49,461 nt of DNA from Erysipelotrichia bacterium. GTDB taxonomy: Bacteria; Bacillota_I; Bacilli_A; Erysipelotrichales; Erysipelotrichaceae. Made by a program: the position numbers and the translations under genes. Under the pieces are notes generated by a model that saw nothing but the letters and a program-made list of their open reading frames with translations, was not told the DNA's origin and made no database searches. The stretch spans positions 1 to 49,461 of the forward strand of contig JAAZJL010000056.1 of assembly GCA_012800355.1 (NCBI GenBank), given 5' to 3'. This document shows, piece by piece, positions 1-49,461 of the stretch. The stretch's first letter is position 1; every line of letters starts with the position of its first letter.

Positions 1-841
1 CATTCAACACTGGTCTACCATATAATATTCCTTTACAATATTTAAACCAGCCAGCTTGTTTTAATTGCCACAAGCCTCTACTTTGAGCTAAAACATTTAA
101 ATCACAAGCTTCTAAAAACCAAATAAAACCATCTTCTTTATACTTTTCTAAAAAATTATCTACTTGACCATATTTTGTTCCACATAACATTAATAAAATG
201 TCTAAGCAGCCCCCAATAAGACGACCTGTCATTTCAACTTTATTTTCACCGTTTAAATTTTTATATTCAACTTTTTCAGTTAAATTGTATCCACATAAAG
301 CTTTTCCTTCTAGTTTTGATAAACCTTCTAATTCATACATTTCATAACTATCAAAATGAAGTCTATTTCCAGTGATTAAATCATAGGCTTGTTGTAAAGA
401 TTCATGCCAATTTTTCATCCCAAAACTGCCAAAATTATTTCCATAGATTGCAGCTGTATCGGTTAAAATTGGTAAAGTAAAAGTTAGATTAGTGTTATCG
501 GAACAACCCATGATATATTTTGGTTTAGCAAAATTCAATGTTTCAAAATCAATATAAGGTAGCATACTCATCATAAGCTCTCCACCAGCTACTGAAAATA
601 TAAAGTCAGTATCAACATCAAGATACATCTCCATAAATTCTTTGGCTCTTTGTACATCTGTGGTACTACGACACTTTTCTGTTCCAAACAAATGCTCTAC
701 TTCTTTAATTTTATATCCAAGATTAGAAAACTTCTTATAGGCATTATTAAACTTGTCTTCGTAAGGATAACCAAAAACTCCAAATGATGGAGCAATTAAG
801 CCAATAGTTCCCCCTTTTTTTAAGAAAGCCGGATAACGCAT
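1..841 (-). CDS. S66 family peptidase (LD-carboxypeptidase / MccF-like), C-terminus cut by window edge
   Basis: Minus-strand reading from ATG at 841: MRYPAFLKKGGTIGLIAPSFGVFGYPYEDKF...SVAGGELMMSMLPYIDFE...KYIMGCSDNTNLTFTLPIL; GxSD nucleophile motif typical of S66. Not in the ORF track because it runs off the window. Confidence 0.85.
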   Translation of the reverse strand, partial: MRYPAFLKKGGTIGLIAPSFGVFGYPYEDKFNNAYKKFSNLGYKIKEVEHLFGTEKCRSTTDVQRAKEFMEMYLDVDTDFIFSVAGGELMMSMLPYIDFETLNFAKPKYIMGCSDNTNLTFTLPILTDTAAIYGNNFGSFGMKNWHESLQQAYDLITGNRLHFDSYEMYELEGLSKLEGKALCGYNLTEKVEYKNLNGENKVEMTGRLIGGCLDILLMLCGTKYGQVDNFLEKYKEDGFIWFLEACDLNVLAQSRGLWQLKQAGWFKYCKGILYGRPVLN

Positions 842-842
842 A

Positions 843-2489
843 TTAATCCAACTCCTTAATAGTTTTATTAATTCTATTTATTGATTCTTCTTTTCCTAAA
901 ATTTGCATAATTGTCCATAAATCAGGAGAATTTTTGTGGCCAGTAACCGCAATTCTAATAACTTCAGAAACATCTGCTACTGAACCTCGATAGTTTTCAG
1001 GATTTTCTCTATATGCTTTCATCTCGCTAGCATAACCATTATTGGCTGAAAGTTCTTTAACCTTTTCAAACCAAAGTGAATTGTCATCGCCATAATCATA
1101 AGTTTCAACAAATTGTTCTAAAAGTGTTTTGGCAGTTTCCTCATCACAATTAAAATCATCAACTCTATTATGATGATAGAACAAATCAATTGATTCCAAT
1201 ATTTGGGCACCATAGATATAATCTTTTCTTCTTTTTCTTAAATCTAGTCCCATTCCTAAAGTTAATATTTTATCTAAATATTCTTCATTGTCAAAATACA
1301 TTTCATATTCTTCTTTTTTCTGAGAAGAAACATACATTTTCAAAAAGTCTTTCATTTCTTCTAATGAAAACCTGGCTAAGTAAGTTTTAGAAATGTTGTT
1401 TAATTTATCTAAATCGAACAAAGCTCCTGATTGGCCCATTTTATCTAATGAAAATTTAAACTCTTCTAAGTGAGTATCAGGATTTTTCAAATGCCATTGT
1501 TCAAAGTTCCAGTTTAACAAAGTCATTAAATATAACTTAACTGCATAAGGATGATATCCCAGTTGACGATAATAATCTAAAGATAACTCTGGATCTTTTC
1601 TTTTAGAAAGTTTACGTTTTGTTCCTGTTTCATCAATTTTCATCAAGACTGTTGTATGAGCATATTTTGGTAGTTTAAATCCTAACATTTTAAATAGCTC
1701 TAAATGCACTGGTAAAGTTCCTAACCATTCTTCACCTCTTAAAACAATTGTTGTATGCATTAAAGTATCGTCAATAACATGAGCAAAGTGATAGGTTGGA
1801 ATACCATCAGTTTTTATAATTACAATATCCTGATCATTTTCACGAACTGTAATATCACCTTTAATTTCATCATGGAAAGTACTTTGGTTTTCTATATTTC
1901 CTGTACTTCTCATCCTAATGACAAATTTTTCTTTGTTATCTAAATGGGTTTGTACTTCTTCTAATGATAAATTACGACAGGTTGCCCATTTGCCATAGTA
2001 TCCAGTTGCTTCATTTAAACTTTTTTGCTGTTTTCTTTTTTCAGTTAATTGTTTTCCTGAACAAAAACAAGGATAAGCTTTCCCTTCAGAAACTAGTCTT
2101 TTAGCAAAAGTCTGATAAATTTCAGCTCTTTGCTTTTGATAATATGGCCCGTAATTTCCTTCGTGAGGCTGATGATGAGCCCCCTCATCAAAATAAATTT
2201 GGAAATAATCAAAACTAGAGATTATCGCATCAACAGCTCCAGGAACTTTTCTTTTAGAATCAGTGTCCTCAATTCTTAAAAAGAACACTCCTTCACTTTG
2301 GTGCGCTATTCTTTCATCGGCTAAGGCACCATAAAGATTTCCTAAATGAATAAATCCTGTAGGAGAAGGGGCAATTCTTAAAACTTCAGCTTTTTCTGGC
2401 AAATCTCTTTTTGGATATTTATCAATATAATATTGACAGTCGTGTTTCAGCTTTGGAAACAACATATCCGCAAGTTTTTGATAGTCCAT
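843..2489 (-). CDS. gltX: glutamyl-tRNA synthetase
   Basis: RIAPSPTGFIHLGN (HIGH region), EDTDSKR, KLSKRK (KMSKS region). Confidence 0.95.
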   Translation of the reverse strand: MDYQKLADMLFPKLKHDCQYYIDKYPKRDLPEKAEVLRIAPSPTGFIHLGNLYGALADERIAHQSEGVFFLRIEDTDSKRKVPGAVDAIISSFDYFQIYFDEGAHHQPHEGNYGPYYQKQRAEIYQTFAKRLVSEGKAYPCFCSGKQLTEKRKQQKSLNEATGYYGKWATCRNLSLEEVQTHLDNKEKFVIRMRSTGNIENQSTFHDEIKGDITVRENDQDIVIIKTDGIPTYHFAHVIDDTLMHTTIVLRGEEWLGTLPVHLELFKMLGFKLPKYAHTTVLMKIDETGTKRKLSKRKDPELSLDYYRQLGYHPYAVKLYLMTLLNWNFEQWHLKNPDTHLEEFKFSLDKMGQSGALFDLDKLNNISKTYLARFSLEEMKDFLKMYVSSQKKEEYEMYFDNEEYLDKILTLGMGLDLRKRRKDYIYGAQILESIDLFYHHNRVDDFNCDEETAKTLLEQFVETYDYGDDNSLWFEKVKELSANNGYASEMKAYRENPENYRGSVADVSEVIRIAVTGHKNSPDLWTIMQILGKEESINRINKTIKELD

Positions 2490-2504
2490 ATTTATCTTCC
2501 TTTC

Positions 2505-4484
2505 TTATTTGAATTGACTTGGATGTTTTACATAGAAGTCTTCTTTTTCTTTTAGTTCTGTAATTTTATGATTTTCTTTATCTTCCATGAAAAAGTAATT
2601 ATCTTCAAAAATATTATCCCAACTAAAAAACTTTTCTTTGTCAAAACCTAAATAATCAACAGTTTTTTCAGTTCCTTCTGGACATATTGGATGAGATAAC
2701 ACTGTCGCGACTCTTACCATATGGAAACCATCAATTAATGTTTGTCTTTTTAACTGAGTATCTTCATTTTGGTTAGCTAGATTATTGTTTCTTGACCAGT
2801 ACTTATTTGCTTGTCTGATATAGGTGTCTAAAACATTATGAACTTGATGCAGTTCAAAACGATACATTACTTTTTCATATTCTAAAATTGTCTTTTTAGA
2901 TACTTCTAATATTTCTTCTGATACTTTACCATATGGCAATACTCCATCAAAATACTTTTGACTTGCATAAAAACAACTTCTTACCAATCTATTTAAGACA
3001 TTAGTAAACAAGTTTCCTTGAGCAAGTACTGGATCTTGCTCATTTTCGTTGGCAGCTGGATTTAAAGGCTTTGGCATAAAACTGACTGACTTATTAGCTA
3101 ATGCTAGTCCTAAAAAATGAGCTCTTAGCTGTTCAGCAGTATAATAATCCAATAAATCTTTCGCCATTGGTGGTTTAATTTCTCCAGAAGAAGAAGCTTT
3201 TTTATCTAAAAATAAAACATGGTGATTGGCAACTAAAGTTGTTAATTGTAGTTGTCCTTTATCTGGGTTAATTCTTAATTTTTCGCCTTCTTGAGCCATG
3301 AACATTGGCATTTGGGCAATTCCATAAAAGTAAATATTGTCTTGACCAATAAACTGATACACCTGTGACTGTGGATCACACCAATAATCTTTCCACTCTT
3401 CTGCATCTTTACCCATTCTCTTTAAGTAGGTCTTGGTAAAGGAGATAGGTGCCCACAAACTTTCTGGCCAAACCCAAACAGTTAAACCTTCTTCCCCTTC
3501 TAATGATGGAGCTTTAACTCCCCATTCAATATTGCCTGTTAAACGCAATGGAACTAAAGTTTTCCCTGTTCTATAACGTATAGCATTTTTTGTCAAAATT
3601 TCACAAGCTATTTCTCTTTCGGGTAAGGTTTTAAATTCTATAGTGAAACTATCTTTAACATTTTCTAAATCGGAACATAAATGTTTAGGTAGTTGATCTT
3701 TAATGTTTTTATAGGTTTCAATGCCTTCTTTTCTAACATAAATTATTGGTCTTTCTAAAAATTCTTTCATTGTTTCCCAAACTATTTTTCTAACATTTGG
3801 TTTTGATGAAATATCATTTACATATTCCTCTAAAATATCATAACAGTCAGTCAATTTAAAATACCAGTTGACTACATCTCTCATTTCAGGAACCTCACCA
3901 GTAATAGTACTTCTAGGATTAATTAAATCTTCTGGCATATATTGATGTCCTAAATCACACTCATCAGCATAGCCCTTTTCAGATTGACAATTTCTAATTG
4001 GGCATTTTCCAATTACTTGCCTTCCATTTAAAAAACAGCCAGCTTTTACATCATAAAACTGTTTTGTGACCAGCTTTTCTAGCCAACCATGATCGTATAA
4101 ATTCTGAATAAATTCATAAGTTTCCTGTTGATGAATTTCTTTTGCATCTAAAAGACCACTAGCTCCATAAAAGTTTAAGCTGATTCCATATGCTTCTAGT
4201 GTTTCTTTTTGATCTAAATGATTTTCCATTACATAGTCTTCAATTGTGCCAGCAAAATTTTCTTCTTCAACTTTTTTACGATAACCTTCAACGATAGGTG
4301 AGCCATAACAGTCTGTACCACTTAAAAATATAACATTGTCTTTACCAATTCTATCTCTTAAAAATCTAGCGAAAACATCGGCGTGAATAAACATTCCGCC
4401 AACATGACCAAAGTGTAAAGATTTATTACCATAAGGCATTCCGCCAGTAATTACTGCTTTTTTGGGGAAATTAGGACGCGACAT
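2505..4484 (-). CDS. metG: methionyl-tRNA synthetase-like class I tRNA ligase (divergent)
   Basis: GGMPYGNKSLHFGHVGG (HIGH-like), GTDCYGSP, FIGQDNIYFYG; start at 4484 (MSRPNFPKK) preferred because GGAGGTA lies just upstream. Confidence 0.85.
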   Translation of the reverse strand: MSRPNFPKKAVITGGMPYGNKSLHFGHVGGMFIHADVFARFLRDRIGKDNVIFLSGTDCYGSPIVEGYRKKVEEENFAGTIEDYVMENHLDQKETLEAYGISLNFYGASGLLDAKEIHQQETYEFIQNLYDHGWLEKLVTKQFYDVKAGCFLNGRQVIGKCPIRNCQSEKGYADECDLGHQYMPEDLINPRSTITGEVPEMRDVVNWYFKLTDCYDILEEYVNDISSKPNVRKIVWETMKEFLERPIIYVRKEGIETYKNIKDQLPKHLCSDLENVKDSFTIEFKTLPEREIACEILTKNAIRYRTGKTLVPLRLTGNIEWGVKAPSLEGEEGLTVWVWPESLWAPISFTKTYLKRMGKDAEEWKDYWCDPQSQVYQFIGQDNIYFYGIAQMPMFMAQEGEKLRINPDKGQLQLTTLVANHHVLFLDKKASSSGEIKPPMAKDLLDYYTAEQLRAHFLGLALANKSVSFMPKPLNPAANENEQDPVLAQGNLFTNVLNRLVRSCFYASQKYFDGVLPYGKVSEEILEVSKKTILEYEKVMYRFELHQVHNVLDTYIRQANKYWSRNNNLANQNEDTQLKRQTLIDGFHMVRVATVLSHPICPEGTEKTVDYLGFDKEKFFSWDNIFEDNYFFMEDKENHKITELKEKEDFYVKHPSQFK

Positions 4485-4575
4485 ACAAAATACCTCCATT
4501 AAATCACAAAGATTATACCACATTATTACATCAATTATACATCAATGTCATATAATTATGCCGAGGATTACTATT

Positions 4576-5655
4576 ATGAATGAAAGAATTTCTAAATTAA
4601 AGAGAATCATGAAACAAGAAAACATTGATCATGTTCTTGTTACAGACTATTACAATCTGAAGTACTTTATTAATCTAGACTTGAATTCAGGTGAAAGAAT
4701 GATTGTTCTTCTAGTTAGTAAAGATAAAGAAAACATTTTATTTATTAATGAATTGTTTTCGCTTCCTTCTTCAAAACACTACAAAAGCATTTACTACAAC
4801 GATACTGATGATTGTATTAGTTTACTTTCAAACCACTTATCTGGTAAAGAAATTTATATTGATGGTAAATGGACAGCTTCCTTTTTATTGAGATTAATGA
4901 CTCGATTTTCCGCAGATTATAAAGATGCTAGCCATTTAATAACCAAGCTTAGGGCAATCAAAGATACTAAAGAAATACAACTTTTGCTTAAAGCTTCTTT
5001 AGATAACGATGAAGTAATGAAGAAGATTTTCCCTTATATAAAATTAGGTATTAGTGAAAAAGAAATTTATAATCATTTATTACTTGAAATTGAAAATCTA
5101 ACTCACGAACCCGTGCCCTTTGATCCCATTGTAGCTTTTGGTAAAAATGCTAGTAATCCTCATCACATATCCAATGATACCATTTTACAAAAAGGTGATG
5201 TTTGTCTTATTGATATGGGCTGTCGCCATCAAGGATACTGTTCTGATATGACTAGAACATTCTTACAAAAAAATGAAAAAATGGAAGAAATATATGAAAT
5301 TGTTAAAAACGCTAATAGGTTAGCTATTGAAACTATACAACCTGGCAAGAAATTTTCGGAAATTGATAAGGTAGCCAGAGACTATATCAACTCTTTTGGC
5401 TATGGACAATATTTTACTCATCGTTTAGGACATGGTATTGGACTTGAAGTTCATGAAGGTTACGATGTTTCTTCTACTAGTGAAACTGTCATTGAAGAAG
5501 GTATGTGTTTCTCAATTGAACCTGGAATATATTTACCAGATGTTGGAGGAGTTCGCATTGAAGATTTAGTTATAGTTTCAAAAAAAGGCGCAATTGTTTT
5601 AAATAGTTTTTCAAAAGAAAAACAGTTTATATTGAAAGGTCTATCTTACAGATAA
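4576..5655 (+). CDS. M24 family aminopeptidase (Xaa-Pro peptidase-like)
   Basis: DMGCRHQGYCSDMTRTF, HRLGHGIGLEVHEGYD, EEGMCFSIEPGIY metal-binding motifs; ATG at 4576 preferred over ORF-track start 4462, which lies inside metG. Confidence 0.92.
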   Translation: MNERISKLKRIMKQENIDHVLVTDYYNLKYFINLDLNSGERMIVLLVSKDKENILFINELFSLPSSKHYKSIYYNDTDDCISLLSNHLSGKEIYIDGKWTASFLLRLMTRFSADYKDASHLITKLRAIKDTKEIQLLLKASLDNDEVMKKIFPYIKLGISEKEIYNHLLLEIENLTHEPVPFDPIVAFGKNASNPHHISNDTILQKGDVCLIDMGCRHQGYCSDMTRTFLQKNEKMEEIYEIVKNANRLAIETIQPGKKFSEIDKVARDYINSFGYGQYFTHRLGHGIGLEVHEGYDVSSTSETVIEEGMCFSIEPGIYLPDVGGVRIEDLVIVSKKGAIVLNSFSKEKQFILKGLSYR

Positions 5656-5714
5656 TTCTAAATTTGGCCTATCAATTAATATAATGAATTTTAATAATTA
5701 TGGAGGTAGTTTAA

Positions 5715-5906
5715 ATGGCTAAGAAAAAAAGATTTAAAAAAATATATTCGCAAGGTGCATTAAAACCTAAAGAAATCTGGGTAGATACAGAAACTGGAGT
5801 TAATTATTTTTATTATGAAGCAGGTTATTTTGGTGGATTTTCTCCATTACTAGATAAAGATGGCAAACCATTAATTTCTTCAGTTGATGAAATAGAAGAA
5901 GTTTAA
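5715..5906 (+). CDS. small conserved protein, DUF6440-like
   Basis: MAKKKRFKKIYSQGALKPKEIWVDTETGVNYFYYEAGYFGGFSPLLDKDGKP; SD ggaggt. Confidence 0.7.
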   Translation: MAKKKRFKKIYSQGALKPKEIWVDTETGVNYFYYEAGYFGGFSPLLDKDGKPLISSVDEIEEV

Positions 5907-5966
5907 AATTCCGTTTAATTAACGTGTTTTATAAATACTATTCCACCCCTAAATTTTAGGTACGTC

Positions 5967-6107
5967 GTGTAATATTCAGTAAAGGTGATTTATTTTCCTT
6001 GACAATTGTGTAATAAGCTATGATCAAAGAAGTTTCAGGACAATCTCAAACTATCTATTAAGAAATTTCTTACATTTACTCGCAAGTCATCTTTCTGAAT
6101 ATTACAC
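5967..6107. repeat. 141-bp element bounded by perfect 13-bp inverted repeats (MITE/IS-remnant-like)
   Basis: GTGTAATATTCAG (5967-5979) and CTGAATATTACAC (6095-6107), followed inside by similar AAAGGTGA / TCATCTTT. Confidence 0.6.
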
Positions 6108-6204
6108 ATTTTTTGTTTCATTATATAAATAGATAAAAATTTGAATTAATATTAATAAGGCGGTAGATTGAATCTTTTATCGCCTATAATTATCTCAAAA
6201 AGGC

Positions 6205-6235
6205 TTGTTTGTGACGTCGCGTCATGAAATATAAT
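6205..6235 (+). promoter_or_regulatory. MerR-type promoter with 19-bp spacer and palindromic operator
   Basis: TTGTTT (6205-6210)-19 nt-TATAAT (6230-6235); TGACG-TCG-CGTCA dyad 6212-6224 in the spacer, upstream of a merR gene. Confidence 0.75.
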
Positions 6236-6257
6236 ACGTATTAGGAGGATAATATTC

Positions 6258-7055
6258 ATGGAAAAATACCGAGCAATACCAGAAGGTTTTATGACAGTAG
6301 GCGAAGTGGCCCGAAAAATTGGTGTTACTGTTCGCACTCTACAATACTACGATAAAGAGGGATTACTTTCTCCTTCTGCTAAAAGTGAAGGAGGACGAAG
6401 ACTTTATACAGATAAAGATTTAGTTATACTTCATCAGATTATATCTTTAAAATCACTTGGGTTTTCTTTAAGTGATATAAAGCAGAATTTGATATCTTTA
6501 GAAACGCCAACTGATGTAGCTAAAGCACTTACTGAGCAAGCAAATGTAATAAAAAACAAAATAGAAGCATTATCATCTTCTTTAATAGCAATCAAACAAC
6601 TAAAAGAAGAAGTCTTGCAGATGCAAACAGTTAATTTTAAGAAATATGCTGATATTATTGTTAATCTTCAAATGAATAACGAATATTACTTTTTGATTAA
6701 AAAATTCGATGATGATACTCTTGATTACATTCGTAACAATTTTGACAAAGATAGTGGTTTGGATTTTATCAATAGGTTTAATCAGTTAAGTGAAGAAATT
6801 CTACAACTGCAAAAAGAAGAGGTTCCTGTTGAAAGCGAAAGATGTCAAAAAATAACGGAATCTTATTGGAACCTGATTTACGAATTTACAAAAGGCGATA
6901 TGAGTATGCTGCCAAAATTATTTAAACTTGTAGATTTTGAAAATACTCCTAATGAATGGGAACAAAAACAGCTTCTTATTAATGAATACCTATCTCCCGC
7001 TTTGGTTATTTATTTCTCAAAACTTGGAATAAATCCTTTTGAGGAGGTTAAATAA
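6258..7055 (+). CDS. MerR family transcriptional regulator
   Basis: MTVGEVARKIGVTVRTLQYYDKEGLLSPSAKSEGGRRLYTDKDLVILHQI. Confidence 0.95.
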   Translation: MEKYRAIPEGFMTVGEVARKIGVTVRTLQYYDKEGLLSPSAKSEGGRRLYTDKDLVILHQIISLKSLGFSLSDIKQNLISLETPTDVAKALTEQANVIKNKIEALSSSLIAIKQLKEEVLQMQTVNFKKYADIIVNLQMNNEYYFLIKKFDDDTLDYIRNNFDKDSGLDFINRFNQLSEEILQLQKEEVPVESERCQKITESYWNLIYEFTKGDMSMLPKLFKLVDFENTPNEWEQKQLLINEYLSPALVIYFSKLGINPFEEVK

Positions 7056-7867
7056 TGGATATCGCTATACAAGTTAACAACTTAAAAAAGAGTTATGGAA
7101 AACATCTTGTTCTTAAAGAACTTGACTTTACAATTATGAAAGGTGAGATTTTTGCTTTTCTAGGTATTAATGGCGCAGGAAAAACTACTACCTTGGAATG
7201 TATTGAGGGATTAAAAAGTTACGATAGCGGTAAAATAACTATAAATGGTAAAATGGGTATTCAGTTACAGTCCTCATCGTTACCTAATCATATCAAACCA
7301 ATGGAGGCAGTTAAATTATTTTCCAAATGGAATAACACCGTTATTGATTATGCTATGTTGAATGCTCTTGGTATTGAAGAAATCAAAAATAAGAAATATC
7401 TTCAATTATCAACTGGACAAAAAAGACGATTACATCTTGCTTTAGCGTTAATTGGTAATCCAGATATCATTTTTCTAGATGAACCAACAGCAGGGTTGGA
7501 TGTCGAAGGCAAGTTGTCGTTACACCAGCAGATTCGCAAACTAAAATCACAGGGAAAAACAATTGTTTTAGCCAGCCATGATATGGCAGAAGTTGAAAGC
7601 TTATGTGATCGTATTGCCATTTTAAATAGTGGCAACATTATATTTTGTGGCACTCCCAAACAACTTATTGATAAAGTAGGAAGAAAATATCTTATTAAAA
7701 TTAAAACTGAATATGAAGAAATTTCTTTTGAAACAGATAATATTGAAAATTCCTTACTTTCTATACTTGAAGAATTAAAACAAAAAGAAGTACATCTATT
7801 AGATATAAAAGTTGACCGCGGGACACTTGAACAACACTTTATAGAATTATCAAGGAGGGAAGCATAA
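7055..7867 (+). CDS. ABC transporter ATP-binding protein
   Basis: GINGAGKTTT Walker A, STGQKRRLHLALAL signature, IIFLDEPTAGLD Walker B. Confidence 0.96.
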   Translation: MDIAIQVNNLKKSYGKHLVLKELDFTIMKGEIFAFLGINGAGKTTTLECIEGLKSYDSGKITINGKMGIQLQSSSLPNHIKPMEAVKLFSKWNNTVIDYAMLNALGIEEIKNKKYLQLSTGQKRRLHLALALIGNPDIIFLDEPTAGLDVEGKLSLHQQIRKLKSQGKTIVLASHDMAEVESLCDRIAILNSGNIIFCGTPKQLIDKVGRKYLIKIKTEYEEISFETDNIENSLLSILEELKQKEVHLLDIKVDRGTLEQHFIELSRREA

Positions 7868-8583
7868 TGAATGGTTTTTTATATGGTTTAGCATTACAGT
7901 GGAAATTAGATATAAGAAGTAAATCCATTTTAGTTACTTGTTATATCGTTCCAATTCTTTTTACTCTCATTATGGGTGGAATATTTACATCAATAATGCC
8001 TGAAATGAAAAGCACACTGACACAATCAATGCTTGTACTAAGCGTTTCAATGGGGGCTTATATTGGGTTTCCTCCAGCGTTAATCGAAACTTATGGAAGT
8101 GATATAAAAAAGGTCTATAAGGCTAATGGAGTACCAATGTATTCAGGTCTTGTTACAATGTACATTTCTGCTTTTGTTCACTTGATGATTAGCAGTGTTA
8201 TTATAATGTTACTTGATTATGTATTGTATGAAGCAATTTTGCCTAATAATCTTATAGAATTCTTTTTAGGACTTGCTGTATATGTTATTGTATCGCTAAG
8301 TATTGGAAGTATATTAGGATTGATTATAAAAGATCAAGCAAAATTAACAATGATATCACAACTTTTATTTCTTCCATCAATTATGCTTTCAGGAATTATG
8401 TTTCCAAGTGACTTTCTGCCTGAATTCTTTAAAAATTTAGGTTATGCTTTCCCAGCATCATGGGGATATCAACTAATGTTAGATGGTGGTTTTCGTCTTG
8501 AAAATTTGTGGTATTTATCTTTTGTTTTTGTTACAGCAATAATAGCAATAACAATTCTTCTAAGAAAACAAAAATTTGAATAA
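7867..8583 (+). CDS. ABC-2 type transporter permease
   Basis: multi-TM protein overlapping/abutting ATPase gene; ABC-2 like SIGSILGLIIKDQAKLTMISQLLFLPSIMLSGIMFP. Confidence 0.88.
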   Translation: MNGFLYGLALQWKLDIRSKSILVTCYIVPILFTLIMGGIFTSIMPEMKSTLTQSMLVLSVSMGAYIGFPPALIETYGSDIKKVYKANGVPMYSGLVTMYISAFVHLMISSVIIMLLDYVLYEAILPNNLIEFFLGLAVYVIVSLSIGSILGLIIKDQAKLTMISQLLFLPSIMLSGIMFPSDFLPEFFKNLGYAFPASWGYQLMLDGGFRLENLWYLSFVFVTAIIAITILLRKQKFE

Positions 8584-8688
8584 ATATATTGTTTTATTTT
8601 AGTTTTAAAAGTATAAAATTCATTATTTACTTTTCTTTTAATACGTTTAAATAGGAATGTGCTTTTAAATTTTATTTTAAATATTATA

Positions 8689-8717
8689 TTGCTATTACTA
8701 TACAAACATACTATAAT
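8689..8717 (+). promoter_or_regulatory. putative promoter of trkH
   Basis: TTGCTA (8689-8694)-17 nt-TATAAT (8712-8717). Confidence 0.6.
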
Positions 8718-8723
8718 TTAATC

Positions 8724-8872
8724 AATTTTTGTGAAAGCGAAATGGTTGATTAACCTTTACGCTTGACAAGTCTTTATTCGCGGTTGTGGAAATTAACTTC
8801 CCCCATAAAAAAAGCACAGTATATCACAAAAAGTTGGGCGTTAAAAACCGCACGAATGGAGAAAAAAGAAAA
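8724..8872 (+). ncRNA. structured 5' leader of trkH (candidate riboswitch, class unassigned)
   Basis: Stem-loop 8737-8762 (GCGAAATGGTT/AACCTTTACGC, 9 of 11 pairs) and long-range stem ATTCG-CGGTT (8776-8785) / AACCG-CA-CGAAT (8846-8857) abutting SD GGAG 8858-8861. Confidence 0.5.
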
Positions 8873-10171
8873 ATGTTTCAGTTATTAAAAAAACAATCTC
8901 CAGCAAGAATCCTCGCTTTGGGATTTGCTATAGTTATTTTACTGGGTTCAGTTCTTTTGATACTTCCTTGTAGTGTTAAACAAGGTGTACAACTTAAATA
9001 TGTTGACTCACTTTATACTTCTACTAGTGCTGTTTGTGTAACTGGTTTGGTTGTAGTAGATGCAGGAGACACCTTCACTCCTCTTGGTCAGTTTTTTTTA
9101 GTCTCATTAATACAGATTGGTGGTCTTGGAGTTGCCTCTGTTGGAGTTGGCATTATTTTAGCAATGAGAAAAAAGATAGACTTGAAAAGTAGAAACTTGA
9201 TTAAAGAAGCTTCAAATCTAGATTCAAGAAAAGGTATTGTTCGCTTTGTGAAAAATGTTTTACTGATAACATTTATTTTTGAACTAACTGGTGCAGCATT
9301 AAGCTTTATTGTTTTTATACAAGACTATCCTTTACTAAAAGCATTGTGGATTAGCTTGTTTCATTCGGTAGCAGCTTTCAACAACTCTGGTTTTGATATT
9401 TTAGGCAATTTTCAAAATCTAATTTCATATCAAAAAGACGTTATGTTAAATCTTGTTACTTGTGGTCTAATTTTTTTTGGTGGTATCGGTTTTCTTGTGA
9501 TTCAGGAAATATGGAATAATAAACTTAATTGGAAAAGATATTCCATGCATGCAAAAGTAGTTATTAGTGTCAGCATCACATTGATTGTAATTGGCACAAC
9601 ACTAATTAAACTAACTGAAAATATTACTTGGTTAGGAGCACTATTTCATAGTGTTTCCGCAAGAACAGCGGGTTTCTCTACTTATTCATTAAGTGAATTT
9701 TCAAATGCAGGGTTACTTGTACTAACTGTACTAATGTTTATTGGCGCTTCTTCTGGTTCAACTGGAGGCGGTGTTAAAACAAGCACTTTCTTTGTTTTGC
9801 TTCAGGGAATAAAAGCTGCCGCTACTAACAAATCAGAAAAAGCTTTTTATCACGCTATCCCAAAAGATGCGTTTCATAAAGCAGCAATTATTGCTTTATT
9901 GGCAATATCTGTTGTTATTATAGGTTCTTGGCTGATGGTTGTTATGGAACCTAACATCTCTCTTATGGATGCTATATTTGAAGTCACAAGTGCTTTTGGT
10001 ACAGTTGGTTTATCTACTGGCATTACAACAAAATTAAGTGTTGGTTCAAAAATTTTATCGATAATTATCATGTTTATCGGAAGACTTGGACCACTAACAA
10101 TAGCTTCATTATGGCACTTTGCGAAGCCTGAGCGTGTAAGCTATCCTGAAGGAAATATTTCAATTGGTTAA
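8873..10171 (+). CDS. TrkH/KtrB family potassium uptake protein
   Basis: TSTSAVCVTGLVVVD, FHSVAAFNNSGFD, FHSVSARTAGFSTY, SSGSTGGGVKTSTF selectivity-filter repeats; ATG 8873 preferred over GTG 8786. Confidence 0.95.
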   Translation: MFQLLKKQSPARILALGFAIVILLGSVLLILPCSVKQGVQLKYVDSLYTSTSAVCVTGLVVVDAGDTFTPLGQFFLVSLIQIGGLGVASVGVGIILAMRKKIDLKSRNLIKEASNLDSRKGIVRFVKNVLLITFIFELTGAALSFIVFIQDYPLLKALWISLFHSVAAFNNSGFDILGNFQNLISYQKDVMLNLVTCGLIFFGGIGFLVIQEIWNNKLNWKRYSMHAKVVISVSITLIVIGTTLIKLTENITWLGALFHSVSARTAGFSTYSLSEFSNAGLLVLTVLMFIGASSGSTGGGVKTSTFFVLLQGIKAAATNKSEKAFYHAIPKDAFHKAAIIALLAISVVIIGSWLMVVMEPNISLMDAIFEVTSAFGTVGLSTGITTKLSVGSKILSIIIMFIGRLGPLTIASLWHFAKPERVSYPEGNISIG

Positions 10172-10185
10172 TTTGGAGGAAAAAT

Positions 10186-10869
10186 ATGTTTGGAAAAAAA
10201 CAAAAAAATACAACAACTTATGGGATTGTTGGAATTGGACACTTTGGTAAAGCTCTTATCGAAGAATTAGCAGCATCTGGTTCAGAACTCATCGTTTTAG
10301 ATAATGATGAAGAAAAAGTTCGTGAAATAAGTGAACTGACTGAAAATGCTTATGTCGTGAAAAGTTTAGATAAAAAGTCGCTTCAAGAAACGGGTATTCA
10401 AAATTGTGATGTTGCAATAGTTTGTATTGGCGAACATATGGATATATCTATTCTTACTGCGCTAAATTTGATTTCTCTTGGCATCCCTAAAGTAATTGCT
10501 AAAGCTACAAGTGTTGAACATGGTTTAGTTCTTGAAAAAATTGGCGCAGAAGTCGTTTATCCTGAACGTGATATGGCAATACGTTTAGCTAGTAGGCTGG
10601 AAACTGCTAGAGAATTAGATATTATCCAATTAAGCGAAAAAATTAACATTTCAAAAATGCCAGTTCCTGAGCAAATTATAGGAAAATCTGTCGAAGAGTT
10701 AAACTTACGTGCTAAGTTTGGCTTAAATATTATTGCTATTGAAAATTATGGACATGTTGTCGAAAATGTCTCGCCAGATTATGTTTTTAAACAAAACGAC
10801 ATACTTTTCCTTGCAGGAAGTAAAGAAGGAATAACTAAATTCAACCATTGGACAACCTTAAATAATTAA
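10186..10869 (+). CDS. TrkA/KtrA family potassium channel regulatory subunit (RCK_N + RCK_C)
   Basis: YGIVGIGHFGKALIEELAASGSELIVLDNDEEKV Rossmann motif; C-terminal RCK_C. Confidence 0.95.
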   Translation: MFGKKQKNTTTYGIVGIGHFGKALIEELAASGSELIVLDNDEEKVREISELTENAYVVKSLDKKSLQETGIQNCDVAIVCIGEHMDISILTALNLISLGIPKVIAKATSVEHGLVLEKIGAEVVYPERDMAIRLASRLETARELDIIQLSEKINISKMPVPEQIIGKSVEELNLRAKFGLNIIAIENYGHVVENVSPDYVFKQNDILFLAGSKEGITKFNHWTTLNN

Positions 10870-10941
10870 TATTATTTAAATATATTAGATTTTATATAAA
10901 AGATAATCTTCAATATAAGTATTCTAAAGAAATCTCAAATA

Positions 10942-11031
10942 AAAGGAGGCATCTTCTTGCATTTGTTTAAAATAAAACATTAACTATTAATGAATCTATT
11001 TCTGCTAATGCTTACTAGTACTGCCTCCTTT
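10942..11031. other. 10-bp perfect inverted repeat flanking about 70 nt, between trkA-like and NhaD-like genes
   Basis: AAAGGAGGCA (10942-10951) / TGCCTCCTTT (11022-11031). Confidence 0.55.
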
Positions 11032-11135
11032 GAATTTGACATACTTGTAAACTTAAAGAAAAAATACTTTAACTTCTTGTCTGTGTTTTACAAAATAAAC
11101 AAATATTATAAAAAAATATAAGAGGTATCAAAAAA

Positions 11136-12404
11136 ATGATTTATGCAATTATATTATTTGCAATTACTTACATATTAATGTTGATGTATGCTAAATATCA
11201 TACTCATATTGCTCTAGGGTCAGCTCTCATTTTTATTTTAACTGGGATGTTACCGCTTGACCTAATATTCAATTCAATTGATTTTAATGTCCTATTAATG
11301 ATTGCTGGAACAATGGGACTAGTTCAATTATTCATCGATAGTAAAATGCCAGCACATCTTGCAGACCTGTTGATGGAAAAAGTTCCGAATATTCGAACTG
11401 CTGCAATAGCACTGGCTCTTTTTGCTGGTATCATATCAGCTTTTATAGATAATGTAGCAACAGTCTTAATGATTGCTCCCATTGCACTAGAAATATGTAA
11501 AAAAATTGATACTAATCCAGTGCCATTTATTATTGCTATTGCGGTTTCATCCAACTTGCAAGGTGCAGCAACAATGGTCGGCGATACTACCGCCATTATG
11601 CTTGGCTCTTATGCTGATATGAATTTTTTGGATTTTTTCTTTTATAATAAAAAACCAGCTATCTTCTTTGCTGTAGAACTTGGCGCTGCTGGTGCTGCAT
11701 TAGTTTTAGCATGGTTATTTCGTAAAGAAAATAAAAAAATCATCAAAAACACTTCTTTAACAGTTGTTAATGATTATCTGCCTACAAAATTATTGTTAAT
11801 AATGGTTGTATTAATGATTGGTGCCTCTTTTATCGAAAACAAACCTGCAATTACAAACGGAATGATTTGTGTTATATTATTAATTATCGGAATTCTCCAT
11901 ATTATTCAAAAAAATCGTGACAAAGAAATTATAGTTCATATCTTTAAAGCCATCGATTTTGAAACAATAGGACTTCTTTTTGGACTATTCTTAATTATTG
12001 GCGGGATTACTCATATGGGAGTTCTTGATGCTGTTGCTGAACTTCTTGCAAAACTTGGCAGTGGAAATCTGTTTATTTTATATACTGTTGTCGTTTGGGT
12101 ATCAGTCATTTTATCAGCTTTTATAGATAACATCCCCTATGTCGCCACAATGCTCCCTATTATTACTGGTTTAGCAGAAACCTTAAGTGTTGAACCAGCA
12201 CTCTTATATTTTGGTTTGCTATCTGGTGCAACACTTGGAGGAAACTGTACCCCAATTGGCGCATCCGCCAATATTGCTGGTATTGGTATCCTGCGTAAAG
12301 CTGGCTATAAGGTTGAAACAAAAGACTTTATACGTATTGGGATTCCTTTTACCTTGGCAGCAGTAATTCCAGCATACGTTTATTTTTGGTTAATATATGC
12401 TTAA
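11136..12404 (+). CDS. SLC13/ArsB-NhaD superfamily transporter (IT superfamily), possible Na+/H+ antiporter
   Basis: GIISAFIDNVATVLMIAPIALEI and ILSAFIDNIPYVATMLPII twin repeats typical of the ArsB/NhaD permease family. Confidence 0.88.
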   Translation: MIYAIILFAITYILMLMYAKYHTHIALGSALIFILTGMLPLDLIFNSIDFNVLLMIAGTMGLVQLFIDSKMPAHLADLLMEKVPNIRTAAIALALFAGIISAFIDNVATVLMIAPIALEICKKIDTNPVPFIIAIAVSSNLQGAATMVGDTTAIMLGSYADMNFLDFFFYNKKPAIFFAVELGAAGAALVLAWLFRKENKKIIKNTSLTVVNDYLPTKLLLIMVVLMIGASFIENKPAITNGMICVILLIIGILHIIQKNRDKEIIVHIFKAIDFETIGLLFGLFLIIGGITHMGVLDAVAELLAKLGSGNLFILYTVVVWVSVILSAFIDNIPYVATMLPIITGLAETLSVEPALLYFGLLSGATLGGNCTPIGASANIAGIGILRKAGYKVETKDFIRIGIPFTLAAVIPAYVYFWLIYA

Positions 12405-12422
12405 TTAAAAATTAATTTAGTA

Positions 12423-12457
12423 AAAAACAGCAGAGTTAATTTCCCTCTGCTGTTTTT
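12423..12457 (+). terminator. intrinsic terminator
   Basis: AAAAACAGCAGAG ... CTCTGCTGTTTTT. Confidence 0.9.
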
Positions 12458-12460
12458 AGG

Positions 12461-12584
12461 TTATTTTTTCGACAATTCTTTCAAGAAATTTATTGCTTCA
12501 TTTCGATTTTTAAAAATGATGATGTTTTTATTTAGTTGCTCTACCAACTATTGCGATAATTTTAGTTGCTATATGTTTTTTCAT
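12461..12584 (-). pseudogene. possible small frameshifted/decayed ORF
   Basis: Minus strand MKKHIATKIIAIVGRATK* then in another frame NKNIIIFKNRNEAINFLKELSKK*. Confidence 0.25.
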
Positions 12585-13135
12585 CTAATTTCTTTAATCA
12601 TTGAGTATTCATTTAATAATGTGCCGTTTTTTAAACGAATAGCATTTGGTTTTATTCCGACGATTTTAAATCCCATCTTTTCATACAAGGCTTTTGCACG
12701 CTCATTACCTTCAACAAAATCTAACTCAATTTGAATAATATCTTTATTTTTTTCTGCTATTTTAATAGCCTCTTTCATTAAAACTGTTCCAATACCTTGA
12801 TTCCAAAATTCTTTTAATATCGCAATTCCAATTCTGGCACGATGTTTTGTCTTTAAGTTATTGCTCCATGAAATACCACAAACACCAACCACTTTCTCAT
12901 CAGCTATACACACTACCACGGCCTCATTATCTGAATTATTTACTCTATTAATAAATTCTATTTCTTTTTCTAAAGTATACTTACTACATTCTTCAGGATA
13001 TCTGATAATAAATTCTGTTTCTCCTGCCGATTTGTATAGATAATCTATCATATTTTGAGCATCTTTTTCTTCAGGACTGCATACTGTAGCAATTCTTCCA
13101 TCTTTTAATTTAAAATTAAATTTATCTATTACCAT
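12581..13135 (-). CDS. GNAT family N-acetyltransferase
   Basis: RIGIAILKEFWNQGIGTVLMKEAIKIAEK; LDFVEGNERAKALYEKMGFKIVG. Confidence 0.93.
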   Translation of the reverse strand: MVIDKFNFKLKDGRIATVCSPEEKDAQNMIDYLYKSAGETEFIIRYPEECSKYTLEKEIEFINRVNNSDNEAVVVCIADEKVVGVCGISWSNNLKTKHRARIGIAILKEFWNQGIGTVLMKEAIKIAEKNKDIIQIELDFVEGNERAKALYEKMGFKIVGIKPNAIRLKNGTLLNEYSMIKEIR

Positions 13136-13154
13136 AACTATCTCCCTTTAATTT

Positions 13155-13520
13155 TTAATTATAAACCCAATTCAAAATTATTGGCGATATCTCAATAACA
13201 AAATGTTTTTCATTAATATCTATACATGGATGAGATTTAGCTATTTGTATTGAAACATTAGAAATTATTGTTTCTTTAAATTTTTTAAAGTCTCCAAAAA
13301 CAACGTATTGAGCTGCTATGTATTCAATTTTATTATTATCTGGTTCTAATGGCATTGTTTCAAATGGCTTTTCAATGTTTACTCCAATTCCTTCCAAATA
13401 ATTAGCTACCAAAGGATAAGTTTTTTTGATTTCTTTAATATAATTTTGGCAATAATTACAATCGCATAAATCCGTTAATAGCATATTTTCATAGTATGTT
13501 CTAGTAGCTTCGATATTCAT
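13155..13520 (-). CDS. conserved hypothetical protein with CxCxxC motif
   Basis: 121-aa intact ORF; LCDCNYCQNY motif. Confidence 0.75.
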   Translation of the reverse strand: MNIEATRTYYENMLLTDLCDCNYCQNYIKEIKKTYPLVANYLEGIGVNIEKPFETMPLEPDNNKIEYIAAQYVVFGDFKKFKETIISNVSIQIAKSHPCIDINEKHFVIEISPIILNWVYN

Positions 13521-13554
13521 TTTTACCTCACAATTTAATTCTCTAACATTTTAA

Positions 13555-14184
13555 CTAGCCAAAGTGAAATGGCAAAATTTGATTAAGGATAACTGCCATT
13601 ATAATTCCCAATACAATGACATATATCATTTCCTTTTTTTCTCTTTTTAAAAATAACACTGTTATTATAAATAATATTAATTCTAGCACATTGTTAACAT
13701 CAAAATAAAATATTCCATAACTGAAAGTTAAGTTAAACATTGCACTAAATATTAGTGCGCTGATAATAATCGCTATCTTTCCTTGTCCCTTGGCAAGCCA
13801 AACAACAAAAGCTAAAAATGGAGATATTAACGTTAGTGTAGCCCATATCATAGCATAGTGATAAGGGAAAAATCCCGCTACATAATATGAGTATAGATAA
13901 TAACTTATTACCATTGCGCTAAAAAATAGTAGCACATACAACCCAGCTCTATATGGAGACTTAGTAAACAATGCTATTGATTGGGCAATAAATATCCAGA
14001 TTGCCATTCTACTTAAAAAATTACCTATATCTAAAATTTCTAAAATTGGTGGTAATTCATTAATTGCTGTTGTATCAAGAAATTTTGATATTACTCCCAT
14101 TACTACTCCAAAAACAACAAAGAACAAAGAAAACTTTAATATCTCTATTTTCTTTATTTTAGTGCTTTTTCTTATTTTTTCCAT
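13555..14184 (-). CDS. multi-pass membrane protein of unknown function (possibly DUF6518-like)
   Basis: several hydrophobic segments; 209 aa. Confidence 0.7.
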   Translation of the reverse strand: MEKIRKSTKIKKIEILKFSLFFVVFGVVMGVISKFLDTTAINELPPILEILDIGNFLSRMAIWIFIAQSIALFTKSPYRAGLYVLLFFSAMVISYYLYSYYVAGFFPYHYAMIWATLTLISPFLAFVVWLAKGQGKIAIIISALIFSAMFNLTFSYGIFYFDVNNVLELILFIITVLFLKREKKEMIYVIVLGIIMAVILNQILPFHFG

Positions 14185-14269
14185 TTATAATTTTCTCCAT
14201 ATTTTTCTATTTTTTAATAGCTATTTTATCCATATTTTCTAACCTAATTTCCATATTTCTTATTATGTT

Positions 14270-14307
14270 AAAGTCCAGCTTATAGTATTTAATACAAGCT
14301 GGACTTT
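14270..14307. terminator. bidirectional terminator
   Basis: 12-bp perfect stem AAAGTCCAGCTT / AAGCTGGACTTT. Confidence 0.9.
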
Positions 14308-14318
14308 TACTTTAATTT

Positions 14319-14540
14319 TTATACTAGTTCTAAATCTCCAGGAGTATAACCTGCATCTTCAATGATTTGATATATTTCTTCTACCGAGAAATCTGAATCA
14401 ATAAGCACTTCTTTTTTTGCAAGTTTATATGTTACAACTGCCGTTTCTGATTCTGCTTCAAAAGCTTCTCTAATAATTTCTGCATCATGTTTGCTTTTCA
14501 TATCTTCTACATTAACTTTATATGTGTACATATTTAACAT
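14319..14540 (-). CDS. small HMA-like (ferredoxin-like fold) protein lacking the CxxC metal site
   Basis: MYTYKVNVEDMKSKHDAEIIREAFEAESETAVVTYKLAKKEVLIDSDFSVEEIYQIIEDAGYTPG; spacing resembles HMA domain but GMxCxxC is DMKSKHD. Confidence 0.7.
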   Translation of the reverse strand: MLNMYTYKVNVEDMKSKHDAEIIREAFEAESETAVVTYKLAKKEVLIDSDFSVEEIYQIIEDAGYTPGDLELV

Positions 14541-15015
14541 TACCTCTTTCTATTAATAAGACAATAGCTAGTGCTACAACACCTTTTCCCTTTCCAACAA
14601 ATCCTAATTTTTCTCCACGAGTTGCCTTAATATTAACCTTTGATACATCACACTTTAATACATCAGCAATATTTTTTTCCATCTGTTGCTTATATGGTGC
14701 TAGTTTTGGCTGTTCAATGAGAATTGTTGAATCAATATTTCCTATTTCATAATTGTTATTTGTCATTATTTTTTCTACTTCTGCCAATAACAACATCGAA
14801 GAAATACCTTTGTATCTTTCATCAGTATCTGGAAAATGTGTTCCCAAATCACCTAATCCTAAGGCACCAATAATTGCCTCAGCAATCGCATGTAGCAAAA
14901 CATCGGCATCAGAATGACCTAAAAGTCCTTTTTCGTGTTTTATTTTAACACCGCCAAGGACTAATTCTCTATTTTCTACTAGTTGATGCATATCTATTGC
15001 CTGTCCAATTCTCAT
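14518..15015 (-). CDS. ispF: 2-C-methyl-D-erythritol 2,4-cyclodiphosphate synthase
   Basis: MRIGQAIDMHQL...LGHSDADVLLHAIAEAIIGALGLGDLGTHFPDTD...IKATRGEKLGFVGKGKG. Confidence 0.96.
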   Translation of the reverse strand: MRIGQAIDMHQLVENRELVLGGVKIKHEKGLLGHSDADVLLHAIAEAIIGALGLGDLGTHFPDTDERYKGISSMLLLAEVEKIMTNNNYEIGNIDSTILIEQPKLAPYKQQMEKNIADVLKCDVSKVNIKATRGEKLGFVGKGKGVVALAIVLLIERGNVKYVHI

Positions 15016-15081
15016 AATTTTTCCTTTTTATAATTTTAACATATTTTGTTGTTTATTGTCTTAATATGTTAAAATATAGGC

Positions 15082-15921
15082 ATGAATAAAGTGCTTGTAA
15101 TTGGATCAACACATAAAAGCGAAGTCATCTCTATCAACGAATCTCTTGTTAGTGGAGAAGATTTTTTATGTCAATATAATACTTACTTAACTGGTGGTCA
15201 ATATACTGTAGCTTACAACCTAGCATTTTTAGGTGTTGAAACTTTTTTTATCACTCGTTTTGGCTATGATATTGATGCCAGTGCAATGATGTTAAAGTTA
15301 GATAATTTGAATGTGGTTATTCATTCAAGAAACTTGGACTTTAAGCAAACACCAATAAAAACTTATATTTTTGATAAGGACAATACAACAACTTTAAACA
15401 ATATACCATATAATAGCTATCCTGATATCCATGATGGACTTCCGCAAGAATTCTTTATTAAAACAGATGCGGTTATTGTAAATGCCCTAAATTATCATTA
15501 TTTAAATACTATTATTAATTTGCATCCTAACCTAGTATATATTTGTGATAATTATATTCCTAGCGATTTACTGCTAGATAAAATTGAAGGATTGATTTTA
15601 GAAGCGGATTATTTAAGAAAAACGGTTAAGGAAAAAGATTTTAATGACTTTGCCCATAGCATTATTAATAAAGGAGTTAATTGGATTTTAATAACTGATA
15701 AAGGAAAAAAGGTTAATGTTTTTACAAAAGATGGCTTTGACTGCATTGAAAAAGAACAATGTGGGGTAAAATATTTGGGCACACACGAGGTTTTTGTTAG
15801 TATGTTTGTGGCTAACTTGGTTAATGGAAAACTATTTTCTGAAGCAATTGTCAGTGCTTTAAACATTTCTAACGAATTATCTTATGTTGATGACCTGCAA
15901 CTAAGCGAAGAATTGTATTAA
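15082..15921 (+). CDS. PfkB/ribokinase-family protein with degenerate signatures
   Basis: LVSGEDFLCQYNTYLTGGQYTVAYNLAFLGVETFFITRFGYD; C-terminal LGTHEVFVSMFVANLVNGK replaces GAGDxF. Confidence 0.75.
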   Translation: MNKVLVIGSTHKSEVISINESLVSGEDFLCQYNTYLTGGQYTVAYNLAFLGVETFFITRFGYDIDASAMMLKLDNLNVVIHSRNLDFKQTPIKTYIFDKDNTTTLNNIPYNSYPDIHDGLPQEFFIKTDAVIVNALNYHYLNTIINLHPNLVYICDNYIPSDLLLDKIEGLILEADYLRKTVKEKDFNDFAHSIINKGVNWILITDKGKKVNVFTKDGFDCIEKEQCGVKYLGTHEVFVSMFVANLVNGKLFSEAIVSALNISNELSYVDDLQLSEELY

Positions 15922-15935
15922 AGAGAGGTAGAAAA

Positions 15936-16874
15936 ATGAGTTCATTTAAAGATTTACGAATTGTTGATAACTTTTATCAAACTTCTTCATTCTTCCCAAT
16001 GCCAACAGTATGTATTTCAACTATCAATGATGATGGTAGTTTGAATGTTGGATCATATTCTCTATGTTTCCCATACTATGTTGCGGGAAAAGAAAAGTAT
16101 GCGATGTTGCTATCTTGTCGTAACACATCAAATACTTGTCACAATTTATTAAAAAGGAAAAAATGTGCAATAAACTTTATTGATGATAGTAGAAAAACAT
16201 TTAAAGAAGTTGTTAGATTAGGTTATCCAGGACCATCAGATGAAAAGATGAAGGATTTAAAATTTGAAATGGAACCTGGCCAGACTGATCCAACAGATAA
16301 AAATCGTCCACCAGTAATTAAAAGTGCTTTTCAAGTATTCGAGTGTACTTGGGCAGATCACTTAGAAGGAGCAAGCAAATTTAACGCTGATGACATTGAT
16401 GATGGCCATCCTGGTCCATATAATAACTTCAATGGTATAACAAGCAAATATGGGGCATTGTTTATTCTTTACATTGATAAGATTTTGATGAAAGAAAAAT
16501 ATTATAACGCTATCGTAGATGGTGTTAATAAATATAACTTCCCTCCAGTACCAGTAGACTATGGTTACAGAGATTCTACTAATTTCTGGTATACTCAATT
16601 CCCTAAAATTACAAAGCCTATTTCAGAACCAATTCCTGCACCAAAAGAAGCAGATTTAATGTCAATTAAGTATGCAGCAGAAAGAGCGCATCCTGAAATT
16701 AAATTTACAGATGCGGCATTGAAGAACTTTATTAAAGTTCCTCGTCCTTTCTTAAAAACAGTTTTGAATGGTTGTATTGCTTGGGCAAAAGAAAACAACG
16801 TCACCTTAATTGATGATGAACATGTTAAAATCATCAACGATAAACGTAACGCAGAAAAACAAGCTAGAAAATAG
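15936..16874 (+). CDS. flavin reductase-like protein with C-terminal PCP_red-like helical region
   Basis: MPTVCISTINDDGSLNVGSYSLCFPYYVAGKEKYAMLLSCRNTSNTCHNL; C-terminal FTDAALKNFIKVPRPFLKTVLNGCIAWAKENNVTLIDDEHV. Confidence 0.75.
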   Translation: MSSFKDLRIVDNFYQTSSFFPMPTVCISTINDDGSLNVGSYSLCFPYYVAGKEKYAMLLSCRNTSNTCHNLLKRKKCAINFIDDSRKTFKEVVRLGYPGPSDEKMKDLKFEMEPGQTDPTDKNRPPVIKSAFQVFECTWADHLEGASKFNADDIDDGHPGPYNNFNGITSKYGALFILYIDKILMKEKYYNAIVDGVNKYNFPPVPVDYGYRDSTNFWYTQFPKITKPISEPIPAPKEADLMSIKYAAERAHPEIKFTDAALKNFIKVPRPFLKTVLNGCIAWAKENNVTLIDDEHVKIINDKRNAEKQARK

Positions 16875-16880
16875 TAAACA

Positions 16881-16908
16881 AAAATGAACTCTAATATGAG
16901 TTCATTTT
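16881..16908. terminator. bidirectional terminator
   Basis: AAAATGAACTC-TAATAT-GAGTTCATTTT. Confidence 0.9.
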
Positions 16909-18071
16909 TACCAGTTCTTTTCTATTTTTTCTCCTAAACTGTTATAAATACCAAACAGTTGAGGATTATTGTTTCTTAAACCTTTTACTACTGCAATTTG
17001 ACTTCTAGTAGTAAATGCCTGTGTCCTATAACAGATAATTACACCTTCTCCAATTTGATGTTTTCCTTGAAGTTTGAAGTGATAATCTATATTGTTGTCT
17101 TCAGCACTACATTCTACTTTTTTACAGTTTTCTAAACTAGTTCCTACCAAAGCTCTTTGTAAACCTCCTCTTCGGTAAAAACCTCCACCATAACAATGGC
17201 TATCTTCTTTATAAGTGTGTGAAACTTCACTTACATAAACATAACCAATCTTTTCAGGTTTCTCTGTATCCTTATGTAAAGGTGTTGTGGCTGTTAGACC
17301 GTGTCCTGGTTCACCACAGTTTCCTCCATATTTATGGATTGTTTCAATTCCTCTACAACATGTTACTGATGGAAGATTTATTAACAAATTTTTATATCCT
17401 TTTTCTTTGACAATTTTTCTCGCTTTTTCCATAGCTTGCATATTTACTGTAGCAACAATGTCTTGTTTTTCTTTATCATATAAAAATGCAGGGAAAATTG
17501 TTAAACCAGCAAATCTTACATTTTTCAATTTTTCCACATCATCAATAAAACACCTTAAATCTTCAACATCAAACCCGCCTTGCTGACTGCCATATAAAAA
17601 TGAGTCTTCATCTACCACTCTAGGCATTATATCTTGAATATGATTTTGTTTTTTAGCAACTTCATTAATTCTTTCAACCATTTCAAAATTATAGACCGTC
17701 ATAATTTCAGGCTTGTGTTTAATAACTATTTCTAATGCAGCCTTAGGAACTTGTACTAAATGACCCACATTTCCAAGCTTTATATTGTTTTCGATCATTA
17801 TTAAAGCCTCTTTGAAATCAACTGCCACAACTCCATCAAAACCAATTTCCATCAGACCTTTAGCTATCTCAGGATTTCTACCTATTTGTTTTGTCATGAA
17901 AAATAGTTTTATATTAAATCTATCCGCAATTTCTTTCATTTTCTTGCCATTTTCAATTATCGTGTCATAGTCTAATACATACGTATCAGGTAATATTTGA
18001 CCTTCTTGTTGCAATTTAAAGGCAAACTCAATTAATTCTGGGTTTTTTTCTATCGCTTTATCTAAAAACAT
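16908..18071 (-). CDS. YhfX-like PLP-dependent enzyme (alanine racemase-type barrel fold)
   Basis: DTYVLDYDTIIENGKKMKEIADRFNIKLFFMTKQIGRNPEIAKGLMEIGFDGVVAVDFKEAL. Confidence 0.8.
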   Translation of the reverse strand: MFLDKAIEKNPELIEFAFKLQQEGQILPDTYVLDYDTIIENGKKMKEIADRFNIKLFFMTKQIGRNPEIAKGLMEIGFDGVVAVDFKEALIMIENNIKLGNVGHLVQVPKAALEIVIKHKPEIMTVYNFEMVERINEVAKKQNHIQDIMPRVVDEDSFLYGSQQGGFDVEDLRCFIDDVEKLKNVRFAGLTIFPAFLYDKEKQDIVATVNMQAMEKARKIVKEKGYKNLLINLPSVTCCRGIETIHKYGGNCGEPGHGLTATTPLHKDTEKPEKIGYVYVSEVSHTYKEDSHCYGGGFYRRGGLQRALVGTSLENCKKVECSAEDNNIDYHFKLQGKHQIGEGVIICYRTQAFTTRSQIAVVKGLRNNNPQLFGIYNSLGEKIEKNW

Positions 18072-18104
18072 TATTTTCTCTCCTTAATAACCGTTGAAAA
18101 CAAA

Positions 18105-18129
18105 ACTCCTCACCTAAAAAGTAAGGAGT
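18105..18129 (-). terminator. intrinsic terminator
   Basis: ACTCCTCAC ... GTAAGGAGT, followed on the minus strand by TTTTGTTTTC. Confidence 0.7.
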
Positions 18130-18588
18130 CTAATACTTCTCAAATTGATATACAAGTCTTACATTGCCATTAAATTTAGCTCCTTGGTCAACAACAAGGT
18201 TTCTACAGATAACATCACCAACAACATTGGCACTACTTCTAATTATTACTGAATCTTCTGCCTTTATATCACCATTGATATTGCCATATACTTCAATGTT
18301 TCTGCATTTTATATTTCCTTCGACATTTGAACTATTGCCAATAATACCATCATAAATAATGCTTACATCACCATTAATAACGCTCTTATCTCTAGCTATC
18401 AGGTCTCTAGTTTCTAAATTGCCGTTGACACAACCATAAATACTACTTAATCCATCAGTTTCTACAGAACCATTAACTTTTCCATATACTTCAATTGAGC
18501 CTATAATTTTCATATTCCCCTCAACTGTAGTATTTAATAGAATCAAAGTTGTATTTGGATCAGTATAGTCAATAAAATCAATCATCAT
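18130..18588 (-). CDS. bactofilin / polymer-forming cytoskeletal protein
   Basis: repetitive beta-helix pattern GSIEVYGKVNGSVETDG...GCVNGNLETRDL...GNINGDIKAEDSVIIRSSANVVGDVICRNLVVDQGAKFNGNV. Confidence 0.85.
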   Translation of the reverse strand: MMIDFIDYTDPNTTLILLNTTVEGNMKIIGSIEVYGKVNGSVETDGLSSIYGCVNGNLETRDLIARDKSVINGDVSIIYDGIIGNSSNVEGNIKCRNIEVYGNINGDIKAEDSVIIRSSANVVGDVICRNLVVDQGAKFNGNVRLVYQFEKY

Positions 18589-18911
18589 TAAGCCTTAATA
18601 AACTGGTCTACATCCAAAACAAAAATTGTTGCTCCACCAACATTAACTTCTACTGGATAAGCAGCATATTGGCCAATGTCAAATGATGTGGTAGCTGGAA
18701 TAATTTCTGTTCTTTTTTTACTTTCTTCTTTAATTAATTCAATGGCTTGTTCAACTTTTTCGTCTTCAGTTCCAATTAACAGTGTTGTATTTCCTGCTCT
18801 TAAAAAACCTCCTGTTGTAGATAATCTAGTTACCATAAAGCCATGTTCAGTTAAATTTGCGCTTACCGCTGAACTGTCATCGTTTGAAACAATTGCAATA
18901 ATTAACTTCAT
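18588..18911 (-). CDS. darA: cyclic-di-AMP receptor (DarA/PstA/YaaQ, PII-like)
   Basis: MKLIIAIVSNDDSSAVSANLTEHGFMVTRLSTTGGFLRAGNTTLLIG...GGATIFVLDVDQF; start 18911 after SD ggaggat. Confidence 0.93.
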   Translation of the reverse strand: MKLIIAIVSNDDSSAVSANLTEHGFMVTRLSTTGGFLRAGNTTLLIGTEDEKVEQAIELIKEESKKRTEIIPATTSFDIGQYAAYPVEVNVGGATIFVLDVDQFIKA

Positions 18912-18924
18912 GTTTTTATCCTCC

Positions 18925-20028
18925 TTAAACATTAAATCTTATAAACATAATATCGCCATCTTGGCAAAGGTATTCTTTTCCTTCTACTCTTATTTTACCT
19001 GCTTCTTTTAAAGCTAGTTCACTTCCATAAGTCATTAAATCCTCGTATTTATATATTTCAGCTCTAATAAAGCCTTTTTTAAAATCTGTATGAATTATTC
19101 CTGCACATTCAGGAGCTTTCATTCCCTTGGTAAATGTCCAAGCCCTAACTTCATCTTCGCCCACGGTAAAGAAAGTACATAAATTTAACACTGAATAAGT
19201 TTTTAAAATAATCTCATCTAAACCACTTCTATTTAAACCTAAATCACTTAAAAACAGTTCCCTAGATTCTTCATCTAAAGCAGATATTTCCTCTTCCATT
19301 TGAGCAGTTATACCCACCACTTGATTATTTTCTTTTTCTGCAAATTCTTTAACTTTTAGATAATATTGACAATTATCTAAATTAGCCACATCATCTTCTG
19401 AAACATTAGCGACATAGATAACAGGTTTAGCTGTTAATAATTGATAGTTTTTAAGAATTTCTTTTTCTTCTGGCGAAAACTCTATCCTTCTAGCCATTTT
19501 TCCTTCTTCAAGAGCCACTTTCAATTTCTTTAACATTTCAAATTCTCTGACAGCATCTTTTTCTTTGGTTGTTAAAGCTTTTCTTTCAACTTTAGAAAGA
19601 CGATTATTAACTGTTTCTAAATCAGCTAAAGCTAACTCTAAGTTTACTATTTCGATATCTCTTATTGGGTCAATAGTATTTTCGACATGGACAATACTAC
19701 TGTTTTCAAAACATCTTACTACATGAACAATAGCATCTACTTCTCTTATATTACCTAAAAACTGATTTCCTAATCCTTCACCCTTTGATGCTCCTTTTAC
19801 TAATCCAGCAATATCCGTAAACTCAAAAGTAGTTTTTATGGTTTTTCTTGGTTTAAATAAAGTTGATAGTTTATCAACTCTTTCATCAGGTACTTCGACA
19901 ATTTTAATATTTGGCTTGATTGTCGCAAACGGATAGTTTGCTGCTTCTACTTGAGATTTAGTTATTGCATTAAATAAGGTTGATTTTCCGACATTTGGTA
20001 ATCCTACAATACCAGCTGTTAATGGCAT
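18925..20028 (-). CDS. ychF: YchF/OLA1 family GTP/ATP-binding protein
   Basis: AGIVGLPNVGKSTLFNAIT...YPFATIKPN...DIAGLVKGASKGEGLGNQFL. Confidence 0.97.
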   Translation of the reverse strand: MPLTAGIVGLPNVGKSTLFNAITKSQVEAANYPFATIKPNIKIVEVPDERVDKLSTLFKPRKTIKTTFEFTDIAGLVKGASKGEGLGNQFLGNIREVDAIVHVVRCFENSSIVHVENTIDPIRDIEIVNLELALADLETVNNRLSKVERKALTTKEKDAVREFEMLKKLKVALEEGKMARRIEFSPEEKEILKNYQLLTAKPVIYVANVSEDDVANLDNCQYYLKVKEFAEKENNQVVGITAQMEEEISALDEESRELFLSDLGLNRSGLDEIILKTYSVLNLCTFFTVGEDEVRAWTFTKGMKAPECAGIIHTDFKKGFIRAEIYKYEDLMTYGSELALKEAGKIRVEGKEYLCQDGDIMFIRFNV

Positions 20029-20032
20029 ATTT

Positions 20033-20233
20033 TTAATCCTCTATTTCTAATTCGCAGGGAATAATCTTTTTAACTTTTTTTTCAAATTCACTTCTAGAAA
20101 ATAAAACTGATGCTCCACATCCTAAGCATTTAATTCTTATATCAGCACCCATTCTAATAATCCTCCATTGTTTAGATTTCTTACAAGGATGCATTTTCTT
20201 CATTTCTACAATATCATTTAACTTATATTCCAC
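20033..20233 (-). CDS. DUF951 family protein
   Basis: MEYKLNDIVEMKKMHPCKKSKQWRIIRMGADIRIKCLGCGASVLFSRSEFEKKVKKI. Confidence 0.9.
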   Translation of the reverse strand: MEYKLNDIVEMKKMHPCKKSKQWRIIRMGADIRIKCLGCGASVLFSRSEFEKKVKKIIPCELEIED

Positions 20234-20236
20234 AAC

Positions 20237-20692
20237 TTACCTCTTTATTATTATATCACTATCTAAGATTACAGTCACAGGTCCATCATTAATTAACTCA
20301 ACTTCCATGAAAGCTTGGAAAAGACCTGTTTCAACTTTAAGACCACTTTCTTTTAAAATATCATTAAACTTATCATACAATTGACTAGCTTTAACTAAAG
20401 GACAGGCATCAGTAAAAGAAGGCCTTCTTCCTTTTTTGCAATCTGCATATAAAGTAAATTGAGATACGGAAAGTATTTCTCCACCTATATCCATAATTGA
20501 TAAGTTCATCTTTCCTTGATCATCTTCATTAATTCTCAACTCCAATAGTTTTTTTGCCATTATTGGTAAAATTTCTTCATTATCATTTGCTGAAAAACCA
20601 ACAAGCAATAAATAACCTGCATTAATTGAACTATACAGTTGACCTTCTATTCTTACAGAGGCTCTTTTTACTCTTTGAATCACAATTTTCAT
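20237..20692 (-). CDS. dtd: D-aminoacyl-tRNA deacylase
   Basis: MKIVIQRVKRASVRI...GGEILSVSQFTLYADCKKGRRPSFTDA...TGLFQAFMEVELINDGPVTVILDS. Confidence 0.97.
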   Translation of the reverse strand: MKIVIQRVKRASVRIEGQLYSSINAGYLLLVGFSANDNEEILPIMAKKLLELRINEDDQGKMNLSIMDIGGEILSVSQFTLYADCKKGRRPSFTDACPLVKASQLYDKFNDILKESGLKVETGLFQAFMEVELINDGPVTVILDSDIIIKR

Positions 20693-20746
20693 ATTTCTAT
20701 TCTATACTATTTTGATTAATGTTAAAATATCTATAAGGAGAATATT

Positions 20747-22000
20747 ATGCAACAACCTTTAGCTCTCAAATTAAGACCTACAAAACTAGATGAAGTGTTT
20801 GGCCAACAACATTTAATTGGCGAAAATATGCTGTTAAGACGCTGTGTCAACGAGCAGCATCTATTTTCGATGATCTTTTTTGGCCCTCCAGGTTGTGGGA
20901 AAACCACTTTAGCACTGGCAATTGCTAATGAACTTAATCTTCCTTACCACTCATTTAGTGCTGTTACTGGAAATAAAAAAGATTTGGTTGAAATATTTGA
21001 ACACGCTAAACTTTCCAATGGGCTTATAGTAATTATTGATGAAATTCATCGCTTAAATAAAGATAAACAAGATTTACTTTTACCTCATATTGAAACTGGA
21101 CTAATTACAGTAATTGGAGCAACTACTTCTAATCCATATTTTGCGATTAATCCCGCGGTAAGAAGTCGCTGCCATTTGTTGGAAGTAAAACCTCTTTCTT
21201 TGGAAGATGTTGAAAAAGCTATTGAATTTGCTTTAAATAGTGAAAAGGGTTATAACTCAACAATTTCTATTGATGAAGATGCTAAAAAACTAATCGCTTA
21301 TCATAGTAATGGCGATTTAAGATATGCCTATAACTTAATTGAAATTTGTGCTATGGGTTGTTTTAACAACCATATTGATATTGAATTAGTTAAAAAATAT
21401 TCTTCTATGGCTAATATGCATTATGATCATGATGAAGATGGACATTATGATGCTGTTAGTGCTTTCCAAAAATCTATTAGGGGAAGTGATGTCAATGCTG
21501 CTTTATTCTATCTATCTCGACTGGCCATGGCTAATGATTTAGATTCTATTGAAAGAAGACTTTTAGTCATTGCTTATGAAGATATTGGTTTAGCTAATCC
21601 CGCTGCTTGTGCTAGAACAGTCAATGCTCTTGATGCTGCTAGACGCATTGGGTTTCCTGAAGCTTTGATTCCGTTAGGAGTTGCTGTTATAGATTTAACT
21701 CTCTCGCCAAAAAGTAGAAGTGCCACAGATAGCGTTCATAGCGCTTATGCTGTTGCTGAAAAAACACCCTATGCTGTTCCAGTTTATCTTCGTTTAAATC
21801 CAGTGGGGTTAGCTGATGAAGATAAATATGATTATAATGCTTATCACAACTTCCATAAAATTCAATACTTGCCAGATGAAATCAAGGATATGGAATTCTA
21901 TATTCCAAATGCTGCTAGCAGTTATGAAAAAGCTCTGGCTGACAACTATAAAGAACTCAAAAAGTATTATCGTACCAACAAATTAAAATCATTAAAATAA
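20747..22000 (+). CDS. rarA: replication-associated recombination protein A (AAA+ ATPase, MgsA)
   Basis: LRPTKLDEVFGQQHLIGENMLLRR...FFGPPGCGKTTLA...IDEIHRLNKDKQDLLLPHIE. Confidence 0.96.
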   Translation: MQQPLALKLRPTKLDEVFGQQHLIGENMLLRRCVNEQHLFSMIFFGPPGCGKTTLALAIANELNLPYHSFSAVTGNKKDLVEIFEHAKLSNGLIVIIDEIHRLNKDKQDLLLPHIETGLITVIGATTSNPYFAINPAVRSRCHLLEVKPLSLEDVEKAIEFALNSEKGYNSTISIDEDAKKLIAYHSNGDLRYAYNLIEICAMGCFNNHIDIELVKKYSSMANMHYDHDEDGHYDAVSAFQKSIRGSDVNAALFYLSRLAMANDLDSIERRLLVIAYEDIGLANPAACARTVNALDAARRIGFPEALIPLGVAVIDLTLSPKSRSATDSVHSAYAVAEKTPYAVPVYLRLNPVGLADEDKYDYNAYHNFHKIQYLPDEIKDMEFYIPNAASSYEKALADNYKELKKYYRTNKLKSLK

Positions 22001-22019
22001 TCGTGAATACGATTATTTT
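21994..22019. terminator. bidirectional terminator overlapping both convergent stop codons
   Basis: AAAATAATCGT-GAAT-ACGATTATTTT. Confidence 0.85.
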
Positions 22020-23149
22020 TGTATTAATAAGTTTCTTTTGTAGATGTCTGATCCTTTTATTATTAAAACTATTATTGTTAAAATAACTGCCATTAAGGCT
22101 AATATTGAACCATAAATACTAATATTAGAACTTATTATTCTTTGTGGAATAAATACCATTGAAAATAGCGGCAAATAACTGATATAGTTAATCAATTTAC
22201 TTTTTATTACTTGTTCGCTGATAATCAAAACTAAGTAATATATTATTAATAGCCCTACATATAACAAGCCTTGAAATGAGGACATTTGCTGTCCGTTAGT
22301 ATATTTACTTGTTATTAAAATAATGATTAATTGAATTAAAAGTAAGTTAAAAATCATTAATAATACTATTAATATCAGTTTTTCTATTGTTAACTCCAAA
22401 CCACCACCTTCAGTAGATATTATCAAAAATCTATTTATAAAAATCGATAAACCCAAACATCTATCTTGAATAAATCTAATTAAATAACTTAATAGCAATT
22501 GACAAACTACTATGGATATTTGAATTATAAAAATTATATAAGATACTATTATTTTTTCTAACAAATGCTTTTTAGCATCAATATTAGTCAAAATAATGTT
22601 TAATACTCCACTAGTTTTTTCAATTATTATCTCATTACTAGAAGTACAACCATAATTAATAATTAGGAAAAAAGAGATTGCTAGTATTATTACTATACTT
22701 CCATCAATTATTTCTTCACTTTTTATAACTACTTCAGGATTAATATTTATATATTCATCAACAAATGAGCTTAAAAACTGATGGGATGATTTATATTTTT
22801 TAGCAATTACTTTTTTTATATCATTAGTAATTCTTTCTTTTGTTAATTGGTCTAATTCATATTTAGTTATTATTTTCCAATTATCATCTAGGTGTAAGAT
22901 AACCTCATTTTCTTTGTTTTCTTTATCTGAAATCCTATAAGTCAATTGCTCATCACTTAATTCAATAAACCATTCATTGTATTCTATTAAGCTAGTGTCA
23001 ATTAATACAGTGTCGATTATTTTTTCTTCTTTTAAGATAAAATCTATATGAAAACAACATAATATCATCACAAAAAGCAATATATTAACTATTATTGTAG
23101 TTTTGTTAAAAAATCTTCTTCTTAAATCAAACATAAGTAACTGTTTCAT
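22013..23149 (-). CDS. ABC transporter permease (ABC-2, NatB-like topology)
   Basis: TM1, large extracytoplasmic segment, then TM bundle; operon with ATPase. Confidence 0.8.
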   Translation of the reverse strand: MKQLLMFDLRRRFFNKTTIIVNILLFVMILCCFHIDFILKEEKIIDTVLIDTSLIEYNEWFIELSDEQLTYRISDKENKENEVILHLDDNWKIITKYELDQLTKERITNDIKKVIAKKYKSSHQFLSSFVDEYININPEVVIKSEEIIDGSIVIILAISFFLIINYGCTSSNEIIIEKTSGVLNIILTNIDAKKHLLEKIIVSYIIFIIQISIVVCQLLLSYLIRFIQDRCLGLSIFINRFLIISTEGGGLELTIEKLILIVLLMIFNLLLIQLIIILITSKYTNGQQMSSFQGLLYVGLLIIYYLVLIISEQVIKSKLINYISYLPLFSMVFIPQRIISSNISIYGSILALMAVILTIIVLIIKGSDIYKRNLLIQK

Positions 23150-23990
23150 AATTTTTTATTTTATCCTCTATCGTTAATGGTCCATAATATACTATCACTT
23201 GATTTTCTTGCATTAATTTTTCAACTATTGCTTGTGCTGCTTTCTTATTTTCAACAATATATCTTATTGATTCATCATTAATAACCTTTGATACTATTTT
23301 TTCATTCTTTAATATATTTTTATCTTTCACTTCTATCACTCTTTTTTCTTCTTTAATTAAATCTTCTTTTTTAATGTCAATTTTTATCCTCGCCTTATCC
23401 AGATAAATATATCTATCACATATTTGGTTAATGGGTTGATATATGTGAGAAGAAATTAATATTATTTTCTTTTCTTTTTTTAACTGTTCTATCTCTCTTA
23501 AAAATATCTCGATATTTTCATGGTCTAATCCAGTAAAAGGTTCATCCATAATAATAATTTCAGGATTTTTAATTAAACAAACAATCAAGGTTAATTTTTG
23601 TTGATTTCCTTTTGATAATGTATAAACTTTTTTATCTTTGTATTCATATAACTTCATTTTAGATAACCATTTATCTATTTCTTGTTTATAGTTTTCTAAT
23701 TTATTTATTCCTGTTATTAATTTTAAATGTTGATAAACTGTACAGTCTTGATATAAACTTCTTTGTTCTGGCAAATAACCGATTAATTTATGTTCAATTT
23801 TTTTGTTTTCAAACTTCACTTTCCCATTATCTTTTTTAAGAAGATTAAGTATCATTTTAAATAATGTCGTTTTTCCACTTCCGTTATTACCTAGTATGGA
23901 TACTATATTTCCTTTACCTACTGAAAAACTAATGTTTCTCAAAACTTCTTTTTCAGCATATTTTTTTGATAGGTTTATTATTTCAAGCAT
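23127..23990 (-). CDS. ABC transporter ATP-binding protein
   Basis: LGNNGSGKTTLFKMIL, TLSKGNQQKLTLIVCLI, EIIIMDEPFTGLD. Confidence 0.95.
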   Translation of the reverse strand: MLEIINLSKKYAEKEVLRNISFSVGKGNIVSILGNNGSGKTTLFKMILNLLKKDNGKVKFENKKIEHKLIGYLPEQRSLYQDCTVYQHLKLITGINKLENYKQEIDKWLSKMKLYEYKDKKVYTLSKGNQQKLTLIVCLIKNPEIIIMDEPFTGLDHENIEIFLREIEQLKKEKKIILISSHIYQPINQICDRYIYLDKARIKIDIKKEDLIKEEKRVIEVKDKNILKNEKIVSKVINDESIRYIVENKKAAQAIVEKLMQENQVIVYYGPLTIEDKIKNYETVTYV

Positions 23991-23996
23991 AAAAAA

Positions 23997-24029
23997 ACAC
24001 CTCTACTTATTTATTGTAAGTAAAGGTGT
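23997..24029 (-). terminator. intrinsic terminator after jag, immediately preceding the ABC ATPase start
   Basis: ACACCTCTACTTA / TAAGTAAAGGTGT; minus-strand 3' end is GTAGAGGTGTTTTTTTATG. Confidence 0.75.
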
Positions 24030-24036
24030 AAATTCC

Positions 24037-24660
24037 TTATTTATTTTTTGAATCGTAAATTATTTTAAGTCGACGATTATTTCCTTCTCCTTCTGATTCT
24101 GTTCTAATATTTGAAAAAGTTGATAAATATTGGTGAATCACTTTTCTTTCATCATTAGTCATTTGACCAAGTCTGGCAGCAACTTTTGTTTTTTGAACTG
24201 TTTTAGCAATTCTTCCAACCATTGCTTTTAATTTATCATAACGTTCTTCTTTATAGTTGTTTACATCAATCAATAAATTAATGTGTCTTTTAAATTTGGA
24301 ACTAGCTGCTCCTTTTACGACATTGGTAATTGCTTGTAATGTTTGTCCTGCTTTACCAATAATTACAGCATTATTATCCGCGTTTAATTTAACATCGAAA
24401 CCATCCTCATTTGATTCAAGAACTATTTCACAATTCATATTAATATTATCAAAATATTGTTTAATATAATTGTAAATAAAATCTTCAATGTCTTTAGTGC
24501 AATAGGCTTCAATTACCGCTTTAGCGCCTATCCCAAATAAACCCCCTGGTTTTTCCTCTACAACAAAATAATTTAGTTCTTCTTTTGTTACATGTTTATC
24601 CCCACAGGCCAACTCTATGGCTTCTTCGACAGTTTTTGCTTCATATCTATTCATTGTCAA
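24037..24660 (-). CDS. jag: Jag/KhpB RNA-binding protein (Jag_N, KH, R3H)
   Basis: EAKTVEEAIELACG, VIIGKAGQTLQAITNVV, R3H-like ERKVIHQYLSTFSNIRTESEGEGNNRRLKI. Confidence 0.94.
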   Translation of the reverse strand: MTMNRYEAKTVEEAIELACGDKHVTKEELNYFVVEEKPGGLFGIGAKAVIEAYCTKDIEDFIYNYIKQYFDNINMNCEIVLESNEDGFDVKLNADNNAVIIGKAGQTLQAITNVVKGAASSKFKRHINLLIDVNNYKEERYDKLKAMVGRIAKTVQKTKVAARLGQMTNDERKVIHQYLSTFSNIRTESEGEGNNRRLKIIYDSKNK

Positions 24661-25534
24661 TATACCTCATTTGAATATATAAAGTCTTGATAATGTTAGC
24701 TACCGCACTCACTAACCAATATACTGTCATCGCTGCTGGCCAGTTTAAACCTAATAAAACTACCATAGCAACCATGCTATAAACCATCATATTGTTATTT
24801 GGTGATTGCTGTCCTTCTTCTTTATATGCACGATAGTTTTTAGCTTCTTTCTTTTTCTTTTCAGCTAATATCTGTGGAATTTTAGTTGATAGTAATTGAG
24901 CTATTGCCATTAAAACAAATAACACAGCAATTGGCCAACCAGTAGATAGATCTTTAAATGCTGCTGATGGTCTAGTTGATAATGGAATACCTAAAAAAGA
25001 ACCATTACATACCACATCTGCTCTTTGAACAGCATAAAACATTGAAATCATAATTGGAATTTGTAACATTGGAGTTACCAAAGATCCAAGTGGATTAACA
25101 CCATGTTTAGCATATAGAGCTTGCATTTCCTGAGCTTGCATCATTTTAGCATTGTCATCGTCTCTGCCTTCATACTTAACTTGAATTTTAGTTAACTCAG
25201 GTTGAAGCATTTGGATTTTTTGAGATGATATTGTAGATTTAACTGTAAAACTTAAAGTAATTACATTAAATAAAATTGTTGTAATAACAATTCCTAAAAA
25301 ACTACTATTTAATTTTGTGCCTATAAAGTTAACACATTGAGCTAATGGATAAACAAAGATGGCAGTAAAAAAGCTTTCATCCAACATTGCTTTCCATGGA
25401 GTAGACAAATAAATTATCTTTTCTGGTAAAGTAGCACCACTTTGATCGACGTTTCTTTGACATCCAGCAAGAACCGCTATCATAACTAATAAAATTATGA
25501 TTAATGTCTTCTTGTTAGAAATTAGTTTTTTCAT
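24647..25534 (-). CDS. yidC: YidC/Oxa1 membrane insertase (lipoprotein)
   Basis: lipobox VLAGC; QKIQMLQPELTKIQVKYEGRDDDNAKMMQAQEMQALYAKHGVNPLGSLVTPMLQIPIMISMFYAV. Confidence 0.96.
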   Translation of the reverse strand: MKKLISNKKTLIIILLVMIAVLAGCQRNVDQSGATLPEKIIYLSTPWKAMLDESFFTAIFVYPLAQCVNFIGTKLNSSFLGIVITTILFNVITLSFTVKSTISSQKIQMLQPELTKIQVKYEGRDDDNAKMMQAQEMQALYAKHGVNPLGSLVTPMLQIPIMISMFYAVQRADVVCNGSFLGIPLSTRPSAAFKDLSTGWPIAVLFVLMAIAQLLSTKIPQILAEKKKKEAKNYRAYKEEGQQSPNNNMMVYSMVAMVVLLGLNWPAAMTVYWLVSAVANIIKTLYIQMRYIDNE

Positions 25535-25564
25535 TATTCAAATTCTCCTTCATTCAGATTGCCA

Positions 25565-25894
25565 TTATCTATTATAAACTGAATTATATAGTCGTGACAA
25601 ATCATTTTTGTTATTTTGATAATCAGACTGCAAATATTTTGGTCTTACAATGAAAACAAAATCAAATCCTGTTTTAAAATTACATGACTGTTGAATCATC
25701 ATTCTTACCTGTCTTTTTACCTTATTTCTTATAACTGCGTTGCCAATTTTTTTACCTACCGAAATTCCAATTCGATCATGTTCTTTTTTTGCAGGATGAT
25801 AATACATAACAAAACTGCGACTTATTTTACACTTGCCACCAGTAATGATTTTTTGGAAATCTTCATTAGTTTTTACTCTTAATTCTTTTTTCAT
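25565..25894 (-). CDS. rnpA: ribonuclease P protein component
   Basis: RIGISVGKKIGNAVIRNKVKRQVRMMI. Confidence 0.96.
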   Translation of the reverse strand: MKKELRVKTNEDFQKIITGGKCKISRSFVMYYHPAKKEHDRIGISVGKKIGNAVIRNKVKRQVRMMIQQSCNFKTGFDFVFIVRPKYLQSDYQNNKNDLSRLYNSVYNR

Positions 25895-25933
25895 AACTTA
25901 ACGGGTAAAAAAAGTTGCCAACGACAACTCTCT

Positions 25934-26068
25934 TTATTCAGATATTACTTTTCTACCTTTCGCACGTTTTCTTGCTAAGATTCTGCGTCCACCTACAGTC
26001 TTCATACGTGCTCTAAAGCCTACAAGTCTTGAACGTTTTCTTTTGCTCGGTTGATAAGTTCTTTTCAT
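25934..26068 (-). CDS. rpmH: 50S ribosomal protein L34
   Basis: [44 protein letters not shown] (44 aa; below ORF-track size cutoff). Confidence 0.97.
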
Positions 26069-26136
26069 TTTAGACACCTCCCGAAAATTAATACATAATA
26101 GAGCAATTGCTTTATCATAATACTAAAATTTATCTT

Positions 26137-26871
26137 TTAAGTCAACCAAATTGTTAAGCAAACTAACAAGTGTTTTTCAAAATATTTATATATCAAAAAA
26201 GCTAAGTAGATAAATGGCACTAAAGCAATTTCTTCTTTTTTATTATTTTCTTTTACTAATCTATAGAAAGCAAAAATACTAGCAAAGCCAATTGTCAATA
26301 AATAAATTATTATAATCCCTTTTGTTTTGACCAATAATCCTAAAGTAAAGAAAAGTTTTATATCTGCTCCACCAATAGATTTTGTTATTAAGGCTATTAC
26401 TAATAAAGGTAAACTGATAATTATCATTCCAATATAGTTGTTGATACTCCACTTTTCTATGGAAACAATAATTATCGTAACTATTAATAATATTAATTGA
26501 TAACTATCTTTTATTTCTTTTATTTCAATATCTACTAAAGACATAAATAGCAATAAATTAAATATATAAAAGAATAAAAATTGTTGAATTGTGCTTTCAG
26601 CACTATTCCAACATGCTACCGCATTAATTCCGCCTAATAATTCAGTAATCAAATATCTTTTAGTTATTTTATTTTTACAATATGTGCATCTTCCTTGTTT
26701 AAGAACATAACTAACAATTGGAATCATATCTAAAAAGCTAAGTTGATGATGACAAACAGGGCAACAAGAACGTTCAAATATAAAACCTATTTTTCTTACT
26801 ACTCTATAAGCTGTAGCATTAATAAAACTTCCAAATATTGTGCCAATAAAAAAGACAAATATATTTTCCAT
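26137..26871 (-). CDS. prepilin peptidase (A24 family)
   Basis: FGSFINATAYRVV, CPVCHHQL/CTYCKNK, LVDIEIKEI, GGADIKLFF. Confidence 0.92.
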   Translation of the reverse strand: MENIFVFFIGTIFGSFINATAYRVVRKIGFIFERSCCPVCHHQLSFLDMIPIVSYVLKQGRCTYCKNKITKRYLITELLGGINAVACWNSAESTIQQFLFFYIFNLLLFMSLVDIEIKEIKDSYQLILLIVTIIIVSIEKWSINNYIGMIIISLPLLVIALITKSIGGADIKLFFTLGLLVKTKGIIIIYLLTIGFASIFAFYRLVKENNKKEEIALVPFIYLAFLIYKYFEKHLLVCLTIWLT

Positions 26872-26888
26872 AATTAATATTTGTCTTT
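26851..26888 (-). terminator. 12-bp terminator-like hairpin enclosing the prepilin peptidase start codon
   Basis: AAAGACAAATAT / ATATTTGTCTTT, followed by T-run on both strands. Confidence 0.7.
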
Positions 26889-26893
26889 TTGTT

Positions 26894-28072
26894 TTATTTT
26901 TCCTTTTTCTCTAAATAATCAATTATTACATTAGCTGTTATATCACCGCTGACATTTAAGGTTGTATATAACATATCTAATATTTTATAAATTCCACTAT
27001 AGAAACCAATGAAATCTAGTGGTATTCCTAGAAGTTGTAAGTAGGTTGCACCTATTACTACTCCACCATTTGGAATGCCTGGAGCCGACATATTTATTAA
27101 CAGTGAAGCTACAATCATGATGATATAAGTTGTTGGTGTAACTTCAACTCCAAATAAACTGCTACAAAATAAGCCAAGTAAAGCAAACGATACTGCCCCT
27201 CCACACATATGAATTGTACAACCTAAAGGAACAACAATATCTGTTATTTCTCTATCAATGTTTAACTCTTCCTTACATAGTCTCATTGTTGTTGGCAATG
27301 TGGCTGCTGATGAGCAAGTTGTAATAGTAATAATCCATATCTTATAAATCTTTTTAACAAAAACAATTGGATTCATCTTGGCAAAAATCCAAACTGGTAA
27401 AATCATTATGACAAGCATCGTAATAAAACCTGCTAAATATGCGGTCAAAATATATTTAATACCTACCGCAAAAACAATTGAGCCATATCTAGCAATAGTA
27501 TTAGACATTAGCGAGAAAACTGCTAGTGGTGTTAGATACATAATATATTCCAAAATTTTAAATAAAATATTCTTAAAACTTTTAATAACATCAATAACAA
27601 CATCTCCCTTTTCAACTTTAGTTGCACAAAATCCTACTAAATAGGCAAAGAAGATAATGGCAAATAACTGATTTGTTTGAAACATACTAATAATATTAGT
27701 AGGAAATAGGTTAATGATAATTTCTTTAATACTTAAATTTCCTAAAGCTCCTTCATAACTAGATAACTCAAAGGTAAATCCTTTAGCTGGTTTAATTAAT
27801 ACTACAATAATTGAAGTTAAAAAGAAGGTCGCCAAAAACATCAAAGTAAATATTACTACTGATTTAACTATCAGTTTTCCTTTTTTCTTGGAAGAATCAT
27901 AAATTGTTTCAGCTATACTAGTAAAAACTATTGGTCCAATCATAAATTTCAGTAAATTTATATATATTGTGCCAATGAAATCGATTGCTGTTACTTGCTC
28001 TTTAAATACTAGTCCACTTACTATTGCCATTAGTAGTGCTATTATTGTTAGAACGCTAATTCTTTTCTTCAT
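26894..28072 (-). CDS. dicarboxylate/amino acid:cation symporter (DAACS)
   Basis: TIYINLLKFMIGPIVFTSIAETI, TTCSSAATLPTTMRLCKEELNI, APGIPNGGVVIG. Confidence 0.93.
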   Translation of the reverse strand: MKKRISVLTIIALLMAIVSGLVFKEQVTAIDFIGTIYINLLKFMIGPIVFTSIAETIYDSSKKKGKLIVKSVVIFTLMFLATFFLTSIIVVLIKPAKGFTFELSSYEGALGNLSIKEIIINLFPTNIISMFQTNQLFAIIFFAYLVGFCATKVEKGDVVIDVIKSFKNILFKILEYIMYLTPLAVFSLMSNTIARYGSIVFAVGIKYILTAYLAGFITMLVIMILPVWIFAKMNPIVFVKKIYKIWIITITTCSSAATLPTTMRLCKEELNIDREITDIVVPLGCTIHMCGGAVSFALLGLFCSSLFGVEVTPTTYIIMIVASLLINMSAPGIPNGGVVIGATYLQLLGIPLDFIGFYSGIYKILDMLYTTLNVSGDITANVIIDYLEKKEK

Positions 28073-29219
28073 TTTTCAACATCCTTTCGATGCATTTTAT
28101 ACCATCTTCTCTTTTTCCTAGTGCTGATATTCGAATGTAGTTATCACCAGCAAGTCCAAATACAATGCCTGGGATTACTATAATATTAAGTTCTTTTAAA
28201 AAATAGTTAAACATTTGCCAACTTGTTTTTTGATCTTTCGATTTCACCCACATAAATGGAGCATCTATTCCACCAAAGACTTCGTATCCAGCTTTTTTAA
28301 AACCCTCTCTTAATATTTTGGCGTTTTCTAGATAATAATCGATATTTTCTTTAATTAGTTTTTGTGATTGTGGCAGAAACACTGCTTCAGCAGCTTTTTG
28401 AGCTATATAACTAGCTCCATTAAATCTATTCATTGTTCTTCTTTTCCACACAACATTTATATCCTTATAAATTTGATTAGGGATAACATAATATGAACAT
28501 CTTAAGCCAGTAAAAGAAGCTGTCTTAGAAAAACTTCTAAGCTCTATAGCGCATTTTTTTGCCTCTTCAATCTCATAGATGCTCTTTGGAATATCCTTGC
28601 TTCTAACAAAACCTTGATAGACATTATCAAAAATAATAACAGCTTCATTTTTCAAAGCATAATCAACCCATTTTTCTAAGTCTTTTTTATTGTAGGCATT
28701 TCCAATAGGGTTGTTTGGTGAACAGATATAGACAATATCATATTTTTTGTTGGGAATTTCCATAACAAAGTTTTCATCAAGAGTTGTATATTCAACTTTT
28801 CTATTTAATGCTGCTGCTCCATCACGATATATCGGATAGGTTGGATTAGCTAAAAGGACTGTGCTGCTTTTATCAAACAATTCTAGAATACTTGTTGAAT
28901 CTGTCTTTGTTCCATCAGATACATATATTTCTTCTTTAGTAAAACCATACTGTTGATATTCGTTTTTAAGTATTGCTTCTCTTAAAAAGTCATAACCATA
29001 ATAACCACCATAACCTTTGAAAGTATCCATGCTAGATAAATCATCTACTGCCTTATGCATTGCTTCAATAACTGGTTTTACTATCGGTTTAGAAACGTCT
29101 CCTATTCCTAGTGAAATGATTTCTGCATTTGGATTTTCATATTTAAAAGCCTTTACTTTTTCTGTCACATTAGCATAAACATCTTTCGTTTCCATTTGTA
29201 GTAAATCTTTATTAAGCAT
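28056..29219 (-). CDS. dapL: LL-diaminopimelate aminotransferase
   Basis: ISLGIGDVSKPI, GYGGYYGYDFLREAI, YICSPNNPIG, SFSKTASFTGLRCSY. Confidence 0.88.
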   Translation of the reverse strand: MLNKDLLQMETKDVYANVTEKVKAFKYENPNAEIISLGIGDVSKPIVKPVIEAMHKAVDDLSSMDTFKGYGGYYGYDFLREAILKNEYQQYGFTKEEIYVSDGTKTDSTSILELFDKSSTVLLANPTYPIYRDGAAALNRKVEYTTLDENFVMEIPNKKYDIVYICSPNNPIGNAYNKKDLEKWVDYALKNEAVIIFDNVYQGFVRSKDIPKSIYEIEEAKKCAIELRSFSKTASFTGLRCSYYVIPNQIYKDINVVWKRRTMNRFNGASYIAQKAAEAVFLPQSQKLIKENIDYYLENAKILREGFKKAGYEVFGGIDAPFMWVKSKDQKTSWQMFNYFLKELNIIVIPGIVFGLAGDNYIRISALGKREDGIKCIERMLKNEEKN

Positions 29220-29298
29220 TTTGACACCTTCTTTCTTTTTTATTATATACTAAATTAGAGAAAGTAGTATTTCTTTGTTGTTTAGAAAGTGAGTAGCT

Positions 29299-29934
29299 AT
29301 GAAAAAGGAATTATTAAATTTAAAAGATAAAATTGTCGTGGTCAGTAAAAATCGTTCTGTCGACGAAATCATGGAAATTTATAATCAAGGTTTTAGAATG
29401 TTTGGTGAAAACAGAGTTCAAGAATTACTTTCAAAAGTTGATTATACTCCTAGTGACATTCAATGGCATCTAATTGGACATTTACAAAGAAATAAAGTTT
29501 CAAAAGTAATCAAATTATGTAGTTTGATTCATTCTGTTGATAGTTTTAAATTGTTAGAAAAAATAAATCAAGAATCAAAAAAGCAAAATACTATCACTAA
29601 TATCTTGCTGCAGGTGAATCTTGCTTTAGAAGACACGAAGTTTGGTTTTAATGAAAACGAAGTGTTAGAAACAATCAAAAAAGCTTCTATTTTCAATAAT
29701 ATTCTAATCAAAGGAATTATGGTTATCGGTCCTCATGTTAATGATGAACAGATGATTCTAAATATTTTTAACCAAGGATACAATTTATACAATAAATGTA
29801 AAGAAATAAAACAACATAATGTTTGTATTGATACCTATTCAGCTGGTATGTCTAGCGATTATAAATTAGCTTTAAAAGCTAATAGTACTCTTTTAAGATT
29901 AGGCTCAGTTATGTTTGAAAAAGATAATTTGTAA
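29299..29934 (+). CDS. YggS family PLP homeostasis protein
   Basis: VVVSKNRSVDEI..., MFGENRVQELLSK, QWHLIGHLQRNKVSKVI, SAGMSSDYKLAL. Confidence 0.94.
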   Translation: MKKELLNLKDKIVVVSKNRSVDEIMEIYNQGFRMFGENRVQELLSKVDYTPSDIQWHLIGHLQRNKVSKVIKLCSLIHSVDSFKLLEKINQESKKQNTITNILLQVNLALEDTKFGFNENEVLETIKKASIFNNILIKGIMVIGPHVNDEQMILNIFNQGYNLYNKCKEIKQHNVCIDTYSAGMSSDYKLALKANSTLLRLGSVMFEKDNL

Positions 29935-30011
29935 ATTTTTATAATATTTACTATTTAGAAAGAAACGTATTAAACAATTAAATGTATAACACATAACAGT
30001 TTAACTCTAAA

Positions 30012-30036
30012 AAAGGTGATTTAAAATCACCTTTTT
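30012..30036. terminator. intrinsic terminator
   Basis: AAAAGGTGATTT-A-AAATCACCTTTT. Confidence 0.8.
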
Positions 30037-30143
30037 ACATTCCAAAATTTCCTTGAATTAAAAATCTATGTCATAAAAATTTAAATAATAATTATTTTTA
30101 AACCTTCATAACAATTAAACTTTTTCCTTTATTTAAATACGAC

Positions 30144-30968
30144 TTACAATATCTGGAAATAAGAAAGAATTATACAAACTACAAATGTTAGTAATAACAA
30201 TGTCGTTGTTTTTATTTTCTTCCCTAACAGCCAATAAACCAAAACAAAAGCACATGCAGGTAAAAACTTAGGCATTATCCAGTCGATATACTCTTGGATT
30301 GGTGTAGTTATTCCGTTTATATCAATTACCCAAGGAATTTCAATAGAAATTTGTGAAGCAGCCATAGAGCCAACTACTAGCAATCCCAAGATTGCTGCTG
30401 CCTTACTAAGTTTATTAATCATTCCGCTCTTTTCCATATTGGCAAAGAATGTTGTTCCAGAATTATAACCAATCTTTAATCCATAATATCTTGATAAAAA
30501 ACCAGGAACATTTATTGTTAAGAAAAACAAAACTGGACCCAAAACACTTCCTTGCGAAGCAAATGAAGTTCCAACACCTACAGCTATCGTTAATAGAGAA
30601 CCCCAGAATACTGAATCACCAAATCCTGCCATTGGCCCCATTAATGAAGTTTTTACAGCACTTATTGATTGCTCATCAAAATCGGGATTGTTTGCATTTT
30701 CTTCTTCCATCGCTGCAGTAATTCCTGCAAGAAGAGTCACAATGTGAGGTGTACACGCCATAAATTCTAAATGCCTATGCAAAGCTCTTTTCATCTTTTC
30801 AGGGTCATCTGAATATAATTTCTTTAAAACTGGAATCATTGTAAAGCAATAATTAATATGTTGCTGACGTTCATAGTTCCAGCCTGAATCTAGCGTACAA
30901 GATCTTAAGAAAACTTGATTTAATTCTTTTTGAGTAATTTTCTTTACATTAGAATTCATTATCGTCAA
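30144..30968 (-). CDS. PTS mannose/fructose/sorbose family IID component
   Basis: KKITQKELNQVFLRSCTLDSGWNYERQQHINYCFTMIPVLKKLY...GPMAGFGDSVFWGSL. Confidence 0.95.
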   Translation of the reverse strand: MTIMNSNVKKITQKELNQVFLRSCTLDSGWNYERQQHINYCFTMIPVLKKLYSDDPEKMKRALHRHLEFMACTPHIVTLLAGITAAMEEENANNPDFDEQSISAVKTSLMGPMAGFGDSVFWGSLLTIAVGVGTSFASQGSVLGPVLFFLTINVPGFLSRYYGLKIGYNSGTTFFANMEKSGMINKLSKAAAILGLLVVGSMAASQISIEIPWVIDINGITTPIQEYIDWIMPKFLPACAFVLVYWLLGKKIKTTTLLLLTFVVCIILSYFQIL

Positions 30969-31710
30969 CTCCTTCCACTATAACTTCTTTCTTAAAGAAG
31001 TACAACATAGCTACTCCGATTCCGAAAAGTGCTATTCCAAATGTTGGAACTTCTAAATATGCAGTTGCTAAGAAACCAAACATTAACCATGGAGCTAATT
31101 CTTTTGACATCATATTTCTTGCCAAAATAGCAACCCCAATTGCAGGTAAAATCCCAGCAACAACATCCATAGCATGTGTAACAAATTCAGGAATGCTTGC
31201 CAATATTTTTTCAATAACTGGAATTCCAAAATAAAATCCAAGAGCTACAATTAAAGCCAAAGCTACTTTGTTTCCAATAGAAGCAGCTCTTACAACAACA
31301 TCAATCTTGTCAGCATCTGCTTTATCTGCAAGCCTGTCACAAATGTGTGCTGCTTCAGGCAAAACAAACATCATCAAAAAGTTGTCAAAAATAGCTACTA
31401 ATGCAGCTACAGGAATAGCTAATGCTACCGCTGTTTCAATATCAGTGCTCTGCAATACAACATAAGCAGTCCCAATAACCGCACCAGATACCATATCTGG
31501 TGGATTTGAAGCACCAATAGGGACAGCTCCCAAAAAAGCCAGTTCAAGCATCGCTCCAACCTTACATCCAGTTGGTAAATCGCCTAATACTGCACCTACT
31601 AATGTTGATACTACTATAGGTCTATTCCACATTGTAGAACCGACATAGCTATGCATATAGCCAAAAAATGCTACAGCAAATATTAGTAGGGTTTGTAATG
31701 TCAAACTCAT
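30949..31710 (-). CDS. PTS mannose/fructose/sorbose family IIC component
   Basis: RPIVVSTLVGAVLGDLPTGCKVGAMLELAFLGAVPIGASNPPD. Confidence 0.95.
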   Translation of the reverse strand: MSLTLQTLLIFAVAFFGYMHSYVGSTMWNRPIVVSTLVGAVLGDLPTGCKVGAMLELAFLGAVPIGASNPPDMVSGAVIGTAYVVLQSTDIETAVALAIPVAALVAIFDNFLMMFVLPEAAHICDRLADKADADKIDVVVRAASIGNKVALALIVALGFYFGIPVIEKILASIPEFVTHAMDVVAGILPAIGVAILARNMMSKELAPWLMFGFLATAYLEVPTFGIALFGIGVAMLYFFKKEVIVEGVDDNEF

Positions 31711-31723
31711 ATATTCTTCCTCC

Positions 31724-32194
31724 CTAAATTAACGTCATGACATCTATTTTTGGATCATTTGGAACCATTCTGACTTCCAAATTAATTCCTTTTTCATACA
31801 TCTCTTTTAATTTTTCAATATCGCTTTCTGAAACAAATGCTGCCTTTGATATTTGTCTTCTATCATCAGCATTTTTCATTCCTCCAATATTGATACTAGT
31901 GATTGTTGGACAATTTAATGCAAGCCTATGAGCATCATCTACACTTTCTACAATTGTCAAAAGTTTATACTTATCAGTTTCTCCAGCATTGATTGATTTT
32001 ATAGAATCATTAATACTCTTCATAACCAATTTAACTCCTGATGGTTTTGCCATTCTTATTGCGCTCATACGTAAATCGTCTTTAGCAAGGCTGTCATTTG
32101 CAATTAAGATACAATCCGCTCCAACATTTCTAACCCATAAAAACGCTATTTGTCCGTGTAATAGTCTGTGGTCAATACGTGTAAGAACTATCAT
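31724..32194 (-). CDS. PTS mannose/fructose/sorbose family IIB component
   Basis: TRIDHRLLHGQIAFLWVRNVGADCILIANDSLAKD. Confidence 0.96.
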   Translation of the reverse strand: MIVLTRIDHRLLHGQIAFLWVRNVGADCILIANDSLAKDDLRMSAIRMAKPSGVKLVMKSINDSIKSINAGETDKYKLLTIVESVDDAHRLALNCPTITSINIGGMKNADDRRQISKAAFVSESDIEKLKEMYEKGINLEVRMVPNDPKIDVMTLI

Positions 32195-32937
32195 TTTGTC
32201 TCACCACGAATTTCTCTAACTGTTTTAAGCAATTCTTCAATATGTTCAAGGCATAATTCTCCATTATCCTCAAAATTATTTTTGAAATAACTTCCAATTA
32301 TTGCTCCATCAGCGTATTTAAGTTGTTTTTTTACATTATCCTTTGTTACACCAGCAGCAATAAAAAGCGGAAAATCTTTTAACTCTTTTTTAAATTCAAC
32401 AATTCTTTCTAAAGAGGTTTCTTCTCCTGTTTTATCTTGAGTAACACAAACAACATCACAACGTGTTTTGGCAATTTCAAGATCTTCTTTTAATGTTTTT
32501 TCTGAAAGCACAGGTTGATATTTAAATCTTACTCCACCTAAAACATATCCTTTATAATTTTTTCTCATTAAGTCAAAAAATGCTTTTAGAGTAAATTCAT
32601 CTCTTGGTTTAACGTGCCCAACCACCGAATCAACCTGAATATAATCACAATCATATTCTTTTGCTAAATGAAATCCCATATAATCAACATTTAAGCAGTT
32701 TACACCATAAGGAATGTTGATATTGTTTGCTTTTATATATTCAAGCGCTCTTTTAAGGTCATCGTAATTTCCGTAATAATTTTCAACCATTATTCCATCA
32801 ATGCCGCTCTTTATATAAATATTCAATTCTTTTTTGAACCTTTCAAAAACATCTTCTGAATCATTACCTTTTAAATGAAGCATACCTATTATTGGTTTTA
32901 CATTCTTAAACACACTTAAAAAATTATTTTCTTTCAT
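32191..32937 (-). CDS. BtpA/SgcQ family protein (TIM-barrel)
   Basis: KPIIGMLHLKGN..., GIDGIMVENYYG, IPYGVNCLNVD, FIAAGVTKDNVKKQLKYADGAIIGSYFK. Confidence 0.9.
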   Translation of the reverse strand: MKENNFLSVFKNVKPIIGMLHLKGNDSEDVFERFKKELNIYIKSGIDGIMVENYYGNYDDLKRALEYIKANNINIPYGVNCLNVDYMGFHLAKEYDCDYIQVDSVVGHVKPRDEFTLKAFFDLMRKNYKGYVLGGVRFKYQPVLSEKTLKEDLEIAKTRCDVVCVTQDKTGEETSLERIVEFKKELKDFPLFIAAGVTKDNVKKQLKYADGAIIGSYFKNNFEDNGELCLEHIEELLKTVREIRGETK

Positions 32938-33005
32938 TTCGTGGCCTTTCCTCCTTTCTATTATTTTCAGCTTTTTGCTGTTTAAATCTCAAATCATACA
33001 ATCTA

Positions 33006-33044
33006 TTGTATCTTATTGTATTAATATAATACATTATAATACAT
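33006..33044. promoter_or_regulatory. compound palindromic operator array between the BtpA-PTS operon and gntR
   Basis: TTGTATcttaTTGTATtaatATAATACATtATAATACAT; 17-bp palindrome TGTATTA-ATA-TAATACA at 33017-33033. Confidence 0.7.
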
Positions 33045-33062
33045 CTTAAAAAGTTGTGTCAA
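33033..33062 (-). promoter_or_regulatory. sigmaA-type promoter of BtpA-PTS operon
   Basis: Minus strand TTGACA (33062-33057)-18 nt-TATAAT (33038-33033). Confidence 0.75.
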
Positions 33063-33108
33063 TGCTATTCTCTATATAATTAAATATTTATTGTGATATA
33101 ATATTTTT

Positions 33109-33822
33109 ATGATATTAAAACAATTAAGCCCTGTAACATTGCAAGAACAACTTTATAATAAGCTGTTAAAATCAATTGATGACGGCAGATATAAACCAGG
33201 AGACAAAATCCCGACCGAATATCAACTAGCCGAAATGTTTTCTGTGTCTCGAGTTACTGTAAGAAATGCTATTCAACGCTTGGTAAATGAGGGATATATT
33301 GTTAAAAAACAGGGAAAAGGTTCTTTTGTAAAAGAAAAAGTTTTTAAATCAAAACTCCATTTTGACAACAGTTTTACAGCAAACTGCCTGATGAACAATG
33401 CTAAACCATCTACCGAAATTATTGAAGCTACTTTAATAAAAGGTAGTGACGATTTACTGGAAAAATTAAAATGCAAAAGTGGTAAACTTATAAAAATTAC
33501 TCGTGTTAGAAAAGTAGATGATAATCCATGTATTGTTGAAATTGATTATCTTCCCGATAGATTTAAGTTTTTATTGTCAAAAGATCTAACAGATGCTTCA
33601 TTAACAACTCTTATTGAGAATAATACCGACAGTATACCTACCAAATTTATTGATAATTTTACTATTTCATATTCAAATAAAGAAAGTTCTGAATATCTTG
33701 GATGTCCTTTAAGCACACCTTTGCTGAAAATAGAACAAACAGTTTTAAATCAAGATGAAGAAATAATTTATCTTAATACTCAATATATTTTGACTAGTAA
33801 GTATATTTATTCGAAGACTTAG
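33109..33822 (+). CDS. GntR family regulator, UTRA (HutC-type) effector domain
   Basis: LQEQLYNKLLKSIDDGRYKPGDKIPTEYQLAEMFSVSRVTVRNAIQRLVNEGYIVKKQGKGSFV. Confidence 0.96.
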   Translation: MILKQLSPVTLQEQLYNKLLKSIDDGRYKPGDKIPTEYQLAEMFSVSRVTVRNAIQRLVNEGYIVKKQGKGSFVKEKVFKSKLHFDNSFTANCLMNNAKPSTEIIEATLIKGSDDLLEKLKCKSGKLIKITRVRKVDDNPCIVEIDYLPDRFKFLLSKDLTDASLTTLIENNTDSIPTKFIDNFTISYSNKESSEYLGCPLSTPLLKIEQTVLNQDEEIIYLNTQYILTSKYIYSKT

Positions 33823-33856
33823 TTTAAAAAATACTTAATTATTTTTATAATCAATT

Positions 33857-33888
33857 AAAAATCTGGAAATACATTAATCCAGATTTTT
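33857..33888 (+). terminator. intrinsic terminator
   Basis: AAAAATCTGGA ... TCCAGATTTTTTT. Confidence 0.88.
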
Positions 33889-33973
33889 TTAAAATAATTA
33901 AGTATTAAAATTTATAAACTGTCTTTTCTTCAATTAATCTAAAAAAATATTACAATATAAAACTTTAATTGCT

Positions 33974-35206
33974 TTATTTCTTTTGTTCTAGTGTAAGTAT
34001 TAAGTTAATTTCTCTTTGTCCTCTTACTACTGTAATCTCTACTGTATCTCCAGCTGAGTAATTACAAAGCGCTGTTCTTAAATCTGTAAGTGATTTGATT
34101 TCAGCTCCATCAAAATTAACAATTACATCCCCAACTCTTAATCCTGAATTTCTTGCTGCATCTGTAACAATTTCTGATACATAAACTCCAAAAGTAGTAA
34201 CGCTAAAATTCCAAGCCTGTTGCATTGTTTCAATAGAAACTCCTCTAATTCCCAGTTGTGGCCTTCCTTCAACATAACCATAAGTAATTAATTGTTTTAC
34301 CACATCAATAGCATAATTAGATGGAATAGCAAAGCCGATACCTTCTATATACTCGCCTGCACTTTTAGCATTAACAATACCTATTAAATTTCCACCAACA
34401 TCAAACAAGCCTCCACCAGAATTTCCTGGACTGATAGCAGTATTTGTTTGTAATAAGACCATTTTTTGACCTGCAATGGTAATTTCTCTACTTAAAGCAC
34501 TTATAATTCCATCAGTTACTGTACCACCTAGTGTTCCTAATGGATTTCCTATCGCAATACAAATTTGACCTACTTTTATTTGGTCTGAATTACCAATTGT
34601 CGCTACTTTTAAACCCTCTGTTTCAATTTTTAATACTGCAATATCACTGACTAAATCTGTTGCAACTAACTCAGCTTTATATTTTTCACCAGAAGTTAAA
34701 ACTACTGTAATGTTAGTAGCATCCTCAATAACATGATTGTTGGTAATAATATAACCATCACTAGAATATATAACTCCTGAGCCTGCTCCTTCAGTTATGT
34801 ATTCGCCATAAAAAGAACTGTATTTAGTTGATTCAGTGTATACTTCAACAATGGTGTCTTTTATATTACTTACTACTTCGCTAATATCGGTTTTTCCTGA
34901 TATAACAACTGTAGGACTGTTTACATTTTGGTTTGGTTGTTCAATTACAACTGTTTTATTTTCGACATTTTTAAGAACTACTTTAGCTGTGATAAAACTG
35001 CTTATTATTGATACAATCAACGTTAAAATTAACATCAATAAAATTATTCCAATAGGAAAACTTCTTTTTTCTTTTTTTTCATTATTGCTTTTTATTCTAT
35101 CAATGGTATCAAAAATGTTTGTTGTACTATTATCGTTATCAACGATTATATAATCATTTTCAAAACTTGATTTTTCTTCCTCTTTATTTTCATATGGTTC
35201 ATTCAT
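33974..35206 (-). CDS. HtrA/DegP-like membrane-anchored serine protease with PDZ domain
   Basis: TNNHVIED, DIAVLKIE, SPGNSGGGLFD triad motifs; C-terminal PDZ. Confidence 0.96.
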   Translation of the reverse strand: MNEPYENKEEEKSSFENDYIIVDNDNSTTNIFDTIDRIKSNNEKKEKRSFPIGIILLMLILTLIVSIISSFITAKVVLKNVENKTVVIEQPNQNVNSPTVVISGKTDISEVVSNIKDTIVEVYTESTKYSSFYGEYITEGAGSGVIYSSDGYIITNNHVIEDATNITVVLTSGEKYKAELVATDLVSDIAVLKIETEGLKVATIGNSDQIKVGQICIAIGNPLGTLGGTVTDGIISALSREITIAGQKMVLLQTNTAISPGNSGGGLFDVGGNLIGIVNAKSAGEYIEGIGFAIPSNYAIDVVKQLITYGYVEGRPQLGIRGVSIETMQQAWNFSVTTFGVYVSEIVTDAARNSGLRVGDVIVNFDGAEIKSLTDLRTALCNYSAGDTVEITVVRGQREINLILTLEQKK

Positions 35207-35246
35207 AGAATGTTTCCTTCTTTCATATTTATGTCTGTTTTATAAA

Positions 35247-36593
35247 CTACACTTCTTTCTTTTTTAGAGTTAATGCTATTGCTGCAATAAAACTAATTGT
35301 TCCAACTATCGCTGCTGTTAAATAAAGTATTTCTTTAACTCCCATTTTTTCTTCTACCGTTGGATAAGCAGGCAAAGTAAACTTTTGTAATGTTTTTTCA
35401 CTCATTTCATAACTATAAATAGCATCATTACCTTCCAAATCTTTTAAGTAAACTAAGCGATAATTATTCATATTTTCTGCTAAAGAAATCCAACCATCAA
35501 ACTGTTTACCTTCAATGTTTACCTTTATTGGTTTATAAAATTTTTCTAACTCTGTATATTTTGTGTAGTCAATAGCATTAATTAAATATTGTTTTCCATC
35601 AATTTCCAGTGGTTCAAACTTATTTCCAACCACATCGTTTTCTGCATCATATAAATAAAAGTTTTTGTTATTTTCGCTATCAACTAAATATATTAAATTC
35701 AGTTTACCTTTATAGAAAACTACAATTTCGTTTTCTTTTACAAGAATTTCTTTTCTTTCAAACCCTTCAGGAGCATTTACTTTATCTAAATTTACAACTA
35801 CTCCTAAATTTTTATCTTCATAGACGATTTTTGGTTTTTCTTCAACATATAACTTTATTTTATATGTTTTTGTTGTTTTATCTTGAGCAACACAAACTAC
35901 TTCTATTTCATTCCAGCCTTCTTTAACAGTTTCAGTTATTTTATTGATTGTTGCTTTTGAACTACTTGCTTTAGCCAATACCTTAATAGTTTCAGTATTA
36001 AGTGGCGCATAAGCAGTATATTCAAAAACATCTGATTCAAATGGTTGCTCAAATTCTATATTTTCAATCTGCAAAGAAGCTAGTGAAGCATCAGAAGATA
36101 AAGATGTTGTTGTCTCGTTATTCGTTGTTTTAGCCTTTATTTGTAAAGTTTTTACAATTCTTTCACTATATCCTCCAACATATTGCAGTGAATTATTACC
36201 TACAAACTCTATCGTATTTATTCCGATGTTTGTTAATCCTATTTTTTTTGTTGAAAAAAAAATCGTTACAGTTATAGAAGTATTCTCGTTTCCATCAACA
36301 ATCATTATTCCATTATCTTGATTAATAGTGACTGCATCTGCTCCAGTAAAATTATGTTTAGAATATCCCAAATATTTTTTGTCGTAAGAAATAATCATTT
36401 TTACTCCGCCTACTCCATCTTCACAAGAGAATTTTATTGTTAATTTAACTGTGTTTGATAACACCACTGATTCACTAGATAAAGATGCTGTTACTTTACC
36501 TGTAGCTGCATTAATTGGTTTTATTGTTGATAATATTATTGTAAGCATTGTTATCAATACAAAAATTCTTTTTTTCATATATTTATATTTCAC
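35247..36593 (-). CDS. membrane-anchored surface protein: cohesin-like domain + cadherin-like beta-sandwich domain
   Basis: signal peptide; VTASLSSESVVLSNTVKLTIKFSCEDGVGGVKMIISYDKKYLGY cohesin-like; LASLQIENIEFEQPFESDVFEYTAYAP...TKTYKIKLYV (PF12733-like); C-terminal TM + KKKEV. Confidence 0.75.
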   Translation of the reverse strand: MKYKYMKKRIFVLITMLTIILSTIKPINAATGKVTASLSSESVVLSNTVKLTIKFSCEDGVGGVKMIISYDKKYLGYSKHNFTGADAVTINQDNGIMIVDGNENTSITVTIFFSTKKIGLTNIGINTIEFVGNNSLQYVGGYSERIVKTLQIKAKTTNNETTTSLSSDASLASLQIENIEFEQPFESDVFEYTAYAPLNTETIKVLAKASSSKATINKITETVKEGWNEIEVVCVAQDKTTKTYKIKLYVEEKPKIVYEDKNLGVVVNLDKVNAPEGFERKEILVKENEIVVFYKGKLNLIYLVDSENNKNFYLYDAENDVVGNKFEPLEIDGKQYLINAIDYTKYTELEKFYKPIKVNIEGKQFDGWISLAENMNNYRLVYLKDLEGNDAIYSYEMSEKTLQKFTLPAYPTVEEKMGVKEILYLTAAIVGTISFIAAIALTLKKKEV

Positions 36594-36595
36594 CT

Positions 36596-38398
36596 TTATT
36601 GTTCAATGTTTCCTATTTCTAATAAATATTTTCTTAAATGTAAATAACCTACCATAGACAACTCTTTTTCTCCATTAATCTCTGCTGCTTTTTTCTCAAT
36701 ACTATTCATTTCGTATATCTCTAAAAGCGCTTTTCGATATATTAGATAATCAAGTGTTCCAATTATTCCATCTCCATCAATATCACCTTTTATTACTATG
36801 GTATAAGTACTTTCTCCTTCTTCACCAACGATTATTATGGTATCTCCTGTTGCAAGTAATCCTTCTTTAGATTTTTCCTTTCCATTTCTTTCAATTCTAA
36901 TATTTACACCTGTATTCATTAGTGCAATTCTATTTAACAGTTGTTGATAACTTGCTCCTATATCAAAGCCTGTTAAATAGCCTGAATCATTTTTTAAATC
37001 TAAGTCTAAAATTAAATCACCAGTATAATACTCTTCATTTGGAATAGTTTCTTCAACTTCAGGTAACACAACTTCTGTTGGTAGAGCTGTTTTTTCAGGC
37101 ATTTCTAAGTATATTGGAATACTGAAAGTTAAATTTCCTTCCAATATATCAGCCAACCTATAGTTGGTGTACATCATTCTTCCTTCTGAAAAAGCTGCTC
37201 TAACATTAGTCGCATATTGATGCCAATATTTGCCAGTGGCACAGTTGTATTTTTGATAGTACAAAGTGTCTTGACCAACATTAATATATCCATCCGCAAT
37301 CCACAATGCTCCACCTTTAATAGATTTTTCAATGGTGTTCCAAGGTCGACCATAACTTCCTTCCTTAGCAGCATATATTAATCCATTCTTCCAACTTTCC
37401 TTTCCTGAATAGGCGTGAATGTTGTAAAAATTGTAAATATTAGAATATACCACCCCGTTATGTTCAAACTTTCTACCATCTACTGCAGCTGAACCATTTA
37501 CTCCTTGTTCATTTCTTGCTTTTACTGCTAAGAATATTGGCGAAATTTGAGCTTGTTGTCCTGCTTCGTAGAAAAGTGTCGCATAACTTTTAGTTGTATT
37601 TTCATCTATTTGAACTTCGCCTTTCATAAATGTAATATTCAATATTTGTTGAACACACTCAGGTTGTTCAGTTTCATTAAAAGAAAGTTTTAAAAATTGG
37701 AAAATCTCTTTTTCGTTTAGGAAGTTTCTTGGGTCCATAAAATAAGCTATGGTTTCAGTATTGGCTTGATACCAATTATAACCATCTAATGCTATATATT
37801 GACCTGTTTCTGGATCATAAGCTCCTTGTCTAGTGCTTCTTAAAGCTAAGTTACTTCCATCTATTAAACTTTTTCCTAGTACATCTTGAGCTTGTAAAAC
37901 TGTAGCAAAAGAAGTATTTGTATGAAAAGCTTTAAATATCCAATTAGGATGTAAAGTGTGTATATATCTTAAATATTCTCTATATTCCTCTGGGAAACCT
38001 TCGTTTTCTAAATGCTGTTCAAATGCTTCATCTAATTCATAATAATGCAATATGATGTAATCTTCTCTAACCCAAGTTTGATATTCAACATTATTAATAA
38101 TATTAACGACGTTATACCAAAGCTCATTTTTATCATTTCTCTGTTTTCCTATGACTTTGTATGAGACATCTTTAATATAATACTGATTTTTACCATTTAT
38201 TTGCAGAATAGCATAACTTGTTGAAGGACCTGTTCTTACTCGCACATCACTTTGTGTGACTTCTAAATACACAGTTTCTTCTTGTTGTTGTTCTTGTTCA
38301 GATTCTGGTTGAGTTTCTTCTGCAAAAACATTGTTAAAAGGCTTAGTATTAATAAGCATCGTTATAAATAATAGGACAATTAATATTTTTTTAAGCAC
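36596..38398 (-). CDS. secreted N-acetylglucosaminidase (autolysin): SH3-like + glucosaminidase + dockerin-like C-terminus
   Basis: VRVRTGPSTSYAILQ SH3; PIFLAVKARNEQGVNGSA...YNFYNIHAYSG glucosaminidase; IKGDIDGDGIIGTLDYLIYRKALL...AAEINGEKELSMVGYLHLRKYLLE dockerin-like. Confidence 0.82.
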   Translation of the reverse strand: MLKKILIVLLFITMLINTKPFNNVFAEETQPESEQEQQQEETVYLEVTQSDVRVRTGPSTSYAILQINGKNQYYIKDVSYKVIGKQRNDKNELWYNVVNIINNVEYQTWVREDYIILHYYELDEAFEQHLENEGFPEEYREYLRYIHTLHPNWIFKAFHTNTSFATVLQAQDVLGKSLIDGSNLALRSTRQGAYDPETGQYIALDGYNWYQANTETIAYFMDPRNFLNEKEIFQFLKLSFNETEQPECVQQILNITFMKGEVQIDENTTKSYATLFYEAGQQAQISPIFLAVKARNEQGVNGSAAVDGRKFEHNGVVYSNIYNFYNIHAYSGKESWKNGLIYAAKEGSYGRPWNTIEKSIKGGALWIADGYINVGQDTLYYQKYNCATGKYWHQYATNVRAAFSEGRMMYTNYRLADILEGNLTFSIPIYLEMPEKTALPTEVVLPEVEETIPNEEYYTGDLILDLDLKNDSGYLTGFDIGASYQQLLNRIALMNTGVNIRIERNGKEKSKEGLLATGDTIIIVGEEGESTYTIVIKGDIDGDGIIGTLDYLIYRKALLEIYEMNSIEKKAAEINGEKELSMVGYLHLRKYLLEIGNIEQ

Positions 38399-38476
38399 AA
38401 CGAAAACTCCTATCCGATTTTATTATATCACATTTATTTTTTAATAAATATAGCTACCCACATGTTGATAAGTGAG

Positions 38477-38718
38477 TTATCCACATATGTGTAAATTGTT
38501 TGTAAATTTAAATTCTCTTTTAATGAAAGGGGTTTTCCCCTTTTATCTTGTGGATAATTCATGTGGAATACTAATTTCACTCCAAGTTATCCACATTTTC
38601 CACTGTTTGTAGGTTTTTATTCACTAGTTATCCACATATAAAAGTCGTGGATTATTGTGGATAACTAAAAATTTACTTTGTTTATATATGTTTTTTACAT
38701 TAATTTTATTGTGGATAA
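38477..38718. promoter_or_regulatory. oriC: oriC: DnaA-box cluster upstream of dnaA
   Basis: Exact TTATCCACA boxes: + 38477-38485, - 38549-38557, + 38587-38595, + 38628-38636, - 38656-38664, - 38710-38718; AT-rich tract follows. Confidence 0.93.
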
Positions 38719-38790
38719 CTTTTTTAGGTAAAAATAATAATAGATTTTTATCAACTTAGGGGTTAATATAATATTACTTATAGTGAAAGA

Positions 38791-40143
38791 GTGATGGGGA
38801 TGTATAGTTTGAATGTTGTTTATAAACAATTAAAAGACAAAATTTTTGAAAAGCTAAATGCTAACAATAAGTCTTTTTATATTGAATATTTTAACGAGAC
38901 TGAGCTTGTTCATTTGGATGAAAATGAAGCAATAATTGTTACTCCTTATAATCTTAATAAATCCCTTTTATCTGATGTTTTATCTGAAGTAAATGATAGT
39001 TTTTCGGATTTTTTGAATCAAAATGTTTCTTGTGTTTTTGAAACAACCGATAATTATCGTAAAAACTACATTATTGATACCATTACTAAAGATTTATCTG
39101 ATAATTTATTACCTGATTTTTCGTTTGATAATTTTATTGAAGGACCAAGCAATAAAGAAGCCAAAACAGCAGCTTTAACTTGTGCTATGAAACCAGGAGA
39201 AAAGTTTTTTAATCCATTGGTTATTTATGGTGATTCAGGACTAGGAAAAACTCACTTACTACACGCTATTGGCAACTATATTAAACAAAACGATTTTGAT
39301 AAGAAAATATTATATATTACTAGTTTAGATTTTGTTAAAGAAGTAGGACAATCTTTACGCGACAATACCATTGAAGAATATAAAAATCAATTAAATTCAG
39401 TAGATATCTTACTTGTCGATGATATTCAATTTTTATCTGGCAAGCAGAAATCTAATGAAATATTTTTTACTATTTATAATGAACTCTTTAATAATAGAAA
39501 ACAAGTTGTTTTAACCTCTGATAGACCTCCAATTCAAATAAAAGATATTGAAGAACGTTTAAAAACAAGATTTTCTCAAGGTTTATCGGTTACTATTTCA
39601 TCTTTAGAGTTTGAAACAGCAGAAAAAATCTTAGAATTAAAATTAAAAAATCATAATTTAGATAAAAATTCTGTTGATTGTGATGTAATTTCTTTTATCG
39701 CTAAAAATTTCTCTAGTGATGTTAGAAATTTAGAAGGAGCGTTAAATAGATTATTATTTTATTCAATTAATTTTTCAAAAGGACAAAAAATTAATCTACC
39801 TTTAGCTTTAGAAGCTTTTAAAGATAAATTAGAATATACTCCATATTCTAATGCTGAACTTTCATCTAAAATGATTATAAAAGCTGTCGCTGAATATTAT
39901 AATTTAACTGAAAAACAACTTGTTTCTAGAAGCAGAACCAAAAACATCACTACTGCTAGACATATTGCTATGTATTTATGTCGAATTCATCTAGATTATT
40001 CTTACGAAAAAATAGGTGATGATTTTGGTGGAAGGGATCATACTACCGTTTTATCTGCTTTTGAAAAAATAGAAAGGCTTTTAAAAGAAAATGAATTATA
40101 CAGAAAAATTATTAGTGATATTGAAAAAATTTTCACCAAATAA
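38791..40143 (+). CDS. dnaA: chromosomal replication initiator protein DnaA
   Basis: NPLVIYGDSGLGKTHLLHAIGNYI; C-terminal GGRDHTTVLSAFEKI; GTG/ATG/ATG starts at 38791/38794/38800. Confidence 0.98.
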   Translation: MMGMYSLNVVYKQLKDKIFEKLNANNKSFYIEYFNETELVHLDENEAIIVTPYNLNKSLLSDVLSEVNDSFSDFLNQNVSCVFETTDNYRKNYIIDTITKDLSDNLLPDFSFDNFIEGPSNKEAKTAALTCAMKPGEKFFNPLVIYGDSGLGKTHLLHAIGNYIKQNDFDKKILYITSLDFVKEVGQSLRDNTIEEYKNQLNSVDILLVDDIQFLSGKQKSNEIFFTIYNELFNNRKQVVLTSDRPPIQIKDIEERLKTRFSQGLSVTISSLEFETAEKILELKLKNHNLDKNSVDCDVISFIAKNFSSDVRNLEGALNRLLFYSINFSKGQKINLPLALEAFKDKLEYTPYSNAELSSKMIIKAVAEYYNLTEKQLVSRSRTKNITTARHIAMYLCRIHLDYSYEKIGDDFGGRDHTTVLSAFEKIERLLKENELYRKIISDIEKIFTK

Positions 40144-40219
40144 CTATTAACATTTTATTCTATTTAAATTAACAACAAAAAATGTTAAAATATACTTAGA
40201 GAAAAAGGGTTTTTTGAAT

Positions 40220-40236
40220 TTATCCACTTTTCCACA
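40220..40236 (+). promoter_or_regulatory. two degenerate, head-to-tail DnaA boxes between dnaA and dnaN
   Basis: TTATCCACT (40220-40228) and TTTTCCACA (40228-40236). Confidence 0.55.
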
Positions 40237-40280
40237 TAAGTATTAATTATATTTATACTAACTATTATAAGGAGGATACT

Positions 40281-41396
40281 ATGTACTTCAAAATCAACAA
40301 AAAAACATTCTTAGACAATATTAACGTTGTATCAAGAGCAGTTTCTATGAATTCACCTTTGCCAGTTCTTCATAATATTAAATTATCAGTAAAAAATGAT
40401 TATATTCAATTAACTGCTTCTGATGGTGATATTTCTATTCAAACTTCTATTTTTAGTGATGAAGAATCAAATTTAATAATTTTTGAAGAAGGTGATGTTT
40501 TATTAGATGGTAAATATTTATCTGACATGATTAGAAAAATTGATGCTGAAATCGTTGAAGTAGAAACTATTGATGGATGTTTAACTAACATTAGAGGTTT
40601 ACAAGTAAACTTTGAGTTAAATGGAATAAAATCAGAATATTACCCAGTAATTGATTTTTCTCAACCAGCTGAATCTTTTGAGTTAGAAGCTGATGTATTA
40701 AAAAACATTATTTATCAAACTTGTTTCGCGACAAGTGATAAGGAAACACGACCAGTATTAACAGGAGTGAATTTTAATTGTTCTGGAAATGTTTTAACTT
40801 GTGTAGCAACAGATTCATATAGATTAGCTCAAAAAAGAATAGTTTTAGAAAATAATCATTATTTCAATATTACGATTCCTTCTAAAAGTCTTCAGGATGT
40901 TTCAAGAATTATAAATACTGATAATGATATTACTATCTCATTAAGTGATAAAAAAGTATTATTTATTATCAACAATATATTAGTTCAAACTAGATTGATT
41001 GATGGTTTATATCCTGAAACAAGTAGATTAATACCTAATGAATTTAGTTATGAATTATTAGTTGATGCTAGAGATTTATTAAATGCTTTAGATAGAGCAA
41101 GTTTTATTAAAAACGAAGGTATATATTTAGTAAAAATGGAAATGTCAGAATTTGAAATAGTTATTACTTCCAGAAGTAATGATGTAGTTTCAGTTGAAAG
41201 AGTAACTCCGATTGAATATGTTGGAGAACCACTGAGTATTTCTTTTAAAGGAAATTATGTCTACGATGCAATTAGAGTTTTAAATGCTTTCCAAGTAAAT
41301 ATTTCATTTAGCGGAAACATGAAACCATTTATTTTAAAATCAATTGATGATGAAAATGTACTGCAATTAGTACTTCCTATTAAAACTTATAATTAA
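40281..41396 (+). CDS. dnaN: DNA polymerase III subunit beta
   Basis: MYFKINKKTFLDNINVVSRAVS...PVLHNIKLSV; RPVLTGVNF; position after dnaA. Confidence 0.98.
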   Translation: MYFKINKKTFLDNINVVSRAVSMNSPLPVLHNIKLSVKNDYIQLTASDGDISIQTSIFSDEESNLIIFEEGDVLLDGKYLSDMIRKIDAEIVEVETIDGCLTNIRGLQVNFELNGIKSEYYPVIDFSQPAESFELEADVLKNIIYQTCFATSDKETRPVLTGVNFNCSGNVLTCVATDSYRLAQKRIVLENNHYFNITIPSKSLQDVSRIINTDNDITISLSDKKVLFIINNILVQTRLIDGLYPETSRLIPNEFSYELLVDARDLLNALDRASFIKNEGIYLVKMEMSEFEIVITSRSNDVVSVERVTPIEYVGEPLSISFKGNYVYDAIRVLNAFQVNISFSGNMKPFILKSIDDENVLQLVLPIKTYN

Positions 41397-41413
41397 AGAC
41401 CAAATAGGTCTTT
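41395..41413 (+). terminator. intrinsic terminator
   Basis: AAAGACC-AAATA-GGTCTTTTTTT. Confidence 0.85.
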
Positions 41414-41574
41414 TTTTCATATTAGTCAATTTAAGGCAATTTGAGTGGTTTTTTCATTAGTTAAGCAGAAATGATAATTTGTTAAAAATTATTAGTGTAC
41501 TGCTTTTAAATAAGGAAAATCCACTTTTTTATGTTATAATATATATGTTGTTGTAATTAAAGGAGATAAACGAC

Positions 41575-41777
41575 ATGATTGTGAAAATTAACACTGATTA
41601 TATTGAACTGCAACAATTTTTAAAATTAACAGATTGGATTTCTTCTGGTGGAGAAGCAAAGATAGCTGTTAAAAAATTAAGAATTAAAGTAGATGGATTA
41701 GAAGAAAATAGAAGAGGTAGAAAAATTTATCCTGGATCTATTGTTGAAATTGAAAATAAAAAATATGAGGTTAAATA

Positions 41778-41778
<1 letters not shown>
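41575..41778 (+). CDS. yaaA: S4-domain RNA-binding protein YaaA
   Basis: LQQFLKLTDWISSGGEAKIAVKKLRIKVDGLEENRRGRKIYPGSIVE; between dnaN and recF. Confidence 0.95.
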
Positions 41779-44802
<3,024 letters not shown>

Positions 44803-44814
44803 GAGGGACAAATC

Positions 44815-47364
44815 ATGGATAAAGAAAAAGATGTAGTAATTGAAAATGATGAAAACGATACTTATGACAATATAGAATACATTAATATTTCTTCAGAGGT
44901 TAAAGGTTCGTTTTTAGATTATGCTATGAGTGTTATTGTAGCTAGAGCTTTGCCTGATGCTAGAGACGGAATGAAACCAGTACAAAGAAGAATTTTATAT
45001 GGTATGCACGGACTAGGAAATTACGCTAATTCTTCATATAAAAAGAGTGCTCGTATTGTTGGTGAAGTTATGGGTAAATATCACCCCCATGGCGATAGTT
45101 CAATATATGAAGCAATGGTTAGAATGGCTCAGCCATTTTCATATCGTTATCCTTTGGTAGATGGTCATGGCAACTTTGGTTCGGTTGATGGTGATAGTGC
45201 AGCTGCTCAACGTTATACTGAAGCTAGAATGTCTAAACTTTCAATGGAAATGTTGAGGGACATTCAAAAAGATACGGTTGATTTTGCGGACAACTATGAT
45301 GGAGAAGAAAAAGAACCAGTAGTTTTACCAGCGAAATTTCCAAATTTACTTGTTAATGGAACAACAGGCATTGCAGTAGGGATGGCTACAAATATGCCGC
45401 CACATAACCTAAATGAAACAATTGATGCTTTAAAAGCCTTGATTGATGATCCAGAAATGGAAGTTATTGATTTAATGAATAACTATTTACCTGGACCTGA
45501 TTTTCCAACAGGAGGAATCATTTTAGGAAGAAGCGGTATTAAAAAAGCCTATGAAACTGGAAGAGGAACAATTTATATTCGTTCTAAAGTTGAAATTGTT
45601 GAAATGGAAAGTGGAAAACACGAAATTGTTATTACTGAATTACCATATGGAGTTAATAAGTTAAATTTATATCGTAAAATTATTGATTTAGCCAAAGATA
45701 AAGAAATAGAAGGAATTACTAATACAGTTGATGAATCGAATATGGATGGCATCAAGATATTGATTGAATGTCGAAAAGATATTCAACCAGAAGTTTTATT
45801 AAATCAACTGTATCGTAAAACTCAACTTCAAGTTTCTTATGGTATAAATATGCTAGCTTTAGTAGATAATACTCCAAAAGTTTTATCTATTAAAGAAATT
45901 TTTAAAGTGTACTTAGACCATCAAATTGATGTTATTACTAGAAAAACAAGATTTGATTTAAATAAAGCTTTAGATAGAGCCCATATTTTAGAAGGATTAA
46001 AAATCGCAATCGATAATATCGACGAAATAGTGGATATTATTAAAACAAGCTCAAATGATGACGAAGCATTAAATAGATTAATGGAAAGATTTGGATTATC
46101 TGAGATTCAAGGTAAATCAATTTTAGATATGCAGATGAGAAGACTTACAGGTCTTCAAAGGCAGAAAATAGAAGATGAATACACTGAACTTCAACTTCAA
46201 ATTGCAGATTTTAGAGATATACTTGCTCGCGAAGAAAGAGTTTTAGATATCATTAAGACCGAATTGGATGAAATTAAAGACAAGTTTGGAGATGAAAGAA
46301 AAACCGAAATTAACGATTCGGAAGGCGACATTGATGATGAATCATTAATACCAGTTGAAGAAGTGGTTATTTCTATTACTCACAATGATTATATTAAAAG
46401 AACTACAGTTGACACCTATAAAACTCAAAACAGAGGTGGAAAAGGCATAAGAGGAATGGGATTAAATAGCGATGATATTGTTGATGAAATGATAATTATG
46501 TCTACTCATGATGATTTATTGTTATTTACTAACTTTGGCAAAGTATATCGTATTAAAGGATATAATGTTCCTTCGGCAAGTAGAACCGCAAAAGGTATGC
46601 CTGTAGTAAACTTATTAGATTTAGATGAAAATGAAAAAGTAAAAGCATTAGTAAGTGTTACACCTGATGAAGATTTGAAAGATAAATATTTATGTTTTGT
46701 TACTAAAAATGGTCTAATAAAAAGGGTTGAACTTTCAGAGTTTATCTCAATCAGACAGACTGGAAAGATTGCTATCTCATTAAGAGAAGGAGATCAGTTG
46801 TTTGGAGTTCAAATAACATCGGGTGAAGACGAAATTATTATTGCTGGCGACAATGGAAAGGCAATAAGATTTGATGAAAATGATGTAAGACCAATGGGAA
46901 GGAATGCTTCAGGTGTTAAAGGTTTTGATGTTGATGGCGGAGAAGTAGTTGGAATAGCAACCAGTGCTTCAGGACAGTATATTTTATCTATTACCGAAAA
47001 TGGATACGGCAAGAAAACACAGATAGATGAATATAGATTGACAAAGCGAGGTGGAAAAGGAGTCGCAACTATTAACATTACTGATAAAAACGGAAAATTA
47101 ATGTGCTTGAAAGCAGTTAATGGCGATGAAGATGCATTATTAATGAGTGATGACGGTACAATAATTAGAATTTCATTAGAAACTGTTGCGATATACGGCA
47201 GGAATACACAAGGCGTTAAATTAATTAATGTCGATGAATCAAAACTGGCAGCTGTTACAATAGTTGAACATGAAGAAGATGAAGATTTAGAAGATTTGAC
47301 ATTAGTTGAAAACGAAAATGAAACGGAAGATTTAGATAAAATAGAAATAGAAAACGAAATTTAA
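44815..47364 (+). CDS. gyrA: DNA gyrase subunit A
   Basis: [43 protein letters not shown] GyrA box. Confidence 0.98.
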
Positions 47365-47419
47365 ACTAATAAGTTGAATACAAAAGGATAATTTAATATA
47401 ATATTTGTAATAGTAATGA

Positions 47420-47612
47420 AGAGAACTAGTAAGTGAGGTTAAGTTACAGAGAGATGTTGATTGGTGTAAAACATTACGTAAACTCATTGAATCTATCTCG
47501 GAACTGGAAGAAAAACTTCCCGGGTAAAACCGTTATCTAATTAAGTGATTAGTTTTATACTAATTAAGAAGGGTGGCACCACGAGACATCGTCCCTTTGG
47601 ACGATGTTTTTT
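47420..47612 (+). ncRNA. T-box leader of serS with terminator
   Basis: T-box AAGGGTGGCACCACGAGA (47569-47586); specifier-loop GAA-TCT-A (TCT 47492-47494, Ser); terminator ACATCGTCC-CTTT-GGACGATGT-TTTT. Confidence 0.93.
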
Positions 47613-47630
47613 ATTTTAGGAGGGAATAGT

Positions 47631-48917
47631 ATGCTAGACATGAATTTTATAAGAAACAATACTGATTTAGTTAAAGAGAATATTAAAAGAAAGTTTCAGG
47701 ATGACAAGCTTCCTTTAGTTGATGAACTCATTGAACTAGATAAGGAATATAGAAATTATAAAGCGATGGATGATGAATTAAGAAGCCAAAGAAATCAATT
47801 ATCTAAACAAATTGGCGTTTTAATTGGCCAAGGCAAAAAAGAAGAAGCTAAAGAACTAAGAGAAAAAGTTTTAGAAATTGCAGACCAACTTAAAGAAAAT
47901 GAACATAAAGAGGAAACTCTTTATGAAAAGGTCAACAAAATTCAAATGATGATTCCTAACATGGTAGCTGAAGATGTTCCTTTAGGAAGAAGCGATGAAG
48001 AAAATGTTGAAGCGGCTAGATTTGGAGAAGCAAAAATTCCTGCTTATGAAATACCTTATCACTCAGAAATTATGTCTAATTTTAATGGTTTAGATAAAGA
48101 AGCTGCTGGTAGAGTATCAGGTTCTGGTTTTTATTACTTTATGGGTGATATCGCTAGATTGCATTCAGCTGTACTAACATATGCTAGAGACTTTATGATA
48201 GACAAAGGTTTTACTTATTGTATTCCTCCATTTATGATTAGAAGCAGTGCAGTAGATGGAGTTATGTCTTTTGCCGAAAAAGAAGGAATGATGTATAAAA
48301 TTGAAGGCGAAGATTTATACTTAATTGGCACATCAGAACATTCTATGATTGCTAAATTTAAAGATCAAATACTAAAAGAAGAACAACTTCCTATCACTAT
48401 GACCTCTTATTCTCCTTGCTTTAGAAAAGAAGTAGGTGCTCATGGCATTGAAGAAAGAGGAGTATATAGAGTTCATCAGTTTGAAAAGCAAGAAATGATT
48501 GTCTTATGTAAACCTGAAGATAGTGATATGTGGTATGAAAAGATGTGGAAGTATTCTGTTGAGTTACTACAAACATTAGATATACCTGCAAGACAACTGG
48601 TTTGTTGCACTGGTGATTTAGCTGATTTAAAGTATAGAAGTTGTGATATTGAAGCTTGGTCACCAAGACAAGAGAAATTCTTTGAAGTTTGCTCTTGTTC
48701 AAATTTGACCGATGCACAAGCAAGAAGATTAGGTATTAGAGCACAAGGAAATGATGATAAGTATTTTGTTCACACTTTAAACAATACTGTGGTTGCTACT
48801 CCAAGAATGTTAATTGCATTTTTAGAAAACAATTTAAACGAAGATGGATCAATAACTATTCCAAAAGCATTACAACCATATATGGGTGGAAAAGAAGCGA
48901 TTGTTCCAAACGTGTAG
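47631..48917 (+). CDS. serS: seryl-tRNA synthetase
   Basis: MLDMNFIRNNTDLVKENIKRK...LIGTSEHSMIAKFKDQILKEEQLPI...SPCFRKEVGAHG; ATG 47631 with SD ggaggg, not ORF-track start 47604 inside the terminator. Confidence 0.98.
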   Translation: MLDMNFIRNNTDLVKENIKRKFQDDKLPLVDELIELDKEYRNYKAMDDELRSQRNQLSKQIGVLIGQGKKEEAKELREKVLEIADQLKENEHKEETLYEKVNKIQMMIPNMVAEDVPLGRSDEENVEAARFGEAKIPAYEIPYHSEIMSNFNGLDKEAAGRVSGSGFYYFMGDIARLHSAVLTYARDFMIDKGFTYCIPPFMIRSSAVDGVMSFAEKEGMMYKIEGEDLYLIGTSEHSMIAKFKDQILKEEQLPITMTSYSPCFRKEVGAHGIEERGVYRVHQFEKQEMIVLCKPEDSDMWYEKMWKYSVELLQTLDIPARQLVCCTGDLADLKYRSCDIEAWSPRQEKFFEVCSCSNLTDAQARRLGIRAQGNDDKYFVHTLNNTVVATPRMLIAFLENNLNEDGSITIPKALQPYMGGKEAIVPNV

Positions 48918-48926
48918 TTAAAAATT

Positions 48927-48948
48927 AAAACGACTTAAGGGTCGTTTT
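48927..48948 (+). terminator. intrinsic terminator
   Basis: AAAACGAC-TTAAGG-GTCGTTTTTTTT. Confidence 0.88.
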
Positions 48949-49072
48949 TTTTGTGTTTATATGAAATATTTAAAAAGTTAAATTAAAAATGTTGAAAAAT
49001 AAGAAAAATTTAGTATAATGTAAGCAATAAAACGTTTCAGACTATAATTTGGTCAAAAATAAAAAATAGTAA

Positions 49073-49122
49073 AGCAAGTTATACTTGCTCAATTGTTTTG
49101 CTTTTGTAATGAAAACAATTGA
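49073..49122. repeat. two consecutive inverted repeats in intergenic DNA
   Basis: AGCAAGT-TAT-ACTTGCT (49073-49089) and TCAATTGTTTT ... AAAACAATTGA (49089-49122). Confidence 0.65.
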
Positions 49123-49235
49123 ATTTGAAAATGATGTAATAAAAAACAATTTGTTTGATAAAAATAGAAAAAAAACAGTCGATTTTATCAGCAAAAGCTT
49201 AGGCTTTATAAATATAAAAAGAAAAGGAGGAGAAA

Positions 49236-49457
49236 ATGAAAAAAATATTTAGAGTATTATTAATTGTGATGTTATTAATAGCAACAGGATGTAACAAAGA
49301 AGGTAACGGAGGGGGAAAACCGGCATTAAAGACCACTGAAATTGGTGATGGTTTAATTAACTCATATCGTTCAACGGGAAAATATTCAAAAGTTGAAAGA
49401 GATTACTTGCCAAAAGAAATTGCTGATATTGGGTTAGACTATATTGTATATGAATAA
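49236..49457 (+). CDS. small putative lipoprotein (73 aa)
   Basis: MKKIFRVLLIVMLLIATGCNKEG lipobox; SD aaggagg; may be truncated or frameshifted. Confidence 0.6.
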   Translation: MKKIFRVLLIVMLLIATGCNKEGNGGGKPALKTTEIGDGLINSYRSTGKYSKVERDYLPKEIADIGLDYIVYE

Positions 49458-49461
49458 GAAA

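Follow-up and report, generated by a model that had tools for sequence, protein, structure and literature searches.

A candidate cohesin–dockerin pair for holding a cell wall hydrolase at the membrane of an Erysipelotrichia bacterium

To our knowledge, cohesin–dockerin biology has been described almost entirely around secreted complexes that digest polysaccharides. The locus described here raises the question of whether the same kind of clamp is used to hold a cell wall hydrolase at the membrane. It lies in a stretch of 49,461 nucleotides (the window; contig C5 of a 1.48-Mb genome that is 80.7% complete) from an Erysipelotrichia bacterium, where a gene for a glucosaminidase with a C-terminal dockerin (gene 1) precedes a gene for a predicted membrane protein with a cohesin-like domain at its N-terminal end (gene 2). 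An initial annotation, made from the sequence alone, had proposed that the two products form a dedicated tethering pair in a non-cellulosomal, origin-linked locus near an htrA protease gene. The features of the locus are collected in Table 1.

Table 1. Features of the two-gene locus and of the adjoining protease gene (positions are those of the window)
Feature	Position	Strand	Size or basis
Gene 1, secreted SagB-like glucosaminidase with C-terminal dockerin	36596..38398	(-)	600 aa, GTG start
Gene 1 signal peptide, residues 1-26 (...NVFA/EE)	38321..38398	(-)	sequence; hydrophobic segment 1-19
Gene 1 SH3-like stretch, residues 50-114	38057..38251	(-)	sub-threshold here, 9.8 bits (Pfam)
Gene 1 SagB-like glucosaminidase domain, residues 183-413	37160..37852	(-)	NF052642; PDB matches
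Gene 1 Glu297, catalytic candidate	37508-37510	(-)	invariant in 9 homologues, one of them dockerin-less
Gene 1 unnamed pre-dockerin module, residues 458-535	36794..37027	(-)	tblastn
Gene 1 type I dockerin	36620..36790	(-)	PF00404 above cut-off
Gene 1 calcium loop 1, intact, DIDGDGIIGTLD	36749-36784	(-)	loop check
Gene 1 calcium loop 2, degenerate	36647-36682	(-)	loop check
Gene 2, membrane anchor	35247..36593	(-)	448 aa from GTG; probable true start ATG 36578, 443 aa
Gene 2 signal peptide	36504..36578	(-)	sequence; hydrophobic segment 9-30
Gene 2 N-domain, cohesin fold, residues 33-154	36132..36497	(-)	hhalign; AF2; PDB fold search
Gene 2 cadherin-like beta-sandwich, residues 172-249	35847..36080	(-)	PF12733, E 1e-8
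Gene 2 conserved domain without Pfam name, residues 254-410	35364..35834	(-)	family-wide conservation
Gene 2 C-terminal transmembrane helix, residues 421-445, then short basic tail	35259..35333	(-)	hydrophobicity
htrA-type protease	33974..35206	(-)	40 nt downstream of gene 2; synteny in 13 loci

The catalytic part of gene 1 matches the profile NF052642 (E 1e-18) and, in a PDB search, the glucosaminidases AtlA and SagB. Its score of 67.5 bits lies far below the curated cut-off of 425 bits, and the enzyme is therefore described as SagB-like and not as SagB. Glu297 is the likely catalytic residue. A hydrophobicity check found no further hydrophobic segment beyond residue 19. The annotated order of SH3, glucosaminidase and dockerin holds for the last two; the SH3-like stretch stays below threshold in the window protein, but SH3_3 is significant in many relatives by profile search. 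The C-terminal part (residues 460–600) is the only portion of gene 1 that matches other dockerin proteins of the order in tblastn, and the unnamed module ahead of the dockerin is thus common to them. Within it, PF00404 covers residues 537–593 over the whole profile (1–57 of 57) with E 9e-6 and 26.2 bits, above the cut-off of 22.9 bits, and scores 30.9 bits when the whole genome is scanned. As had been noted from the sequence, the first dockerin repeat is intact and the second is degenerate; loop 2 is degenerate in the window and in the entire genus, so that the two loops with D/N ligands of a type I dockerin are not both present. The loop pattern is matched at least twice in 48 of the 75 dockerin partners considered below.

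Gene 2 has the annotated architecture of signal peptide, cohesin-like domain, cadherin-like domain and C-terminal transmembrane helix. The cadherin-like domain is present in all 50 family members examined, and residues 254–410 gave no Pfam match above the cut-off in the window protein or in family members. The GTG codon of gene 2 does lie 2 nt after gene 1, as annotated, but it falls within a Shine-Dalgarno-like sequence (AAAGGTGA), and more distant relatives start at MKK, which corresponds to the ATG at 36578. For these two reasons the start is probably that ATG, with a gap between the genes of 17 nt instead of 2 nt.

The assignment of the N-domain of gene 2 to the cohesins comes from profile–profile comparison and from its predicted fold. 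Pfam gave no match to PF00963 (Cohesin) in gene 2, and NCBIfam was likewise negative for cohesin; among 50 members of the gene-2 family, Pfam Cohesin reached E<0.1 in one. When a profile of 12 N-domains from proteins paired with SagB-type enzymes (SagB-type N-domains, the window's own clade) was aligned by hhalign with 29 cohesins of the same order that lie above the Pfam cut-off, the probability was 96.1, whereas the controls, neighbouring domains of the same proteins, gave 1.7 and 0.2. The N-domains of the GH73-type pairs reach 46% against cohesins directly and 97.3% against the SagB-type N-domains; their direct link to cohesins is weak, and the cohesin assignment is therefore most secure in the clade to which the window belongs. 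An AlphaFold2 model of the N-domain alone (pLDDT 86.4, pTM 0.82) has 10 strands, and in a comparison with 350,542 PDB chains its top nine matches were all cohesins (TM about 0.5–0.7), the best being a cohesin-like module of Clostridium perfringens. By model, fold search and hhalign the N-domain has the nine-stranded jelly-roll fold common to solved cohesins. The fold search with a model of full-length gene 2, built from a 4-row alignment, also placed cohesins high, but this model has a pLDDT of 51 and was left out of the domain claims; phmmer of gene 2 against the PDB returned nothing useful. Both halves of the proposed pair are thus matched by profile or structure, the dockerin by Pfam and the cohesin by hhalign and fold, and the refuting outcome named in the initial annotation, the lack of any such match, did not arise.

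The order dnaA, gene 1, gene 2, htrA is shared by the seven genomes of the genus and recurs in one related genus. The htrA gene stands near the pair, as annotated, and in the window dnaA and DnaA boxes lie upstream; the link to the origin is limited to this genus and the one related genus. The window contains six perfect DnaA boxes (TTATCCACA) in total, and all of them fall inside 242 bp of the DNA that separates gene 1 from dnaA (38477–38718), a probable oriC.

Of 295 genomes of the order, 57 have a strong match to the gene-2 family by profile search (E<1e-30), and the family also occurs in a second family of the class, with small genomes; a search at the level of the phylum, with Clostridia outside its scope, added no family beyond the class. 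Loci of the gene-2 family were read with their flanks in 81 cases, of which three are cut by contig ends. In 75 of the 78 assessable loci a dockerin gene directly adjoins the anchor gene on the same strand, 73 times upstream (gaps of -17 to +30 nt) and twice downstream. A hydrophobic segment after the signal peptide is absent in 74 of these 75 partners, which are therefore soluble proteins ending in a dockerin, and their neighbour is a membrane protein starting with a cohesin-like domain. The three exceptions are of two kinds. (i) In loci L198 and L199 the anchor has no N-domain, no dockerin was found in either genome, and the SagB homologue in these genomes keeps its own strongly hydrophobic N-terminal helix. 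(ii) In locus L182 (genome G472) the anchor retains its N-domain beside a gene, 9 nt upstream, for an 883-residue SH3-rich protein without a dockerin; this enzyme is apparently SagB-type.

The cargo varies while the anchor is constant. Among the first 49 partners, 46 match Dockerin_1; 31 have a PF01832 glucosaminidase (GH73-type), 12 are SagB-type, three are GH25 enzymes and three are hydrolases of the metallo-beta-lactamase fold. A second set of partners contains more SagB-type enzymes, as well as proteases beside longer cohesin proteins. In three loci (L100, L093 and L109 of genomes G076, G048 and G088) the dockerin cargo is a ComEC-like hydrolase of the metallo-beta-lactamase fold in place of a wall hydrolase, and two of these three genomes also carry a glucosaminidase pair. 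In loci L203–L210, dockerin proteins (glucosaminidase, subtilase and others) lie near or beside longer cohesin proteins with several cadherin-like domains.

The dockerin and the N-domain also diverge in step. Where one genome carries two pairs, its dockerins and N-domains cluster by cargo and not by genome. Where the enzyme and the anchor body are conserved, dockerin identity follows N-domain identity with a partial r of 0.80 over 56 comparisons, and 31 independent sister contrasts give a partial r of 0.79 (permutation p<1e-4), with no residual relation of the anchor body or the enzyme to the dockerin. These sister contrasts supersede a global distance correlation, which was replaced because shared ancestry inflates it. 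On the DNA, loci L092 and L099 are about 88% identical up to a block of ~600 bp in which identity drops to about 50%, and beyond it identity is about 90%; the divergent block extends from just after the first calcium-loop motif to near the cadherin-like domain. Between L099 and L102 the ~600-bp block is about 96% identical and the flanks about 85%. Similar drops are seen in L095/L108 and L042/L078, and L042, L078 and L045 form a further set with a swapped block of ~600 bp that runs across the boundary from dockerin gene to anchor gene. In these loci the profiles attribute the joint change to a ~600-bp block swapped across the gene boundary. Because the dockerin and N-domain sequences adjoin each other, their co-divergence is partly confounded by recombination linkage. 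One contrast escapes that linkage: in genomes G040 and G045 a GH25 dockerin protein encoded about 2.8 kb away, across DNA that is 85% conserved, carries a dockerin of the same type as the pair in its genome, clearly in G040 (77% versus 41% identity) and by a small difference in G045 (62% versus 59%). The window is itself an exception to strict co-divergence, its N-domain being 57% and its dockerin 88% identical to those of L024; the block swaps were seen in related genera and the change in the window's own genus is milder. We suggest tentatively, at somewhat less than even odds, that the dockerin end of gene 1 and the cohesin-fold start of gene 2 make up a single, hypervariable cassette for recognition, which lineages swap as a ~600-bp block between a conserved enzyme and a conserved anchor, and whose specificity is under diversifying selection. 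With such a cassette a cell might, for instance, capture its own hydrolase and not those of its neighbours or of its other pairs.

Taken together, the adjacency with changing cargo, the joint absence of dockerin and N-domain, their co-divergence and the presence of one dockerin gene in five of the seven genomes of the genus support the proposal that genes 1 and 2 encode a dedicated, non-cellulosomal cohesin–dockerin pair that holds a wall hydrolase at the membrane. We give this reading a probability of roughly 0.8. Counting against it are the degenerate loop 2, the linkage that partly confounds the co-divergence, the departure of the window from L024, the 80.7% completeness of the genome, the presence of a second cohesin-like anchor in the genus (described below) and the cohesin domain of L182 that has no dockerin neighbour. 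The product of gene 1, a soluble SagB-like N-acetylglucosaminidase, would be exported by means of its signal peptide, and its dockerin would bind the cohesin-fold N-domain of gene 2, presumably in a calcium-dependent manner through the single intact loop. The hydrolase would then be kept just outside the membrane, at the membrane face of the wall, where tethering may benefit the cell and where, by analogy with known SagB enzymes, newly made glycan strands could be trimmed or released. The pair would stand in for the N-terminal membrane anchor that SagB-like relatives without a dockerin retain on the enzyme itself.

A stronger claim, compatible with the tether, is that the anchor is a functional substitute for SpdC. 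SpdC, a membrane protein of Staphylococcus aureus, serves as a scaffold for SagB: it binds the enzyme at the membrane and places it so that new strands are released and cut to length (PMC12272431, PMC10581084). By this account gene 2 would orient the enzyme toward nascent strands and set glycan length; the enzyme of gene 1 is SagB-like, and residues 254–410 together with the cadherin-like domain could position it. However, the same type of anchor serves cargo other than SagB, such as GH25 enzymes and metallo-hydrolases, so that orientation for strand release cannot be its general role. An SpdC-like working of the SagB-type pairs is plausible by analogy, and the substitution as a whole is a possibility that we regard as somewhat doubtful, at about one chance in three.

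The remaining alternatives question the partners themselves. The N-domain might be a generic surface beta-sandwich, for example an Ig-like adhesin, that resembles cohesins only through a common fold: Pfam Cohesin does not hit the window protein, the fold search also lists integrin, pilin and complement domains, and the GH73-type N-domains align with cohesins at 46%. Such a domain would hardly be expected to have cohesins as its nine best fold matches, a 96.1% hhalign probability in the window's clade with controls near zero, hits of Pfam Cohesin that fall short of the cut-off in the corresponding domain of the relatives G003 and G254, and a link to dockerins through adjacency and co-divergence, and we consider this account improbable. 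Equally improbable is that the pairing is a relic, in which binding has been lost from the dockerin or the N-domain in this genus and operon linkage alone preserves the two genes. The degeneracy of loop 2 across the genus, the score of the N-domain below the Pfam threshold and its drift from L024, in which the dockerin has not taken part, are what one would see in a relic, but close relatives conserve loop 1, the helix that follows loop 2 and the C-terminal tail, and both domains occur in the same order in all seven genomes.

The genome encodes a second protein with a signal peptide, a cohesin-like domain (Pfam Cohesin, E 4e-4), a cadherin-like domain and a transmembrane helix (contig C66 of genome G000; L046:6622-7713). 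Its gene is flanked by glpK and a gene for an Mrp-type ATPase and has no dockerin neighbour. Similar proteins of ~340–360 residues occur in most genomes of the genus, with the dockerin neighbour absent or unclear. That the dockerin binds such a cohesin, recognizable by Pfam and widespread in the genus, and that gene 2 is merely an unrelated co-transcribed surface protein is the least likely account, as the co-divergence and the adjacency seen in 75 of the 78 loci, which span several families, favour gene 2 as the partner; gene 2 and the C66 protein could also both bind the dockerin.

A survey for other dockerin proteins, which the initial annotation had suggested, found only gene 1 above the cut-off in the window's genome and likewise a single dockerin in genome G001 of the genus, which is 99% complete and is one of the five with one dockerin gene. 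A candidate second dockerin on contig C67 was rejected as a chance match over 10 positions in a large protein with D-rich repeats. A cellulosome, with multiple dockerin enzymes on a multi-cohesin scaffoldin, is rejected in view of the single dockerin and of an anchor with one cohesin-like domain, and the non-cellulosomal character proposed for the locus stands.

The pair resembles several known systems in part. Like cellulosomal anchoring, it combines a dockerin-bearing enzyme with a cohesin-bearing surface protein, and the dockerin is type I-like and the partner has the cohesin fold; in cellulosomes, however, many enzymes sit on a scaffoldin that is attached to the surface through SLH modules or sortase (PMC12484212), whereas here one dockerin gene accompanies one anchor, the cargo is mostly wall hydrolases and attachment is by a membrane helix. 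As with SagB and SpdC (PMC12272431), a SagB-like glucosaminidase is paired with a membrane protein, but SpdC is an integral protein of the CAAX-protease family and gene 2 encodes a single-helix protein with cohesin-like and cadherin-like domains, while the enzyme of gene 1, unlike SagB, has a dockerin in place of its own membrane anchor. The C. perfringens cohesins (PDB 2jh2 and 2w1n), which give the best fold match to the N-domain, also occur outside a cellulosome, although they are carried on secreted glycoside hydrolases (2w1n is from GH84C) and not on a membrane anchor. Ruminococcal cellulosomes are reported to include wall hydrolases with dockerins, the 'lyticome' idea (PMC6403190); those peptidoglycan hydrolases are described as cargo of the cellulosome scaffoldin, and here a dedicated two-gene membrane tether is proposed without a cellulosome. 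No description of such a pair was found among the open-access papers covered by the search. The parts and the type of interaction are familiar; what is provisionally new is the proposed tethering to the membrane by a dedicated partner, together with a recognition pair whose two sides change jointly.

The finding suggests that, in many Bacilli, some of them with genomes of 1.0–1.5 Mb, clamps of this type tether wall hydrolases to the membrane one to one. It provides dozens of natural cognate pairs for work on specificity, in which the joint change of plug and socket is testable by domain exchange, and it suggests how these bacteria may hold a potentially dangerous hydrolase at the membrane.
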